Below, piece by piece: positions 1 to 64,000 of a stretch of DNA of 64,000 nt (position 1 is its first letter; each line of letters opens with the position of its first letter). A program made the translations under genes and the position numbers. The notes beneath the pieces are model-generated. The model was given only the letters and a program-made list of their open reading frames with translations, made no database searches and was not told where the DNA came from. This stretch comes from an uncultured Prevotella sp. (GTDB lineage: Bacteria; Bacteroidota; Bacteroidia; Bacteroidales; Bacteroidaceae): NCBI GenBank assembly GCA_900315635.1, contig OMZV01000011.1, forward strand, positions 1 to 64,000. The letters are read 5' to 3'.

Positions 1-98
1 CTCGCGATGGACACCCTTGTCTCTCTGGCTGGGCAGTTCCCACTACTAGGGTCTGCTAGGGACTTGCACCCATTAGCCGATATACATGCTAGTCGAAC
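1..98 (-). mobile_element. Group II intron, 5' end fragment (domain I region)
   Basis: Read on the minus strand from about position 98, this stretch contains GGGTGCAAGTCCC, CCTAGTAGTGGGAACT and CAAGGGTGTCCATCGCGAG. I recognise these as strings from the domain I region of bacterial group II introns common in Bacteroidetes. The presumed intron start reads GTTCGACTAGCATG, close to but not identical with the usual GTGCG boundary, so the exact 5' end is approximate. The rest of the ribozyme and any reverse transcriptase/maturase would lie left of the window. On the minus strand the intron begins directly after a terminator stem and T-run (102-140), the target site known for group IIC introns. Family recognition is from memory of the motif, not from a search. 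The forward frame open across 1-177 is probably only the antisense of this RNA. Confidence 0.6.
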
Positions 99-101
99 CG
101 A

Positions 102-140
102 AAAAAGGTATCCAATTAAAAATCAATTGGATACCTTTTA
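102..140 (-). terminator. Rho-independent terminator built from two inverted 17-bp repeat cores
   Basis: AAAAGGTATCCAATT (103-117) and AATTGGATACCTTTT (125-139) are a perfect 15-bp inverted repeat with a 7-nt loop. On the minus strand it is followed by a T-run, so it terminates the exported-protein gene ending at 162. Taken as 17-mers, 102-118 and 124-140 each match the 22-bp-period repeat core found at 18.4, 33.4 and 42.8 kb at 14 of 17 positions, in opposite orientation and exactly 22 bp apart. Confidence 0.85.
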
Positions 141-161
141 TTATTTTGTTTACGACGAAAC

Positions 162-1010
162 TTATCTTACCGGATAATCATACCTTCTGGTGTCATAACC
201 CCAATGCTGGTTTGGAACATGGTCTACTTCTATCTGAATAGACAGGAAGTTCTGATTATTTTCACCCCATTGGTAAGTTACGCCACCGCCAATCCTATCC
301 ATAAAGCGATTATCCATTGGACCATACATTCCGGAGGCATATCCATAGCCGCCCCAATATGCAGGACGATAAAAGCCGCCGTAAGCGCCATAATAACCTC
401 CATACGGATTATAATAGCTGTATGAAGGTCCGAAATTATCACTGTTGAATGCTTTCTGAACAAATGCATACGCACTCCAATGCTCATTAAACCGATAGCC
501 GAACAGAGCCGATACGCCTGCCGTAGTGTAATTATCGCCACGATATTGCATATTATTGAAATAGCCTCCAACAGCTAGCGTTGCTTTCTTAGATAAATTG
601 GTGACGTACATAAGGCTTACGTCCTGAGTGAAGCCGCCATGAGTTCCCCAACCATTACCAGACGTTACAAATGCAGAAGCACCGATATTGACATTCAATC
701 CTTTATGAAGTCGCCATCTGTTAAAGCCCCAACCACCCCAAAACGGGTAATAGTAATCGTCAGCCGGAGTAACTACTTGACCATTCTCATCAACAGAAGG
801 CAAGTTATAATCTATCTGCTCCTGTTCTTCTTTATCCTTTTCCCATTGACGGGCATACTCCTTCTCAGCTTCAGTTGCCTCACGAGGACCTTGCAAACTC
901 TGTGGTTCTATTGGCTCTACAGAAGATTTCCCATCACTTTGCAAAACCTGAGCATGGGCAACCAAGAGCCCAAACATAAATATAATTGCTAATATATTGA
1001 TTCTTTTCAT
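162..1010 (-). CDS. Exported outer-membrane-barrel-like protein, Tyr/Gly-rich
   Basis: A 282-residue protein with a clear signal peptide (MKRINILAIIFMFGLLVAHAQ), so it is exported to the periplasm or outer membrane. The start at 1010 is preferred over an upstream in-frame ATG at 1046 because it places the signal peptide at the N-terminus. Residues about 25-75 are charged and low-complexity. The rest has alternating aromatic/polar strands (SLMYVTNLSKKATLAVGG, SALFGYRFNEHWSAYAFVQ) like a small beta-barrel. A Tyr/Gly-rich segment (SYYNPYGGYYGAYGGFY) comes before the C-terminal strands. I do not recognise a named family. It ends at the 102-140 terminator. Confidence 0.75.
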   Translation of the reverse strand: MKRINILAIIFMFGLLVAHAQVLQSDGKSSVEPIEPQSLQGPREATEAEKEYARQWEKDKEEQEQIDYNLPSVDENGQVVTPADDYYYPFWGGWGFNRWRLHKGLNVNIGASAFVTSGNGWGTHGGFTQDVSLMYVTNLSKKATLAVGGYFNNMQYRGDNYTTAGVSALFGYRFNEHWSAYAFVQKAFNSDNFGPSYSYYNPYGGYYGAYGGFYRPAYWGGYGYASGMYGPMDNRFMDRIGGGVTYQWGENNQNFLSIQIEVDHVPNQHWGYDTRRYDYPVR

Positions 1011-1104
1011 TCTGTTCAAAGTTTTTGCAAATATAAGAACTTTCACGTGAATGCCAAAGAAAAAATATATTGTTTATATTTTTTTAGATATTAAGTTTCA
1101 GTGT

Positions 1105-1446
1105 TTAATTTAATAATGATGCAAGGACAACAGCATTGTTATGCTCTTCATCCTTAGCTCCAAAAAGAAGAGTTACTACGGGTTTATCAGCAATCTGTTC
1201 CTTGAAGGAATCAAAAGAGGGATTATCAGCTAATTCCTGCTTGTATTTCTCTTGGAATTCCGTCCATTTATTGACATCATGTGAGAACCATTTCCGAAGT
1301 TCTGTTGAAGGAGCAATATTCTTTATCCAAAGGTCAATATGAGCGTTTTCTTTCTTTATCCCCCTAGGCCATAAACGGTCAACAAGCACACGTAAGCCGT
1401 CATCTTGGCTAGGCGCAGAGTAGATTCTCTTTATTCTTACTTCCAT
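1105..1446 (-). CDS. DUF488 family protein
   Basis: A 113-residue protein of the DUF488 family, recognised from the N-terminal IKRIYSAPSQDDGLRVLVDR, the WPRG motif and the C-terminal VTLLFGAKDEEHNNAVVL. Length is normal for the family, whose biochemical role is not settled. The start at 1446 (MEVRIKRIY) is chosen over the longer frame because it falls just after the stop of the phosphopantetheinyl transferase gene (7-bp gap) and matches the usual N-terminus. It is probably the last gene of the ssb-gldE-PPTase transcript. Confidence 0.85.
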   Translation of the reverse strand: MEVRIKRIYSAPSQDDGLRVLVDRLWPRGIKKENAHIDLWIKNIAPSTELRKWFSHDVNKWTEFQEKYKQELADNPSFDSFKEQIADKPVVTLLFGAKDEEHNNAVVLASLLN

Positions 1447-1453
1447 TAATCGA

Positions 1454-1978
1454 TTATTTTGAAGTCCAGACAAGGACATATTCATTAGTAATCATTGTGT
1501 CAATATGTGCCAATGTATTACTCTTAAGATTTTCAACTTCTGTCATTTGGCTGTTAACCCGCATCTGTTGGTAGGTCAAATCTTCAGCTGAGAATAGTTT
1601 ATAGACAGCCTCTTTGGCACACCAATAAACTAAATTGTCTTCAACTGTAGAAGGTTTCTCATCGTCACGAAGGAAGCGGTCAGCTATCTTCATTATACGT
1701 TCACTTCGGTATTCAATGTCAATTCCTACAATATGAGTTCTTGACAGAATAACAGCAGCAAAGCCAATCTGACGATTCAAGCTATGAGAAATACTGATAT
1801 TCCACCCTTTCAATTCAGGCTTTCCACTCTCGTTATGAGTCAATTCATAGTTTCCAAGCAGTTGCCTAAGAAGATTATCAATAGCCTGACGCTCCCTCTC
1901 ACGCGCATTCAAAGCTTCTTTAAAGGGAACTTTAGTAATTGCTATTACAATATCAACTGACGGATGAAAAACTTTCAT
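1454..1978 (-). CDS. 4'-phosphopantetheinyl transferase superfamily protein
   Basis: A 174-residue Sfp/AcpT-like enzyme, expected to transfer the phosphopantetheine arm of CoA to a carrier protein. The diagnostic motifs are present: ISISHS (about residue 63), the metal-binding GIDIE (about 90), and WCAKEAVYKLF (about 119). The length is short, like single-domain members. It lies 23 bp after gldE on the same strand. This PPTase next to gldE and ssb is a common Bacteroidetes arrangement. Whether it serves fatty-acid ACP or another carrier protein cannot be read from the sequence. Confidence 0.88.
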   Translation of the reverse strand: MKVFHPSVDIVIAITKVPFKEALNARERERQAIDNLLRQLLGNYELTHNESGKPELKGWNISISHSLNRQIGFAAVILSRTHIVGIDIEYRSERIMKIADRFLRDDEKPSTVEDNLVYWCAKEAVYKLFSAEDLTYQQMRVNSQMTEVENLKSNTLAHIDTMITNEYVLVWTSK

Positions 1979-2001
1979 TTCAATCTTTCTTTTCTACACA
2001 G

Positions 2002-3339
2002 CTATTCTTTGTCAGTTTTAGCCACGGCTTTAGCCTTCGGATGAATGGTGACCTTTACTTTACTAATTCGGCGCTCTTCGATTTCCAAGACTTCAAACTC
2101 GTAATTCTTATAATCCACCTTTTCATGAAGACTAAGGAAGTCGCCCTTTATTTCGAGAAGTAAACCGGCAAGCGTATCGGCATCGCCCTCAACATCGGCA
2201 AACTCATCGTCGTCGATATTCAGAATCTTAGTGAAGTCACTAAGAAGGGTCTTGCCTTCAAAAATATATGTGTTATAGCTCAACTTAGAGTAAGTCTTCT
2301 CTTCCTCGTCGTACTCGTCATTGATCTCGCCTACGATTTCTTCAAGTATATCTTCAAGAGTTACAAGTCCACTTGTTCCTCCAAATTCATCAACAACAAT
2401 TGCGATATGAACCTTGTTCTCCTGGAATTCACGAAGTAAGTCGTCAATTTTCTTGGTTTCCGGTACGAAATAAGGAGGACGAATAAGACTCTGCCAACGG
2501 AAATTATCAGGCTTGTTAAGGTGTGGAAGTAAATCTTTGATATACAAAATACCTCGAATATTATCCTCATTATCCTGATAAACAGGTATACGAGAATAAT
2601 TATTATCTACAATACACTTCAACACTTCCTTATAAGAAGAATGAATATCAAGGTCGATAATATCCTGGCGTGAAGTCATAACTTCCTTTGCCGTTTCATC
2701 ACCAAAGCGTATAATGCCCTTAAGCATACTCTGCTCGTCACGAATATCAGCGCTGTCAGTAAGTTCAAGAGCCTGCTCAAGATCATCTACAGACAATTGA
2801 TGTGATTCCTTCTGAATAACTTTCTCCGCAAAGTTACCGCTCTTTAGCAGAATGTTTTCTACCGGCCAGAAAAGCTTACGAAGGAAAAGGACACCCTTGA
2901 CAGCACGACGACAAAAAGCCAATGGATTCTGCCGGCTATATACTTTCGGCATTATCTCTCCGAAGAGCAACAATAAGAAAGTAAGGAGTACAGTAATGCA
3001 GACAAATTCAAGCCATGCTGCCTTAAATACGATTATCAGCCCAAAAGCATAATTCAAGAGCATGATTATCGTAACATTCACCAAATTATTGGTTATAAGG
3101 ATAGTTGCAAGAGTGCGCTCGCTATCATCCCGAAGCATCTGTATCTTCGTGTCTATTGCATTCTTATGCTGTTCAAGTTCATTAATGTCTGTAGGAGATA
3201 AACTAAAGAAAGCTATCTCAGAGCCGCTGGCAAATCCTGACATTAAAAGAAGTAAAGCTGCAAGGACAAAAGCAACTATCGCCCCAGTAGATATAGGATT
3301 AAATGTTACTAAAGAAGAAATATCAACTAAAGGAATCAT
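2002..3339 (-). CDS. gldE: GldE-like transporter-associated membrane protein (CNNM/CBS/CorC)
   Basis: A 445-residue inner-membrane protein. The N-terminus carries a CNNM/DUF21 domain with about four membrane segments ([60 protein letters not shown]). A CBS-domain pair follows (about 200-320, with [26 protein letters not shown]), then a C-terminal CorC/HlyC domain. The family has cation-export relatives; in gliding Bacteroidetes it is named GldE. In non-gliding Bacteroidales the gene persists beside ssb, as here. The ATG at 3339 is preferred over a TTG two codons upstream; it lies 2 bp after the ssb stop, so the genes are co-transcribed. Gliding itself should not be inferred. Confidence 0.88.
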   Translation of the reverse strand: [445 protein letters not shown]

Positions 3340-3341
3340 TA

Positions 3342-3764
3342 TCAAAACGGTAATTTATTTGTTTCTCCCAAAGATTCAGCCTGACCAGCTGTTGTTTGTG
3401 TTTGAGTTTGATTATCTGCAGACTTTTCGTGCATTCGTCTTGGAGTAAGAAGTTCCATGTTCTCCGCATAGATTTCCGTTACAAAACGACGCTGCCCCTT
3501 CTTATCATCATAGCTTCGATTCCGCAGACGTCCTTCAACATAAAGCTTATCGCCCTTATGTACGTATTTGTCAACAATCTTAGCCAGTCCATGATAGAAG
3601 ATAACATTATGCCAATCAGTTCTATCAGGTACTTTAGTGCCATTCTGCAGCGTATATCCTCTTTCTGTAGTAGCCAATCGGACTCGTGCTACACACTGGT
3701 CACTATCATAATAATGAACTTCTGGATCCTGACCGACATTGCCTATAAGCATTGCCTTATTCAT
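3342..3764 (-). CDS. ssb: Single-stranded DNA-binding protein
   Basis: A 140-residue SSB with an N-terminal OB fold (MLIGNVGQDPEV, then WHNVIFYHGLAKIVDKYVHKGDKLYVEGRLRNRSY) and a Gln/Thr-rich disordered tail. It binds ssDNA in replication and repair. The C-terminal tip ends ETNKLPF: the terminal Pro-Phe that partner proteins recognise is kept, but the run of acidic residues normally before it is reduced to one Glu. This could weaken partner binding or mark a secondary SSB paralogue. It precedes gldE with a 2-bp gap. Confidence 0.93.
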   Translation of the reverse strand: MNKAMLIGNVGQDPEVHYYDSDQCVARVRLATTERGYTLQNGTKVPDRTDWHNVIFYHGLAKIVDKYVHKGDKLYVEGRLRNRSYDDKKGQRRFVTEIYAENMELLTPRRMHEKSADNQTQTQTTAGQAESLGETNKLPF

Positions 3765-3788
3765 AGTCTCAGCAGATATTATTTGGGA

Positions 3789-4346
3789 TTATTTCCACAT
3801 ACCAAGATACTTGAACTTGAAGTTCTTGCCCTTTACCGAAGGGAACTGACTGCGACGGTCAACACGTGTCTGCAAGTAATCAACAATACGATTATAGCAG
3901 TCAAGACCTGAAACAGCCTTACAACGGGCAACGAAATGAGTATCACGGTATTCATGTTTACCGGTTGCCGGAATCAGCACCACTCGCTTAAAGTCGAGAG
4001 ACCCTTCGTACCATCCTTCCCTCTCACGGTTCAATTCCATAACAACTTCGTTGGCTTCACGGCGATTGGAATCGTTGCTGCGCAAAGCCTTTTTATCTTT
4101 GAAGTCCTGCATAGTCTCTGCCTCTGTCTTGATAATTATAAAATAGACATGAGGACGAACCTTGCAACGCTTCGGGAAAGTGACATCACTATCAACATAA
4201 CTTCGTATGTCATTTCCCATATTCTTATCAAGTGGAATTTCAGGAATTGAGGCTAAGAAGTCAAGTGCCTCTTCAACATTGTGAACCAATGTTTCGTTAT
4301 CGAAGAATCTAATATATAAGTTCATGAACGGATTAGTTTCATTCAT
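3789..4346 (-). CDS. Conserved-looking hypothetical protein
   Basis: A 185-residue soluble protein that I do not recognise. The frame opens upstream inside the tRNA-Gly gene, so the first usable ATG outside the tRNA (4346, MNETNPF) is taken; MNLYIRFF seven codons later is an alternative. It is mixed alpha/beta with many charged residues (FKDKKALRSNDSNRREANEVVMELNRERE) and no signal peptide or membrane segment. It starts only 7 bp after the tRNA-Gly 3' end and is 24 bp upstream of ssb, so it may be read from the tRNA promoter. Confidence 0.7.
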   Translation of the reverse strand: MNETNPFMNLYIRFFDNETLVHNVEEALDFLASIPEIPLDKNMGNDIRSYVDSDVTFPKRCKVRPHVYFIIIKTEAETMQDFKDKKALRSNDSNRREANEVVMELNREREGWYEGSLDFKRVVLIPATGKHEYRDTHFVARCKAVSGLDCYNRIVDYLQTRVDRRSQFPSVKGKNFKFKYLGMWK

Positions 4347-4352
4347 AACAAG

Positions 4353-4425
4353 AGCGGCAAACGGGACTCGGACCCGCGACCTCGACCTTGGCAAGGTCGC
4401 GCTCTACCAACTGAGCTATTGCCGC
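4353..4425 (-). tRNA. tRNA-Gly (GCC), copy 2
   Basis: A 73-nt cloverleaf read on the minus strand. The acceptor stem GCGGCAA pairs with TTGCCGC, the discriminator is U, the D arm is AGCTCAGTTGGTAGAGC, the anticodon loop TTGCCAA gives GCC, and the T loop contains TTCGAG-type sequence (GGTCCGAGTCC). No CCA is encoded. It is identical in the mature region to the copy at 4709-4781. Confidence 0.97.
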
Positions 4426-4467
4426 AAATTGTTTAGTAAATGTCTTTTGTGTATTTCAAATAAAATG

Positions 4468-4551
4468 TGAAGAGGAGGAGACTCGAACTCCCACGATACA
4501 ATTATCACTACCCCCTCAAAGTAGCGCGTCTACCAATTCCGCCACCTCTCC
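4468..4551 (-). tRNA. tRNA-Leu (GAG)
   Basis: An 84-nt tRNA with a long variable arm. The acceptor stem GGAGAGG/CCTCTTC, the D arm TGGCGGAATTGGTAGACGC typical of tRNA-Leu, the anticodon stem CTACT/GGTAG with anticodon GAG, and discriminator A are all visible. CCA is not encoded. Confidence 0.96.
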
Positions 4552-4582
4552 AACATGTATGTTGAATCTTGAATAAAGATTG

Positions 4583-4664
4583 TGCCCAGAACAGGACTCG
4601 AACCTGCACGTCGTGAAACACACGCACCTGAAACGTGCGCGTCTACCAATTCCGCCACCTGGGC
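4583..4664 (-). tRNA. tRNA-Leu (CAG)
   Basis: An 82-nt tRNA with a long variable arm. The acceptor stem is GCCCAGG/TCTGGGC with discriminator A. The anticodon stem-loop CACGT-TT-CAG-GT-GCGTG gives CAG. The leucine-type D arm is present. CCA is not encoded. Confidence 0.96.
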
Positions 4665-4708
4665 ATTAACCAATTGGTTCTCTATTCATAATATTCAAGA
4701 TTCCAAAG

Positions 4709-4781
4709 AGCGGCAAACGGGACTCGGACCCGCGACCTCGACCTTGGCAAGGTCGCGCTCTACCAACTGAGCTATTGCCGC
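4709..4781 (-). tRNA. tRNA-Gly (GCC), copy 1
   Basis: The first tRNA of the minus-strand cluster, 73 nt, identical in the mature region to the copy at 4353-4425 (anticodon GCC, discriminator U). The two glycine copies bracket the two leucine tRNAs. A -7 box about 41 bp upstream fits a shared promoter. Confidence 0.97.
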
Positions 4782-4821
4782 GTGCTTGCGTTACGCAAGT
4801 GCATTTCTCTAAATGCGGTTG

Positions 4822-4829
4822 CAAAGGTA
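4822..4829 (-). promoter_or_regulatory. -7 box for the tRNA cluster
   Basis: TACCTTTG on the minus strand, matching the Bacteroidetes -7 consensus TAnnTTTG, about 40 bp before the first tRNA. No convincing -33 element is seen at 19-20 bp. Confidence 0.6.
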
Positions 4830-4903
4830 ATGCTTTTTCGTCAAACACCGAAACATAAATCAAATAAATATTTCTACGTTAACTTTTATTAAGAAACCGG
4901 CAT

Positions 4904-6433
4904 TTAGAATTGCAGGTAGATAAATGGCTGTATGTCGCTGGATTTCACTTGCATAGCAAGATAAATGATAAAAGTAAGAGCCAATGCACAAACAAGCACC
5001 CCACCCTTCTCAAATCCAGAAACTATTCGATTCTGCCATGAATCAGGGAGCCAATGCGTAATCAATGCGAAAGCCATAATTGCGAAAACATACTTGTAAG
5101 CTGCGAATATTGCCGGGAAGAGAGAGACATCGAACTTCGAGAAAAGTTGATTTATCAGCAAAGACGCAGCCTGAAAATCTTGCGAACGGAAGAAAATCCA
5201 GAGGAATGTAACCAAATGGAATGTCAATATCACTGCAAAGAACCTTCTGATTCCTGACGGATGATAATGTCTGTCATGATGAAGAACTGACTGCGAGAAG
5301 AACTTATGGATACATACTCCCAATCCGTGAAGCACACCCCAAAGAACGAAGTTCAAAGAAGCTCCATGCCAAAGACCACAAAGAGTCATCGCAATCATTT
5401 GATTAAGGTACATACGGACCTTTCCCTTGCGGTTTCCGCCAAGTGAGATATAAATGTAATCCCTTATCCATGACGAGAGAGATATATGCCATCTGCGCCA
5501 GAAATCACTCAGAGAGTCGGCCTTATAAGGAGCATTGAAGTTGGCTGGGATATTAAATCCAAGTAAGGCAGAAATACCTATAGCCATATCACTATATCCA
5601 GAGAAGTCACAATAAAGCTGAATGCTGTAACCATAAAGAGCCATCAGAATTTCGCCACCAGAAAAGAGAGTAGGATTATCGAATACACGACTGACGAAAT
5701 TAGCGCTTATATAGTCACTAATAACCATCTTCTTGAAGAGACCTATTATAATAAGGTAAGCACCGAACGCAAACATTCGGCGTGTGATGCATAGAGGCTT
5801 TCGAATTTGAGAAATGAAGTCGGTAGCACGTACAATAGGTCCTGCCAACAATACAGGGAAGAAACTTACATAGAAAGCATAATCAAGTAAGCTGTCAACT
5901 GGCTTCATCTTTCCACGATATACATCAATAGTATACGAGATGCTTTTAAATGTAAAGAACGAAATACCCGCCGGTAAGAAAATATCCCACGGTTGGAAGT
6001 TCTCGCCTATTGCCTGGCTAATGAGTCCTGCAAAAAAGTTCGTATACTTAAAATAAGCCAGCAAGCCTAAGTCAATAACGAGGCTCAACAGAAGCCACCA
6101 GCGATTGCCCCTCTTGCTTTCATCTTCTCCGGTTGACTCAGCTTCACTGTTGCTATCGTCTTTCGATACAAATGGCAACGCTATACGTTTTGCAATAAGC
6201 CAGTCTGAAATTGTAACGACAGCGAGCAAACAGAAGTAAGCACCGGAACTCTTATAATAGAAGTAATAAGAGAACAGCGTCACAAATACAAGCCGTGCCG
6301 TCAACTTCTTGCGTAAAGCAAAATAGCCCAGCGCAACGAAAAGGAACAGGAACAAGAAGAGTCCAGTGTTAAAAAGCAATGGCTCCTTCGGATTATATTG
6401 GAGTAAATCTAGTATTTTGTTAATGTATTCCAT
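4904..6433 (-). CDS. MBOAT family O-acyltransferase
   Basis: A 509-residue polytopic membrane protein of the AlgI/DltB-type MBOAT family, which moves acyl (often acetyl) groups across the membrane onto exported polymers. About ten hydrophobic segments run through the protein. MBOAT hallmarks include SDFWRRWHISLSSWIRDYIY and the catalytic-histidine motif LCGLWHGASLNFVLWG (about residue 350). Residues about 88-107 form a charged loop. It begins 3 bp after the SGNH hydrolase gene. The pairing suggests O-acetylation of a surface glycan; the acceptor is not identifiable here. Confidence 0.9.
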   Translation of the reverse strand: MEYINKILDLLQYNPKEPLLFNTGLFLFLFLFVALGYFALRKKLTARLVFVTLFSYYFYYKSSGAYFCLLAVVTISDWLIAKRIALPFVSKDDSNSEAESTGEDESKRGNRWWLLLSLVIDLGLLAYFKYTNFFAGLISQAIGENFQPWDIFLPAGISFFTFKSISYTIDVYRGKMKPVDSLLDYAFYVSFFPVLLAGPIVRATDFISQIRKPLCITRRMFAFGAYLIIIGLFKKMVISDYISANFVSRVFDNPTLFSGGEILMALYGYSIQLYCDFSGYSDMAIGISALLGFNIPANFNAPYKADSLSDFWRRWHISLSSWIRDYIYISLGGNRKGKVRMYLNQMIAMTLCGLWHGASLNFVLWGVLHGLGVCIHKFFSQSVLHHDRHYHPSGIRRFFAVILTFHLVTFLWIFFRSQDFQAASLLINQLFSKFDVSLFPAIFAAYKYVFAIMAFALITHWLPDSWQNRIVSGFEKGGVLVCALALTFIIYLAMQVKSSDIQPFIYLQF

Positions 6434-6436
6434 TTA

Positions 6437-7828
6437 TTAATTTCCATTCTCAAGTTTTCTTCGACGGAGATAATTGTTCTCAGCAGCCACAAGAGAGTTA
6501 AACATCTGTCGGGCAATAATCTTTCCTCCTCCATGACTAACATGAACATAATCAGCAGAGCTCATACCTTTCTCATGCAGTTTAGCTATAGAGCCTTCTC
6601 CACCCATTGCATGGAAGAGACTGTAGAAGCCGACTTTCTCTTCGGCAGCAAGTTCTTTCTGATAACCTTCAAGGGCTTTAATGTTTGGCATCGTTGCGCC
6701 ATTCTCACCTCCGCCACGGTCAGGAGTACTGACAATAAGTATGCTAGCCTCAGGGAAGCAACGGCGGAATTTCTGTATAACACGCTTCATGTCAGCCAGA
6801 TAGTCGTGCATATCCTTAGTTGTAGAGCTGCCATCAACAGCATTTACTCCAAACTGAAGGATAATAAGATCATAAGGACGGACTGCATTAAAGTCACGAA
6901 GGGTATTATCAGGAAGGTCAGCAAGCGTAGAGCCTTTTGAGCCTCGCATGCTGAAATTATCAACCGTAATGCCGCCATCACCTTCAAGTGCTGCACCAAA
7001 AAGAGTCGGACTACCCTTGAACTCAAACTTCGCCGAAGATGTAGAATCCGGTTTGTCTATAACCTGCACTGACGGAGAACCACTAAGAGTCTTCCTGCTC
7101 CATGGCTTTCCATCAACTTTACAGCTGACATTCACCGAGCCGGATGAACGCAAATAGAACCTTGTGTCAGTCCACCGTGATGCATGCGGATAAGTCTTAG
7201 TGCCATTGAGTATAAGCGAAGCCTTTCCGTCTGTAGTATAATATCTCTCGGCTATACCAGCCTCAGCAACATTATATGAAGGTTTTTTCATGACCATGTG
7301 CTCAGTCATACCCGAAAATGTAGCCTCGATAGAACGCTTATACTGTTCCAGTTCATTGCCTGCATCTATCCAGCCAACTCCACATCCTCCATATTTTGAT
7401 TGCATCATCTCACGGAGGTCAGCAACCAGAATATCAGCCTCAATGAAACTGTCACCATAGTAGGCTATCCTCACAGGACGGTCCTTTAGCTTATGTCGTG
7501 CCGCAGAATCAACCATAGCATAGAAATGATCCATTCCTCCGGCATTCTCCTCACTGTAATCCAAGACCGGCTGTACTCCCTTCGGCCAAATTTCCTTGAA
7601 GTCTATCAGTCTGCCGTCCTTTGTCCTAGTAAAACTCTTTGGATCTTTCGGCTTTGGTATAACATCAATAGACTCATCATCACCAGGTAGCTTAATTATC
7701 TGGCTTAGAATATTTATCTTGCGAAGTTTCATTCCGAAAACAGAAAACTGAGGCAAGAAGTGAAGTAAAAGGAGAAATACGATGACCAGCGTCACCAACA
7801 ACAGTGTCTTATAAGTGTTATCCCTCAT
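6437..7828 (-). CDS. Membrane-anchored SGNH/GDSL hydrolase-fold protein, MBOAT partner
   Basis: A 463-residue protein with an N-terminal membrane anchor (LLLVTLVIVFLLLLHFLP) and a periplasmic SGNH domain. Block I is IAYYGDSFIEADI (about 125), block III is LQFGVNAV (about 325) and block V is YVHVSHGGGK (about 430). It likely acts with the MBOAT protein as transferase or esterase in O-acetylation, as AlgJ/AlgX-type proteins do. The ATG overlaps the stop of the TetR gene (TAATG), indicating translational coupling. The order in the operon is regulator, SGNH protein, MBOAT. Confidence 0.85.
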   Translation of the reverse strand: MRDNTYKTLLLVTLVIVFLLLLHFLPQFSVFGMKLRKINILSQIIKLPGDDESIDVIPKPKDPKSFTRTKDGRLIDFKEIWPKGVQPVLDYSEENAGGMDHFYAMVDSAARHKLKDRPVRIAYYGDSFIEADILVADLREMMQSKYGGCGVGWIDAGNELEQYKRSIEATFSGMTEHMVMKKPSYNVAEAGIAERYYTTDGKASLILNGTKTYPHASRWTDTRFYLRSSGSVNVSCKVDGKPWSRKTLSGSPSVQVIDKPDSTSSAKFEFKGSPTLFGAALEGDGGITVDNFSMRGSKGSTLADLPDNTLRDFNAVRPYDLIILQFGVNAVDGSSTTKDMHDYLADMKRVIQKFRRCFPEASILIVSTPDRGGGENGATMPNIKALEGYQKELAAEEKVGFYSLFHAMGGEGSIAKLHEKGMSSADYVHVSHGGGKIIARQMFNSLVAAENNYLRRRKLENGN

Positions 7829-8451
7829 TATTTATCATCAACGTTTTGCATAAGTTTGTCAAGCAGTTCTATACCTTTCTGTGTACATATACCTCTCAAG
7901 AACACTACCACAAAATTATGGAACAATGACGGCATCCCATATTCCTTGTACATGTTAGCATTCAATATATATTGCGAAGCAGCATCAAGGATATTGTTAA
8001 TAACCTCATAATTAAGGTTTGCCAGGAAATAGCCTTCCCTTATTCCTTCGTCAATAAATCTACGGCTTTCAGCTTTACGCTTCAGATGCTCTTCGTAAAG
8101 AAAATCCCTCACGTTCTTATATAGCCCGAGGTCAGAGAAGAAAGAAGGTGAAACAGTACTTAGCTCTTTCATCTGCAAACGATAGCCCTCGACAAGCCAC
8201 TCAATAGTGTTCAATTTTGCATGGGACAGATTATTAATAACCTTAAGATGCATCGATTCTTGCAACTTTACAGCATCCATTAACAACTGTTCCTTATTCT
8301 CATAAATCTCATAAAGCGTGCGCTTCGAGATAGACAAAGTCTTGGCAATATCGTCCATCCGCACCTGACGGATGCCTTGGTTCATAAACATCCTTAATGC
8401 GGTGTCGACTATCTTGTCTTTAAGCTCTTGTCGATGAGAATTATTCTGCAT
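7828..8451 (-). CDS. TetR family transcriptional regulator
   Basis: A 207-residue regulator. The N-terminal helix-turn-helix is typical of TetR (IVDTALRMFMNQGIRQVRMDDIAKTLSISKRTLYEIYENKEQLL, about 13-57, quoted in part: MDDIAKTLSISKRTLYEIY). The C-terminal helical domain should bind an inducer, not identified. It is the first gene of the O-acylation operon and divergent from maeB, so it may control itself, the acylation genes and perhaps maeB. Confidence 0.92.
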   Translation of the reverse strand: MQNNSHRQELKDKIVDTALRMFMNQGIRQVRMDDIAKTLSISKRTLYEIYENKEQLLMDAVKLQESMHLKVINNLSHAKLNTIEWLVEGYRLQMKELSTVSPSFFSDLGLYKNVRDFLYEEHLKRKAESRRFIDEGIREGYFLANLNYEVINNILDAASQYILNANMYKEYGMPSLFHNFVVVFLRGICTQKGIELLDKLMQNVDDK

Positions 8452-8477
8452 TTATTGTATAATTACTTTAACGTTTG

Positions 8478-8508
8478 CAAAATTACAACTTTCCTTATAA
8501 ATGGCAAA
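8478..8508 (-). promoter_or_regulatory. Promoter of the TetR-SGNH-MBOAT operon
   Basis: On the minus strand TTTG (8508-8505) and TAATTTTG (8485-8478) are separated by exactly 19 bp, a full match to the Bacteroidetes housekeeping promoter. The -7 box ends 26 bp before the TetR start. Confidence 0.8.
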
Positions 8509-8550
8509 AATAAAAATGCTTAATTATTTATTATTGTGAGTAAAAATGCG

Positions 8551-8558
8551 TAACTTTG
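8551..8558 (+). promoter_or_regulatory. -7 box of maeB
   Basis: TAACTTTG, 44 bp before the maeB ATG. The -33 element is weak (TTG at 8534-8536 is closer than usual). It lies just right of the second of two TAAAAATGCKTAA direct repeats (8511 and 8541, exactly 30 bp apart), which may be an operator. Confidence 0.65.
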
Positions 8559-8602
8559 CCATTGGAACTATAACGCGAACAAACAAAAAACGTAAAAGAA
8601 AT

Positions 8603-10918
8603 ATGGTGAAAATCACGAAAGAGGCCGCTCTTGCATACCATCACGACGGCCGTCCGGGAAAAATCGAAGTAAAACCAACAAAACCTTACCAAACTCAAAC
8701 AGACCTCAGTCTTGCTTATTCGCCAGGCGTTGCCTATCCGTGTTTGGAGATTCAAAAGAATCCTAACGACGTTTACAAGTACACAGATAAGGGCAATCTT
8801 GTCGCTGTAATCAGTAACGGCACCGCCGTTCTTGGTCTTGGTGACATCGGCGCAATGAGTGGAAAGCCTGTCATGGAAGGCAAGGGACTGTTGTTCAAGA
8901 TATACGGAGGCATTGATGTCTTCGATATAGAAATCAACGAGAAAGACCCTGACAAGTTCTGTGAGGCCGTCGAGAAGATCGCTCCGACATTCGGTGGCAT
9001 TAACCTCGAGGACATCAAGGCCCCTGAATGCTTCGCCATTGAGGAGCGTCTGAAGAAGACTCTCGATATTCCTGTAATGCATGACGACCAGCATGGTACA
9101 GCCATCATCTCAGCCGCAGGACTCATGAACGCCCTTGAGGTTGCCGGCAAGAAGATTGACGAGGTTAAGATCGTTGTCAACGGAGCCGGTGCCGCAGCAA
9201 TAAGCTGCACAAAGCTTTATTGCTCTTTCGGCGCAAAGAAGGAAAATATTGTCATGCTCGACTCAAAGGGTGTGATAACCTCCGACCGTCCAAATCTTAC
9301 TCCACAGAAGAAGCTGTTTGCTACTGACCGCCGCGACGTTCACACTCTTGAGGAAGCTATCAAGGGAGCTGACGTTTTCGTTGGTCTGTCAAAGGGTAAT
9401 GTCCTCACTCAGGATATGGTTCGCTCAATGGCTGACAAACCAATTGTCTTCGCTCTTGCCAACCCAGTACCTGAGATTAGCTATGAGGATGCTATGGCAG
9501 CACGTCCTGATGTACTGATGTCAACCGGTCGTTCCGACAAACCTAACCAGATCAACAATGTCATCGGATTCCCTTACATATTCCGCGGTGCTCTCGACGT
9601 TCATGCCAAGGCTATCAATGAGGAAATGAAGATGGCAGCAGCCAAGGCTATTGCCCAGCTTGCCAAGGAACCGGTGCCTGACATTGTCAATGAGGTCTAC
9701 CATGTCAACGACCTTACTTTCGGTCCAAAGTACTTTATCCCGAAGCCTGTTGACCCACGTCTTATCACTGAGGTCAGCTCTGCCGTTGCCAAGGCAGCTA
9801 TCGAAAGTGGTGTTGCCCGCCGTACCATCACCGATTGGGATGAATACAAAGAGCACCTCCGCCAGATGCTCGGTCAGGAGACAAAGCTCACACGTACACT
9901 TCATGCTACAGCAGCCCAGCATCCACAGCGTGTCGTATTTGCCGAAGGTGGTCACCAGACTATGATGAAGGCTGCCGTTCAGGCTAAGCAGGAAGGTATC
10001 TGCGAGCCAATTCTTCTCGGTAACCCTGATCGTCTGAACCGTATCGCCAACCGTCTGAAGCTCGACCTTTCCGATATTCAGATTATCGATATGCGTGCCG
10101 ACAAGGAACAAGGTCGTCGTGCAACTTACGCCAAGCATCTTGCCGAGAAGCGTGCGCGCATGGGTTACACATTCGAGGAAGCTTACGATAAAATGTATGA
10201 ACGTAACTACTTCGGTATGTCAATGGTTGAGAATGGCGATGCCGATGCATTCATTACCGGTCTCTATACCAAGTACAGCAATACAATTAAGGTTGCCAAG
10301 GAGGTTATCGGAATCCGTCCTGAATACAAGCACTTCGGTACGATGCACATTCTGAATACCAAGAAGGGTATCTTCTATCTTTCCGACACGCTCATCAACC
10401 GTCACCCGGATGAAGATACACTCTACGATATAGCCAAGCTCACCGCCGACAGTGTTCGCTTCTTCAACGAGGAGCCTAACATAGCAATGATAAGCTACTC
10501 CAACTTCGGTACCGATCAGGTAGGCTCACCAGTAAAGGTTCATAAAGCCGTTGAGCGCATGCAGCAGGAATACCCTGAGCTTGCTATCGATGGTGAGATG
10601 CAGGTCAACTTCGCACTGAACGATGAGCTCCGCGACAACAAGTACCCGTTCACCCGCCTGAAGGGCAAGAAGGTCAACACACTTATCTTCCCTAACCTGT
10701 CGAGTGCCAACGCAAGCTACAAGCTTCTTCAGGCTTTGAACCCTGACGCTGAGATTATCGGTCCTATCCAGATGGGGCTTAACAAGCCTATCCACTTCAC
10801 CGACTTCGAATGCTCAGTTCGCGATGTTGTGAATATAACTGCCATCGCCGTCATCGATGCTTACGTTGAGAAGATCAAGTGCAACCAAGACAGTTGCCTC
10901 CTTCTGAATAAGAAATAA
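8603..10918 (+). CDS. maeB: NADP-dependent malic enzyme fused to phosphotransacetylase domain
   Basis: A 771-residue fusion converting malate to pyruvate. Residues about 1-420 are the malic enzyme domain (DLSLAYSPGVAYPCLEIQ, the Lys/Asp active site around DDQHGTAII, the nucleotide-binding VVNGAGAAAISC). Residues about 430-771 are a PTA_PTB phosphate acetyltransferase-like domain (VVFAEGGHQTMMKAAVQAKQ), which in MaeB-type enzymes is generally regulatory, with acetyl-CoA as effector. The ATG at 8603 (MVKITKEAAL) is preferred over an upstream in-frame ATG at 8546, which lies before the -7 box. It is monocistronic, ending at a strong hairpin. Codon use is strongly biased toward the preferred set, as in highly expressed genes. 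Confidence 0.95.
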   Translation: MVKITKEAALAYHHDGRPGKIEVKPTKPYQTQTDLSLAYSPGVAYPCLEIQKNPNDVYKYTDKGNLVAVISNGTAVLGLGDIGAMSGKPVMEGKGLLFKIYGGIDVFDIEINEKDPDKFCEAVEKIAPTFGGINLEDIKAPECFAIEERLKKTLDIPVMHDDQHGTAIISAAGLMNALEVAGKKIDEVKIVVNGAGAAAISCTKLYCSFGAKKENIVMLDSKGVITSDRPNLTPQKKLFATDRRDVHTLEEAIKGADVFVGLSKGNVLTQDMVRSMADKPIVFALANPVPEISYEDAMAARPDVLMSTGRSDKPNQINNVIGFPYIFRGALDVHAKAINEEMKMAAAKAIAQLAKEPVPDIVNEVYHVNDLTFGPKYFIPKPVDPRLITEVSSAVAKAAIESGVARRTITDWDEYKEHLRQMLGQETKLTRTLHATAAQHPQRVVFAEGGHQTMMKAAVQAKQEGICEPILLGNPDRLNRIANRLKLDLSDIQIIDMRADKEQGRRATYAKHLAEKRARMGYTFEEAYDKMYERNYFGMSMVENGDADAFITGLYTKYSNTIKVAKEVIGIRPEYKHFGTMHILNTKKGIFYLSDTLINRHPDEDTLYDIAKLTADSVRFFNEEPNIAMISYSNFGTDQVGSPVKVHKAVERMQQEYPELAIDGEMQVNFALNDELRDNKYPFTRLKGKKVNTLIFPNLSSANASYKLLQALNPDAEIIGPIQMGLNKPIHFTDFECSVRDVVNITAIAVIDAYVEKIKCNQDSCLLLNKK

Positions 10919-10940
10919 AAGAACATATCTCCAATAACTG

Positions 10941-10978
10941 ATGAAGGTATCTTCGTGACTTTACGAAGATACCTTCAT
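10941..10978 (+). terminator. Terminator hairpin after maeB
   Basis: ATGAAGGTATCTTCGT and its exact complement (10963-10978) form a 16-bp stem with a 6-nt loop, 22 bp after the maeB stop. The two arms start 22 bp apart and contain GGTATCTT, reminiscent of the repeat core in this genome. There is no long T-run, and the hairpin may serve the convergent TPR gene as well. Confidence 0.75.
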
Positions 10979-10986
10979 TTGTTTAA

Positions 10987-11658
10987 TTACTTTAGGCGTT
11001 TGTAGTAATCGACGAGAGATGCACGTGGAATTCCTAATCGAACGAGGAGTTCAAGGTCACGACGTGCTTCTTCTTTATTACCTAAAGTCAATAGCAAGTC
11101 GGCACGATTGAGGATATAATCAGTGTTCGTAGGATCACGGAGTATAGCCTCATTATAGTCATAGACGGCGAGATAATTCATCTGTCGGTCTTTCTCCATT
11201 CCCGCACGAACAGCGTAAGCCGAGGCACTGTCAGGGAAAGCCTGAACCAAGAGATTTATCTCATCATAAGCCTTCGTCTTCTTGTTATCCTTGTCATCAA
11301 GCAATGCCAGCCCGAGTTTAGCCTCATAGTTGTTAGGAACCTGTCTTAAGACATTCATGTAATCCTGACGTGCAAAGCCATAGCGTCCTAGTTTTGTATT
11401 GGCAAACGCACGGAAATACAATGCCGCTATATTGTCCGGCTGATGCCTGAGAATATAATCATACTCATCCTTAGCATAACCCCACTCGCCAAGTTCAATA
11501 TTCCACCTAGCCTTCTTCAACCTCAAGTCAATACTGTCAGGACGCAAAAAGAGTTGCTTCTCAGCTATATCAAGGGAATCCCTCAATGGGTTATTATTCT
11601 GACCATAGACATTACAAGTGAATAGTGCCAGCAATATAATAAACAGAATCTTTCTCAT
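10987..11658 (-). CDS. Exported tetratricopeptide-repeat protein
   Basis: A 223-residue periplasmic protein with a signal peptide (MRKILFIILLALFTCNVYGQ) and about five TPR-like helical pairs (for example PDSIDLRLKKARWNIELGEW, PDNIAALYFRAFANTKLGRY, TDYILNRADLLLTLGNKEEA). TPR arrays mediate protein contacts; the partner is unknown. A -7 box TACTTTTG lies at 11684-11691 on the minus strand. It is downstream of leuB's terminator and so has its own promoter. Confidence 0.85.
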   Translation of the reverse strand: MRKILFIILLALFTCNVYGQNNNPLRDSLDIAEKQLFLRPDSIDLRLKKARWNIELGEWGYAKDEYDYILRHQPDNIAALYFRAFANTKLGRYGFARQDYMNVLRQVPNNYEAKLGLALLDDKDNKKTKAYDEINLLVQAFPDSASAYAVRAGMEKDRQMNYLAVYDYNEAILRDPTNTDYILNRADLLLTLGNKEEARRDLELLVRLGIPRASLVDYYKRLK

Positions 11659-11683
11659 TATTTATATTTCAAGAATACACTTG

Positions 11684-11691
11684 CAAAAGTA
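11684..11691 (-). promoter_or_regulatory. -7 box of the TPR gene
   Basis: TACTTTTG on the minus strand, 26 bp before the start codon. It abuts the T-run of the leuB terminator. No clear -33 element. Confidence 0.55.
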
Positions 11692-11694
11692 GAC

Positions 11695-11727
11695 GAAAAA
11701 AAGCGAACTGCCACGATAGCAGTCCGC
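11695..11727 (-). terminator. Rho-independent terminator of the leucine operon
   Basis: On the minus strand GCGGACTGC and GCAGTTCGC pair (one G-T) around a 7-nt loop, followed by seven T. It lies 32 bp after the leuB stop. Confidence 0.9.
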
Positions 11728-11758
11728 TTCTTATGATTATTTATTAAATCTTTGCAGA

Positions 11759-12820
11759 TTAATGCTCGTTTATGTAATCGACAATCCACTGACCGACTTC
11801 CGTAGTTCCATAGTGCTTGCCGCCTTCAACCTGAATCTCAGGCGTGCGGACATTGGCATCAAGGCTTGCAGTTACTGCCTCACGAATCTTCGCACCTTCT
11901 TCCTTAAGTCCAAAGTGCTCAAGGAGCATGGCAGCAGACAGAATCTGAGCTATAGGGTTGGCGATGTTTTTACCGGCAGCCTGAGGCCAAGAACCATGAA
12001 CAGGCTCAAAGAGTGGAGTGTGCTCACCAAGTGAAGCCGATGGCTGGAGACCCATAGAACCGGTTATACAACTGGTCTCATCAGTAAGAATATCACCGAA
12101 GGTGTTCTCTGTAACGATAACATCGAAGAAGCGAGGCTCTGTAAGTACACGCATTGAAGCATTGTCGATGAACATGTAGTCGGTAGTTACATCCGGATAC
12201 TTTGGTTCCATCTCCTTTGCTATCTGACGCCAGAGACGTGAACTGGCAAGGACGTTTGCCTTGTCGACAACGGTCAGATGCTTTTTACGGCGCTCGGCAA
12301 ACTCAAAAGCAACCTTCAGAATGCGTTCTATTTCATTACGATGGTATATGTCGGTATCCCAAGCTACATCATTGTCCTGATGCTTCTCACCAAAGTACAT
12401 TCCTCCGGTAAGCTCACGAATAACGACAAAGTCGGCTCCACGAAGGAGCTCATCCTTCAGTGGCGACTTGTGGATAAGGCAATCGAATGTTGCCACAGGA
12501 CGGACATTGGCAAAGAGACCAAGCTTCTTGCGCATAGCCAGCAAGCCCTGCTCAGGACGCACCTTTGCAGTAGGATCGTTGTCGAAACGAGGGTCACCAA
12601 CAGCGGCGAACAACACAGCATCGGCATCCATGCAAGTCTTGAATGTCTCGTCAGGGAACGGATCGCCAACGGCATCAATGGCATGGGCTCCGGTTATTGC
12701 CTCATGGTAAACGAACTCATGATTATACTTCTTGGCAATGGCATCGAGAACAGCCACGCCTTGTTTCATAATCTCAGGACCAATACCGTCGCCTGAGAGA
12801 ACGGCTATATTCAGTTTCAT
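11759..12820 (-). CDS. leuB: 3-isopropylmalate dehydrogenase
   Basis: A 353-residue NAD-dependent dehydrogenase catalysing the third leucine step (3-isopropylmalate to 2-oxoisocaproate). Visible: [12 protein letters not shown] at the N-terminus, the substrate-binding [10 protein letters not shown] (about 140-150), [12 protein letters not shown] with the active-site Lys, and [10 protein letters not shown] plus [16 protein letters not shown] near the C-terminus. The start at 12820 (MKLNIAVL) is used because the longer frame would overlap the stop of the upstream gene; the gap is 4 bp. It is the last gene of the operon. The paralogous citramalate pathway probably uses the same enzyme. Confidence 0.96.
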
Positions 12821-12824
12821 ATTA

Positions 12825-14384
12825 TTATGGATGTGTTTCATACGGTTTCTTATATGGCATTGCTATCTCATCCTCAATGATATTGAGCATCTTGATAGTT
12901 GCCTTAATGGCAGCTTCGGTCTGGTCGGCATCGACAGCATGTGTACGGATGAGGTTACCATTATTTTCCCATGTAATGACTGTCTGTACAAGTGCATCGG
13001 TACGACCGCCTGGCGGAATGGTTACCTGATAGTCATAAAGCAGAGGGAAAGTACGCTGAAGTGATTCCTTATAAATCTTCCTGAGTGCTTTCACGAAGGC
13101 GTCATACTGTCCGTCACCGGTTGAATCGGCTGCGTAAGCCTTTCCATTTATCTCTACCTTGATGCTGGCGATAGGCTTCAGACCATAGCTGGTTGTTACC
13201 ATATAGCTCAGGAGTTTCACACGGTTCTCTGGAGTATTATGTTTCAGAACATCAGAGACTATGAACGGCAGGTCGTCTGGTGTTACAATTTCCTTACGGT
13301 CACCAAGTTCGGTTATCCGTTTTGTAACCGCACGGGTCTGGTCGGGGGTCAGTTCGAGACCGAGTTCCTTAAGGTTCTGCGCGATGTTTGCCTTACCGGA
13401 ATTCTTTCCGAGGGCATACTCACGCTTTCGTCCGAATCGTTCAGGAACGAGGGCATTACTGTAAAGATGGTCTTTGCGGTCGCCATCGGCATGAACACCT
13501 GCAACCTGAGTGAACACATTCTCACCGACAACAGGCTGGTTTGGCGCTACGGCTATACCACTATATCCTGCCACCAGTCGGGAAATCTCATTCAACCGGT
13601 CCTCATGGATACTCGTATCAATATTGAGCATATCCTTCAACATAACCTGAACACTGGCTAACGGAGCATTACCACAACGCTCACCAAGTCCGTTTACGGT
13701 AACGTGAAGTCCTTTCGCCCCACCCTCAACGGCAGCCAGCGAGTCACCAACAGCCATGTCATAATCGTTATGAGCATGGAAATCGAAGTGCTTATCGGGA
13801 TAGCGGCTAACCATCTGTTTGATGTATTCGAGGGTCTCCAGAGGTGTGAGGATTCCGAGAGTGTCGGGCAGAAGGAATCGCGTGATGTTCTCATCCTTCA
13901 TAGCGTCCATCATCTGCCAGACATAATCGGGACTATTCTTCATACCTGAGCTCCAATCCTCAAGATACAGATTGACATCCATACCTTTCGTCCCGGCATA
14001 TTCAATAACCTTCTTAATATCATCAATATGCTCTTCAGGAGTCTTATGCAGTTGGTGCTCACAATGTTTGAGAGAACCCTTGGCAAGCAGGTTAATGACC
14101 TTTCCGCCACAATCGTCTATCCAGTCGACTGACAAATGACCATCAACAAATCCCAGGACTTCGACTTTCTTCAACATTCCGATAGTCCGGGCGTACCTGC
14201 ATATCATGCTCACAGAGTCCTTCTCTCCCTCGGAGACACGCGCCGAAGCCACTTCTATGCGGTCGACATTGACATACCTCATCAGTGCAGCGGCTATCTG
14301 CAACTTCTCGTGTGGTAGGAAAGAAACTCCATTGGTCTGCTCGCCGTCACGGAGAGTCGAGTCCATTATCTCAATCTTTTCCAT
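12825..14384 (-). CDS. Citramalate/2-isopropylmalate synthase-like enzyme (second LeuA paralogue)
   Basis: A 519-residue DRE-TIM metallolyase. The catalytic domain begins [16 protein letters not shown] and has the metal-binding HAHNDYD and [11 protein letters not shown]. The C-terminal LeuA allosteric domain (about 385-510) contains [16 protein letters not shown]. It condenses acetyl-CoA with a 2-oxoacid. Because leuA is already present and leuCDB can process either product, the likely role is (R)-citramalate synthase for isoleucine from pyruvate; a second isopropylmalate synthase is the alternative. It sits between leuD and leuB. Confidence 0.85.
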
Positions 14385-14400
14385 AGTTCTTTATTTTTGA

Positions 14401-14440
14401 GGGAGTTAAAGGGGAGTTAACGTTTCACTAGGGGAGTTAA
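14401..14440. repeat. Three GGGAGTTAA direct repeats
   Basis: GGGAGTTAA occurs at 14401, 14412 and 14432 between leuD and the citramalate-synthase-like gene (TTAACTCCC in the direction of transcription). Spacing is 11 and 20 bp. It lies in the 5' leader of the downstream cistron. Function unknown. Confidence 0.7.
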
Positions 14441-14443
14441 ATG

Positions 14444-15037
14444 CTACACTCTTTTACGTTCGTATTCCTCCACTTTGTCCCGGTTCTGAACAAGGAAGTC
14501 GACATCATCGAGACCATTCTCAAGACAGTGCTTCTTGTAGCCATTAATCTCGAAGTGCTCACTCTTTCCGGTGGCATTGTTGGTTACAGTCTGGTTAGGG
14601 AGGTCGACGGTTACCGTCGTTTTAGGGTCTTTATCAATGCTTTCGAATAGCTCCTTAAGGAACGGCTCAGTGACGACAACCGGCAGTACGAAGTTATTGA
14701 GCTCGTTGTTCTTGTGAATATCAGCAAAGAAAGAACTGATAACCACACGGAATCCATAACCGGCAATAGCCCATGCGGCATGCTCGCGGCTGGAACCGGA
14801 GCCGAAGTTCTTTCCGGCAACAAGGATTACTGCATCCTTGAATTCGGGCTTATTGAGGACGAAGTCTTTCTTCGGTGTGCCATCCTTATTGTATCGCCAA
14901 TCACGGAAGAGGTTATCGCCGAATCCTTTTTTATCAGTAGCCTTAAGGAATCGGGCTGGTATTATCTGGTCGGTATCGACGTTCTCCAAAGGCAGTGGAG
15001 CACAGGTCGATGTTATAACGTTGAATTTCTGTTTCAT
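14444..15037 (-). CDS. leuD: 3-isopropylmalate dehydratase, small subunit
   Basis: A 197-residue swivel-domain subunit of isopropylmalate isomerase, forming a heterodimer with LeuC. Visible: PLPLENVDTDQIIPARFL at the N-terminus and the substrate-loop GSGSSREHAAWAI (about 79). Length is normal. It starts 15 bp after the leuC stop. Confidence 0.96.
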   Translation of the reverse strand: MKQKFNVITSTCAPLPLENVDTDQIIPARFLKATDKKGFGDNLFRDWRYNKDGTPKKDFVLNKPEFKDAVILVAGKNFGSGSSREHAAWAIAGYGFRVVISSFFADIHKNNELNNFVLPVVVTEPFLKELFESIDKDPKTTVTVDLPNQTVTNNATGKSEHFEINGYKKHCLENGLDDVDFLVQNRDKVEEYERKRV

Positions 15038-15052
15038 TGTTCTTGATGGTTT

Positions 15053-16444
15053 TTATAGCTTTCTAGGGTCAGTGATTCTTCCAGTTATTGCTGCGGCAGC
15101 AGCTACTAGCGGCGAAGCAAGGATAGTGCGGGCACCAGGTCCTTGACGACCTTCGAAGTTGCGGTTGCTGGTAGAGACGCAATACTTGCCTGCAGGAACC
15201 TTGTCGTCGTTCATGGCAAGGCAAGCTGAGCATCCAGGCTGGCGAATCTCAAAGCCGGCGTCGGCAAGAATCTTGTCGAGTCCCTCGTCCTCAATCTGCT
15301 GTTTTACATGCCAACTGCCCGGGACAAGCCATGCAACAACATTGTCGGCTTTATGCTTACCCTTGACAAGACTGGTGAAAGCACGGAAATCCTCGATTCG
15401 ACCGTTGGTGCACGCTCCGAGGAATACATAATCAATAGGATGACCCTCAAGTTTCTCGCCAGGCTCAAAGCCCATATAGTTCAGAGCCTTCTTGAATCCA
15501 GCCTGCTCTTCCTCTGGGATGGAATCGAGAGTCGGCACACTTTCGGTGATGCCTATACCCATTCCCGGGTTTGTGCCGTAAGTAATGCGCGGCTCAATGT
15601 CAGCACCATCGAAGTTCAGTTCCTTATCGAATACTGCATCATCGCCACTCTTCAAAGTCTTCCAGTAGGCTACAGCCTTATCCCAGTCCTCACCTTTCGG
15701 AGCATATTCACGACCTTTGAGGAACTCGAATGTTTTCTCGTCAGGGGCAACGAATCCACCACGGGCACCCATCTCTATGCTAAGGTTGCAGAGGGTGAGT
15801 CGTCCGTCCATGCTCATATTGCGGACAACATCGCCACTATACTCGACAAAATATCCGGTGGCTCCAGATGTTGTAATCTTCGACATCAGGTAGAGGGCGA
15901 CATCCTTAGCCGTTACGCCCTTACCTAGTTTACCATTGATGTTGATGCGCATCGACTTCGGTTTCTGCTGAAGGATGCACTGAGAGGCAAGCACCATCTC
16001 AACCTCAGACGTACCGATACCAAAGGCAACAGCACCGACAGCACCGTGAGTAGACGTGTGAGAATCGCCACAGACAATGGTCATTCCCGGCATAGAGAGT
16101 CCTTTCTCCGGACCTATGACATGGATGATACCATTATCCTTGGTGTTCATCTTGAACTCGGTAAGTCCGAATTCAGCACAGTTCTTGTCGAGAGTATCAA
16201 TCTGCTTGCGACCTATCGGGTCGGCAACAGGCTTGTCCTGATCGTGAGTCTGGACATTATGGTCAGGCATACAGTAAACCTGCTTTGGACGAAAGACCTT
16301 CAGCCCACGCTGACGAAGTCCGTCGAAAGCCTGCGGCGATGTCACCTCATGACAATAGAGTCGGTCAATATATAATTGTGTCGGACCGTCGGGCACTATC
16401 TGCACCACGTGTGAGTCCCATATCTTGTCGAAAAGTGTGTTCAT
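15053..16444 (-). CDS. leuC: 3-isopropylmalate dehydratase, large subunit
   Basis: A 463-residue aconitase-family subunit that isomerises 2- to 3-isopropylmalate using a [4Fe-4S] cluster. The cluster cysteines are in [14 protein letters not shown] (about 348) and [12 protein letters not shown] (about 408-411). [15 protein letters not shown] and [10 protein letters not shown] are also conserved. It follows leuA across an 83-bp AT-rich gap holding a large hairpin. Confidence 0.97.
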
Positions 16445-16469
16445 TATATTTAATGTATAAATTATAATG

Positions 16470-16512
16470 TATAATGTATAAATAAATGCAAGAGTGATAT
16501 TTATACATTATA
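16470..16512 (-). repeat. Long AT-rich hairpin between leuA and leuC
   Basis: 16470-16484 and 16498-16512 are perfectly complementary (15 bp, A/T-rich, 13-nt loop). A competing 16-bp inverted repeat pairs 16459-16474 with 16501-16516. The RNA can therefore fold in two ways within the intercistronic gap. It could stabilise the upstream message or tune leuC translation. There is no T-run suited to a terminator. Confidence 0.7.
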
Positions 16513-16527
16513 ATTTGTTATTTAAAC

Positions 16528-18027
16528 TTAGTTTCTAAATTTGTTTATACAATCTATGTAAGCTTCAACTGAGGCAGTGACAATGTCGGTGTCGGCACCG
16601 AATCCATAGTAGACATGACCGTTGTACTCGACCTGCATGTGAACCTTACCAACATCGTCGGAACCCTTGTCGATAGCCTGAATGGTGAACTCCTTAAGGG
16701 TCATATTCTTGGTGATGATTCGCTTCAGAGCCTTGATGGCGGCATCAACAGGACCATTACCCGAGGCACATTCCTCAAACTTCTGACCTGCAATATCGAG
16801 ACCGATAGAAGCAACGCTCTTGACACCCTTACCGGTAGTAACCTGCAGATAGTCGAGCTTGACGGCATGTTCGGCAGCTGTGTCGGCACCGGCAAGCATC
16901 AGAATATCATCATCGGTGACCTCTTTCTTCTTATCGGCAAATTCAAGGAACTTCTTATAAATCTTATCGAGCTTGTTCTCGTCCTTGATGTCGACACCGT
17001 TAATCTCAAGACGGTACTTAAGAGCCGCACGACCGGAGCGGGCTGTAAGAACGATAGAGTTGTCGTCGATACCCACATCCTTCGGGTTCATAATCTCGTA
17101 GGTCTGTGCATTCTTCAGCACTCCATCCTGATGGATACCCGACGAATGAGCGAAGGCATTACGTCCGACGATAGCCTTGTTAGGCTGGACAGGCATGTTC
17201 ATCAGTGAAGAGACCATGCGTGATGTATTGTAAATCTTAGTTGTATTGATATTGGTGTCGATTCCGAGGTTCTTATGGCACTTCAGAATCATGGCTATCT
17301 CCTCAAGGGCGGTATTTCCTGCACGCTCACCTATTCCGTTGATTGTCACCTCAACCTGACGGGCACCATTGATTACGCCCTCAAAAGTATTGGCTGTAGC
17401 CATACCAAGGTCGTTGTGGCAGTGGGTAGATATTTGCGCTTTCTCAATGCCATCGACATGCTCCATGAGGTACTTAATCTTATTGCCATACTCCTGTGGG
17501 AGACAATAGCCTGTGGTATCAGGGATATTGACTACGGTAGCACCTGCCTTGATAACAGCCTCAATGACACGGGCAAGATACTCATTGTCGGTACGACCTG
17601 CGTCCTCGGCATAGAACTCTACATCCTCGACGTACTTCTTGGCATACTTAACGGCGCGGACTGCCCACTCGAGAATCTCCTCACGGTTGGAGTTGAACTT
17701 ATATTTAATGTGGCTGTCGCTGGTTCCGAGTCCTGTGTGTATGCGCTTGCGCTTAGCGTACTTAAGGCTGTCGGCAGCAACGTCAATATCCTTTTCCTTG
17801 GCACGTGTCAGGGCGCAGATGGTAGGCCACGTTACTGCCTTGCTTATCTCGACAACCGAATTGAAGTCGCCGGGACTTGAGATTGGGAATCCTGCTTCAA
17901 TAACATCTACACCAAGCTGCTCGAGCTGTTTTGCTACCTGAATCTTTTCGACAGTGTTCAGCTGACATCCCGGAACTTGTTCGCCGTCGCGGAGTGTCGT
18001 GTCGAAAATGTAAAGTCTCTCACTCAT
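16528..18027 (-). CDS. leuA: 2-isopropylmalate synthase
   Basis: A 499-residue enzyme, first committed step of leucine synthesis (2-oxoisovalerate plus acetyl-CoA). The DRE motif [15 protein letters not shown] is at the N-terminus and the metal-binding [14 protein letters not shown] near residue 203. The C-terminal LeuA regulatory domain is complete, so leucine feedback inhibition is expected. It heads the operon; expression is likely set by the leader peptide and attenuator at 18069-18209. Confidence 0.96.
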
Positions 18028-18068
18028 ATCTGTATTGTTTTAACCTTGTTTTCCTATGTGTAAATATC

Positions 18069-18104
18069 AAAAAAGCCTTTCACACTGCGGAAGTGGGAAA
18101 GGCT
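18069..18104 (-). terminator. Attenuator (terminator) of the leucine operon leader
   Basis: On the minus strand AGCCTTTC (18104-18097) pairs with GAAAGGCT (18081-18074), an inner CAC/GTG stem extends it, and a run of six T follows. It lies between the leader peptide stop and leuA. The segment at 18102-18087 can instead pair with 18151-18137 inside the leader ORF: GCGGAAGTG with CACTTCCGC over nine perfect pairs, plus AAGG with CCTT. That would disrupt the terminator. Confidence 0.88.
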
Positions 18105-18125
18105 CTATGTATCACATACGTCAAG

Positions 18126-18209
18126 TTACATGCACACCTTATCACTTCCGCCCACCCTACGCAGTCGAATGTTAATAATAATGCTTAGCAAACTTGAAAT
18201 ATTCTTCAT
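18126..18209 (-). CDS. Leucine operon leader peptide (branched-chain residues)
   Basis: A 27-codon ORF, too short for usual gene callers: MKNISSLLSIIINIRLRRVG then GSDKVCM. Ten residues are Leu, Ile or Val, including Leu-Leu followed by Ile-Ile-Ile near the start. The ATG is 23 bp past the -7 box and the stop is 22 bp before the attenuator stem. The 5' arm of the antiterminator lies in the last codons, so a ribosome reaching the stop would cover it (termination), while one stalled at the Leu/Ile codons would leave it free (readthrough). This is the classical arrangement of amino-acid attenuators. Confidence 0.85.
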   Translation of the reverse strand: MKNISSLLSIIINIRLRRVGGSDKVCM

Positions 18210-18231
18210 ACTTTTATCTTGTTATCGGTTG

Positions 18232-18263
18232 CAAAATTAAACAATTAAAATGATATAACCAAA
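18232..18263 (-). promoter_or_regulatory. leuAp: Promoter of the leucine operon leader
   Basis: On the minus strand TTTGG (18263-18259) and TAATTTTG (18239-18232) are about 19-20 bp apart, a full Bacteroidetes promoter placed just before the leader peptide. Confidence 0.85.
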
Positions 18264-18368
18264 TAATCTATTACTTTTTTAAGAATAATTCTTCTAAATT
18301 GCAATATAAGCGCAGTTTATGATATGAAACATCATTACACGCATTGCAAATAACGGCTAAACGCATCG

Positions 18369-18456
18369 TAAAAGATGCCTAAATAGATTGTAAAACGGTA
18401 TCTTTTACGTCCTAATTGGGTATCTTTTAGAGGCTAAAAGATGCCCAATTAAAAGC
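18369..18456. repeat. 22-bp-period repeat array, four units
   Basis: Four 22-bp units begin at 18369, 18391, 18413 and 18435, in perfect register. Each is a 17-bp core plus a 5-bp variable spacer. Cores: TAAAAGATGCCTAAATA (reverse), TAAAACGGTATCTTTTA, TAATTGGGTATCTTTTA (forward), TAAAAGATGCCCAATTA (reverse). Spacers: GATTG, CGTCC, GAGGC, AAAGC. It occupies the 386-bp gap between the leu leader and rpmA. The rest of that gap (18264-18368, 18457-18534) shows no ORF or promoter I can support. Confidence 0.9.
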
Positions 18457-18534
18457 CGTCTGATTATCAATGGGTTAGAAAGTACATTTCCGGCATGATA
18501 AGAATGATAAAATATTGACCCTATAAACGGCAGA

Positions 18535-18560
18535 AGCCTGCTCCCGGGTGGGAACAGGCT
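18535..18560 (-). terminator. Hairpin after rpmA
   Basis: AGCCTG-c-TCCC-gggt-GGGA-a-CAGGCT forms a two-part stem 36 bp past the rpmA stop. There is no long T-run, so termination efficiency is uncertain. Confidence 0.6.
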
Positions 18561-18595
18561 CCTATGTTTGTTTGGAATAGTTGTTTTGTTTTGAG

Positions 18596-18883
18596 TTAAG
18601 CCTCAGGTGCTGTCTTAGCGGCATACTCCTCAGCGGAAAGTACAGAGACTGTGCTCTTGTTGAACTTACCCTTGTGGAAGTAAACAATACCGTCAGTAAG
18701 AGCATACAGAGTATCATCCTTGCCCTGAGCTACATTCTCGCCTGCGAAGTGCTTGTTACCGCGCTGACGGACGATGATGTTGCCGGCAGTGATCTTCTGA
18801 CCGCCCCAAATCTTCACACCTAAACGCTTTGAAGCTGACTCACGACCGTTACGTGAACTTGTCTGACCTTTCTTATGTGCCAT
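18596..18883 (-). CDS. rpmA: 50S ribosomal protein L27
   Basis: A 95-residue ribosomal protein of the large-subunit peptidyl transferase region. The sequence starts [23 protein letters not shown] without the cleavable N-terminal extension known from some Firmicutes. GNIIVRQRG and [13 protein letters not shown] follow. The last ten residues ([11 protein letters not shown]) are an Ala-rich tail longer than in E. coli. It follows rplU by 16 bp. Confidence 0.97.
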
Positions 18884-18899
18884 TTCGTGTCCTCCTTTT

Positions 18900-19217
18900 T
18901 TAAGCGTTAATTGATTTGATTTCTACCTGAGTGAAGTGGGTGCGATGACCGTTCTTCGTGCGTGAATCCTTACGTCTCTTCATCTTGAAGACAACAACCT
19001 TGTCGCCCTTAACGAGAGGATTAACAACCTCAGCTACTACTTTTGCACCATCAACAGTCGGTGCGCCTACTGTGACTGTTCCGTCGTTGTCAACGAGCAG
19101 AACCTTGTCAAACTCAACAGTCTTGCCTTCCTCGGCATCTTTGATGTGGTTGACGAAGAGCTTCTTGCCCTCCTCAGCCTTGAACTGCTGACCGTTAATT
19201 TCTACAATTGCGTACAT
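18900..19217 (-). CDS. rplU: 50S ribosomal protein L21
   Basis: A 105-residue protein: [20 protein letters not shown] at the N-terminus, and [23 protein letters not shown] at the C-terminus ([12 protein letters not shown] quoted as the key part). It binds 23S rRNA and is co-transcribed with rpmA, the usual order. The 5' leader contains two small GC-rich hairpins. Confidence 0.97.
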
Positions 19218-19243
19218 TATTTATTATTGTAAAACGGGTTTCA

Positions 19244-19270
19244 CCGCCAGGCGGCAGGAGCATCACCTGC
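19244..19270 (-). promoter_or_regulatory. GC-rich hairpins in the rplU 5' leader
   Basis: On the minus strand GCAGG-(7 nt)-CCTGC (19270-19254) is followed directly by CCGCCTGGCGG (19254-19244). They lie between the promoter and the rplU start, where ribosomal protein autoregulatory leaders occur. Structure only; the family is not assigned. Confidence 0.45.
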
Positions 19271-19303
19271 GCTTTTTCGAGCCCATACGGCATAAATCGG
19301 GTG

Positions 19304-19334
19304 CAAAGGTACTAATTTTTGGCATAACAACAAA
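19304..19334 (-). promoter_or_regulatory. Promoter of rplU-rpmA
   Basis: TTTG (19334-19331) and TACCTTTG (19311-19304) on the minus strand with exactly 19 bp between them. The 5' leader would be about 80 nt. Confidence 0.85.
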
Positions 19335-19382
19335 ATAAAAAATGCAAAAATTACATGTCTGACAGGGCATTAGCCGCATTGG

Positions 19383-21914
19383 TTACCTTACCAAGTTCAA
19401 GTTCATTATGCCTATAACGACATCATTGGATAATGTTTTGAGGGTCAGGGCCTTTATCTTCCGACGTCTGTCGGCTGGCATAGTGATATGGACAGGCTTG
19501 TCTTCCGGAAGCCAGTTGTAAGGATTGACAAGGAAAAGTGACGATTGCGAACCGTCTGAATAGGTCAATTTAAGCACCCCGTTGGCTATATGGCTTTGCA
19601 TCCAATTGGTCGTGCCAAACAGTGTTATGTCTAGTCTTTCTGCCTTCTTGTCAACGGGAATAACCACACTGTCCGGATAGTTGTCCCACAAGGATGTATA
19701 GACAACCCGTGAAGAATCGGTCAGCGTTGGCTTATAATCAGTTGAGCACCAGTCTCCTGCGCCTTGAACAGGCAGTTCGAGTGTGGTTACATCGGGGCGT
19801 GGCGACATATACCTATTATTATATAGGTCACAGACACGGGCATTGTAATATGTGTCAAGGTTTACCGGACAGGACTTACCGGATTTTGTATATACATTAT
19901 TTATATAGTAACCTTTGGAGTCAGCAACCGGTTTAAAAGCCGGAGTCTGTCGGACGGAATCGACAATTATCTGCAAATGCTGCGGAAAATTCCGGACTAC
20001 ATCATAGACTCCCCTGCTCTTGCTATACTTATAAGAAATGTAAGGGAGACTGACTGACACTGAGTCCCACGACTCGGGGAATCCCGGACGGATATAGCAT
20101 TTCCCGTCAATGGCGTCAGGTACTATGCCGAACAATCCCTCGACAATGGCACGGGATGCTATACCGATGCAATCGGCAAAGTCGCGATAGCATTCGCCCC
20201 GGTGTTCATCCTCAGTTAGAAGTTGGCCGTAATTGCCGGGGCTATGACCATAGACCATATTGTCAAGCATGGTATTCCGAAGCAATTCATAGCCACGCTG
20301 TTTCTCGCCAGCCTCGAAGAAGGCGAGGGCAAGATGGTAATTCTCTGCCGCGGCAACGTTGTTTATGCTCCATGCGTAAGGCTGCCAGTCGGATGTGCGA
20401 TAGACATAGCCGCCCCAAGAGGTCGGGACTTTCAGTTTGTCTATACTTGCGAAATCGATTGGATTAAGGATTCCTTCGTCTATAGGGGTATAGTATGACC
20501 ATAGAGCCGCATCATTGTGGACCCGGCGAAGCCCCATTTTATCCTTATACTCAGCCCAATGGCTCAGACTGTCGACCCATAGTTGACGGTTCATTGCCTT
20601 CAAAATGGCATCAGCCTCAGCCTGATACGGCTTGTCATCCTCGCCTATCAGCCGTGCTATCTTCGCAGCAAGAAGGTTAGCCCGATAGTTGTATGCCGAC
20701 GAATGGGTCACGGCTCCGCCATTATAATAGAGTGCATCCGACGCCCATATACAGGCGTAAGCGTCATAAAGGTGGTCGCCATCGGGGTCGAAATTGCGTT
20801 TCTCCCATTCCAGTGAACTCTTTATGACATGCCACATCTTACGCATGTAAGCCGTGTCGGCATCGAACTGGAAGTGCCAAAGCAACTCGTCGATGTAGAC
20901 CAAGTTCATGTCATAATGGTTCAACTTGCGGTTCGAGGTGATATAACCATTAGAGTACATTTGGGTTCCCCACCGTTTTTCGGCTCTAGCGAGGTTCTTC
21001 GAAGAGTCTTGCGTTGGATGAGGGAAAATCGGCGGGACGTCTTTTATCTGTTCATTGGAATAATAGTCGAAATGCCTCCGGGCTCTGTCACGCCAGCCCA
21101 GCACATCTCCTATATATGCGCCTCGCCAACCCGGCAGCTCTGTTCGCCATCCGACAGCACCGTGGCGGAATGTCCTGCCGTCCCAAATACCATTGGCAGC
21201 AAACGGAAGGGCATTTACAGCGGCATTAATCAGCGAATCGGGGGTATTGACATTGATTGTCGACAGACTCTGTTTTGCCTTTAATGCGTTAGAGTATTCG
21301 TCTATCGAGACCAATGTAAGTGAGTCAGTGCCAATGAGTTTTATCACAAATGGAGTACTTGGCATTGTGCCGAAATTATATTCTTCCAACTTCCTTGCGG
21401 GGTCGAAAGAATCGGCAGAGTCTAAGCCCATATCGCCATTGCGTTTCATCTTCGGGTTCTTTACCACACTGATTACGGCTTTCAATGTCGGGGTATCATC
21501 GTGATAACGAGGGAAGAAGGCGAACAATGCTCCGTCGGTATTAAGTAGTGGCTCGACATCGATGATTGTTCCCCACCCTGTCTCTATATAAGATCGACAG
21601 CCATTAGCATACTTCGACAAGCAATCCAATGAATCGAGAGGCACTTCTCTGCCGTAAGCATTCAAGTAGAAACGGATGTTCCGTTTGACTTTCTTGGTGT
21701 AGACGCCAAATATCGGGCGGTCGGAGGTCTCTATCCTATAGCCGGAGGTTCCACAATAAAGTGCTCGGGTGTATTTGTTTGCGCCGTTAAAGCATTCGAA
21801 TCCATTGCCGTCGATAGTGTACTGAGGTTTGACTGAATTCTGGGCAAACAAAAAAGAAGGCATGAGAAATGCCAACAACAATAATACATTATTATATATG
21901 TCAGACTTTCTCAT
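19383..21914 (-). CDS. DUF4450-like exported (alpha/alpha)6-barrel glycosidase-like protein
   Basis: An 843-residue secreted protein with signal peptide (LLLLAFLMPSFLFAQ). It resembles Bacteroidetes DUF4450 proteins. The central region has features of clan-type (alpha/alpha)6 glycoside hydrolases: WDGRTFRHGAVGWRTELPGW, FDPDGDHLYDAYACIWASDA (GDHLYDAY), SSAYNYRANLLAAKIARL, YRDFADCIGIASRAIVEGLFGI. Beta-rich regions lie on both sides. Acidic residues in these motifs are candidate catalytic residues. I cannot assign a substrate. It is the last gene of an operon after the kinase/RapZ fusion (12-bp gap). Confidence 0.7.
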   Translation of the reverse strand: MRKSDIYNNVLLLLAFLMPSFLFAQNSVKPQYTIDGNGFECFNGANKYTRALYCGTSGYRIETSDRPIFGVYTKKVKRNIRFYLNAYGREVPLDSLDCLSKYANGCRSYIETGWGTIIDVEPLLNTDGALFAFFPRYHDDTPTLKAVISVVKNPKMKRNGDMGLDSADSFDPARKLEEYNFGTMPSTPFVIKLIGTDSLTLVSIDEYSNALKAKQSLSTINVNTPDSLINAAVNALPFAANGIWDGRTFRHGAVGWRTELPGWRGAYIGDVLGWRDRARRHFDYYSNEQIKDVPPIFPHPTQDSSKNLARAEKRWGTQMYSNGYITSNRKLNHYDMNLVYIDELLWHFQFDADTAYMRKMWHVIKSSLEWEKRNFDPDGDHLYDAYACIWASDALYYNGGAVTHSSAYNYRANLLAAKIARLIGEDDKPYQAEADAILKAMNRQLWVDSLSHWAEYKDKMGLRRVHNDAALWSYYTPIDEGILNPIDFASIDKLKVPTSWGGYVYRTSDWQPYAWSINNVAAAENYHLALAFFEAGEKQRGYELLRNTMLDNMVYGHSPGNYGQLLTEDEHRGECYRDFADCIGIASRAIVEGLFGIVPDAIDGKCYIRPGFPESWDSVSVSLPYISYKYSKSRGVYDVVRNFPQHLQIIVDSVRQTPAFKPVADSKGYYINNVYTKSGKSCPVNLDTYYNARVCDLYNNRYMSPRPDVTTLELPVQGAGDWCSTDYKPTLTDSSRVVYTSLWDNYPDSVVIPVDKKAERLDITLFGTTNWMQSHIANGVLKLTYSDGSQSSLFLVNPYNWLPEDKPVHITMPADRRRKIKALTLKTLSNDVVIGIMNLNLVR

Positions 21915-21926
21915 GCCTTCTTTTCT

Positions 21927-23474
21927 TTACTTTGACTTAGCGGGAAGGATTTGGTGGATGCCCTGCTCACGATGGGTTATCTCCACTTCTATTCCATATT
22001 TCTTGTTTATGTGCTCGGCAAGGTGCTGGGCTGAATAGACAGAACGGTGCTGTCCGCCGGTACAACCGAAGCAGAACATCAACGAGGTAAAGCCCCGCTG
22101 CATGTAGCGTTCGACGTGATGGTCGGCAAGCTGATAAACCGGTTTGAGGAATTCTACTATCTCGCCATCGTCCTCAAGGAAGCGGATGACAGGTTCGTCG
22201 AGTCCTGTAAGTTTCTTATAAGGCTCATAACGACCCGGGTTATGAGTACTGCGGCAATCGAAGACATAGCCTCCGCCATTGCCGCTAGGGTCTTCAGGGA
22301 TTCCTTTCCTATAAGAGAAACTGTAGACGTGAACCACCAGCGGACCTTTGCCATCATATTTTGAGAATCTTGCCGGACCGTCCAATGGATTGGCTTTATA
22401 GACATCATTGACGGCTGTCTTGAATCCGTCGGCACGCGATTTAGCCGGTTGCTCAATGACAGCGAACTGTGGCAGTTCGGTCAGGCGGCGCAACATGTCC
22501 ATCATGTACGGGTAAGGGAAGATGCGCTGGTCCATCTTCAGCAAGTCACGCAGGTTCTGGATTGCGGGAGGAATGGAATCGAGGAAGTGCTTCTTGCGCT
22601 CGAAATATCCTCGGAAACCGTATGCTCCCAATACTTGGAGGGTACGGAAGAGCACAAACAGAGCCAGACGGCCGGCGAAATGGCGGACACTCGGCACTTC
22701 GGTATAGTGTGAAAGGCTTTGGTAATATTCATAGACGAGTTCCCGACGGAGCTTGAATGAATACTTGGCACTTGCCTGCCAGAGGAAAGAAGCCACATCA
22801 TAGTAGTAAGGTCCTTTCCTTCCGCCTTGGAAATCGATGAAGTACGGGTTGCCATCCTTGTCGACCATGATGTTACGTGCCTGGAAATCACGATAGAGGA
22901 ATGACTCCATCGGCTCGGAAGTAAGGTCTCGGGCAAACATGCGGAAGTTGGCTTCGAGCTTCAACTCATGGAAGTCGAGCTCGGTTGCCTTCAGGAAGCA
23001 ATACTTGAAATAGTTGAGGTCGAAGAGCACGCTGTTCATATCGAACTCCGGCTGAGGGTAGCAGTTCGACCAGTCTAGTCCACGGGCTCCGCGAATCTGT
23101 ACGTTTGGCAACTCACGGATTGCCTTCTTCAAGAGTTCCTGCTCGTGCAGATTGTAACGTCCGCCAGCCTCACGACCGCCACGGATGGCGTCATAAAGTG
23201 ACACTGTTCCCAAGTCGGTTTGCAGATATCGGGTCTCATCATCGCTGACTGCAAGGATATGCGGCACTGGCAGCTGACGTTGAGTAAAGTGTTTGGCGAG
23301 GTAGACAAAGGCGTGATTCTCGTCCCGGCTTGTTCCAATGACGCCTATAACACGGCTTCCATCGTCAGCCCACAGGCGGTAATACTGACGGTTGCTACCC
23401 TGACCGGGCAGTTTCTCTATATCTTTAGGCTCATGCCCACTCCACCTTTTATATAATTCGACAAGTTGTTTCAT
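21927..23474 (-). CDS. Sugar-kinase-like (APH/AmgK) domain fused to RapZ C-terminal domain
   Basis: A 515-residue two-domain cytoplasmic protein. Residues about 1-330 are an aminoglycoside-phosphotransferase-fold kinase resembling AmgK (GQGSNRQYYRLW nucleotide loop; catalytic YRDFQARNIMV; metal-binding YFIDFQGGRKGPYYYDVAS). Residues about 375-515 are a RapZ C-terminal domain (VHVYSFSYRKGIP, GGYVFDCRSTHNPGR, CFGCTGGQHRSVYSAQHL). AmgK phosphorylates cell-wall amino sugars and the RapZ C domain senses glucosamine-6-phosphate in E. coli, so a link to amino-sugar supply is plausible. The N-terminal P-loop half of RapZ is replaced by the kinase. Its ATG overlaps the preceding stop (ATGA). Confidence 0.85.
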   Translation of the reverse strand: MKQLVELYKRWSGHEPKDIEKLPGQGSNRQYYRLWADDGSRVIGVIGTSRDENHAFVYLAKHFTQRQLPVPHILAVSDDETRYLQTDLGTVSLYDAIRGGREAGGRYNLHEQELLKKAIRELPNVQIRGARGLDWSNCYPQPEFDMNSVLFDLNYFKYCFLKATELDFHELKLEANFRMFARDLTSEPMESFLYRDFQARNIMVDKDGNPYFIDFQGGRKGPYYYDVASFLWQASAKYSFKLRRELVYEYYQSLSHYTEVPSVRHFAGRLALFVLFRTLQVLGAYGFRGYFERKKHFLDSIPPAIQNLRDLLKMDQRIFPYPYMMDMLRRLTELPQFAVIEQPAKSRADGFKTAVNDVYKANPLDGPARFSKYDGKGPLVVHVYSFSYRKGIPEDPSGNGGGYVFDCRSTHNPGRYEPYKKLTGLDEPVIRFLEDDGEIVEFLKPVYQLADHHVERYMQRGFTSLMFCFGCTGGQHRSVYSAQHLAEHINKKYGIEVEITHREQGIHQILPAKSK

Positions 23475-23665
23475 TGCTGTTCTTCGTTATTTCGGTTAGC
23501 CTTTTCTTTTAGTTTTTCGTCCAGTTGCTGTAAGAAATAATCAACTACAAACAGCAACAGCATAATACCAAGCGACATAAAGAAAGACTCGGTGATGCAA
23601 TATATACCTCCCATAAGCAAAAAGAAGAACAGAGCATGCTTCCAATCGAGCTTAATTCGTTTCAT
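23471..23665 (-). CDS. Small two-span membrane protein
   Basis: A 64-residue protein with two hydrophobic stretches (ALFFFLLMGGIYCITESFF and LGIMLLLFVVDYFLQ) and a charged C-terminal tail (LDEKLKEKANRNNEEQQ). It is not recognised. It leads the kinase/RapZ and DUF4450 operon and is coupled to the kinase by a 4-bp overlap. It has a strong promoter of its own. Confidence 0.75.
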   Translation of the reverse strand: MKRIKLDWKHALFFFLLMGGIYCITESFFMSLGIMLLLFVVDYFLQQLDEKLKEKANRNNEEQQ

Positions 23666-23690
23666 CTGTACAATATATTTATTTTACCTA

Positions 23691-23721
23691 CAAAAGTACT
23701 GAAAAACGCTTTGAAACCAAA
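23691..23721 (-). promoter_or_regulatory. Promoter of the membrane peptide-kinase/RapZ-DUF4450 operon
   Basis: TTTG (23721-23718) and TACTTTTG (23698-23691) on the minus strand, spaced by 19 bp. It is divergent from hppA. Confidence 0.85.
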
Positions 23722-23760
23722 AAAATTATTGTTTTATTAATAAATAATAAATATTTTCAC

Positions 23761-23768
23761 TACATTTG
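23761..23768 (+). promoter_or_regulatory. -7 box of hppA
   Basis: TACATTTG 53 bp before the hppA ATG. The upstream region is AT-rich without a clear TTTG element. Confidence 0.6.
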
Positions 23769-23820
23769 CAATCGAAAACCAAAAACTATATAGCAATTAA
23801 ACCTAACTATTTGAAGAGAT

Positions 23821-26031
23821 ATGTGTAATATTCCAATTGTTTTCTGGCTTGTGCCTATTGCGTCGGTGTGCGCATTGGGTATGGCATGGTACTTCTTTAA
23901 GACCATGATGAAAGCCGATGAAGGTACACCAAGGATGAGAGAGATTGCTGAGTATGTCCGTAAGGGCGCTATGGCTTATCTGAAACAACAGTACAAAGTG
24001 GTGCTTATCGTGTTCATTGTACTGGCTATTATCTTCGCTATTATGGCTTACGGATTCAACGCCCAGAACCCGTGGGTTCCGTTCGCTTTCCTTACCGGTG
24101 GTTTCTTTTCAGGTCTTGCAGGTTTCTTCGGAATGAAGACTGCTACGTATGCAAGCGGTCGTACTGCCGAGGCTGCACGCCAGGGACTGGACAAGGGGCT
24201 GAAAATTGCATTCCGCTCAGGCTCAGTAATGGGTCTGGTTGTTGTAGGACTGGGACTGCTCGACATCGCTATTTGGTTCCTGATTCTCAATGCTTTCTAT
24301 GACGGGAAGATGCCAATGAACGAAATGCTTATCACTATTACTACCACAATGCTGACGTTCGGCATGGGTGCTTCAACCCAGGCTCTGTTCGCCCGTGTAG
24401 GTGGCGGTATATATACTAAGGCTGCCGATGTTGGTGCCGACCTTGTTGGCAAGGTTGAGGAGAATATTCCGGAGGATGATCCGCGTAATCCGGCTACAAT
24501 CGCCGATAATGTAGGTGATAACGTTGGCGACGTTGCAGGAATGGGTGCTGACTTGTATGAGAGTTATTGTGGAAGTGTTCTCAGTACTGCGGCTCTCGGA
24601 GCAACAGCATTTGCGACATCAACCGTTGAGGGTATGCAGCTCCGTGCCGTCATCGCACCAATGATTATTGCGGCTGTCGGTGTGTTCCTGAGTTTGATAG
24701 GAATATTCCTCGTCCGCACAAAGGATGGTGCTTCGATGAAGGATTTGCTGCATTCATTGGGACTGGGGACTAACACTGCGGCTATACTTATTGCTGTCGC
24801 TACGTTCCCAATACTCTATCTGCTTGGCATTGACAACTGGGTCGGTGTAAGTTTCTCTGTCATTTCAGGACTTGCTGCCGGTGTCATAATTGGTCAGGCT
24901 ACAGAGTATTATACATCACAAAGCTATAAACCGACCAGGGAAATATCTGCAGCTTCGAAGACTGGAGCAGCCACCGTTATTATAAAAGGTATAGGAACGG
25001 GAATGATTTCAACATGCATTCCAGTCCTTACTATATCCGTTGCCATTATGCTTAGCTATCTCTGTGCCAATGGCTTTGACATGTCGATGAGCGCAGAGTC
25101 TATACAGCATGGTCTTTATGGAATCGGAATTGCAGCCGTTGGTATGCTCTCAACACTGGGTATAACACTTGCTACTGATGCTTACGGACCTATCGCTGAC
25201 AATGCCGGAGGTAACGCTGAGATGAGCGAACTGGGAGAAGAAGTCCGCAACCGTACTGATGCGCTCGATGCTCTTGGCAATACAACGGCTGCCACCGGTA
25301 AGGGATTCGCCATTGGTTCGGCAGCTCTTACAGCCTTGGCTTTGCTTGCTTCCTATATCGAAGAGATTAAAATTGCCATGCATCGTGTAGGCGAGACAAT
25401 GACAAACGTTCAAGGCGATGTCATCGATGCAGCCCAGGCAACCATTCCAGACTTCATGAATTTCTTCCAGGTTAACCTCATGAACCCGAAGGTTCTTGTA
25501 GGCGCTTTCATTGGAGCAATGGCAGCATTCTTGTTCTGCGGTCTCACAATGGGTGCTGTTGGACGTGCAGCTGGGAAGATGGTAGAGGAAGTTCGCCGTC
25601 AGTTCCATGAGATAAAGGGTATCCTTGAAGGCAAGGCAACTCCTGACTATGGCCGCTGCGTTGAGATTTCAACACAGAGTGCACAGCATGAGATGATTAT
25701 TCCGTCACTGTTGGCTATAGTTATTCCAATACTAGTTGGACTAATCCTCGGTGTAAGCGGCGTCTTGGGACTGCTTGTCGGTGGTCTCGCTGCCGGATTT
25801 ACATTGGCTGTCTTCATGGCAAATGCCGGTGGTGCATGGGATAATGCTAAGAAATATGTTGAGGAAGGACACTTTGGAGGTAAAGGCTCTGAATGCCACA
25901 AAGCGACTATCGTTGGTGATACCGTGGGCGATCCGTTCAAAGATACATCCGGACCTTCACTCAATATTCTTATAAAGCTTATGTCGATGGTCAGCATTGT
26001 AATGGCGGGATTGACAGTAGCTTGCATGTAA
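23821..26031 (+). CDS. hppA: Membrane-bound pyrophosphatase (PPi-driven cation pump)
   Basis: A 736-residue polytopic enzyme, about 16 membrane segments, coupling PPi hydrolysis to Na+ or H+ export. The catalytic signatures are [11 protein letters not shown] (about 208), [21 protein letters not shown]-type loop ([16 protein letters not shown]), and [28 protein letters not shown] carries Ala where K+-independent enzymes have Lys, so it should be the K+-dependent type; that class is usually Na+-pumping. The PPi-dependent phosphofructokinase at 56.6 kb shows the same use of PPi as energy currency. Confidence 0.95.
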
Positions 26032-26049
26032 CGATATTTAATTCAATTT

Positions 26050-26089
26050 CAACTGGGATCATGGTTATTGATTGTCATGGTCCCAGTTG
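26050..26089 (+). terminator. Hairpin between hppA and the His-rich gene
   Basis: CAACTGGGA-t-CATG pairs with CATG-g-TCCCAGTTG, thirteen base pairs with one mismatch and a 12-nt loop. No strong T-run follows. It may partly terminate hppA and sits in the leader of the His-rich gene. Confidence 0.65.
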
Positions 26090-26103
26090 TTAATCTACAA
26101 ATA

Positions 26104-26403
26104 ATGACAGAAGAAGATAATAACATTAGGGGAAAAGATAATCAACAAAAGGAACAATTATATCAATACCAAGAAGAGCACCATCACCATGAATCACACG
26201 ATGGCAGTGGCGTGCATCATCACCATCACCACCACTATCATCACCATAGTCACCATGAGAAGGCTGACCTGAGTTCAAGTTACTACCGTAAGTCGTCGCC
26301 AAGACGCAGACGGCATGTTGAGAAAGAAGTCATGCTGCTTATAGTAACTGCTATAACCGCAATAGTGATAGCTCTTGCAATATGGGTGACTATAGCTGAA
26401 TAG
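26104..26403 (+). CDS. Histidine-rich tail-anchored membrane peptide
   Basis: A 99-residue protein. Residues 1-35 are acidic/Gln-rich. A His-rich block follows (HHHHESHDGSGVHHHHHHH and more; about 19 His in 30 residues). Then comes a basic stretch (YYRKSSPRRRRHVEKE) and a C-terminal membrane helix (VMLLIVTAITAIVIALAIWV). The topology suggests a tail anchor with the His block exposed to the cytosol or periplasm and able to bind Zn, Ni or Cu. The ATG at 26104 is chosen over an earlier in-frame start inside the hairpin. Its last 14 bp overlap the convergent gene. No family recognised. Confidence 0.75.
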   Translation: MTEEDNNIRGKDNQQKEQLYQYQEEHHHHESHDGSGVHHHHHHHYHHHSHHEKADLSSSYYRKSSPRRRRHVEKEVMLLIVTAITAIVIALAIWVTIAE

Positions 26404-27478
26404 AAGAAGGTTCTACGATCATGTGATATTGTTTGTTTTCATAAACAATACGCATGGTCGCAGTGCTTTCGTGATGTTCTTTTGAAAGTTCAATGGCAAC
26501 ATGTCCCATTGTCCTTCGCAAGTTAATCTCTACCATCGGATGTAAACGAAGACATTCTTCTTTTGAACGAACAATCATCATGTCAACTCCTAATGGTCCT
26601 TTATACATTTTACTAAGATATGGATTCAATAATGATTCAATGGTAGAACGCAGCAAATCCAACTTATCAGTTGACAAATATTGTGACATTGCACGCTCTT
26701 TCTTTGTCTCCGATGCAATAATATTACCAATATAGAATCCATTCTCTGTATCAAACAAAGACAGACCACGATAATGAACACCATCATTATCTGACAAGAA
26801 CTCCATTCCAAAGTCACAAACTTTATCATACCATGGCTCTACCATGATGCCTCCTTGTGAGTTAATAATGTTCTTAATCCAGTTGGTAGTAGGCTCATCT
26901 ATTACATCCCCTACATATCTAACACCGCGTCCGCTACTGCTCCAAGGCTCTTTAAGAACTGAATGATGGTCACTCTCTATAGCAGAGAACAGGTCATCTA
27001 CATTGCTAACATATTGAGATTCACCTACAGTAAAGTCACCATAAGGATCTATCCTTCGCCTCAATTCACGTAATACTATAGAAGAAAACCGACGATTGCT
27101 TAATGCTCTTATTTCATTAAGAGAGGCTTCATCTGGAAGGACTTTATCAGAGAACCCGTTTCTAGACAATTGAAAACACAATGCACTATCCCAACCCCAG
27201 GGCTCCACAGCTATATCAGCAGGTAATCTTCGTAAGTTTTGTAAAGTAATGAAACGTATATTTTGCGCTCTTTTTCTGTAAGTCTCAGGTATATTCAATA
27301 ACCCTTTTTCCGCTTTAGAAATATCATTCACAAGGACAAAGTCACCCTCTTCAGCCCATAAAGCAGGTAAGAATCCACAATCCTCACGAAGTATTCTTCC
27401 AGCACGAGGGGCTGTGAAATATTTATCATTATGAGCCAAAGCAATGTCATGCTCAGGGTTAAAAACATGCAACTTCAT
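26390..27478 (-). CDS. ATP-grasp-like protein of unknown function
   Basis: A 362-residue cytoplasmic protein. The middle has LKEPWSSSGRGVRYVG, a glycine-rich loop with the ATP-binding Lys, and the C-terminal part has LHPMVEINLRRTMGHVAIEL, where Glu/Asn would bind Mg as in ATP-grasp ligases. The N-terminus FNPEHDIALAHN is distinctive. A carboxylate-amine ligase-type reaction is possible; the substrate is unknown. It has a single-gene unit with a -7 box TATTTTTG at 27512-27519, and its 3' end overlaps the His-rich gene. Confidence 0.75.
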   Translation of the reverse strand: MKLHVFNPEHDIALAHNDKYFTAPRAGRILREDCGFLPALWAEEGDFVLVNDISKAEKGLLNIPETYRKRAQNIRFITLQNLRRLPADIAVEPWGWDSALCFQLSRNGFSDKVLPDEASLNEIRALSNRRFSSIVLRELRRRIDPYGDFTVGESQYVSNVDDLFSAIESDHHSVLKEPWSSSGRGVRYVGDVIDEPTTNWIKNIINSQGGIMVEPWYDKVCDFGMEFLSDNDGVHYRGLSLFDTENGFYIGNIIASETKKERAMSQYLSTDKLDLLRSTIESLLNPYLSKMYKGPLGVDMMIVRSKEECLRLHPMVEINLRRTMGHVAIELSKEHHESTATMRIVYENKQYHMIVEPSSIQL

Positions 27479-27511
27479 TCCAATCTATTGCTATACATTA
27501 AATAGAGAGTG

Positions 27512-27543
27512 CAAAAATAATAAAAAAAATAGATTTTTTGCAA
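27512..27543 (-). promoter_or_regulatory. Promoter of the ATP-grasp-like gene
   Basis: TATTTTTG (27519-27512) with TTG (27543-27541) 21 bp upstream on the minus strand. Moderately good match. Confidence 0.6.
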
Positions 27544-27550
27544 TATAGAG

Positions 27551-27581
27551 TTTGCAAATAAAGAATAAAGTATTAACTTTG
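27551..27581 (+). promoter_or_regulatory. Promoter of the AAA ATPase gene
   Basis: TTTG (27551-27554) and TAACTTTG (27574-27581), exactly 19 bp apart. The 65-nt leader that follows contains three AAGCTWAR repeats. Confidence 0.85.
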
Positions 27582-27646
27582 CACCTATAAAGCTTAGGAG
27601 AAACAAAATAAAGTTCTACAAGCTAAGATAAAGCTAAAACAACAGA

Positions 27647-28831
27647 ATGGAAGCCTTCTTTCGTACCCACGCATATCTTGTCGAGCACACTAACGCGCCC
27701 GTCCGTCGCACCCTAATGGATGAGATAGATTGGCGTGACCGTATGATTGGCATTCGCGGTTCACGAGGAATAGGCAAGACAACATTCCTTCTGCAATACG
27801 CTAAGGAGCACTTTGACACACGTGACCACCAGTGCCTGTATATCAACATGAACAATTTCTATTTCCAGGGGCGTGGCATTTGTGACTTTGCAGGCGAGTT
27901 CTACCGTCGAGGCGGACGCACATTGCTGATAGATCAAGTGTTCAAGCAGCCTAACTGGAGCCATGAGTTACGTCAGTGTTTTGACTATTATCCCGGTTTG
28001 AAGATTGTCTTTACAGGCTCAAGCGTCATGAGAATGAACGAGGATTATCCTGAACTTAAAGGCATAGCGAAGAGCTACAGCCTCAGAGGATTCTCCTTCA
28101 GAGAGTACTTGAATCTAATGACGGGATACAAATTCAAGCCTTACACACTTGATGAAATACTGAAAGACCACGAATACATCATTAAGCACATACTGCCAGA
28201 CACTAGTCCGCAGAAGTACTTCGATGATTACCTTCATCATGGGTTCTATCCGTTCTTCCTTGAAAACAGGAATTTCTCAGAGAATCTTCTGAAGACGATG
28301 AACATGATGACAGAGGTTGACATCCTGCTCATAAAGCAAATAGAGCTGAAATATCTTTCAAAGATTAAGAAGCTCTTCTACCAAATTGCCATCAACGGTC
28401 CAAAGGCTCCTAACATCAGCGAGCTAGCGAAAGACATAAGCACAAGCCGTGCAACCGTTATGAACTACATCAAGTACCTCGCTGAGGCACGTTTGGTTAA
28501 CATCATTTATCCGGTAGGCGAAGAGTTTCCTAAGAAGCCGGCAAGGGTGATGTTGCATAACACAAACTTGCAATATGTCATATATCCAATGACATTCAGT
28601 GAGCAGGACGTAATGGAGACATTCTTTGTCGGAACCCTGAAGAAAGACCACAAAGTGAACGTCGGCAGCAAGCCCGGTTATTACATCATAGACGGAGAGC
28701 ACAGATTCCGCATCTGTGATGCCGACAACAGGAAAGTTCGATACAACAACGACATAACTTACGCCCGATACAACACGGAAATCGGCGAAGGGAATAAGAT
28801 TCCGTTGTGGCTCTTCGGATTTCTTTATTAG
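27647..28831 (+). CDS. AAA family ATPase with C-terminal winged helix (AAA_14 type)
   Basis: A 394-residue ATPase. Walker A is GIRGSRGIGKTTF (about 35-47), a Walker B-like segment is RTLLIDQVF (about 89), and sensor-like GSSVMRMNE follows. The C-terminal half has a helix-turn-helix (NISELAKDISTSRATVMNYI, about 251-270) and a DUF4143-like region. Members of this group are widespread in Bacteroidetes; roles are unclear and some are accessory genes. It reads toward nifJ with a 62-bp gap. Confidence 0.85.
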   Translation: MEAFFRTHAYLVEHTNAPVRRTLMDEIDWRDRMIGIRGSRGIGKTTFLLQYAKEHFDTRDHQCLYINMNNFYFQGRGICDFAGEFYRRGGRTLLIDQVFKQPNWSHELRQCFDYYPGLKIVFTGSSVMRMNEDYPELKGIAKSYSLRGFSFREYLNLMTGYKFKPYTLDEILKDHEYIIKHILPDTSPQKYFDDYLHHGFYPFFLENRNFSENLLKTMNMMTEVDILLIKQIELKYLSKIKKLFYQIAINGPKAPNISELAKDISTSRATVMNYIKYLAEARLVNIIYPVGEEFPKKPARVMLHNTNLQYVIYPMTFSEQDVMETFFVGTLKKDHKVNVGSKPGYYIIDGEHRFRICDADNRKVRYNNDITYARYNTEIGEGNKIPLWLFGFLY

Positions 28832-28893
28832 AATCAGATAATTGAGATATTCAAAAACATTATAAACAATATTCATTTTAATAAGTTAACAAA

Positions 28894-31800
28894 ATGGCTA
28901 AAGAAAAAAAGTTTGTGACCTGTGATGGTAACACCGCCGCCGCTCATGTAAGCTATATGTTTACTGAGGTAGCAGCTATCTACCCTATCACACCGTCTTC
29001 ACCTATGGCTGAGCACGTTGACGAGTGGGCAGCCCAAGGTCGTAAGAATCTGTTTGGTCAGACTGTAACCGTTCAGGAAATGGAGTCTGAGGGTGGTGCT
29101 GCAGGTGCCGTTCACGGTTCACTGCAGGCTGGTGCTCTGACATCAACCTACACTGCTTCACAGGGTTTGTTGCTGATGATACCTAACATGTATAAGATTG
29201 CAGGTGAACTGCTTCCTTGCGTGTTCAATGTTTCAGCACGTACACTTGCTTCTCACTCTCTGTGTATCTTCGGTGACCACCAGGATGTAATGGCTTGCCG
29301 TCAGACAGGTTTCGCTATGTTCTGCTCTGGTTCTGTACAGGAGGTTATGGATCTTACAGCTGTTCCTTACCTCGCTACACTTGAGACAGAGGTTCCATTC
29401 ATCAACTTCTTCGATGGCTTCCGTACATCTCACGAGTACCACAAGGTCGAGGAAATGGATCAGGAGGATATTCGTCCACTCGTTAACATGGACTACATCA
29501 AGCGTTTCCGCGACCGCGCACTCTCTCCAGAGCGTCCTGTAACTCGTGGTACCGCTGAGAACCCTGAGACTTTCTTCACACATCGTGAGGCTAGCAACGA
29601 GTACTATGACAAGGTTCCTGCAGTTGTAGAGAAGTACCTCGGCGAGATCTCTAAGATCACTGGCCGTGAGTATCACCTCTTCAACTACTATGGCGCTGAG
29701 GATGCTGAGAACATCATCGTTCTGATGGGTTCAGCTACAGAGCCAGCTCGTGAGGCTATCGACTACCTCACAAAGCAGGGCAAGAAGGTCGGTATGGTTG
29801 CAGTTCACCTGTATCGTCCATTCTCTGTTGAGGCTATCCGCAAAGCTATCCCTGACACAGTAAAGCGCATTGCTGTTCTCGACCGTACAAAGGAGCCGGG
29901 TGCTGAGGGTGAGCCTCTGTACCTCGACGTTAAGTCAGCTCTCTATGACGATCCACGCAAGCCTCTTATCGTTGGTGGTCGTTATGGTCTTGGTTCTAGC
30001 GATACAACTCCTGCTAAGATTATCTCTGTATTCAACAACCTTGAGCTCCCTGAGCCAAAGAACCACTTCACTGTTGGTATCGTTGATGATGTTACATTCA
30101 CATCACTCCCAGAGGTTCCTGAGATCCCAATGGGTGGCGATTCACTCTTCGAGGCTAAGTTCTTCGGTCTTGGTTCTGATGGTACCGTTGGTGCTAACAA
30201 GAACTCCGTACAGATCATTGGTAACAACACCAATAAGTACTGCCAGGCTTACTTCTCTTACGACTCTAAGAAGTCAGGTGGTTTCACTTGCTCTCACCTT
30301 CGTTTCGGTGACGAGCCTATCCACTCTGCTTATCTCGTAAATACTCCTAACTTCGTAGCTTGCCACGTTCAGGCTTACCTACACATGTACGATGTAACAC
30401 GTGGTCTCCGCGACAACGGTACATTCCTGCTGAACACTATCTTCGATGGCGACGAACTGATCAACTTCATTCCTAACCACGTTAAGAAGTACTTCGCTCA
30501 GCACCACATCAAGGTTTACTACATCAACGCAAGCAAGATTGGCCGCGAGATTGGTCTTGGCAACCGTACCAACACCATCCTGCAGTCAGCATTCTTCCGC
30601 ATCACAAAGGTTATTCCTGAGGACCTCGCCGTTGAGCAGATGAAGAAGTTCATCGTTAAGTCTTACGGTAAGAAGGGTGAGGATGTTGTCAACATGAACT
30701 ACGCAGCTGTAGACCGTGGTGGCGAGTACAAGGAACTCACTGTTGATCCAGCATGGGCTAACCTCCCAGAGGATGAGAATAAGGAAGATGACGCACCGAA
30801 GTTCGTCAAGGAGCTTGTTCGTCCTATCAACGCCCAGTCTGGTGACCTTCTGAAGGTTTCTGACTTCGTAAACAACGAGACAGTTGACGGTACATGGCAG
30901 AACGGCACCGCTGCATACGAGAAGCGTGGTGTTGAGGCTATGGTTCCGGTTTGGAATCCTGAAAACTGTATCCAGTGTAACAAGTGTGCATACGTTTGCC
31001 CTCACGCAGCTATCCGTCCGTTCGTTCTCGATGAGAATGAGGTTGCAGGCTTCAAGGCTACAACTCTTGAGATGAAAGCTCCTAAGGCTCTGAAGGGTAT
31101 GCACTTCCGCATTGAGACTTCTGTTCTCGACTGCCTTGGCTGCGGTAACTGCGCAGACGTCTGCATGGGCGTTAACCGTCAGACCGGTGAGAAGGCTCTG
31201 AAGATGATTCCGTTCAACGTTGACGAGCCTGCAATGAAGCAGGAGGCTGAGAACTGGGATTGGCTCGTTAAGAACGTTAAGTCAAAGCAGGATCTCGTAG
31301 ACATCAAGCAGAGCCCTAAGAACTCTCAGTTCGCTACTCCTCTGTTTGAGTTCTCTGGTGCTTGCTCTGGTTGCGGTGAGACTCCATACGTTAAGCTTAT
31401 CTCTCAGCTCTTCGGTGACCGTGAGATGATCGCTAACGCAACAGGTTGCTCTTCAATTTACTCTGCTTCTATCCCATCAACTCCATACACTAAGAACGCT
31501 AAGGGTCAGGGTCCTGCATTTGACAACTCACTGTTCGAGGACTTCTGCGAGTTCGGTCTTGGTATGGCACTTGGTAACAAGAAGATGAAGAACCGCATCA
31601 CAATGCTTCTCAACGAGAAGATTGCTAGCGATAAGACAAGCGACGAGTTCAAGGCTGCTGCTCAGCAGTGGATTGACAACAAGAACGATGCTGATGGCTC
31701 TAAGGCTGCAGCTGCTGTTCTGAAGCCTCTCATCGAGAAGGACGCTGAGGCTGGTTGCCCAATCTCTAAGGAGCTGAAGACCCTCGACCACTATCTCGTT

Positions 31801-32496
31801 AAGCGTTCACAGTGGATCATCGGTGGTGATGGTGCATCTTACGATATTGGTTACGGTGGTCTCGACCACGTACTCGCTTCTGGTGAGGATGTCAACATCC
31901 TCGTTCTGGATACTGAGGTTTACTCTAACACTGGTGGTCAGTCATCTAAGTCTACTCCTCTGGGCGCTATCGCACAGTTCGCTGCTGCCGGTAAGCGTGT
32001 CAGCAAGAAGGATCTCGGTCTGATGGAGACAACTTATGGCTACATCTATGTTGCTCAGGTTGCAATGGGTGCCGACAATGCTCAGACACTGAAGGCTATC
32101 CGTGAGGCTGAGGCATATCCAGGGCCATCACTTATCATCGCTTACGCTCCATGTATCAACCACGGTATCAAGGGTAAGGAAGCTGACGGTAAGAAGCGTG
32201 GCATGAACCGCTCACAGCATGAGGAGGATCTCGCAGTTAAGTGCGGATACTGGCATCTGTGGCGCTTCAACCCAGAACTCGCCAAGGAAGGCAAGAACCC
32301 ATTCCAGCTTGATTCTAAGGCTCCGAAGTGGGAAGACTTCCGCAACTACCTGCTCGGTGAGGTTCGTTTCGCTTCTCTTAAGAAGGTTCGTCCTAACGAG
32401 GCAGAGGAACTGTACGAAGAGACCGAGAAGGCTGCTAAGCGCCGTTATCAGTCTTACATCCGTAAGAGCCAGGAGGACTGGAGCGAGATTATCTAA
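28894..32496 (+). CDS. nifJ: Pyruvate:ferredoxin (flavodoxin) oxidoreductase
   Basis: A 1200-residue homodimeric enzyme oxidising pyruvate to acetyl-CoA and CO2 with reduction of ferredoxin. It starts with the PFOR domain (GNTAAAHVSYMFTEVAAIYP, ITPSSPMAEHVDEWA). Two ferredoxin-type [4Fe-4S] motifs follow: CIQCNKCAYVCPH (from residue 692) and CLGCGNCADVC (from 747). A proximal-cluster Cys pair is at CSGCGETPY. The TPP site is GGDGASYDIGYGG (about 977-990). Codon use is extreme (for example repeated GCT, GTT, AAG), marking a very highly expressed gene. I see no consensus promoter in the short upstream gap. Confidence 0.97.
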   Translation: MAKEKKFVTCDGNTAAAHVSYMFTEVAAIYPITPSSPMAEHVDEWAAQGRKNLFGQTVTVQEMESEGGAAGAVHGSLQAGALTSTYTASQGLLLMIPNMYKIAGELLPCVFNVSARTLASHSLCIFGDHQDVMACRQTGFAMFCSGSVQEVMDLTAVPYLATLETEVPFINFFDGFRTSHEYHKVEEMDQEDIRPLVNMDYIKRFRDRALSPERPVTRGTAENPETFFTHREASNEYYDKVPAVVEKYLGEISKITGREYHLFNYYGAEDAENIIVLMGSATEPAREAIDYLTKQGKKVGMVAVHLYRPFSVEAIRKAIPDTVKRIAVLDRTKEPGAEGEPLYLDVKSALYDDPRKPLIVGGRYGLGSSDTTPAKIISVFNNLELPEPKNHFTVGIVDDVTFTSLPEVPEIPMGGDSLFEAKFFGLGSDGTVGANKNSVQIIGNNTNKYCQAYFSYDSKKSGGFTCSHLRFGDEPIHSAYLVNTPNFVACHVQAYLHMYDVTRGLRDNGTFLLNTIFDGDELINFIPNHVKKYFAQHHIKVYYINASKIGREIGLGNRTNTILQSAFFRITKVIPEDLAVEQMKKFIVKSYGKKGEDVVNMNYAAVDRGGEYKELTVDPAWANLPEDENKEDDAPKFVKELVRPINAQSGDLLKVSDFVNNETVDGTWQNGTAAYEKRGVEAMVPVWNPENCIQCNKCAYVCPHAAIRPFVLDENEVAGFKATTLEMKAPKALKGMHFRIETSVLDCLGCGNCADVCMGVNRQTGEKALKMIPFNVDEPAMKQEAENWDWLVKNVKSKQDLVDIKQSPKNSQFATPLFEFSGACSGCGETPYVKLISQLFGDREMIANATGCSSIYSASIPSTPYTKNAKGQGPAFDNSLFEDFCEFGLGMALGNKKMKNRITMLLNEKIASDKTSDEFKAAAQQWIDNKNDADGSKAAAAVLKPLIEKDAEAGCPISKELKTLDHYLVKRSQWIIGGDGASYDIGYGGLDHVLASGEDVNILVLDTEVYSNTGGQSSKSTPLGAIAQFAAAGKRVSKKDLGLMETTYGYIYVAQVAMGADNAQTLKAIREAEAYPGPSLIIAYAPCINHGIKGKEADGKKRGMNRSQHEEDLAVKCGYWHLWRFNPELAKEGKNPFQLDSKAPKWEDFRNYLLGEVRFASLKKVRPNEAEELYEETEKAAKRRYQSYIRKSQEDWSEII

Positions 32497-32525
32497 TTGT
32501 AAAATAGTATAATCAATATATCTTT

Positions 32526-32560
32526 GAAAGGGACTTCCCGTTGAGGGGAGTCCCTTTTTA
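32526..32560 (+). terminator. Terminator of nifJ
   Basis: AAAGGGACT pairs with AGTCCCTTT around a loop, followed by TT and a T-rich end, about 30 bp past the nifJ stop. Confidence 0.9.
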
Positions 32561-32604
32561 CGTTAAATGATGCAAAAGTAACAACATCGCACAATTTTAA
32601 TCGT

Positions 32605-32612
32605 TATATTTG
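32605..32612 (+). promoter_or_regulatory. -7 box of the lipoprotein gene
   Basis: TATATTTG, 38 bp before the ATG. The -33 element is not clear. Confidence 0.6.
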
Positions 32613-32650
32613 CAGAAAGTAATAATAACCATATAATAAATTACAGCAAT

Positions 32651-33373
32651 ATGAAGAAGATTGTTTTAATGGCATTCGCCGTTGCAGCCCTTTCACTTGC
32701 CAGCTGCGGCAACAAATCAAATGCAAGTGCTAATGCAGACTCAACAGCAACTGACACAACAGCAGCAGTTGACTCAGCAGCAAATGATTCGACTGTATCA
32801 GCAATTCAGTCAGGCGACGCTAAGGCAGCACCTGCTACCGTAGCAGCCCTTACCAAGGAAATCCAGGCACGCATTGCTTCTAAGGATACCCAGGGACTTA
32901 CCACCTTACTGGCAAACGCAAAAGCAAAAATTGCAGAACTGGCAAAGAGTGACCCAAGCGCTGCCAAGGCATACGTATCACAGCTGCAGCAGTATATCAA
33001 TCAGCACGCCAGCGAAATAAAGGCAATCGCCGGTGGCAACGCAACTGTTAACCAGGCTGTTGACGAGGTCAAGAGCCTTAACCCTGAAAAAGTAGTTTCT
33101 GCTATTGCTTCAGCCGCTGGAACCGATGCCAAGAATATTGCCAACAGTGCAGCTGAGACAGCCAAGAGTACTGCCGAGAACGCTGTAAACAGCAAGGTCA
33201 ATGAGGCTACAAATGCAGCCAATGCAGCAAAGAAAGCCGCTGAGGACAAAGCTACGAAGGAAGTAACCAAGGCTCAGAACAAGGCAAATGAAGCTGTCAA
33301 CAAGGCAAACCAGAAAGCCAATGACGCAGTTAACAAGGCTGCCGGCAAGGCTCTGAAAGGACTCGGTTTATAA
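32651..33373 (+). CDS. Alanine-rich, coiled-coil lipoprotein
   Basis: A 240-residue protein with a lipobox (MKKIVLMAFAVAALSLASCG, Cys at 19), hence lipid-anchored. Residues 20-65 are Asp/Ser/Thr/Ala-rich and unstructured (ADSTATDTTAAVDSAANDST). Residues about 65-135 are helical with KEIQARIASKDTQGLTTLL. The C-terminus is a long Ala/Lys/Asn/Glu heptad-type helix (KAQNKANEAVNKANQKANDAVNKA). It has Lpp-like or LEA-like character, suggesting an envelope spacer. Not assigned to a family. Monocistronic. Confidence 0.85.
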   Translation: MKKIVLMAFAVAALSLASCGNKSNASANADSTATDTTAAVDSAANDSTVSAIQSGDAKAAPATVAALTKEIQARIASKDTQGLTTLLANAKAKIAELAKSDPSAAKAYVSQLQQYINQHASEIKAIAGGNATVNQAVDEVKSLNPEKVVSAIASAAGTDAKNIANSAAETAKSTAENAVNSKVNEATNAANAAKKAAEDKATKEVTKAQNKANEAVNKANQKANDAVNKAAGKALKGLGL

Positions 33374-33429
33374 TAATCGATAAACCAAAGAACTAACGAC
33401 AAATCAGCGCTAGTTTATAAACCTATTTC

Positions 33430-33512
33430 TAAAAGATACCCAATTAGCTTCTAAAAGGGTATCTTTTAGACTCTAATTGGGTATCTTTTACGAGCTAATT
33501 GGGTATCTTTTA
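33430..33512. repeat. 22-bp-period repeat array, four units
   Basis: Cores begin at 33430, 33452, 33474 and 33496, each 17 bp, spaced by GCTTC, GACTC and CGAGC. The first core is reverse (TAAAAGATACCCAATTA); the others are forward (TAAAAGGGTATCTTTTA, then TAATTGGGTATCTTTTA twice). It lies between the 3' ends of the convergent lipoprotein and DUF4293 genes. Confidence 0.92.
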
Positions 33513-33585
33513 CAAACCAATTAGCCGTCATTCGCAAAATCATTTGATTATCAGCATATTATACCGAGAGTCAAACAAATTATCT

Positions 33586-34029
33586 TTATCTTATTCTATC
33601 CATGCTCTTGACAAGGTCATCATCTGCTTTGATGCCCTTCTTTGCCATGAACAGGAATATGCAAGAGACCAGTGGAAGGCACGCCGCAAAACGGATATGC
33701 ATTGAAGCGGAAATACCAGCATAGAACACAATGTAGTAAACATACCACAACAAATCAGAAAGCATAGCATAAGAGCAGATGCTCATCTGACGTTTACGGT
33801 TGTGATACAGAAAGATGTCAACTACAGAGAGGATACCGGTAATTGCCATAAAAATGAACAATGGCCAAGCCGGAAGCCCTTCTACTGATTCGCCCGACCA
33901 GCCTAAATTGGTCAGGAGATTTGCCGCTCCGACAGTCTCTGATGTTACAGCGCCCACCGGCGAAAGCAAGCAAACAATTACTGCCGCCAGTGAACACAGT
34001 AGGAACAGTGTCTGTTTACGCTGCCACAT
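33586..34029 (-). CDS. DUF4293 family membrane protein
   Basis: A 147-residue protein with four membrane segments (LFLLCSLAAVIVCLLSP, WPLFIFMAITGILSVVDIFL, DLLWYVYYIVFYAG, FAACLPLVSCIFLFMA). It matches the Bacteroidetes family DUF4293, typically located after bamD and the omega subunit, as here (2-bp gap). Function unknown. Confidence 0.85.
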   Translation of the reverse strand: MWQRKQTLFLLCSLAAVIVCLLSPVGAVTSETVGAANLLTNLGWSGESVEGLPAWPLFIFMAITGILSVVDIFLYHNRKRQMSICSYAMLSDLLWYVYYIVFYAGISASMHIRFAACLPLVSCIFLFMAKKGIKADDDLVKSMDRIR

Positions 34030-34031
34030 GC

Positions 34032-34382
34032 TTATTTGTCCTCCTCCTTGCTGTCGTTAGCCTCATCCTTTGATGGGTCTCGCCAATAGATATTGCCTTC
34101 AATATACTCTTGGGTAGCGAGCAGTGTCGGCTTCGGCAACTTCTCATAGTAGCGGCTTATCTCTATTTGCTCACGATTCTCGAAGACCTCCTCAAGAGTA
34201 TCGTTGTAAGAAGCGAACTCTGCGAGTTTCTTGCTCAGATCCTGCTTTATCTCAACAGCAATCTGATTGGCACGCTTTGCGATAATTGCTACTGTCTCAT
34301 AAATGTTGCCTGTCTCCTTCCACAAGTCAGGAAGGTCACGGGTCACGGTATTAACCGGTGCTTTTGACTTCTTATAATCCAT
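34032..34382 (-). CDS. rpoZ: RNA polymerase omega subunit (Bacteroidetes type)
   Basis: A 116-residue Rpb6/omega-like protein. The family core is TGNIYETVAIIAKRANQIA with the following KKLAEFASYNDTLEEVFEN. The acidic C-terminus (DEANDSKEEDK) is longer than in proteobacteria. A longer frame to 34490 would run into bamD; MDYKKSKAPV at 34382, 1 bp after the bamD stop, is the sensible start. Confidence 0.85.
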   Translation of the reverse strand: MDYKKSKAPVNTVTRDLPDLWKETGNIYETVAIIAKRANQIAVEIKQDLSKKLAEFASYNDTLEEVFENREQIEISRYYEKLPKPTLLATQEYIEGNIYWRDPSKDEANDSKEEDK

Positions 34383-34383
34383 A

Positions 34384-35214
34384 TTAATCTTTAGTGATTT
34401 CTTTGCATTTCTTAATATACTTCTCAGCTGTCTCACGTTCCTTGCTGTCCGGATACTCATTGATGAATCCGTAACATTCATCCTCGGCATCCTGATAACG
34501 CTGAAGCTTTTTCGACTCTACACTCATTTGCGCAAGCTCATACTTGCTCTTCATTATAAGTATGGCAAAATCTTCACGCATGGAAGTATAGGGATAATCA
34601 TTTAGCGCATTCTGCGCTGTTATGACACAAGCCTCATAGTTATTGCCTCCATACGTGCAGTTTCCGAAGTAAGAGCCAAGGTCATAATACAGTTTGGCGT
34701 TCAAGTATTCCTTCTCAACGAGCTTGTCCTGAAGTTCCATCAGTCGTTCCTCAGCCAGTCCCTTGAGCTTTCCGTCAGGGAACATGTCACGATATTCCTG
34801 CAAAGCGGCAATGGCTGCTACAGTCTGGCTTTGGTCAAGACGTGGCTCCGGGGTGCTCATGTAAAGGCTCTGACCGACATAGAAAGATGCCATCTCTGCG
34901 TAATATCCACGCGGATAGCTCTGATAGTATTTCTTGAAAGTCTCGGAAGCGGCTTCGTAATCTTTCTGACCATACTCTGACATCGCCAACATATAGAGGC
35001 ACTCCTGTGCGTCAGTTGTACCTTTTTTGATTGTCACCAAGTCCTGAAGCAATGTCGTTGCGAAAGAGTATTTGCCTTTGGCAAAGCACTCCTTGGCATA
35101 TTCGTACTTATAGTCCAAATCTCCTGTCTTAAACACCTGATTGTACTCTTTGGCACAACTGGTGAAGAGTAATGACACAGCCGCGAAGAATATATATAGA
35201 ATCTTTTTGTTCAT
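34384..35214 (-). CDS. bamD: Outer membrane protein assembly factor BamD
   Basis: A 276-residue lipoprotein (MNKKILYIFFAAVSLLFTSC, lipidated Cys at 20) of the beta-barrel assembly machinery. TPR-like repeats fill the mature part (SFATTLLQDLVTIKKG, AASETFKKYYQSYPRG, AIAALQEYRDMFPDGKLK, DAEDECYGFINEYPDS). The BamD signature of Tyr/Pro-rich TPRs followed by Gly-Tyr is present. First gene of the bamD-rpoZ-DUF4293 operon. Confidence 0.93.
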   Translation of the reverse strand: MNKKILYIFFAAVSLLFTSCAKEYNQVFKTGDLDYKYEYAKECFAKGKYSFATTLLQDLVTIKKGTTDAQECLYMLAMSEYGQKDYEAASETFKKYYQSYPRGYYAEMASFYVGQSLYMSTPEPRLDQSQTVAAIAALQEYRDMFPDGKLKGLAEERLMELQDKLVEKEYLNAKLYYDLGSYFGNCTYGGNNYEACVITAQNALNDYPYTSMREDFAILIMKSKYELAQMSVESKKLQRYQDAEDECYGFINEYPDSKERETAEKYIKKCKEITKD

Positions 35215-35233
35215 TTTGTATGGCTTTGAAGTG

Positions 35234-35264
35234 CAAAGTTACACATTATTCGCTTAACATCAAA
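35234..35264 (-). promoter_or_regulatory. Promoter of the bamD operon
   Basis: TTTG (35264-35261) and TAACTTTG (35241-35234) on the minus strand with 19 bp between them, 19 bp before the bamD ATG. Confidence 0.85.
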
Positions 35265-35326
35265 ACCTTATACACGTTTTTTAGCAAAAAATCACGGTTT
35301 AAGCATTAAAGTATATACTTATTTTG

Positions 35327-35334
35327 TACCTTTG
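35327..35334 (+). promoter_or_regulatory. -7 box of uvrB with almost no 5' leader
   Basis: TACCTTTG ends only 9 bp before the uvrB ATG at 35344. With transcription normally starting a few bases after the box, the message would have at most a few untranslated bases. The -33 region lacks TTTG. Confidence 0.65.
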
Positions 35335-35343
35335 CAAATTACA

Positions 35344-37422
35344 ATGGAATTTAAACTAACATCAAAATATAAGCCAACGGGTGATCAGCCGGAGGCAATC
35401 AAGGAATTAACTGACGGCATTCGCCGTGGCGACAAGAGCCAGGTACTGCTCGGAGTAACCGGCTCGGGTAAGACGTTTACCGTTGCAAACGTCATTGCCA
35501 ACGTCAATAAGCCTACGCTTATATTGAGCCATAACAAGACCCTTGCGGCACAGCTCTATGAAGAGATGAAGGGTTTCTTCCCCGACAATGCCGTGGAGTA
35601 TTATGTTTCTTACTATGATTATTATCAACCGGAAGCTTATTTGCCGTCGACAGATACTTATATAGAAAAGGACTTGGCGATTAATGACGAGATCGACAAG
35701 TTGCGGCTTTCAGCAGTTTCGGCATTGCTTTCAGGAAGAAAGGATGTCATTGTGGTATCGTCGGTATCATGCATCTATGGTATGGGCGGACCTGTTGCCA
35801 TGCAGTCGAGTATCATAAAGATTCACAAGGGGCAGAAGCTCGACCGAAATGTTTTCCTTCGCCAGCTTGTCGATGCTCTTTATGTTCGTAACGACATTGA
35901 CTTGCAACGTGGCAATTTCCGAGTTAAGGGAGAGACTGTCGACATTGCGATGGCTTACAGCGATAATATTCTGCGAGTCACTTGGTGGGATGACGAAATC
36001 GACTCGATAGAGGAAGTCGATTCTGTGGCGTTCCATAGGCTTGCGTCTTTCGATGAATATGAAATTTATCCGGCGAATCTTTTCGTGACGAGCAAGGAAC
36101 AAACAGAAATTGCTATTAGGGAAATACAAGACGACTTGGTAAAGCAGGTCGACTATTTTAAGGAAATTGGAGACAATATCAAGGCTCAACGAATAAAAGA
36201 ACGTGTTGAGTATGATATAGAAATGATAAAGGAACTCGGACATTGTTCGGGCATAGAGAATTACAGCCGATACTTTGATGGCCGTAAGGCTGGCGAACGT
36301 CCTTACTGTCTACTTGACTTTTTCCCGAAGGATTACCTGATGGTTATTGATGAAAGCCACGTCAGCGTTCCTCAGATAAGTGCAATGTATGGCGGCGACC
36401 GGGCACGCAAGAAGAACCTTGTCGAGTATGGTTTCCGCCTGCCTGCTGCCTTTGATAACCGACCATTGAAGTTCGAGGAGTTCCACAGTCTTATCAATCA
36501 GGTAATATACGTTAGTGCTACACCGGCTGATTATGAACTTCGTGAGGCTGAAGGCGTGGTAGTAGAACAGCTTATCCGACCGACCGGACTGCTTGATCCG
36601 GAAATAGAGGTGCGTCCGTCAGAGAATCAGATTGATGACCTGATGGAAGAGATAGAGGAACGTCGTGAGCGTCATGAGCGTGTACTGGTTACTACTCTGA
36701 CAAAGAGAATGGCTGAGGAGCTGACAGAATATCTACTTGAGCACGATGTTCAGACAGCCTACATTCACAGCGATGTGGCAGGACTCGACCGTGTGAAGAT
36801 TATCAATGACCTCAGAGCTGGTGTCTATGATGTTCTTGTCGGTGTCAACCTGTTGCGTGAGGGACTTGACCTGCCGGAGGTTTCTTTGGTTGCCATACTC
36901 GATGCAGACAAGGAAGGATTCCTCCGCTCACACAGAAGTCTCACTCAGACGGCTGGGCGTGCAGCACGAAACGTCAATGGCAAGGTTATAATGTATGCCG
37001 ACACAATCACTGAAAGCATGCAGAAGACCATTGACGAGACTAACCGTCGGCGAATGAAACAGCTGAAATTCAATGAGGATCACCATATCACTCCAAAGCA
37101 AATAGTAAAGGAGATCCACAATACTCTGCCTACCCAACAGCCTTCAGAAGAGACTTCATACCAAAGTTCTATGCACCAGCTCAAGCCAAAGCAGGTTTCG
37201 CTTAAGACCAACAAGCAAAGTGTGGCATATCAAGAGCAGGAGGAAGTTGGAGCATTTGCTGCCGATCCTATCGTTCAACGTATGACTCGACCGCAGCTTG
37301 AGAAGAGTATCGCCAATACAACTGAGCTCATGAAAGAGGCCGCTAAGAACCTTGACTTCCTTCAGGCAGCTCAATATCGTGACGAGATTATCCGATTACA
37401 GAAAGAATTGGAACTTAAGTAA
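35344..37422 (+). CDS. uvrB: Excinuclease ABC subunit B
   Basis: A 692-residue DNA-repair helicase. Walker A is LGVTGSGKTFTVAN (about 36-49), the DNA-inserting beta-hairpin is YYDYYQPEAYLP (about 92-103), and motif DExx is MVIDESHVSVPQ. The motif IV-VI region includes LVGVNLLREGLDLPEVSLV and QTAGRAARN. The C-terminal UVR helix for UvrC binding is LMKEAAKNLDFLQAAQYRDEI (key residues FLQAAQYRD). The ATG at 35344 (MEFKLTSKY) is chosen; the TTG 12 bp upstream lies in the -7 box. Confidence 0.97.
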   Translation: MEFKLTSKYKPTGDQPEAIKELTDGIRRGDKSQVLLGVTGSGKTFTVANVIANVNKPTLILSHNKTLAAQLYEEMKGFFPDNAVEYYVSYYDYYQPEAYLPSTDTYIEKDLAINDEIDKLRLSAVSALLSGRKDVIVVSSVSCIYGMGGPVAMQSSIIKIHKGQKLDRNVFLRQLVDALYVRNDIDLQRGNFRVKGETVDIAMAYSDNILRVTWWDDEIDSIEEVDSVAFHRLASFDEYEIYPANLFVTSKEQTEIAIREIQDDLVKQVDYFKEIGDNIKAQRIKERVEYDIEMIKELGHCSGIENYSRYFDGRKAGERPYCLLDFFPKDYLMVIDESHVSVPQISAMYGGDRARKKNLVEYGFRLPAAFDNRPLKFEEFHSLINQVIYVSATPADYELREAEGVVVEQLIRPTGLLDPEIEVRPSENQIDDLMEEIEERRERHERVLVTTLTKRMAEELTEYLLEHDVQTAYIHSDVAGLDRVKIINDLRAGVYDVLVGVNLLREGLDLPEVSLVAILDADKEGFLRSHRSLTQTAGRAARNVNGKVIMYADTITESMQKTIDETNRRRMKQLKFNEDHHITPKQIVKEIHNTLPTQQPSEETSYQSSMHQLKPKQVSLKTNKQSVAYQEQEEVGAFAADPIVQRMTRPQLEKSIANTTELMKEAAKNLDFLQAAQYRDEIIRLQKELELK

Positions 37423-37469
37423 AATGTGAACTCTTACCCGAATAGCAACATTGTGGGCTAAAAGTCCAT

Positions 37470-37514
37470 ATAACAAAAGCAGCTTTCCCATTATGAGAAG
37501 GCTGCTTTTGTTAT
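37470..37514 (+). terminator. Terminator of uvrB
   Basis: ATAACAAAAGCAGC (37470-37483) pairs perfectly with GCTGCTTTTGTTAT (37501-37514), a 14-bp stem with 17-nt loop, 48 bp past the stop. Confidence 0.88.
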
Positions 37515-37529
37515 TATAGGAGTATTCCT

Positions 37530-37598
37530 TTTAGTGGAATTAACTTATTTCATTTAGTAGAATTAACTTATTTCATTTAGTGGAATTTAGTATTTCCT
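37530..37598. repeat. 23-bp tandem repeat, about three copies
   Basis: Copies start at 37530, 37553 and 37576 (TTTAGTGGAATTAACTTATTTCA is the 23-bp unit, described here by its parts TTTAGTGGAATT and AACTTATTTCA). Copy 2 has one change; copy 3 decays after TTTAGTGGAATTTAG. It lies between the uvrB terminator and the 3' end of the GH31 gene. Confidence 0.85.
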
Positions 37599-37608
37599 TT
37601 CATGAAAT

Positions 37609-40026
37609 TTATTGCTCAATTTTTTGTACTTCCTTGTCACCCGGCTTGAAGAAGTAGCCCGTACAAGTAACGGCATCAGCCTTGAAAGGAATCCATGTTA
37701 CCTTATTCCAATCAATATCGTTGGTACTCTGCGCAACAGGTACGTTAGGAATGAGGGAACCATCACGCACAAGGATGATGCAAGGAATAGGATTCTTGCT
37801 AAAGCCAGCGACCATTTCAGATTTCTGAGGAACTGACAAAGTTTCATAACCTCCGCCATTCACTACCTTATGAGTTTGATAATCAATCCACTTTCCCTTA
37901 GGAAGATAAACGGTACGGGAATCTCCTGATTCCAGCAATGGGGCAACAAGAATCTGTGAACCATACATATATTCATCCTCAGTAAGCCAAGCCCCGGCAT
38001 CATGAGGGAACTCTACGAACAAAGCTCGAACCATTGGAAGACCCTGATCTGTACAGAGCTTTGCCTGAGCAAACACGTATGGCATCAGCTTATACTTCAT
38101 TTCAGCACAATCCCGGAATGCATCTGTGAATGAATCGCTGATAAGCCATGGCTCTGTTGGAGGTGCACCATGAGCACGGGTATGGCTTGACAAGAAACCG
38201 AAAGGCAACCAACGGCGATAAAGATCATCCGGACTCTTTGTTACAAAGCCGCCCATATCATGACTCCAGAATGAGAATCCACTCAAACCGAAACTCAATC
38301 CACCTCGCAAATCGCCCATCATTCCAGTCGAGCCGACCTCATTTGTTGACGCATCACCACCCCAATGAAGCGGATAACGCTGTGAGCCTGCCCAAGCGGA
38401 GCGACCCCAAATAACAGGAGAGACACCAGAAGCAATAGCTTCTTCACTGCCAGGAGCAATAACTCCCTCAGCCTTTGCAATGCCTTCAAACAAAGCCTTG
38501 TTATAACGAAGGGGATAAAGGTTATGCTCATAGAATCCAGTCCGACCACTATGATACAGTCCATTGAAAGGAGCCGCCTCGCCAAAATCGCCCTTGATGA
38601 CCGAAACACCTTTCTTAATAAGACCACCTATCTTCGACTGATACCAGTCAACGGTTGCAGGATTAGAGAAATCCAAGACCGCATCTTCGTAAGGCAATGT
38701 CCCATTACCATTCTTAACGGCAAGCCCATTGCTGACGAGTTCATTGAAGTAGCGGTTCTTTGGAGTGAAGTAAGGCAACTGCCAAAGACAAGCATGGAAG
38801 CCATCCTTCTTCAAACTCTTCAACATTGCGTCTGGATTAGGGAAGCGGTCTTTTGCAAATTCATAGTCACACTGCCAGTCAACACCGAACCAACCGGTAT
38901 CGAAATGGATAACATCAGACGGAATCTTGTGGGCACGCAGCTGCTTGGCGACATCCAATCCTTCCTTCTGTGAGAAATAACTGATTCGGCTCATCCATGT
39001 ACCAAAAGTCCAAAGAGGCAGCATCGGACTCTTGCCAGTAACGTTTGTATAAGCATCGAGTATCTCCTTTGGCTCACCAAAGAAGATGAAGAAGTCCATA
39101 GTCTCATCTCCGAGGAACAATCTCTGAGCACCTATATAGCTCTGTCCAAAGTCACAAGTGGCAGGTGCAGAGGTATTCATGAATATACCATAGCCACGAT
39201 TTGAGAAGAAGAACGGCACTGGCTTGTACTCACCATCCGTCTCCGGACCCTGCGGGTCAGTAACATAAAGATTCACCTTCTGCCCCACCTTATTCAATGA
39301 AGTGAAGCTTTCGCCACATCCATAAATCCTTTCACCCGGCGAAAGGAGCAAGACAGGATTAATACTTCGTGAGTTGTCGGACCCACGCTTGATGAAGGAG
39401 AACGGGAGAAGCTTTACCTGAGTAGAGTCATCATCTATGATATGACGTGTCTGAGTAAGTATCTTTCCATTCTTATCCTTCAATATCAAACGGAACGGAT
39501 ACTTCTGGATCTCCAATGTTCCGGAAGGTAGAACATAGTCGACTGCGTTGTTTTCGAGCTTAGCCGACACGTTAGAAGTCAGTCCAGCTTCCTTCTTCAG
39601 GAATTCCGGAGATAGCATTGGGTTGTCAGAATCCTTATAAGAAGATTCTATAGGACTGGTAAGCATTGTTACGCGGACAGTTCTGTCGTCAATAACCTTA
39701 ACCCGAATCTTCAAGTTAGGGTCATTATCATACTGAGTATCAGGGAAGTCTAGCATCTTCATCCTTACCAGCCAATAGCCATTAAGGTTGAAAGCCTGAC
39801 GCGGCGACATGCGATAGCGTTTCCAGTTGACCAGTCCTTCACCCTTTGCTGTGTCAAAACTTGCAAGACTGTCAGCAAGGAAATAAGTGTTTCCCATATC
39901 ACTGAAATCAGTCGACATATCACGAGACAGGTTCTGGAGATACTCCACCCCATCGTTAGTCTGTATCTGAGCAAAGCCCGTAGCCATACTGAGCAAAGCA
40001 CAAACAGTTAGTAATATTTTCTTCAT
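37609..40026 (-). CDS. Glycoside hydrolase family 31, alpha-xylosidase/alpha-glucosidase-like
   Basis: An 805-residue exported enzyme (signal MKKILLTVCALLSMATGFAQ). The GH31 barrel has WTFGTWMSRISYFSQKEGLD, the nucleophile in VIKGDFGEAAP (about 480) and the acid/base Asp in HWGGDASTNEVG. KGDFGE resembles the KTDFGE form of YicI-type alpha-xylosidases. It likely removes terminal alpha-xylose or glucose in the periplasm. It is 99 bp downstream of GH2 in the same direction and probably shares its transcript, though a 10-bp hairpin lies between. Confidence 0.9.
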   Translation of the reverse strand: MKKILLTVCALLSMATGFAQIQTNDGVEYLQNLSRDMSTDFSDMGNTYFLADSLASFDTAKGEGLVNWKRYRMSPRQAFNLNGYWLVRMKMLDFPDTQYDNDPNLKIRVKVIDDRTVRVTMLTSPIESSYKDSDNPMLSPEFLKKEAGLTSNVSAKLENNAVDYVLPSGTLEIQKYPFRLILKDKNGKILTQTRHIIDDDSTQVKLLPFSFIKRGSDNSRSINPVLLLSPGERIYGCGESFTSLNKVGQKVNLYVTDPQGPETDGEYKPVPFFFSNRGYGIFMNTSAPATCDFGQSYIGAQRLFLGDETMDFFIFFGEPKEILDAYTNVTGKSPMLPLWTFGTWMSRISYFSQKEGLDVAKQLRAHKIPSDVIHFDTGWFGVDWQCDYEFAKDRFPNPDAMLKSLKKDGFHACLWQLPYFTPKNRYFNELVSNGLAVKNGNGTLPYEDAVLDFSNPATVDWYQSKIGGLIKKGVSVIKGDFGEAAPFNGLYHSGRTGFYEHNLYPLRYNKALFEGIAKAEGVIAPGSEEAIASGVSPVIWGRSAWAGSQRYPLHWGGDASTNEVGSTGMMGDLRGGLSFGLSGFSFWSHDMGGFVTKSPDDLYRRWLPFGFLSSHTRAHGAPPTEPWLISDSFTDAFRDCAEMKYKLMPYVFAQAKLCTDQGLPMVRALFVEFPHDAGAWLTEDEYMYGSQILVAPLLESGDSRTVYLPKGKWIDYQTHKVVNGGGYETLSVPQKSEMVAGFSKNPIPCIILVRDGSLIPNVPVAQSTNDIDWNKVTWIPFKADAVTCTGYFFKPGDKEVQKIEQ

Positions 40027-40070
40027 TCTACTTAGTTATTTTATTAGACTCTATTTGTTATACTCTCAAA

Positions 40071-40113
40071 GTCTCTGTATCGATGCCACTCTGTGTAACA
40101 CCAATACAGAGAC
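40071..40113 (-). repeat. Hairpin between GH2 and GH31
   Basis: GTCTCTGTAT and ATACAGAGAC are a perfect 10-bp inverted repeat with a 23-bp loop, just after the GH2 stop. It could be a weak terminator or an mRNA-processing hairpin setting the ratio of the two enzymes. Confidence 0.65.
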
Positions 40114-40125
40114 CGAGGATTAATA

Positions 40126-42696
40126 TTAAAGATTGATGCTTGCATCCTTGAGGTCAACGGCACGAGCCTTAAGGCTTACCTTGCCATTAGCATCAGGAGC
40201 GACAATGACCATACACTTTCCGAAGAAAGCCTTTCGGTTGTCAGCCTTGAAGCGTTCGAGAGAGAACTCACTGCCATTGTCAACTCCAGCAATAGTTCCA
40301 CCCTTTACATCAAAGAATATCTGATTGTCAGCATTAGGACAGAGATTGCCGTCCTTGTCGACAACTTCAACATTCACGAAGACCAAATGATTAGAGTTGG
40401 ATGTGAGATTAGAGTTATTTCCGAGATTAGAGTTGGTTGACTGGTGATGAGTGTTGAGTTTTCTACCGTCATAATCAACCGTAAGACGGATATGGTCAGG
40501 AGCACCGGCTGTCCTAATAACCTCCGAACGTACTACCTTTCCATTCTTCCGAGCTACAACTTTCACCTCGCCCGGCTCAAACTTTACACGCCATCCGACA
40601 TGGAATTCTGTTGAGTCAAGGTTCAGATTATTGTGAAGCTTATACCACTCGTCAGACGGCTCTGGACCACTCTTGCGGCGAACGCCCTGACTCTTGCCAT
40701 TGACGAACAGCTCAACCTCATCGGCATTATTATAGTAACACCACATATCGACAGTCTGTCCCGGCAGCCAGTTCCAATGAGGGAAGAGATGCAGCACATC
40801 TTTCTTTGTCCATTCACTCTGATACATGTAATAGACATCCTTAGGGAATCCAGCCAAATCGATAATTCCGAAGTAAGAACTATGAGCCGGGAAACTGTAT
40901 GGAGTAGGCTCACCGATATAGTCGAAGCCTGTCCAGATGAACTGACCGAAGCAATGAGGAGTATGCTTAACGGCATTCCATGTTTCCTCATGTGTTGCAC
41001 TCCAAGGCGCATGAGTATTGTCATAAGCCGAGCACATCATCGAAGGATTGGTGTAAGGAAGGTCCCAACGCGACGGAGCCATGATTATAGTATCAGACGG
41101 CTGAGGATAATAACCACGTGTCATCAATCCTGAAACGCTCTCCGACATGAAGAAAGGCTTGCCCGGGAAGTTCTTCTGAACATCCTTAATCCACTGATGA
41201 TGATAGTTGAAACCTATAAGGTCGATAGCTCCACTCTTAAAGAGAAGGTTACCCGGGTCAGGCTCATTGCATCCGGCAGTTACAGGACGGAAAGAACCTT
41301 TCCACTCTTTTCCTGCAGGAAGAGGGTCGTTGTCACGGATAATCTGGGCAAGATGCTTTGTCAGGATTGAGTTAGGATGCATGCCATCAGTGTTAACCAC
41401 CTTGTGACCGGCATTGAGAATCATGTTTGCTTGTTCAAGAGTCAGCTCATCAGAACCAGTCGAAGTCCACTGTTCAAGGACCTCGTTACCTATACTCCAA
41501 GCGATAATCGAAGGATGATTGCGGTCACGAAGGACGAGATCAGACAAGTCACGCTCATGCCACTCATCGAAGAAACGGGCGTAATCATTCTTTGTCTTCT
41601 TGCGGCGCCACATGTCGAAACTCTCGTCAAGGACAACAATGCCCATCGTGTCACACATATCCAGCAACTCGGGAGCTGGTGGATTATGAGTACAACGCAG
41701 TGCATTCACGCCCATATCCTTCAACCGAAGGAGCTTGCGGTGCATGGCATCCTCATTGAAAGCAGCACCGAGAGCACCGAGGTCGTGATGCTCACAGACT
41801 CCATTCAGTTTGAAGTTCTTGCCATTGAGCCAGAAGCCTGTCTTAGCATCGAAATGGAATTCACGGAATCCGGTGGTTGTATAAACCTCGTCAACGGTCT
41901 TTCCGTTAACAATGAGTTCAGTCTTTACATTATATATATAAGGTGTCTCGACCGACCAGAGGTGCGGCTTCGATACCTTAAGCTGTTGTGATGAAGTGCC
42001 ACTTTCCTTCTGAGCGACTACTTTGCCATTAGCATCATAAACGGTATTGCGGATTGCCGGATGAACGCCCGACTTATTTTCATCGGTGTACTTGGCATTA
42101 ACGAATACCCCGCCCTTTGCGTTTGTGACAACTTGAACTCCCCAATGGTCGAAGTGAAGAGGACTTGTTGTAGTGAGCCATACATGACGATAGATTCCGC
42201 AACCACTATACCAACGTGAATTCGGCTGGTCGCTGTTGTCGACTTTAACGGCAATGACGTTATCGCCTGCCTTGAGCTCATTGGTTATGTCATACTCGAA
42301 AGAGCTGTAACCATACGGACGATGACCTACTTCCTTGCCATTGACATAAACAGTTGAGTTCATGTATACTCCATCGAAAGCTATCCAGAACTTTGTGTTA
42401 TCCTTGCGAACTTGGTCAAAATCGTTAACGGTGAAATGCTTTCTGTACCAGCCTATTCCTCCGGGAAGGGCTCCGCCGCCTGCACCCGACGGATTGCTGT
42501 CAAGGAAATCGCCTTCGATAGCCCAGTCATGAGGCAGGTTCAACCGGCGCCAACCCGAATCGTTATAATCCGGCTTAGCCATTGCCGCACTGTCGCCGAG
42601 CGTAAACAGCCAACCAGCATCGAACAACTTATGGTCACGAGCTGATGAAGGAATAGTCAACAGGAAAGAAAAAAGAAATAAAAGGATTTTTCTCAT
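40126..42696 (-). CDS. Glycoside hydrolase family 2, beta-galactosidase-like
   Basis: An 856-residue exported enzyme (signal MRKILLFLFSFLLTIPSSAR). The N-terminal jelly-roll has NLPHDWAIEGDF and WYRKHF. The TIM barrel has the acid/base Glu in AWSIGNEVLEQW (about 405) and the nucleophile Glu in FFMSESVSG (about 510). An Ig-like C-terminal part follows. Near residue 765 a low-complexity insert (NSNLGNNSNLTSNSNH) is encoded by an 18-bp minisatellite. With the two GH31 enzymes it would strip galactose from xyloglucan-type side chains. Confidence 0.9.
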   Translation of the reverse strand: MRKILLFLFSFLLTIPSSARDHKLFDAGWLFTLGDSAAMAKPDYNDSGWRRLNLPHDWAIEGDFLDSNPSGAGGGALPGGIGWYRKHFTVNDFDQVRKDNTKFWIAFDGVYMNSTVYVNGKEVGHRPYGYSSFEYDITNELKAGDNVIAVKVDNSDQPNSRWYSGCGIYRHVWLTTTSPLHFDHWGVQVVTNAKGGVFVNAKYTDENKSGVHPAIRNTVYDANGKVVAQKESGTSSQQLKVSKPHLWSVETPYIYNVKTELIVNGKTVDEVYTTTGFREFHFDAKTGFWLNGKNFKLNGVCEHHDLGALGAAFNEDAMHRKLLRLKDMGVNALRCTHNPPAPELLDMCDTMGIVVLDESFDMWRRKKTKNDYARFFDEWHERDLSDLVLRDRNHPSIIAWSIGNEVLEQWTSTGSDELTLEQANMILNAGHKVVNTDGMHPNSILTKHLAQIIRDNDPLPAGKEWKGSFRPVTAGCNEPDPGNLLFKSGAIDLIGFNYHHQWIKDVQKNFPGKPFFMSESVSGLMTRGYYPQPSDTIIMAPSRWDLPYTNPSMMCSAYDNTHAPWSATHEETWNAVKHTPHCFGQFIWTGFDYIGEPTPYSFPAHSSYFGIIDLAGFPKDVYYMYQSEWTKKDVLHLFPHWNWLPGQTVDMWCYYNNADEVELFVNGKSQGVRRKSGPEPSDEWYKLHNNLNLDSTEFHVGWRVKFEPGEVKVVARKNGKVVRSEVIRTAGAPDHIRLTVDYDGRKLNTHHQSTNSNLGNNSNLTSNSNHLVFVNVEVVDKDGNLCPNADNQIFFDVKGGTIAGVDNGSEFSLERFKADNRKAFFGKCMVIVAPDANGKVSLKARAVDLKDASINL
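40390..40443. repeat. 18-bp minisatellite inside the GH2 gene
   Basis: ATTAGAGTT recurs at 40390, 40408 and 40426, an exact 18-bp period, giving the protein units NSNLGN, NSNLTS, NSNH. The period is a multiple of three, so copy-number changes would keep the frame. Confidence 0.8.
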
Positions 42697-42715
42697 TAGA
42701 ATGAAATTATGAGTT

Positions 42716-42723
42716 CAAAAATA
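42716..42723 (-). promoter_or_regulatory. -7 box of the GH2-GH31 operon
   Basis: TATTTTTG on the minus strand, 19 bp before the GH2 ATG. No clear -33 element, as expected if activation needs the hybrid regulator. Confidence 0.5.
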
Positions 42724-42745
42724 TAGAAAGATACTAACTCTGTTC

Positions 42746-42850
42746 TAAAAGACCATTACTTATATTGTAATTGGGTATCTTTTAGGACGTAAAAGGGTAT
42801 CTTTTAGAGCCTAAAAGAGTATCTTTTAGAAACTAAAAGATACCCTTTTA
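42746..42850. repeat. 22-bp-period repeat array, four units plus a degenerate one
   Basis: Cores at 42768, 42790, 42812 and 42834 with spacers GGACG, GAGCC and GAAAC. Three are forward (TAATTGGGTATCTTTTA, TAAAAGGGTATCTTTTA, TAAAAGAGTATCTTTTA) and the last is reverse (TAAAAGATACCCTTTTA). A degenerate unit TAAAAGACCATTACTTA begins in phase at 42746. It lies between the 3' end of the PA14-GH31 gene and the GH2 promoter. Confidence 0.92.
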
Positions 42851-42894
42851 CAAAGCTATTGATTATTAAGCACTTGCGTGCTTTTGATTATTCA

Positions 42895-45837
42895 TTACAA
42901 TTTTACTGAGACTTTCTTGCCTGAATAGCTGACTGTCTTACCGGTTGCAGCATCAGGATTAAGACCATCGGCAGTAACCTGCGGAGTGCGGAGGACAACA
43001 TTGAACTTGCGGTTCTTCAGCATTCCAGGGAACTCGCCGTTGCGGTCGCTGATGGTAAGGGTACGCTTTGCATTGTTGTAAGTGAACTTGATTGTAGCAT
43101 ACTCACCCTTCTCATAGTCATAGTTGGTGTTCTCATCCTCATAGAGAGTGAACTCGCCATCCTTACCGGCATATACATAAACAGTTATGTTGTCGGCAGG
43201 CTTCTGGTCGCTCCATTCCATTTCAGGACCGAACAACAGGATGCTTCCTTCCGGAACAAATACCGGAATCCGCTCGTATGGAGCATCGGCAGTAATTGTC
43301 TGACCACCGGCATAGTACTTATTAGTATAGAGGTCGTACCAACCCTTCTGCTTCGGGAGGTAAACTTCACGGCTGTAAGTCTTGTACTTCATAACCGGGC
43401 AAGCCATCAATGCAGGACCGAACATGAACTGATCCTTAATATCATAGACCTTATCATCGCCATTGAAATCCATAACAAGGGCACGCATCGGGGTATAGTC
43501 GGCAAAGTGGACAGCACCAGCCATACTATAAAGGTAAGGCATCAGGCGGTAACGAAGCTTGTCATAATAGAGGATTGCCTTGTAAGCCGGATGGTTCTCC
43601 GGTGCAATGTTCCAAACCTCACGCAATGGCCACTGACCATGAGTACGATACAGAGGGACGAAAGCACCGAACTCATTCCAACGTGCCTGAAGCTCACGCC
43701 ACTCCTTAAGGTCGGCATTCTCAACGCCTGTCTTGTCGAACTCTTGCTGACCGCTGACATAACGCTTCTCAACAGAGAATCCACCTATGTCCATTCCCCA
43801 GAATGGCACACCTGAGATAGAATAGTTCAGTCCGGCTGTCAGCTGTGCACGCATATCCTCCCAACGGGTACCAATATCACCACTCCAGCTTGCAGTGCTG
43901 TAACGCTGCTCACCGGCAAATCCACTTCGAGTCAGCAGGAAGACGCGCTGATTAGGATTGACCGACCGCTGTCCATTATAGATAGCGTCGGCATTGACTA
44001 TGCTATAAGCATTGAAATATTCGGTTGAAGAGCCAAGGGCTGTAGGACCGCACAGAGCCTTGCGATACCACATTGGTGTGCAGTCTCGGACATTAGGCTC
44101 TGAAGCATCCATCCACCATGCGTCGATTCCGAACTTATACTTCGAATAGAGATTCTCGTCCATCTGACGCCAGAACATCTTGCGGGCACCGGCATCGTAG
44201 GCATCATAGAAAGAGCCCATGAATCCGAGCCAGTCGTAGATAGAATCGTGAACTGCCTGATGGTACATCCATCCGTGAGAATCGAGCTCCTTATAGTTCT
44301 TGACAGAGCAGTAGAACTTAGGCCAAACGGAAATCATGAATCTTCCGTGCATGGCATGAACACTGTCGAGGAGTGCCTGTGGATTCGGGTAGCGGCTCTT
44401 CTCGAATGTGTGGTCACCCCATGAGTCGAGCTTCCAGTAGTTCCAGTCCTGAACGATATTGTCGACAGGAATATGATGGTCGCGGAAATGCTTGAGTGTA
44501 GACTCTATCTGCTCGGATGTTGAATAGCGCTCACGGCTCTGCCAGAATCCCATTACCCACTTTGGCATTACCTGCGCCTTACCGGTAAGTGTGCGGTAGC
44601 CTGAGATTACCTGGTCGATGTTGTTGCCTGCGATGAAGTAGTAGTCCATGTCCTGAGCCATCTCACTCCATATACAGAGGCGGTTCTGCTCAGCCTGAGA
44701 ACGTGGTGTAGCCACTCGCAGACCGCAATAGCTTACGCTTCCGTCAGGATACCAGTCGATAAGAATCTTATGGCGGTTGCCCTTGTCAAGCTTGTATTCG
44801 AACTTATGGGAATTAGGGTTCCATGCTGTGCGCCAACGCTCAGGCACGACCTCATTACCATCGATGAACACCTTGGTGTAGCCTGCATAATAGAGCAGGA
44901 AATGATAGAGGTTCTCGACCGGTGCCTCGATATAGCCTTCGTAAGTGACATGGGCTCCATCGAGATTGAATCCTTTAGGCAGATTAGCCACGCCGACATC
45001 AGTCAGACCACGAGCCGCAATGTCAGGAAGTGCGAACTCAAAGTATATGCTGTCCTCATCACGGGTTATCGTCTTGCCGTCCTTGTCAGTGTAAGTTCCG
45101 GTAAGCGAGCCCTCTACCCCATCCTTGTTGTAGAGTTTGAAGGCGTGGTTGAGCTGCTGATAATCATTAGGATTACCGAAACGGCAATAGCTGTAGCTGT
45201 CCCAAAGCACACCATAGTTCTTATTGGAAACAACAAACGGAATGGAAATCTTAGTGTTATACTGGAACAGGTCTTCGTTGCGTCCCTTCATATTCAGCTC
45301 TTCGCTCTGGTGCTGACCCAAGCCGAAGAAAGCCTCATCGTCAGGGCTCTCGAATGTTGCCGTCCAAGTCCAGCCATGCTTCTGAGCCTCGGTAAGATGG
45401 CTGTCAACGCCAATCTCACGCTCAGGAACGGTATATGGCTTGAACACCTTGCCTTTACCATCGGCTACTTCGTCGAGCAGCAGCTTTCCGCTATTGTCGA
45501 AGAACTTGACGTGACCGGTATTGGCGTTAACGATAGCTGTAACGTCGTCTGTTTTGGCAGTGACGTCAGAACCGGTTTCTGAAACTTTGAAGTTGGAAAA
45601 TGCGGGTTGAGGAAGGATTATCAGACTCTTCTTCTCCGGGAAAGAGGAAGCCGCAGTTGCCTCTACTCTGATAATCTTACTGTTGACTACTTGAAGCCTG
45701 ACAGTTTTGGCACCATCAGCTAGAGCAGTCTTTACAGGAATGGTAACATAATTGTTGTTAACAGTGTAATCGGCCGCTGACACACACAATGAGGTCATCA
45801 GCAAAAAACCTGCTAAAAGGCTTTTAATTGTTCTCAT
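42895..45837 (-). CDS. GH31 alpha-xylosidase with inserted PA14 domain
   Basis: A 980-residue exported enzyme (signal MRTIKSLLAGFLLMTSLCVSA). The N-terminal beta-sandwich has FFGLGQHQSEELNMKGR. A PA14 module (about 265-370; YEGYIEAPVENLYHFLLYY, GYTKVFIDGNEVV) comes before the catalytic barrel. The nucleophile is in DAWWMDASEPNVRD and the acid/base in WSGDIGTRWEDM. This architecture is that of xyloglucan-oligosaccharide alpha-xylosidases known from Bacteroides and Cellvibrio. The ATG at 45837 gives a proper signal peptide; an upstream in-frame ATG at 45882 is only 3 bp from the -7 box. Confidence 0.92.
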   Translation of the reverse strand: MRTIKSLLAGFLLMTSLCVSAADYTVNNNYVTIPVKTALADGAKTVRLQVVNSKIIRVEATAASSFPEKKSLIILPQPAFSNFKVSETGSDVTAKTDDVTAIVNANTGHVKFFDNSGKLLLDEVADGKGKVFKPYTVPEREIGVDSHLTEAQKHGWTWTATFESPDDEAFFGLGQHQSEELNMKGRNEDLFQYNTKISIPFVVSNKNYGVLWDSYSYCRFGNPNDYQQLNHAFKLYNKDGVEGSLTGTYTDKDGKTITRDEDSIYFEFALPDIAARGLTDVGVANLPKGFNLDGAHVTYEGYIEAPVENLYHFLLYYAGYTKVFIDGNEVVPERWRTAWNPNSHKFEYKLDKGNRHKILIDWYPDGSVSYCGLRVATPRSQAEQNRLCIWSEMAQDMDYYFIAGNNIDQVISGYRTLTGKAQVMPKWVMGFWQSRERYSTSEQIESTLKHFRDHHIPVDNIVQDWNYWKLDSWGDHTFEKSRYPNPQALLDSVHAMHGRFMISVWPKFYCSVKNYKELDSHGWMYHQAVHDSIYDWLGFMGSFYDAYDAGARKMFWRQMDENLYSKYKFGIDAWWMDASEPNVRDCTPMWYRKALCGPTALGSSTEYFNAYSIVNADAIYNGQRSVNPNQRVFLLTRSGFAGEQRYSTASWSGDIGTRWEDMRAQLTAGLNYSISGVPFWGMDIGGFSVEKRYVSGQQEFDKTGVENADLKEWRELQARWNEFGAFVPLYRTHGQWPLREVWNIAPENHPAYKAILYYDKLRYRLMPYLYSMAGAVHFADYTPMRALVMDFNGDDKVYDIKDQFMFGPALMACPVMKYKTYSREVYLPKQKGWYDLYTNKYYAGGQTITADAPYERIPVFVPEGSILLFGPEMEWSDQKPADNITVYVYAGKDGEFTLYEDENTNYDYEKGEYATIKFTYNNAKRTLTISDRNGEFPGMLKNRKFNVVLRTPQVTADGLNPDAATGKTVSYSGKKVSVKL

Positions 45838-45884
45838 ATAGTTGATAAGTTTATTTTTTTGATTCGAAACGATTGATTCCACTG

Positions 45885-45915
45885 CAAAATTACAAAAAAC
45901 CTAAGACTTATACAA
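45885..45915 (-). promoter_or_regulatory. Promoter of the PA14-GH31 gene
   Basis: TAATTTTG (45892-45885) with TTG (45915-45913) 20 bp upstream on the minus strand. It overlaps the terminator of the regulator gene. Confidence 0.65.
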
Positions 45916-45924
45916 GCCTTAGGT
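45894..45924 (-). terminator. Terminator of the hybrid regulator gene
   Basis: On the minus strand ACCTAAGGCTT pairs with AAGTCTTAGGT (one G-T) around a 4-nt loop and is followed by six T. Confidence 0.9.
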
Positions 45925-45972
45925 CTAACTAAAAGAGTTCCGAATGTTACCAAAAAAGGTACAATCGGTTAA

Positions 45973-48900
45973 TTATTTCTTATATTGCGATGGCATGACG
46001 CCATACATCTCCTTAAAGTACTTGGAGAAATAGCGTGGGTTGTTGAATCCTACACTATAAGCAACCTCACTGACAGACAGCTGACTTTCACGCAGAAGCT
46101 GCTCGGCACGGCGCAGACGAATCTGTCGGATAAACTCTGTAGGCGTGCTTCCGGTAATAGGCAACAGCCGTTTGTAAAGCTGGACGCGGCTCATGCCCAT
46201 TGCCTTTGCCATTGACTCAACATTAAGACTGGAGTCTCTGATATTGTCATCAACATATTGGGTTGCCTTATCGACAAGCTGTTTGTCAAGCGATGTTATC
46301 TCTACATGTTTCAGTTCCGGCTGCAACTTGCCGAACTGCTTGTCTGGAATGGCATTATGCCACTTGAGCAGGTTGTTTATGCGCATGTACAGCATGTCGA
46401 GGTTGAAAGGCTTGGTGATGTAGTCGTCGGCTCCAATGGCAAGTCCTTCTATCTGGTGCTCCTGAGCAAGGCGGGCGGTGAGCATGACAAACGGAATATC
46501 AGCCGTGTGCTTGTTGCTCTTGACAGCCTTGCAGAGTTCATTGCCGTCCATAACCGGCATCATGACATCGCTGAGGATGAGGTCAGGCTTTCGCTCAGAA
46601 ATCTTATCCAAAGCCTCGCGTCCATTCTCGGCAGTACGTACTTCATAATGCTGTCCGAGTTCATCAGTGATGAATGACAGGAAATCGGTACTGTCGTCGA
46701 CAACAAGGATGGAAGGTCGGTGATTGCCTGAAGCCGTAGGTTTAGCCTTGGATGTTATAGAACCCTTATTGCCATCGGTAAACGCGGCATTCGATTCTTG
46801 CTTTTCAGCACTCTCTGTATCGACGTCGACGATTGGCTTGGTAAGGAACACTTCCTCGACTTGATTCTTCTTAGTGTTATCTTTTGTCTTTTTGCCTGAA
46901 GATGACATATTATCTGCCGAATTTACTTTATGCTTAATAGGCAGGGAAACGGTGAATACTGTTCCTCCACCCTTATTGTCGGCTACTGTCAAGTCGCCAC
47001 CATGCAAGATGGCAAAGTCGCGGGCCAAGCTAAGACCAACGCCCGTTCCTCCGTAAGGGCTGGAAACATTATGAGTCATATAGAAGCGCTCGAATATGTG
47101 TTTCTTGTCATCGTCGCTAATGCCAACGCCATTGTCAGCAACAGCTATTTCGAGCATGTTAGTCTGTGCAGCGCTATCAGCATAATGAATGCTTATAGAT
47201 ACATCTACCTTTCCTCCGTCAGGGGTATACTTCAGGGCATTCGACATGAGGTTGTCGATAATCTTCCTGACTTTATCAGAGTCGAACGCCATATTGAATG
47301 AATCAACCTGGGAATGGAAGGAAATAGCTATATTCTTTCCACCAAGTGACTGGAAGTTGCTGACCAGGTTTCTGACATATCCTACAATGTCGCCTGACAG
47401 CAGATTCAACGTTTCCTTGCCCTTCTCAACCTTACGGAAGTCCAGTATCTGACCGACCATGCCAAGCAACCGCTGTGCATTGCGATAGATGAGCTCAAGG
47501 GTCTTATGCTTCTTTGGGTCAGTCTCTTTTCTGAGCAAAGCCTGCAAAGGTGAGATTATGAGCATCAATGGGGTACGGAGTTCATGGCTGACATTTGTGA
47601 AGAATGTTAGCTTCATTTCCTCCATCTCGCGGGTACGCTCGGCTTCACGCTGATATTGTTCGACCTCTAGCTTTGACTTCTGCCTGCGCAGGAGTAGCCG
47701 ACGCCAATACCATATAGCCAATGATATAATTGCGATATACAGCAGTATTGCCCATATAGACAGATAGAATGGCGGGGCTATGATTATACTCAGACTACTT
47801 ATATTCTTGCCTTCGGAACCATCACGGTTGATGACGCGAGCCTCAAGGGTATAGCTGCCCGGCAAAAGATTGGTGAAGGTCACTGTACTCTGATCCTCCG
47901 GTGTCAATATCCATTTGTCGGAGAAGCCCTTAAGCCTATATAGGAATCGTGATTTTTGGGGAACGGTTATCTCACTTGATGCGAGCAGTATAGTGAATGC
48001 ATTCTCACCATATTTCAGTTTTATCTCACGGCTTTCGTCAATATTACTCTTAAGAATGACACGACCATTATACTCTTCGCCTACATGCATTGGGTGGTCG
48101 AAAAGGATTACACCAGAGAACATTACTCGTGCGTTGTTCTCCTTATGACTTAGCTTTTGAGGTGTAATAATGTTTATGCCATCCTGTCCTCCGGCTACAA
48201 TGTCGCCATTGGCAAGCAGGCGAATGGAACGGTAGTTGAAAAGGCGCTCCTGTAATCCGTCAAGACTATTGTAAGAAGACACGAAGTAATCCCATTGTCC
48301 TTTATTATCTTTCCGGACATTTATCTTAGAGATAGAATGCTCATTGACAACCCAAATATCATGGTTCTTGTCTTCGGCAACAGAGCAAACGACTGAACCA
48401 GCCACACCACCAACTGTCTTTACAGAACTCATTTGCCCGGATTTCGGGTCGAAGGCAACCGTCCCTGACAGAGTAGCACACCAAATAATACCACGGCTAT
48501 CCTGATATACTTGATTGAACTGCTGACTTGGGAACAGAATGCCTTGGCGATTGCCGTGGATATTCTCGACCTTTCCGTTTCGGCTATCTATTACTGACAA
48601 GCCTTCGGAATGGGACGCAATTATCCTTCCGTCGTTACCAATAGTCACGGAGCTGATATAGTCAGAGGTAAGTCCACCATGTTTCATGTTATAGGTAGTA
48701 AACTTACCTGAGTTCACGTCAAATATCTGAACGCCGGAACCGAGTGTTCCCAAAACGATTCGTCCGTCAGGCAGCTGGCATAGCGACCATACATTATCGT
48801 TGGCAAGACCTGAGCCATCGTTCGCACGGTAAATTTTCCAACTGCCTCCACTGTAATGGGCTAAGCCTCCATTATAAGTGCCAAACCATAAAGAGCCATC

Positions 48901-50145
48901 GGAAGCTGTAAGAGAACTGACGACGGTATTAGAGCCAAGCCCCGACTGAGACTTGTCTATAGTTTGCTTGTCGCCGGTAATAGGATTATAGGTGATGATT
49001 CCACTATCGTTGGAACCGCACCATAGCAGTCCGGCTGCGTCTTGGGTAATTGTGCAAATATCACCTAGATAAATGGTTTCGAATTTCTGTTCAGAAGGGG
49101 AATAGTAGGCAATTCCATTCTTGTATGTTCCAATCCACAATGCTCCTAGACTGTCAACATAAAGACATTGAATAGAATTGTCTGGTACAGAAGAAATGTC
49201 ATTACGGTTATAAAGGAATTGACGGACGGACCGGGTTTCATGGTCGAACATGAGAAGACCGTTATGGTCGGTAGCAATCCATAAGTGATGATTCCTATCG
49301 CTGGTAATGCCTTTAAGCAACAAGTCGCCTTCGAATGGCAGCTTGTATCCCAAAGCATTGAAATGATCACGTGGTGTACTGTACCATGTAGCCTTGTCAA
49401 TGCCATAAACGTATGTGGTCTTGCCGGCTATAACCCACAGGTCGCCACGGTCGTCAACGTATGTTGTGTATTTATCACTTGCTGCTCCACGGTTTTTCTT
49501 TATATAGTCGGCCTGCCAACGCTGGCGAAGGGAATTGGCATCAAGCGAGACCAACAGTCCATCGGAAAAGTTGACGAAGACATGGTCGCCGTCACGAACA
49601 ATACATGTTATTGGGGAGTTATGGATTTGCTTGCCGTATGCAAGGAATGTTGTCTTATCGGTATTGGCATCAACTTTATAAAGTCCCTTACCGGTTATAG
49701 CCACCCACAGGTTCTTTTCCTCGTCAATATAGAGAAGATCCAGTGTGCCGCTAATACCATAATTGCTTAGGTAATCATGTGTGTCGTTGATAAAGCTCTC
49801 ATAGAAATTATCATACACGCAATAGCCATTTGCTGTATGAACCCACAAATGCCCTTTACGGTCTTCCTGAATCTGGTCGACAATGTTGTTCGCTAAGGAA
49901 TTGCTTACTCCATCTTGATGAAGCAACACGGAGAAACGGAATCCATCATAACGTGCCATTCCATACTGAGTCCCAAGCCAAATATAGCCATGGGAATCAC
50001 GCATAATGCAATTTATTTGCGAACTGGCAACAGAAGGATCCATCGGCAAACGACGGAATCCAATTGTGGATGGCTGTGCGATGCAGACAATTGTGTTAAG
50101 TAATAGTATTAAGGACAAAAGAAGTGTCCGTTTGTGTTGGCACAT
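45973..50145 (-). CDS. Hybrid two-component system sensor/response regulator
   Basis: A 1390-residue single-protein signalling system. Signal peptide/N-terminal membrane helix (LLLSLILLLNTIVCIAQ). A periplasmic two-bladed propeller of regulator-propeller repeats fills about 30-680 (GYIWLGTQYGMARYDGF, LWVAITGKGLYKVD, GSLWFGTYNGGLAHY). A Y_Y_Y domain follows (FLYRLKGFSDKWI), then a membrane helix (WAILLYIAIISLAIWYW). Histidine kinase: FFTNVSHELRTPLMLI (His about 850), DNLMSNALKYT, GTGVGLSLAR. Receiver: ILVVDDS with Asp about 1193 in LILSDVMMPVMDG. AraC-type HTH at the C-terminus. It should sense a glycan fragment and activate the adjacent GH genes. The ATG at 50145 is chosen for the signal peptide. 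Confidence 0.95.
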   Translation of the reverse strand: MCQHKRTLLLSLILLLNTIVCIAQPSTIGFRRLPMDPSVASSQINCIMRDSHGYIWLGTQYGMARYDGFRFSVLLHQDGVSNSLANNIVDQIQEDRKGHLWVHTANGYCVYDNFYESFINDTHDYLSNYGISGTLDLLYIDEEKNLWVAITGKGLYKVDANTDKTTFLAYGKQIHNSPITCIVRDGDHVFVNFSDGLLVSLDANSLRQRWQADYIKKNRGAASDKYTTYVDDRGDLWVIAGKTTYVYGIDKATWYSTPRDHFNALGYKLPFEGDLLLKGITSDRNHHLWIATDHNGLLMFDHETRSVRQFLYNRNDISSVPDNSIQCLYVDSLGALWIGTYKNGIAYYSPSEQKFETIYLGDICTITQDAAGLLWCGSNDSGIITYNPITGDKQTIDKSQSGLGSNTVVSSLTASDGSLWFGTYNGGLAHYSGGSWKIYRANDGSGLANDNVWSLCQLPDGRIVLGTLGSGVQIFDVNSGKFTTYNMKHGGLTSDYISSVTIGNDGRIIASHSEGLSVIDSRNGKVENIHGNRQGILFPSQQFNQVYQDSRGIIWCATLSGTVAFDPKSGQMSSVKTVGGVAGSVVCSVAEDKNHDIWVVNEHSISKINVRKDNKGQWDYFVSSYNSLDGLQERLFNYRSIRLLANGDIVAGGQDGINIITPQKLSHKENNARVMFSGVILFDHPMHVGEEYNGRVILKSNIDESREIKLKYGENAFTILLASSEITVPQKSRFLYRLKGFSDKWILTPEDQSTVTFTNLLPGSYTLEARVINRDGSEGKNISSLSIIIAPPFYLSIWAILLYIAIISLAIWYWRRLLLRRQKSKLEVEQYQREAERTREMEEMKLTFFTNVSHELRTPLMLIISPLQALLRKETDPKKHKTLELIYRNAQRLLGMVGQILDFRKVEKGKETLNLLSGDIVGYVRNLVSNFQSLGGKNIAISFHSQVDSFNMAFDSDKVRKIIDNLMSNALKYTPDGGKVDVSISIHYADSAAQTNMLEIAVADNGVGISDDDKKHIFERFYMTHNVSSPYGGTGVGLSLARDFAILHGGDLTVADNKGGGTVFTVSLPIKHKVNSADNMSSSGKKTKDNTKKNQVEEVFLTKPIVDVDTESAEKQESNAAFTDGNKGSITSKAKPTASGNHRPSILVVDDSTDFLSFITDELGQHYEVRTAENGREALDKISERKPDLILSDVMMPVMDGNELCKAVKSNKHTADIPFVMLTARLAQEHQIEGLAIGADDYITKPFNLDMLYMRINNLLKWHNAIPDKQFGKLQPELKHVEITSLDKQLVDKATQYVDDNIRDSSLNVESMAKAMGMSRVQLYKRLLPITGSTPTEFIRQIRLRRAEQLLRESQLSVSEVAYSVGFNNPRYFSKYFKEMYGVMPSQYKK

Positions 50146-50184
50146 ATATAAGATAAGGTTTAAGCTATTGTTATTTTTACAATG

Positions 50185-50216
50185 CAAAGTTAAACTTTTA
50201 ATACGAAACTGCCAAA
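50185..50216 (-). promoter_or_regulatory. Promoter of the hybrid regulator gene
   Basis: TTTG (50216-50213) and TAACTTTG (50192-50185) on the minus strand, 20 bp apart. It lies between the regulator and ygiQ. Confidence 0.8.
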
Positions 50217-50243
50217 TTTTTTGCAAACGAATATCTCTTTTTC

Positions 50244-52304
50244 TTATCGGCGTCTTCTTCTGTTCTTCTGTCTTATTGACCTTACATCATTGTCTTCATT
50301 ACGTTTGCTTTTATGATACTCCGGTGAGCTTCCGACAGCCTTAGGGTCATAGTGCACTTCGGGATGACGGTTGAATGGTGACGAATTCTGGGTATTCCGG
50401 GTATGATGATTATCCTTAGAGTGGCGGGGATTATCGTGTTGATGCCGGGAATTCTGCTGATTATTCTTGCCACCATAGAGTTTTTCGATAAGGTCAGGAC
50501 GACCTATCCGACGGAGTTCATGCTCAATGTTACGTCTTTCCTCTGGCTTATACCAGAAGAAGAACTGACGTTGTGCGAGTTTCTCTCGCGGTGTCTTTGC
50601 TGAGAATACGGGTTCCAGGGAGTAAGGGTCATAGCCCGTATACCATGTCTCAGTAGACACAGTCATTGGAGTTGGTGTGAAGTCCTGAACTTGCTCTAGA
50701 TGAAAGTCAAGGTCTTTGGTAAGCACAGCAAGCTCTGCCATATCTTCTTCATGACAACCAGGATGGGAAGATATGAAGTAAGGAATAATCTGCTCGTGAA
50801 GGTTTTCTTCCCGATTGATTCTGTCGAATATCCTCTTGAACTCATAAAATTCAGAGAAAGAAGGCTTACGCATCAGCTTAAGCACACGGTCGGATGTATG
50901 TTCCGGGGCAACCTTCAAGCGTCCGCTGACATGCTTGACTATCAACTCGCGGGTATATTGCTCAGCGGCTTTGTTACTAGCCTCATCTTTTCCACGGTGA
51001 AGAAGCAGGTCATAGCGCACTCCACTGCCAATAAAACTTTTCTTAACCTCTGGCAATGCGTCAACCGCATGGTAAATATCAAGAAGCTTTGAATGGTCAG
51101 TTATGAGGTTAGGACAAATTGCAGGATTAATGCATGAAGGACGTTTGCAATGCTCACAAGCCTTCAAGTTTCGACCATGCATGCCATACATATTAGCCGA
51201 CGGACCACCCAAATCGGAGATATAGCCTTTGAAATCGGGCATGTGTACGACTTGATTGACCTCTCGCATTATGCTCTTCTTCGACCGACAGACAACGAAC
51301 TTTCCTTGATGGGCAGAAATAGTACAGAAGGCACAACCACCAAAACAGCCCCGATGTAAAGTTATTGAGAACTTTATCATCTCGTAAGCCGGTATGGTCT
51401 TGCCACGATACTTTGGATGAGGAAGACGGGTATAAGGCAAGTCATAAGCTGCATCCAGTTCTTCGGTCGTCATTGGAGGATAAGGAGGATTGACAACAGC
51501 GTAGACTCCGTCAACACCCTGAAGTATTCTCTGGGCATGCATCTTATTCGACTCTTCCTCTATATGACGGAAATTCTCTGCCTCGAATTTCTTATTCCGC
51601 AAGCATTCCTCATGGCTATGCAGGACTATATCTTCGTCTGTAATGCCTCCGGGAATATCTTCCTCCTTACATAAATAGACGGTCTGTGGAATTTCCTTTA
51701 TATCACGGATATTTCTGCCTTCGGCAAGAGCCTGACAAACTGCCACTGTATTCTTCTCTCCCATACCATACAGAATCATGTCGGCACCACTGTCACACAA
51801 TATGCACTTATGCAGTTTATCTTGCCAGTAGTCATAATGTGTAAGACGACGCATCGAGGCTTCTATACCGCCTAACAGCACAGGAACATCAGGGAACAGT
51901 TTCTTTAGAATTTGGGTATAAACAATCGACGGATAATCAGGACGCATATCATGACGTGAGTCTGGGCTGTAGGCATCATCATGGCGCTTACGACGGTTGG
52001 CTGTATAGCGATTAACCATAGAGTCCATAGCGCCAGGTGAAATCGCAAAGCACAAACGAGGACGCCCAAGTTTCTTGAAATCACGGAAGTCGCCGTGCCA
52101 GTCTGGCTGTGGAACTATGGCGACTTTGAATCCGTGTGCTTCAAGTACACGCCCTATAACTGCAGCTCCGAATGATGGGTGGTCAACATAAGCATCTCCA
52201 GAGAAGAGAATAACGTCCAACTGATCCCATCCACGAAGTTCGACTTCCTTCTTTGTTGTAGGAAGGAAGTCTGTTAGCATATATCCGCGATTATTGTTTT
52301 CCAT
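50244..52304 (-). CDS. YgiQ family radical SAM protein
   Basis: A 686-residue member of the YgiQ/UPF0313 family. The N-terminal domain has FSGDAYVDHPSFGAAVIGR; the radical SAM cluster motif is RGCFGGCAFCTISAHQGK (CxxxCxxC, about 322-329). A second Cys group, CEHCKRPSCINPAICPNL, follows. The C-terminal 70 residues are an Asn/His/Arg-rich disordered tail ending in KNRRRRR. The reaction is not established. It overlaps the upstream gene by one base (TAATG). Confidence 0.92.
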   Translation of the reverse strand: MENNNRGYMLTDFLPTTKKEVELRGWDQLDVILFSGDAYVDHPSFGAAVIGRVLEAHGFKVAIVPQPDWHGDFRDFKKLGRPRLCFAISPGAMDSMVNRYTANRRKRHDDAYSPDSRHDMRPDYPSIVYTQILKKLFPDVPVLLGGIEASMRRLTHYDYWQDKLHKCILCDSGADMILYGMGEKNTVAVCQALAEGRNIRDIKEIPQTVYLCKEEDIPGGITDEDIVLHSHEECLRNKKFEAENFRHIEEESNKMHAQRILQGVDGVYAVVNPPYPPMTTEELDAAYDLPYTRLPHPKYRGKTIPAYEMIKFSITLHRGCFGGCAFCTISAHQGKFVVCRSKKSIMREVNQVVHMPDFKGYISDLGGPSANMYGMHGRNLKACEHCKRPSCINPAICPNLITDHSKLLDIYHAVDALPEVKKSFIGSGVRYDLLLHRGKDEASNKAAEQYTRELIVKHVSGRLKVAPEHTSDRVLKLMRKPSFSEFYEFKRIFDRINREENLHEQIIPYFISSHPGCHEEDMAELAVLTKDLDFHLEQVQDFTPTPMTVSTETWYTGYDPYSLEPVFSAKTPREKLAQRQFFFWYKPEERRNIEHELRRIGRPDLIEKLYGGKNNQQNSRHQHDNPRHSKDNHHTRNTQNSSPFNRHPEVHYDPKAVGSSPEYHKSKRNEDNDVRSIRQKNRRRRR

Positions 52305-52648
52305 TAGTCAGTAACCTCGTTATCGTCAGTTGTCTCTTCCGCCTCAGAAGAAGGTTCAGCGGTCTTAAGCCACTCTTTATACAGTGATACAAGATTCTGT
52401 AAGCCAATGGCTTTCATATTCTGATTGTAGATGACATCAAGACATAGGTCAAGTAAGTCATTGTCCTTTACTGTTGGTGATTCGAGAAGTGAGCGAACGT
52501 TAAGTTTCAACTTGTCAAGCACGCTTTCATCGATTATTCCGTTTGAATCAACCAATCCATCTAAAAGAGAATACTTACGAATAGTCACCAGATGTTTCTC
52601 ACTAATTTCTATACTCCGTGTTCCGGAAGTATTTGCTGTAATTTTCAT
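52304..52648 (-). CDS. Small hypothetical protein upstream of ygiQ
   Basis: A 114-residue soluble protein that I do not recognise. The first 20 residues are beta-like (MKITANTSGTRSIEI). The middle is helical (DESVLDKLKLNVRSLLESP; LQNLVSLYKEWLK), with a very acidic tail (EPSSEAEETTDDNEVTD). It is translationally coupled to ygiQ by TAATG and starts 7 bp after the amidase gene. Confidence 0.7.
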   Translation of the reverse strand: MKITANTSGTRSIEISEKHLVTIRKYSLLDGLVDSNGIIDESVLDKLKLNVRSLLESPTVKDNDLLDLCLDVIYNQNMKAIGLQNLVSLYKEWLKTAEPSSEAEETTDDNEVTD

Positions 52649-52655
52649 AATCTAA

Positions 52656-55541
52656 TTATTTAAGTATGAAGGCAATTATCCCTTTTATAACTGCTCTTCT
52701 TGTGTTAACATCTTTGATACATTCCACAGGGAATCCCATGGTGAAAGTTTTATAATCAGTTCCGTCGTAAGCAACAGCCGCACTTGTACCATCAGCATAC
52801 TTCATGGCACAATAGCCCTGCCCAACTGCATTCAGTACATCGGCAGAAACGGCAGCATAATGTTGCTCATTGATAGCACGCCAAACATCCATCTGCGTTC
52901 CCATACCAGTTACGACAGTATTAATTTGGTCACGATTCTGTCCGTTATAATTGACCTTCAAGGCATTGGCAAGGAACGTCTTTTCTCCATCAGAAGTCAT
53001 ATCACTGCCAATATATGCCCCACTTACGAACAACCGCCCATGTCCGTTTAGATAATCAAGTATCTTCTGCTGAAGAGTTGTTGAGAAGGACTTATAAGCC
53101 ACAAGTGAGTGACCGTCATTCTCTTCAAGGCCTTCTATGAGGTCGACAGCATTATAATCAGCAAGATTAACAGATCCAATCTCAACTGCATCGACTGAGC
53201 AACTGACGATATTGTATTTCTTAGCCGAGCTTATGGCACGGGCATGCTCTGTGGTATAGTCGAAAGTATTACCCATGATGAAAGTTCCAGCCAGTTCATC
53301 ACCTCCGAAGCCCAGTGCGGAGCTACCTTCCTTTCCCATCATCGTTTTATCGAAATTCGTTTGGAATCCATTCCATCCGGCATACTTTCCGTAAGGAACG
53401 CCAGGGTCTGCATTGAAATCGAATCCTTGTTCCAAATCATTATCAATGATTGCAGGCGAAGACAAGCGATGGAAATTATTTACTATTAGAACGTTCTTGC
53501 TTGCATCTTTATTGTATTCAGCGGCCAGTTCCTCTGTTGGGAAACTTTCTCCACCCGCATTAACAGCTGCTACGCGGAAACGATAAAGGCTTCCTGGCTC
53601 AAGGTCAATAGTATAATTTGTGGAATTAACGACAGTACCATTGTCAAATCCTCCATTGTTTATTGCAGTGTAAACAATATAAGATGTCGGCTGTGCAGAG
53701 CTTTCGAGTTTATCATAAACCGGTTGCCAGGACAACTGCAACTTACCTTTAGATATAAATCGAGTGCAGAAATGGTCTGGCGCAAGAGGTTGGATTACGT
53801 ACGTTGTATTATGAAGAGATGCTATATATTTGGTTATTTCCTTGTAAGCAGCACGGGCTAATGTGAACTTAAAGTTTGGATCTTGCCCGAATTTCATGTC
53901 ATTGAAATTCTGATGTGAAAGCATTTCAAGTATAGCTGATGGCACCTCGGGGCGACGACTCTCATTATAGTTCTTATCCCATACACCACGAGTAGACCAA
54001 GAAATATTGAACTTTGACTGTAAGTCGTTCTTTATCTGGTCAACAATTCCTTGTGCGAAGTCCTTTGATACACTACGTGAAAGTCCTGAGTTCAGTCTTG
54101 TATCACCTTTATAATCAGTTGTACAAATTCCTAATGTACCAGTCAAACTGCCATCTTTGGTGTATCCTGCATCGCTATGTACAGCCAAAGAAAGTTCAAT
54201 TGGTACTTTTAGTCCCTGCTGATAAGGAACGTATGGGCTGCCACCAGCCAACCAATTCATCATTAACGAGCGGCAATTTATGTCATCATTATAATCATTC
54301 TGACCCTGGAAAACACTTACAACTTCCCTTGGAGCTCCATACCATTGGGTACTGTATCGAGCACCTTCAAGGCAACGAGGAAGTCCACTGACCTCCCCTC
54401 CTCTTTCAATATTTCCCATTCCTCCACCAAAACGTACTGCATCTGTTGTGACAACACCTTTGCTATCACTGTGATTTGTTACGACTACTCGGTTGAATTC
54501 ACTGCTTCCCTTGTCAAAGTTAAATGTTCCGAGATAAACCCATGTACCACTTCCCATTTGTTGATTAACATGGAAAGTAGTGGCTTGTCCCTTATGGTAA
54601 ACTACATACTCAGCATCGCCAATACTTTTCTTGACAGTCTGATAGCTTACATACACTGCATAATCTCCAGATTCAGGGAATGTTGGCTGATAACTAGCCA
54701 TCGTAACATTCTTACCTTTGGTTGTCTTAACCTTTCTAGCTGTACCCTTTGTAAAAGGATTCTCGCCATCAGAATAATTTCCGGCATGAACAGCGAAGCC
54801 CTGCGTTGAAGTCGAAGTCCAATGCTTAGAACCGTATTCTATATAACCACGGTGTACTCCGTCATTATCAACGATGACCTCTTGCTTTTGCCAATCACGT
54901 TCACGTGGAGAGAATACCACGGCTCCGGCATTCTGCAGCATTGGTATAAGATAAGGTATAACAACAGTCTGAGAATACAAGTCCTCTGTTGTACCAAAGA
55001 GGTTAGGTCGTTGCCACTGCCATCTACCTTTACCTATATCATAATATCTTCCATGACTTGCCCAAATAGAAATGTGCCTATCCTGTAATCCTTTCGTAAT
55101 TTTAATTGGCTTAGACACATTCTGAACCCACGGATTACCTTTGTAATCTGTACTTTCCCAGTTATATTTAGTTTTTTGATTGCCTGCCTGCGAGTCTTCT
55201 GCTATATCATTGAGAGTCTTTCCATCGGAAATTATAATCAAGTCATACTTCTTGTAAGATGAAGGAATCCCCTTACGAATCTGTTTGCTTATCTTCTCAG
55301 CTGTTTTCGTATCAAATTTTCCTTTTGCAAGAGAATCGTCTAGCTTGATTGTTATTGATTCCATGTCAGCATTTGCCTCATACGACAATAACTTAGGAGC
55401 CGATGTAATTCCAGTCTGTTGCCAGTCAATCTTGGCAAGAGCCGATTTTATATTTGTCTCTATCTGATTGCTATTGCCCTGAGCCAACGAATTGGCGGAA
55501 ACAGTCAATAGAACAAACAATATAGTTAAAATTTTCTTCAT
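52656..55541 (-). CDS. Exported N-acetylmuramoyl-L-alanine amidase-like protein with golvesin-type and Fn3 domains
   Basis: A 961-residue secreted protein (signal MKKILTILFVLLTVSANSLAQ). Split Amidase_3-type zinc motifs are visible: WASHGR and TTEDLYSQ near 165-190, then AVHSDAGYTKDGSL near 455 and SAILEMLSHQN near 540. Between them lies a golvesin/xanthan-lyase-type beta-sandwich (YAVYVSYQTVKKS, TTFHVNQQMGSGTWVYLGTF). A fibronectin type III-like domain follows (SYIVYTAINNGG, YRFRVAAVNAGGESFP) and an unknown C-terminal domain ending IIAFILK. It likely cuts peptidoglycan stem peptides. Related Bacteroidetes proteins are sometimes annotated as xanthan lyase; the amidase reading fits the motifs better. 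Confidence 0.8.
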   Translation of the reverse strand: MKKILTILFVLLTVSANSLAQGNSNQIETNIKSALAKIDWQQTGITSAPKLLSYEANADMESITIKLDDSLAKGKFDTKTAEKISKQIRKGIPSSYKKYDLIIISDGKTLNDIAEDSQAGNQKTKYNWESTDYKGNPWVQNVSKPIKITKGLQDRHISIWASHGRYYDIGKGRWQWQRPNLFGTTEDLYSQTVVIPYLIPMLQNAGAVVFSPRERDWQKQEVIVDNDGVHRGYIEYGSKHWTSTSTQGFAVHAGNYSDGENPFTKGTARKVKTTKGKNVTMASYQPTFPESGDYAVYVSYQTVKKSIGDAEYVVYHKGQATTFHVNQQMGSGTWVYLGTFNFDKGSSEFNRVVVTNHSDSKGVVTTDAVRFGGGMGNIERGGEVSGLPRCLEGARYSTQWYGAPREVVSVFQGQNDYNDDINCRSLMMNWLAGGSPYVPYQQGLKVPIELSLAVHSDAGYTKDGSLTGTLGICTTDYKGDTRLNSGLSRSVSKDFAQGIVDQIKNDLQSKFNISWSTRGVWDKNYNESRRPEVPSAILEMLSHQNFNDMKFGQDPNFKFTLARAAYKEITKYIASLHNTTYVIQPLAPDHFCTRFISKGKLQLSWQPVYDKLESSAQPTSYIVYTAINNGGFDNGTVVNSTNYTIDLEPGSLYRFRVAAVNAGGESFPTEELAAEYNKDASKNVLIVNNFHRLSSPAIIDNDLEQGFDFNADPGVPYGKYAGWNGFQTNFDKTMMGKEGSSALGFGGDELAGTFIMGNTFDYTTEHARAISSAKKYNIVSCSVDAVEIGSVNLADYNAVDLIEGLEENDGHSLVAYKSFSTTLQQKILDYLNGHGRLFVSGAYIGSDMTSDGEKTFLANALKVNYNGQNRDQINTVVTGMGTQMDVWRAINEQHYAAVSADVLNAVGQGYCAMKYADGTSAAVAYDGTDYKTFTMGFPVECIKDVNTRRAVIKGIIAFILK

Positions 55542-55594
55542 CCTGCAAATAGTAAATAACCGCAAACAGCGTCCGATTGCGTTGATATAGCTCT

Positions 55595-56149
55595 TTAAAT
55601 CACGCCCACAGTAAATTTTTCCGGATGTTTGCCTTTGAAATCCTTAAAATACAATTTTACATCCCTGATGTTTTTATCATCATCGCCTGAAGGGACAATC
55701 TCTTTAGTGCATTGTATGAGTTTCTTCTCATAATCGACACCATAAAGTAGAATAGGAATACCTGCTTTCTTAGCAATATAATAGAAGCCCAACTTCCAAT
55801 CAGGGTTTAGTGAGCGAGTTCCTTCCGGCGTGATACACAAAGCGAAAGTCTTTGCATTCCGTGCTTCATCTGCCAATCTGTCAGTAAGGCTCGTATGCTT
55901 ACTGCGCCACACAGGAATTCCTCCCATCCGACGGAATATAGGTCCGAGAGGCCAAAAGAACCATTCCTTCTTCATAAGGAAATTAATCTTCATTCCCTCA
56001 GCAGACGCATAGAGTTGACCAAGTACAAAATCCCAGTTGCTAGTATGAGGAGCGAGAGCTATGATATACTTGCCGGGGCGTTCAACAGTTACGTTTGTCG
56101 ACCACCCCATACATTTATATAATAGCCAGCTACAAAAATGTTTTAGCAT
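55595..56149 (-). CDS. Lysophospholipid acyltransferase family protein (PlsC-like)
   Basis: A 184-residue glycerolipid acyltransferase-fold protein. Motif I is HTSNWDFVLG (an HxxxxD box), motif II is GPIFRRMGGIPVWR, and motif III is ITPEGTRS. It is short for a canonical PlsC and probably acylates a lysophospholipid or related lipid at the inner membrane. No clear signal peptide; the N-terminus is weakly hydrophobic. 53 bp upstream of the amidase gene. Confidence 0.85.
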   Translation of the reverse strand: MLKHFCSWLLYKCMGWSTNVTVERPGKYIIALAPHTSNWDFVLGQLYASAEGMKINFLMKKEWFFWPLGPIFRRMGGIPVWRSKHTSLTDRLADEARNAKTFALCITPEGTRSLNPDWKLGFYYIAKKAGIPILLYGVDYEKKLIQCTKEIVPSGDDDKNIRDVKLYFKDFKGKHPEKFTVGVI

Positions 56150-56183
56150 AAATTTCTTATTAATACCCGTTCAGCATATAAAC

Positions 56184-56456
56184 TTATGCTATCGTTTGAA
56201 TTTGGTCGATGATTGCAGCAGCTTCCTTGTTGAAGTCCTGTATTAGGTTCTTGTAATAAGCATTAGCCTTCATTCCAGGCTCTGGATGAGAAACACGGCA
56301 AATATAATTATTGTTCAGTGCGACAATTGACGTTAGCAAAGCCTCGCCATTCTCTTTCTGGTCTTTTGCGCAATACAAAGCAGCACTGGCGCACTCAGTG
56401 AAAAGTTCGGTGCAAATATTGCGAATAGCCTTCTTAAGATCTCTTTTATTAGACAT
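56184..56456 (-). CDS. Small helical hypothetical protein with heptad-spaced cysteines
   Basis: A 90-residue, probably all-helical protein, not recognised. Cys15, Cys22 and Cys29 are seven residues apart, on one face of a helix; a fourth Cys lies in NNYICRVSH. Start MSNKRDLKK; a -7 box TATCTTTG lies at 56498-56505 on the minus strand. Confidence 0.7.
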   Translation of the reverse strand: MSNKRDLKKAIRNICTELFTECASAALYCAKDQKENGEALLTSIVALNNNYICRVSHPEPGMKANAYYKNLIQDFNKEAAAIIDQIQTIA

Positions 56457-56497
56457 AATATTAGTTGGTTTTTTATATGTTACTTTTGAATCGGATT

Positions 56498-56505
56498 CAA
56501 AGATA
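56498..56505 (-). promoter_or_regulatory. -7 box of the 90-residue gene
   Basis: TATCTTTG on the minus strand, 41 bp before the start. No -33 element at the expected distance. Confidence 0.5.
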
Positions 56506-56600
56506 GGAAAAAACTTTCGAAACTCTTGTCAATATTTCAAAAAATTATCTGAAAACGTGAAATTAATCCTTTTTAGTTCTGTTTTGTCGAAGAAAAAAAG

Positions 56601-56608
56601 TAATTTTG
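56601..56608 (+). promoter_or_regulatory. -7 box of pfp
   Basis: TAATTTTG, 40 bp before the ATG. A TTTG lies only 14 bp upstream, closer than consensus. Confidence 0.6.
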
Positions 56609-56648
56609 CAGAGTATTGACAACCGAACTAAACTCAAGCATAACATAA

Positions 56649-58292
56649 ATGGAAAAAAGTATTTTAGAGAAAATTCGTTCAGGCTACAAGCCGAAACTCC
56701 CATTGGCCTTACAGGGAAATGTCAAGGCTGTAGATGGAGAGCCAACCAGCAGTGTCCGCGACCAGCAGATTATTAAAAGTCTGTTCCCGAACACATACGG
56801 AATGCCAATGGTTGAATTCGAGCCGGGCGAAGAGCCCGTCCAGCAAGCCATGAACGTTGGCGTAATCCTCAGTGGCGGTCAGGCTCCTGGAGGACATAAC
56901 GTCATTTCCGGTCTATTCGACGAAATCAAACGTCTTAATCCGGACAACCGTCTGTTCGGATTCCTACTTGGTCCTGCCGGTCTGGTATCTCATGAGTACA
57001 TGGAACTCACTGCCGACATAATCGAGGAATACCGCAATACCGGTGGTTTCGACATCATCGGCTCAGGGCGTACAAAACTGGAGACAGAGGAGCAATTCGA
57101 AAAAGGACTGCAGATTATCAACAAACTCGACATCAAGGCACTGGTAATCATAGGCGGCGACGACTCCAACACAAACGCTGCTGTTCTCGCAGAATACTAC
57201 AAAGAGCATGGCGATGGCATTCAGGTTATCGGTGTGCCTAAGACCATTGACGGTGACTTAAAGAACGACCAAATCGAAACCAGTTTCGGATTCGACACGG
57301 CAACCAAGACATACAGCGAGCTTATCGGAAACATTGAGCGTGACTGCGCATCGGCACAGAAATACTGGCATTTCGTAAAGCTGATGGGACGCTCAGCTTC
57401 ACACATCGCACTGGAGTGCGCCCTGCAAACCCACCCGAGCGTCTGCCTTATCTCAGAGGAAGTACAGGCTAACGACGATTCGCTTAACGACATTGTAGAT
57501 TATATCGCAGGAATTGTAGCCAAACGCGCAGCCCACGGAATGAACTATGGTGTAGTACTTATACCAGAAGGACTCATAGAGTTCATACCAGCGATCGGAC
57601 GACTTATCGCCGAGCTTAACGACCTTCTTGCTGAACACGGTGACGAATACAAGAACCTCGACAAGGCTGACCAGCGCCGATACATCCTTGAGCATCTCAG
57701 CAAGGACAACGCCAACACCTTCGAGACCCTGCCTTACGATGTAGCTCGTCAGCTTAGCTTGGAGCGTGACCCTCACGGAAACGTTCAGGTTTCCAGCATC
57801 GAGACCGATAAGCTTATTTCCCGCATGGTTGCAGCAAAGCTCCGTCTTTGGAAGGAAGAAGGAAAATTCAAAGGACATTTCCATACACAGCACCACTTCT
57901 TCGGTTATGAAGGACGTTGCGCTATACCTTCGAACTTCGATGCCGACTACTGCTATTCTCTCGGCGTAAGCGCCGCACAGCTCATCGCCAACGGCAAGAC
58001 CGGCTACATGGCTGTAGTCAAGAACACTATTGCGCCAACTGACCAATGGAAGGCAGGCGGCGTGCCAATCACCAGCATGCTCAACATGGAACGCCGTAAC
58101 GGTCAGCTCAAGCCAGTTATCAAGAAAGCACTTGTCGACCTCAACGGACGTCCATATCAGGAATACAAGCGCCATCGTGACGAGTGGGCAGAGATGACAT
58201 GCTTCGTTTATCCTGGTCCAATCCAGTACTTCGGACCAGAAGAAGTTTGCGACCGCCCGACAATAACCCTAAAACTCGAGCACGAAGCATAA
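56649..58292 (+). CDS. pfp: PPi-dependent 6-phosphofructokinase
   Basis: A 547-residue long-type PFP, reversibly phosphorylating fructose-6-phosphate with PPi. GGDDSNTNA (about 174) has the second Asp that favours PPi over ATP, and PKTIDGDL (about 197) has the Lys typical of PPi enzymes. GGQAPGGHNVISGL and MGRSASHIALECAL are also conserved. It is followed after 18 bp by a GH25 gene. With hppA it indicates PPi-based energy conservation. Confidence 0.96.
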   Translation: MEKSILEKIRSGYKPKLPLALQGNVKAVDGEPTSSVRDQQIIKSLFPNTYGMPMVEFEPGEEPVQQAMNVGVILSGGQAPGGHNVISGLFDEIKRLNPDNRLFGFLLGPAGLVSHEYMELTADIIEEYRNTGGFDIIGSGRTKLETEEQFEKGLQIINKLDIKALVIIGGDDSNTNAAVLAEYYKEHGDGIQVIGVPKTIDGDLKNDQIETSFGFDTATKTYSELIGNIERDCASAQKYWHFVKLMGRSASHIALECALQTHPSVCLISEEVQANDDSLNDIVDYIAGIVAKRAAHGMNYGVVLIPEGLIEFIPAIGRLIAELNDLLAEHGDEYKNLDKADQRRYILEHLSKDNANTFETLPYDVARQLSLERDPHGNVQVSSIETDKLISRMVAAKLRLWKEEGKFKGHFHTQHHFFGYEGRCAIPSNFDADYCYSLGVSAAQLIANGKTGYMAVVKNTIAPTDQWKAGGVPITSMLNMERRNGQLKPVIKKALVDLNGRPYQEYKRHRDEWAEMTCFVYPGPIQYFGPEEVCDRPTITLKLEHEA

Positions 58293-58310
58293 ATAAAACA
58301 CATTTAATGC

Positions 58311-59180
58311 ATGACAAAGCAAAGACCACAATTACCCTCTTTTTTAAGCCGATGGCCTCGGTGGACCCTATGGCTTTCGGGAGTGGTAATTGTGGTCTTA
58401 TACGTTTGGGCATTCGATGCGTTTTTCGTTAGTCCGACAGGATTCCGCTGGCGTGCCATATATGGCGACCCGCACTACCCTGACGGTTATGAGATCCGTG
58501 GTATAGACATAAGTCATCACCAGGGCACCATCAACTGGGATCGCCTGCGCAATGCCATGATTAACGGGTCTCCTGTCCGGTTTGTAATCATCAAAGCCAC
58601 AGAAGGCAATAAATACGTTGACGAGAATTTCGAGCAGAACTTCGCGCTAGCCAAGGAGAATGGCTTCATCCGCGGGGCTTACCATTATCTAAGCCCGAAC
58701 TCTAGCGCACGCTCTCAAGCCAACTTCTTCATTTCCAAGGTTAATCTTGAAGAAGGTGACTTGCCTCCTGTTCTCGACGTCGAACGCAAGCCACAGAAAA
58801 TGAGCATTGAGGATTTCCAGCGGGAAGTTCTCACGTGGCTTCATATTGTCGAGAACAAATATCAGGTGAAGCCGATTATTTACACCTATTATAAATTCAA
58901 GGACTTATACTTGTCCGATGAGCGTTTTGACGGTTATCCCTATTGGATAGCCCATTATTACGTCGACAAGATGGAATACCGCGGACAATGGAAATTCTGG
59001 CAGCATACCGACGCCGCCAGACTACCGGGCATCAACGGATATGTCGACTTGGATATATATAATGGTAGCTTCTACGACCTTAAGCAGTTGCTCATCCCGC
59101 CAAGCGATGTCAATGACGATGCACCGCTTGACACGATAACAGTAGAAGACGACTCCATTGACATGGGCGATGACGACTAG
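58311..59180 (+). CDS. Membrane-anchored glycoside hydrolase family 25 (lysozyme)
   Basis: A 289-residue protein with an N-terminal anchor (WTLWLSGVVIVVLYVWAFDAF) and a GH25 barrel. Conserved: GIDISHHQGTINWD with catalytic-site Asp, VIIKATEGNKYVDENF, LPPVLDVERKP (Asp/Glu of the active site), WKFWQHTDAARLPGINGYVDLD. It would cut peptidoglycan in the periplasm. It ends in an acidic tail. Its TAG and the TAG of the convergent prmA share the palindrome CTAG (59177-59180). Confidence 0.92.
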   Translation: MTKQRPQLPSFLSRWPRWTLWLSGVVIVVLYVWAFDAFFVSPTGFRWRAIYGDPHYPDGYEIRGIDISHHQGTINWDRLRNAMINGSPVRFVIIKATEGNKYVDENFEQNFALAKENGFIRGAYHYLSPNSSARSQANFFISKVNLEEGDLPPVLDVERKPQKMSIEDFQREVLTWLHIVENKYQVKPIIYTYYKFKDLYLSDERFDGYPYWIAHYYVDKMEYRGQWKFWQHTDAARLPGINGYVDLDIYNGSFYDLKQLLIPPSDVNDDAPLDTITVEDDSIDMGDDD

Positions 59181-60037
59181 GCGTTAGCTAATTTCACACA
59201 AGCCCAGTCGCCATTCGTCTTTCTGGAAACTTCCTTCAATCCTAATTCCTTTGCTTTGTCCAGCAACACTGGAATATCTTCCTCATAGAAACCGCTTATT
59301 ATAAGGAGCGAGTCACTCCCCATGACATCCCGAAACGCAGGCATGTCCGCAAGCAGTATATTACGATTGATATTTGCCAGAACAACATCGAACAGACCGC
59401 TTACATGTGACAGGACTCCCTTGTCGCCCTCAAAGACTTCCATCTTCACCCCATTAAGCTCGGCATTATGCAAGGCATTGCGTACGCTCCAGTCGTCAAT
59501 GTCATAGCCGACGACCTCTGAAGCGCCACACTTAGCCGCAACAATTCCCAGAATACCGGTACCACAGCCACAATCGAGCACATGCTTGCCCTTTAAATCG
59601 AGTTCAAGCAATGTACCAACCATCATCTGAGTCGTTTCGTGTGTTCCCGTGCCAAACGCCTGACGGGCATCTATGCCAATCTTCATCTTTGGCAGCGAAT
59701 CGTCAGAATTTATCTTGTCAGCATCCTTGGCATCATAAATGACACATTTGTCAGCTATCTTTATCGGCTCAAATCCTTCCTGCTCCCACGTAGCATTCCA
59801 GTCTTCATCATTTACCTCAGATATTTTATAATCCACATGAACGCCATCAATAGGGAAACCGTTCAGCAAAGTGTTCAGTTTCTCCTTATCGAAAAGGTCA
59901 ACTTGAACATATCCTTTCAGCCCGTCTGCCTCATTGTCAAACGACTCAAAGCCAGCCTCCCCGGCAAGTGCAGAAACGATGTCCCTTGCAGGTTCAGAGT
60001 CGGGTGTTATAGTGAATATTGCCTCGTAATATTTCAT
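59177..60037 (-). CDS. prmA: Ribosomal protein L11 methyltransferase
   Basis: A 286-residue SAM-dependent methyltransferase. Motif I is VLDCGCGTGILGIVAAKCGA (about 166), followed by VVGYDIDDWSVRNA and the motif IV VVLANINRNIL. The N-terminal L11-recognition domain has ISEVNDEDWNATWEQ. Length is normal. A -7 box TAATTTTG (60058-60065, minus strand) precedes it by 20 bp. Confidence 0.93.
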   Translation of the reverse strand: MKYYEAIFTITPDSEPARDIVSALAGEAGFESFDNEADGLKGYVQVDLFDKEKLNTLLNGFPIDGVHVDYKISEVNDEDWNATWEQEGFEPIKIADKCVIYDAKDADKINSDDSLPKMKIGIDARQAFGTGTHETTQMMVGTLLELDLKGKHVLDCGCGTGILGIVAAKCGASEVVGYDIDDWSVRNALHNAELNGVKMEVFEGDKGVLSHVSGLFDVVLANINRNILLADMPAFRDVMGSDSLLIISGFYEEDIPVLLDKAKELGLKEVSRKTNGDWACVKLANA

Positions 60038-60057
60038 AATTAGTTAAAATTTTAGTG

Positions 60058-60065
60058 CAAAATTA
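60058..60065 (-). promoter_or_regulatory. -7 box of prmA
   Basis: TAATTTTG on the minus strand, 20 bp before the prmA start; -33 not evident. Confidence 0.55.
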
Positions 60066-60107
60066 TAAAAAATAGGGGAAAACCTACTAAAGATTAGGGA
60101 AATTCCG

Positions 60108-60138
60108 TAATTTTGTAGAGAAAGTGGCAGTATTTTTG
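60108..60138 (+). promoter_or_regulatory. Two candidate -7 boxes before the Gly/Trp/Tyr-rich gene
   Basis: TAATTTTG (60108-60115) and TATTTTTG (60131-60138) both match the -7 consensus upstream of the ATG at 60190. Neither has a TTTG at 19 bp. Confidence 0.5.
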
Positions 60139-60189
60139 CATTGTGATTAATGTAGAATATAAAATAACAATATATAAAGGAACAAGACT

Positions 60190-61218
60190 ATGAAAAAGTT
60201 GGTACTTCTTGCAGTCCTGTTGAGTGCTCTGCCATTAGGAATGACAGCACAGGACGACCTCTATTTCACTCCATCGAAGAGTGAGAAAGAGAGTGAGGCA
60301 ACACCAGCACGCCAGCATCAAGACGATGCTCCGGCTTACTACAGCGGCAGCAACCGCAACGTCGACGAGTACAATCGCCGCGGACGCGTTAGCAGCTACT
60401 ATCAGAAAATTGGTTCTGATTCTCTCGGAAACGACATTATCCAGTTCCATGCAGGCAACGGACAATATCCGGATTCGCTCGTGCTCGACACCATCTATCC
60501 CGGTTCACAGCAGTATTATGCCTACGGCGACGATGATGACGCATTTACCTACAGCCGCCGGATGAACAGATTCGACGATGCCTACGGATGGTACGACCCA
60601 TACTTCTACAGCGACCTTTATTGGGACTATCCATACTATGGCTACGGTCCTTACTGGCGTGCAGGCTGGGGCTGGTACGACCCTTGGTATTACGGCTGGG
60701 GCTGGTGCGGCTATTATGGCTGGTACGACCCTTGGTACTACCGCTGGGGCTGGGGAGGTCCTTGGTATGATGGTTGGGGCTGGGGTCCCGGCTATGCATG
60801 GCGAGGCGGTCACACCGGCACACGCGGTCACTCTTATGGCGGCGGATACCGTCCGGGCAATGGCAACTATGTTCCGGGCAGCATGAGGAATGGCAACAGC
60901 GGACGCACTTACGGCAGTTTCGGCAACGGACGCGGCTCGTTTGGCAATCGTCCTGCCAGCACATGGGGCAACACCACAGCCGGCTCAATCAATTCGAGCC
61001 GTGGCGGATGGCGTGGCACACAGCAATACAACCCGGGCAACAATTCATTTGGCAGTACAAGATCATACACTCCATCAAACAGCGGAACACGCAGTTTCGG
61101 CAACAGCAGTTTCGGAGGCAGCCGCAGCTTTGGCGGTGGCGGACGTAGCTTCGGAGGCGGCGGTGGTCGCAGCTTCGGAGGTGGTGGCGGTGGTCACTTC
61201 GGTGGCGGTCGCCGGTAA
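60190..61218 (+). CDS. Exported Gly/Trp/Tyr-rich low-complexity protein
   Basis: A 342-residue secreted protein (signal MKKLVLLAVLLSALPLGMTAQ). Residues about 20-125 are polar. About 130-205 are packed with Trp, Tyr and Gly, with a 16-residue unit repeated (GWYDPWYYGWGWCGYY, then GWYDPWYYRWGWGGPW) from a 48-bp duplication at 60670 and 60718. Residues about 205-342 are Gly/Ser/Asn/Arg-rich, ending in repeats of SFGGGGR. Composition resembles adhesive or phase-separating proteins. No enzyme motif. It lies 61 bp before the FadL-like gene and probably shares its transcript. Confidence 0.8.
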   Translation: MKKLVLLAVLLSALPLGMTAQDDLYFTPSKSEKESEATPARQHQDDAPAYYSGSNRNVDEYNRRGRVSSYYQKIGSDSLGNDIIQFHAGNGQYPDSLVLDTIYPGSQQYYAYGDDDDAFTYSRRMNRFDDAYGWYDPYFYSDLYWDYPYYGYGPYWRAGWGWYDPWYYGWGWCGYYGWYDPWYYRWGWGGPWYDGWGWGPGYAWRGGHTGTRGHSYGGGYRPGNGNYVPGSMRNGNSGRTYGSFGNGRGSFGNRPASTWGNTTAGSINSSRGGWRGTQQYNPGNNSFGSTRSYTPSNSGTRSFGNSSFGGSRSFGGGGRSFGGGGGRSFGGGGGGHFGGGRR

Positions 61219-61279
61219 CACCCCTACCCTCTGATTGACAGCAAACTCTACAACAATAATTTTAAAACATTTTTCAACG

Positions 61280-62836
61280 ATGAAAGCTAAATATATGATG
61301 ATAGCCGCAGCATTGCTGGCACTTCCGGCAGCGGCTCAGGAGACATACGAGAACACAAAGCTCGTAGGCAACGACCTAAACGGTACTGCCCGCTACGTTG
61401 GTATGGGTGGAGCAATGGAGGCACTTGGTGCTGATATTTCTACCATCAGTTCCAACCCTGCAGGCATCGGACTGTTCCGCCACAGCACAGTCAACGTTAG
61501 TGGCGGACTGCTCTTCCAGGGCGACGTTCCTTCTTACACTGACGGCAGCAAGACCCACGCCAGCTTCGATCAGGCAGGCTTCGTCTATTCTGTCCGCACT
61601 CGTAAGAATTCATTCCTGAACTTTGCGTTCAACTACAGTAAGAGCAAGAACTTCGACTTCATACTCGGAGCCACAGGCGCCCTGAACAACGCTTCAAGCA
61701 ACAAGCTTACTTATCAGAAGATGCGTAACGGCGCGTTCGACAACGGCGACGGAGCATACAGTCAGGTCGACTACCTGAACGTCAACTACTTCAACATGAA
61801 GCAAGACTCTGCCAACTATGCTGCTTCTGAATACGGACTGAGCCGTGAGCAATCTGGATATATCGGCAACTACGACTTCAATATCAGTGGAAACATTCAC
61901 GACCGTGTATATCTCGGTGTTACATTCGGAATAAAGGACGTACACTATACTCACGGCGGATGGTATGACGAGGTTCTCAACGGCAACACTATCGAATACA
62001 CCGACCATCGTCACATCCACGGAACAGGATTTGATGTAACCCTCGGTGCTATCGTCCGCCCGTTCGAGACATCGCCTTTCAGAATCGGTGTCTACGTGAA
62101 GACTCCTACATGGTATGACCTCACAACCGAGAACTACAGTACTATCGGCGACGGAAAGAAACAGTATGCTGTCAACGACTATGATCCGAACAATGTCTAC
62201 GACTACAAGATTACAACACCTTGGAAGTTCGGCGTTTCTCTCGGACATACTGTTGGCAACTACCTCGCTCTCGGAGCAACCTACGAGTATGAGGACTACG
62301 GCTCTATGAAGTCACGCATCAACGACGGCGTTGCTTACGACTATTATTATGATGGTTGGGACGGCTATTACGACGGATATGAGACAAGCCACAAGGACCG
62401 CGCAATGAACAAGCATACCGAAGAGACTCTCAAGGGTGTCAGCACATTGAAACTCGGTATTGAGTACAAGCCTGTAAAGGACTTCGCTATCCGTCTGGGT
62501 TACAACTATGTCAGCCCGATGTTCGAAGAGTCCGGTGTCAAGGGATTCCTCAAGAACGGCAACCCTGTTTACTCTAACGGAACTTACTACAACAGTACAT
62601 CCGACTACACCAACTGGAAGAGCACCAACCGCTTTACTTGTGGTCTCGGCTACACAGTTCAGAAATGGAACTTCGACCTCGCCTATCAGTATAGCTGCCA
62701 GAAGGGTGACTTCTATCCTTTCGCAAGCTACTATGAGGCAGGCACAACATCAAGTCCAGAGGACAACATTGCTACTGCTACAGAAGTCAAGAACAACCGC
62801 AGCCAGCTCTTGCTGACAATAGGCTACCACTTCTAA
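61280..62836 (+). CDS. FadL/OmpP1-family outer membrane transport protein
   Basis: A 518-residue outer membrane beta-barrel (signal MKAKYMMIAAALLALPAAAQ). The N-terminal hatch motif TARYVGMGGAMEALGADIST, then SSNPAGIGLFR, matches the OmpP1/FadL family for hydrophobic-compound uptake. Strong Tyr/aromatic strands run to the C-terminal LLLTIGYHF, with a terminal Phe as BamA substrates have. The ATG at 61280 is used; the longer frame adds 15 residues before the signal peptide. Confidence 0.9.
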   Translation: MKAKYMMIAAALLALPAAAQETYENTKLVGNDLNGTARYVGMGGAMEALGADISTISSNPAGIGLFRHSTVNVSGGLLFQGDVPSYTDGSKTHASFDQAGFVYSVRTRKNSFLNFAFNYSKSKNFDFILGATGALNNASSNKLTYQKMRNGAFDNGDGAYSQVDYLNVNYFNMKQDSANYAASEYGLSREQSGYIGNYDFNISGNIHDRVYLGVTFGIKDVHYTHGGWYDEVLNGNTIEYTDHRHIHGTGFDVTLGAIVRPFETSPFRIGVYVKTPTWYDLTTENYSTIGDGKKQYAVNDYDPNNVYDYKITTPWKFGVSLGHTVGNYLALGATYEYEDYGSMKSRINDGVAYDYYYDGWDGYYDGYETSHKDRAMNKHTEETLKGVSTLKLGIEYKPVKDFAIRLGYNYVSPMFEESGVKGFLKNGNPVYSNGTYYNSTSDYTNWKSTNRFTCGLGYTVQKWNFDLAYQYSCQKGDFYPFASYYEAGTTSSPEDNIATATEVKNNRSQLLLTIGYHF

Positions 62837-62857
62837 TCATATACGCTCAACAGAATG

Positions 62858-62903
62858 TCCCCGCCAAGCCTCTCCCGAAGTGGAAGCTTGGCGGGGATTT
62901 TAT
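62858..62903 (+). terminator. Terminator of the FadL-like gene
   Basis: TCCCCGCCAAGC (62858-62869) pairs with GCTTGGCGGGGA (62886-62897), a perfect 12-bp stem followed by TTTTATT. Confidence 0.92.
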
Positions 62904-62968
62904 TTGTATATGTTTATAAAAAAGTTTAATAATCTACTACTAAACAATATATTCTCAATCCTTTTTTG

Positions 62969-62976
62969 TATTTTTG
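62969..62976 (+). promoter_or_regulatory. -7 box of pgk
   Basis: TATTTTTG, leaving a leader of about 95 nt before the pgk ATG. No clear -33 element. Confidence 0.55.
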
Positions 62977-63075
62977 CAACATCATAACTAACGTGTTGCT
63001 TGGCAATGGATAACAACCCTACCGGCAACATCATAAAAATGATAAATCTTTTAAAACTATAAAGAACTAAGAACA

Positions 63076-64000
63076 ATGAAAATCAATGATTTCAACTTTG
63101 CCGGTCATAAGGCAATCGTTCGCGTTGACTTCAACGTGCCACTCGACGAGAATGGAAATGTAACAGACGAGACCCGCATCAAGGGTGCGCTCCCAACACT
63201 TAAGAAGATTCTCAACGACGGTGGTGCCGTTATCATGATGAGCCACATGGGTAAGCCAAAGGGTAAGGTTAACCCGAAGCTCAGCCTTAAGCAGATTGTT
63301 CCTAATGTTAGCCGCAACCTCGGTGTCGATGTAAAGTTCGCACCTGACTGCGCTCACGCTGAGAAGGAAGCTGAAGCCCTGAAGCCGGGTGAGGCTCTGC
63401 TGCTCGAGAACCTCCGCTTCTATCCTGAAGAGGAAGGCAAGCCAGTAGGCATCGACAAGGACGATCCTAAGTACGCTGAGGCAAAGGAAGACATGAAGAA
63501 GCGCCAGCTCGAGTTCGCTAAGAAACTCGCTTCTTACGCTGACGTATATGTAATGGACGCATTCGGTACAGCTCACCGTAAGCACGCTTCAACAGCCGTT
63601 ATCGACCAGTTCTTCGACAAGGATCACCGTATGCTCGGTCTGCTGATGGAGAAAGAGGTTAAGGCTGTCGACAACGTTCTTAACAACATCAAGCGTCCAT
63701 TCACAGCAATCATGGGTGGAAGTAAGGTTTCTACCAAGATTGGTATCATCGAGAACCTGCTCACAAAGGTTGACACCCTCATCCTCTGCGGTGGTATGAC
63801 TTACACATTCGCTAAGGCTCAGGGCGGCAAGATTGGTAACTCTATCTGCGAGAACGACAAGCTCGACATCGCTCTTGACGTTATCAAGAAAGCAAAGGAG
63901 AACAATGTAAACCTCGTTCTCGGCACAGATTCAGTAATTGCAGACAACTTCTCAAACGACGCCAACACTAAGGTTGCTCCTTCTAACGACATTCCTGACG
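63076..64000 (+). CDS. pgk: Phosphoglycerate kinase (partial, cut by window end)
   Basis: The first 308 codons of PGK, which normally has about 415 residues. It makes ATP from 1,3-bisphosphoglycerate in glycolysis. Visible: [16 protein letters not shown] (substrate-binding RVDFNVP, about 17-23), [56 protein letters not shown]. The start at 63076 ([10 protein letters not shown]) is the family's usual N-terminus. Reading runs off the right edge in frame, so this is truncation by the window and not a broken gene. Codon use is that of a highly expressed gene. Confidence 0.96.

Follow-up and report, generated by a model that had tools for sequence, protein, structure and literature searches.

The window analyzed here, a stretch of 64,000 nucleotides from an uncultured Prevotella sp., carries a leucine operon preceded by a leader that an initial annotation, made from the letters alone, had read as a leader-peptide attenuator. 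The questions raised by this locus are whether the leader is such a switch and which amino acids it would read. A ribosome-mediated transcription attenuator very probably controls leuA-leuC-leuD-cimA-leuB, a reading based on what the sequence shows: the parts of the leader, how they are ordered, how far they are conserved and covary, the frame of the ORF, and the fit of its codons to the pathway.

Organization of the leader and the leu operon

On the minus strand, the genes 3' of the leader follow the order leuA-leuC-leuD-cimA-like-leuB. The features of the locus, with the basis of each assignment, are as follows.

18260..18263, minus strand: promoter -33 element TTTG (read from the sequence)
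18232..18239, minus strand: promoter -7 element TAATTTTG, Bacteroidales TAnnTTTG type (read from the sequence)
18126..18209, minus strand: leader ORF of 27 codons plus TAA (ATG 18209, TAA 18126), peptide MKNISSLLSIIINIRLRRVGGSDKVCM (sequence and frame conservation)
18162..18182, minus strand: putative control codons Ile10-Ile11-Ile12-Asn13-Ile14-Arg15-Leu16 (codon profile and folding model)
18161..18167, minus strand: strand 1, CGACTGC, 5' arm of the 1:2 protector hairpin (covariation)
18149..18155, minus strand: 3' arm of the 1:2 hairpin, GTGGGCG, with one A-G mismatch with strand 1 (covariation)
18137..18151, minus strand: strand 2, GCGGAAGTGATAAGG, antiterminator 5' arm (sequence and pairing in alignments)
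18087..18102, minus strand: strand 3, antiterminator 3' arm, common to the terminator and the terminator loop (sequence and pairing in alignments)
18092..18104, minus strand: terminator 5' arm (fold and covariation)
18074..18086, minus strand: strand 4, terminator 3' arm (fold and covariation)
18069..18074, minus strand: T6 tract (read from the sequence)
16528..18027, minus strand: leuA, 2-isopropylmalate synthase (NCBIfam NF002086, 737.8 bits, and TIGR00973, 668.6 bits, both above cut-off)
15053..16444, minus strand: leuC, 3-isopropylmalate dehydratase large subunit (TIGR00170, 651.5 bits, above cut-off)
14444..15037, minus strand: leuD, 3-isopropylmalate dehydratase small subunit (TIGR00171, 196.8 bits, above cut-off)
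12825..14384, minus strand: citramalate-synthase-like gene, cimA-like (best NCBIfam match NF042433, (R)-citramalate synthase CimA, 641 bits, below the cut-off of 950)
11759..12841, minus strand: leuB, 3-isopropylmalate dehydrogenase (TIGR00169, 436.4 bits, above cut-off)

In a named collection that may omit records very near the window's own, the closest LeuA relatives (82 to 87% identity over the best segment) are mostly uncultured Prevotella, Prevotellaceae, and Bacteroides. The two promoter elements are separated by 20 nt, and TAATTTTG is identified as the -7 box by TAnnTTTG, which we take to be the Bacteroidales -7 consensus. Base by base, the sequence agrees with the 27-codon ORF described initially, in which Leu, Ile, and Val account for 10 of the 27 residues of MKNISSLLSIIINIRLRRVGGSDKVCM. 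The terminator stem and its T-run are also borne out: the predicted fold pairs 18104-18097 with 18081-18074 and 18095-18092 with 18086-18083, and the hairpin (18104-18074) runs into the T6 tract (18074-18069), which ends 41 nt upstream of the leuA ATG at 18027. The claimed alternative pairing is exact, with a core of nine perfect pairs between GCGGAAGTG (18151-18143) and CACTTCCGC (18095-18087), and is extended by the pairing of AAGG (18140-18137) with CCTT (18102-18099). The 152-nt leader folds at -43.1 kcal/mol, compared with a shuffle mean of -32.3 (z, -2.99), and 2/200 shuffles are as good.

The structure first proposed was right in its terminator and antiterminator but overlooked the 1:2 protector hairpin (18167-18161/18155-18149), which is revealed by the comparison of relatives. 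The 5' side of this hairpin overlaps the last control codons and its 3' side overlaps the antiterminator strand, which gives the leader all three hairpins, 1:2, 2:3, and 3:4, of the enterobacterial attenuator design. A generic promoter and terminator scan found no terminator at the leader and no more than three sigma-70-like sites, about what chance would give. The probable reason is that its stem rule refuses an internal mismatch and that it uses a promoter consensus other than that of Bacteroidales. Just upstream of the leader promoter, at 18367-18451, lie two inverted repeats with arms that are 94% and 92% complementary and with the common core TAAAAGATGCC/GGTATCTTTTA; GCATCTTTTA is found twice in the window, both times within these repeats, and 3/100 shuffles do likewise.

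Conservation of the leader, its reading frame, and its stems

A covariance model built from 17 leaders (R1) matches 226/398 genomes of the same genus, including 98/176 of the better-quality ones, and 65/393 genomes of the same order, in 37/206 genera. Among 36 same-genus genomes, the window's own included, the leader is present in 16/22 with a leuA start and in 0/13 without leuA, with one partial leuA set aside, 3/13 leuA-less genomes having only a cimA-like relative, and some genomes being incomplete. The expectation that the ORF, the Leu/Ile codons, and the stems would be kept in relatives is largely correct, but 6 of the 22 same-genus leuA genes have no leader. Five of the six (L004, L008, L009, L011, and L025) keep the promoter box 30 to 62 nt from the start codon and, judged by sequence, look as if they had lost the attenuator; at the sixth, L022, the promoter box was not found. 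A scan of the named collection with a broader model (R2) gave 21 rows, in which 17/38 loci have a forward match just upstream of leuA (E ≤ 0.01) and the remaining 4 are antisense echoes; among the named species that carry the leader are Bacteroides gallinarum, Bacteroides rodentium, and Phocaeicola plebeius. In the window's own genome, R1 and R2 each give one match only, with no second copy of the leader, and the ilvD gene has a short 5' leader in which no attenuator was found.

A total of 131 leaders were examined, 100 from the same genus and 31 others (30 from outside the genus plus L133 from inside it). The same-genus leaders comprise 16 from the 36-genome set and 84 from the higher-scoring part of the R1 match list, weaker matches not all being included. 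The same parts recur throughout these 131 sequences, by which the arrangement in the window is more than chance. In 129/131 leaders (50 mononucleotide shuffles: mean, 7.7; maximum, 13), TAnnTTTG occurs in the 90 nt that precede the leader ATG and ends 14 to 61 nt before the chosen ATG, and TTG lies 17 to 23 nt upstream of the -7 box in 126/131, in line with the full promoter annotated in the window. A tetramer resembling the Shine-Dalgarno (SD) motif is present in only 4/131 leaders, and the start region is A-rich instead.

The leader ORF was chosen by the highest fraction of Leu, Ile, and Val, which could favor the hypothesis, and hence the frame was checked across the 131 leaders. Relative to strand 1, one and the same frame holds a candidate ORF in all 131, as conservation in relatives would demand, and in 125/131 candidate ORFs occur in that frame only. 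With codon 0 placed at strand 1, single-base codon differences in codons -8 to -1 were counted as synonymous:nonsynonymous over codon pairs that are non-independent, since the genomes are related. The ratio in the 100 same-genus leaders is 3602:5279 in the true frame versus 1355:12340 and 1969:7716 in the shifted frames, and in the 31 others it is 439:307 versus 47:944 and 208:843. The leader stop codon lies -3 to +24 nt from the end of the strand-2 core in 117/122 leaders (the core was not found in 9/131), so a ribosome finishing the ORF would cover strand 2.

The reading frame bears on whether the hairpins, although real, are switched not by a translating ribosome but by a metabolite, as in a riboswitch, by a tRNA, as in a T-box, or by a protein that binds the RNA. 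The hairpins alone would permit this, and translation of the ORF is a prediction; however, the conserved frame, the synonymous excess, and the choice of Leu, Ile, or Val codons would be needless for a ligand aptamer, and no Rfam family reaches its gathering score on the leader, so that a nonribosomal switch appears very improbable. Over the leader, Rfam at E values up to 5 gave three matches only, far below the scores of their families, and on 12 related loci only a 5S rRNA was matched. A T-box or another cis-regulatory family of Rfam was tried as a candidate, and no covariance-model match on the leader reached the gathering score.

Conservation of the ORF could also come from a functional small protein accompanied by a fixed partial terminator with no response to amino acids. 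The C-terminal part of the peptide is indeed conserved in the genus, with GS at codons 6 and 7 in 86/100 leaders, but this is where strand 2 lies, and the frame varies there, since 13/100 same-genus leaders read RK there and stop at a TGA inside strand 2. It is the RNA, not the peptide, that would be conserved at this place, and a small-protein function is extremely doubtful.

The attenuator reading finds support, at the level of sequence, in the covariation of its stems. The 1:2 and terminator stems together are paired in 89.2% of cells in the 17 leaders, with 8 pairs showing two-sided changes (2.9 in shuffles; 0/500 as high); in 94.7% in 84 same-genus leaders, with 31 two-sided cells versus 5.5 in shuffles and 4 pairs with a two-sided change, a number matched by 49/500 shuffles; and in 92.1% in 47 diverse leaders, with two-sided changes in 19/19 pairs versus 10.1 shuffled and 120 two-sided cells versus 39.3 (0/500 shuffles as high), counts that lean toward this structure because alignments A3 and A4 were fitted to it and that relatedness alone can lift above such shuffles. 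From alignment A2, 15 antisense rows were removed by a stricter E value and two duplicate loci were left out. In 58/83 same-genus leaders, including that of the window, the 1:2 stem has one column pair that does not pair.

The alignments were not fitted to the antiterminator (2:3), which is paired in 88.7% of cells in the 17 leaders (22/500 shuffles as high) and in 95.4% inside the genus, where covariation was sought and none was found because the pairing is nearly invariant there. In the diverse set it is paired in 81.5% of cells, with 16 two-sided cells versus 9.5 (5/500 shuffles as high) and a covariation score as high in 0/500 shuffles; pairs with a two-sided change show no excess in this set (4 versus 3.9 shuffled). 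Covariation had been predicted for both stems: the terminator, taken with 1:2, covaries in 19/19 pairs, but the antiterminator is nearly invariant in the genus and covaries modestly in the wider set.

Control codons and the predicted switch

Among the 100 same-genus leaders, Ile is found at codon -1 in 99 and at -3 in 90 and Leu is found at +1 in 99, and an earlier Leu occurs at -8 in 78 and at -7 in 66; Leu at codon 0 is present in 30/31 of the other leaders. The conservation of Leu and Ile codons that the attenuator would require is thereby seen in relatives. In same-genus leaders, CTA accounts for 108/373 Leu codons versus 14/395 in nine genes of the window, and ATT accounts for 394/461 Ile codons versus 123/331 in window genes, a background taken from one genome.

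Val, at codons -7 to +2, is present in 0/130 leuA leaders versus 8/11 ilv leaders of the same RNA family (P, 1.7e-6 by Fisher's test when compared with the 30 leuA leaders from outside the genus set), and the ilv leaders lacking it are L143, L151, and L294. The ilv leaders, from other genomes, were recognized by similarity to ilvD and in the case of L151 (= L284) by eye; L028 and L034 were left out of the comparison for bad alignment, and strand 1 was placed by hand in L294 and L298. This split is expected if the codons report the products of the operon, as leuABCD with cimA would yield Leu and Ile and ilv would also yield Val. Of 40 regions compared, all 29 that begin with leuA carry leuA, leuC, leuD, and a cimA-like gene in that order, with genes called as the best match among six queries in the first nine ORFs of each region. 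With a cimA-like gene in 29/29 of these regions there is no contrast, and no link between the codon logic of the leader and the presence or absence of cimA was obtainable. The view that the mix of Leu and Ile codons suits the operon is upheld by the leuA-C-D-cimA-like-B order and by the 0/130 for Val, but the cimA-like gene, at 641 bits, lies under the model cut-off of 950. In another genus of the window's family, L285 and L286 (= L177 and L178) are ilvD leaders built to the same plan; at strand 1 they have four Val codons, and in the same genomes the leuA leader instead carries Ile-Ile-Ile-Leu-Leu.

The effect of a ribosome on the window's leader was modeled by equilibrium folding, which ignores folding order, with the bases covered by the ribosome kept unpaired over an assumed span that begins 18 nt behind the A-site codon and ends 10 nt past it. 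In this model, the terminator probability is 1.00 without a ribosome, 0.04 to 0.41 with the A site at codons 10 to 16, 1.00 at codons 17 to 25, and 0.96 at the stop codon, and the antiterminator probability is 0.33 to 0.95 at codons 11 to 16. At codons 8 and 9, the terminator falls to 0.38 and 0.30, with the antiterminator at only 0.05 and 0.06, and codon 7 of the early Leu-Leu pair has little effect. The initial annotation had placed stalling at the Leu and Ile codons in general; the model agrees for the Ile run and the adjoining Leu, where the antiterminator is predicted to win at codons 11 to 16, but not for the early Leu-Leu codons 7 and 8, which form no antiterminator.

In the 100 same-genus leaders, with an 11-nt front to the footprint, the mean terminator probability is 0.30 to 0.39 at codons -4 to -1, 0.61 at Leu +1, and 0.96 at the stop codon, and with fronts of 8 and 14 nt the edge shifts and the terminator dip remains. 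Control leaders, whose middle was shuffled once each, have a mean near 0.89. A leader was counted as switching when its terminator probability drops under 0.5 in codons -4 to +1 and stays higher than 0.8 at the stop codon. Switching is predicted in 75/100 same-genus leaders versus 4/31 others, and 11/131 control leaders fall below 0.5. Within the genus, the folding model thus supports a switch; outside it, the model is weak.

The mechanism that we infer, from transcription start and translation of the ORF to termination and the amino acid response, is as follows. RNA polymerase would start near 18225, and a ribosome would begin the leader ORF. With an ample supply of charged tRNA-Ile and tRNA-Leu, the ribosome would reach the stop codon and cover strand 2, leaving strand 3 to pair with strand 4, and transcription would stop at T6. 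When Ile (or Leu) is short, the ribosome would wait on codons 10 to 16, covering strand 1, and strand 2, freed from the 1:2 hairpin, would pair with strand 3, letting the polymerase read into leuA. LeuB, LeuC, and LeuD also work in the citramalate route to isoleucine, and sensing both Ile and Leu would fit the operon for this reason.

The same attenuator might sense isoleucine essentially alone, the Leu codons being incidental, as the strongest mean relief of the terminator occurs when codons -4 to -1, which are mostly Ile, occupy the A site, and the relief at Leu +1 is weaker and disappears with the longest footprint (0.53, 0.61, and 0.96 for fronts of 8, 11, and 14 nt). Nevertheless, Leu is kept at +1 in 99/100 same-genus leaders and at codon 0 in 30/31 others, with synonymous variation, Leu8 also lowers the window terminator in the model (0.38), and leucine is the main product of the operon, which leaves isoleucine-only sensing unlikely.

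Known leaders and the wider pattern in Bacteroidota

The Escherichia coli leuLABCD, ilvGMEDA, ilvBN, and thrLABC leaders combine tandem control codons in an ORF with 1:2, 2:3, and 3:4 hairpins and a terminator before the first gene, and leuL uses the rare CTA for Leu. The leader described here is like them in its ORF with control codons, its hairpins, the place of its terminator, and its CTA codons for Leu, and unlike them in the near lack of SD-like tetramers (4/131), the A-rich start, the Bacteroidales promoter, and the mixture of Ile and Leu codons before a leu operon. No sequence homology is claimed.

A 2010 survey stated that, apart from the ermC leader, it knew of no such leaders beyond Proteobacteria and Actinobacteria until its own case in Firmicutes (PMC2965389). 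A genome-wide prediction of leader genes includes Bacteroidetes (PMC4833913), and small ORFs of B. thetaiotaomicron are called "reminiscent of leader peptides" (PMC7366714). A branched-chain-rich upstream ORF with proposed attenuation also precedes ilvB-II of Corynebacterium, in another phylum and before another operon (PMC10272879). The initial annotation considered an attenuator in this order worth describing, and a search of the literature, chiefly of openly accessible papers, found none that describes a leucine attenuator from Bacteroidales; however, "strong clues" for leader-peptide attenuation before amino acid operons, from the transcriptome and RNA structure, already exist in the same phylum for Flavobacterium psychrophilum, in an account whose accessible part names no leucine leader and shows no alignment (PMC9723704). 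The leader is absent from Rfam, and its kind of attenuation is already known and is hardly described in this bacterial group. The Bacteroid-trp RNA (RF01692) appears as a probable cis-regulatory RNA of Bacteroidetes in Table 1 of a further article (PMC2864571). The RF01692 covariance model matches neither the leader nor any other place in its genome. By its name, this RNA is presumably tied to trp.

R2 matches 24/395 genomes of the phylum, six in the order and 18 outside it, and 0/18 of the matches outside the order lie before leuA. The best match in each of these 18 genomes, inspected by eye with gene names read from N termini as leads and no survey, lies before trpE-like genes in 3, with Trp runs; before thrA-like genes in 6, Thr/Ile rich; before ilvE-like genes in 5, with Ile/Val runs; and before an ilvA-, ilvD-, or ilvH-like gene in one each, and 1/18 has no clear gene. 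Such weak matches could reflect a common plan and not common descent. Two further R2 matches in the window's family precede ilvD, as confirmed by similarity, and carry RVVVV or SVVVV.

These leaders suggest modular attenuators throughout the phylum in which the strand-1 codons are exchanged to suit the operon (Ile/Leu before leuA, Val before ilvD, Trp before trpE, and Thr/Ile before thrA) and hence tight coupling without SD pairing, a proposal for and against which we hold the case evenly balanced. To our knowledge, Bacteroidota initiate translation without SD pairing, and leader-peptide attenuation needs a ribosome close behind RNA polymerase and a prompt start on the leader; if the proposal is true, these bacteria keep transcription and translation tightly coupled despite that mode of initiation. 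No study of the tightness of this coupling in Bacteroidota was found among the papers listed on the subject, judged by titles and the beginnings of abstracts, and a conserved attenuator in this order makes the coupling directly testable with a reporter. For the synthesis of branched-chain amino acids in bacteria like Prevotella and Bacteroides, the leader also supplies a predicted regulator that Rfam lacks, and such leaders are possible amino acid sensors for engineering gut commensals.

In other Bacteroidota, L159, L173, and L175 are WWWW or WWW leaders with a terminator before trpE-like genes, and none of the three is matched at an Rfam gathering score, Bacteroid-trp included. L161, L163, L164, L165, L172, and L176 are Thr/Ile-rich leaders before an aspartokinase-like gene (thrA-like, by eye), and the E. 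coli thr leader resembles them.
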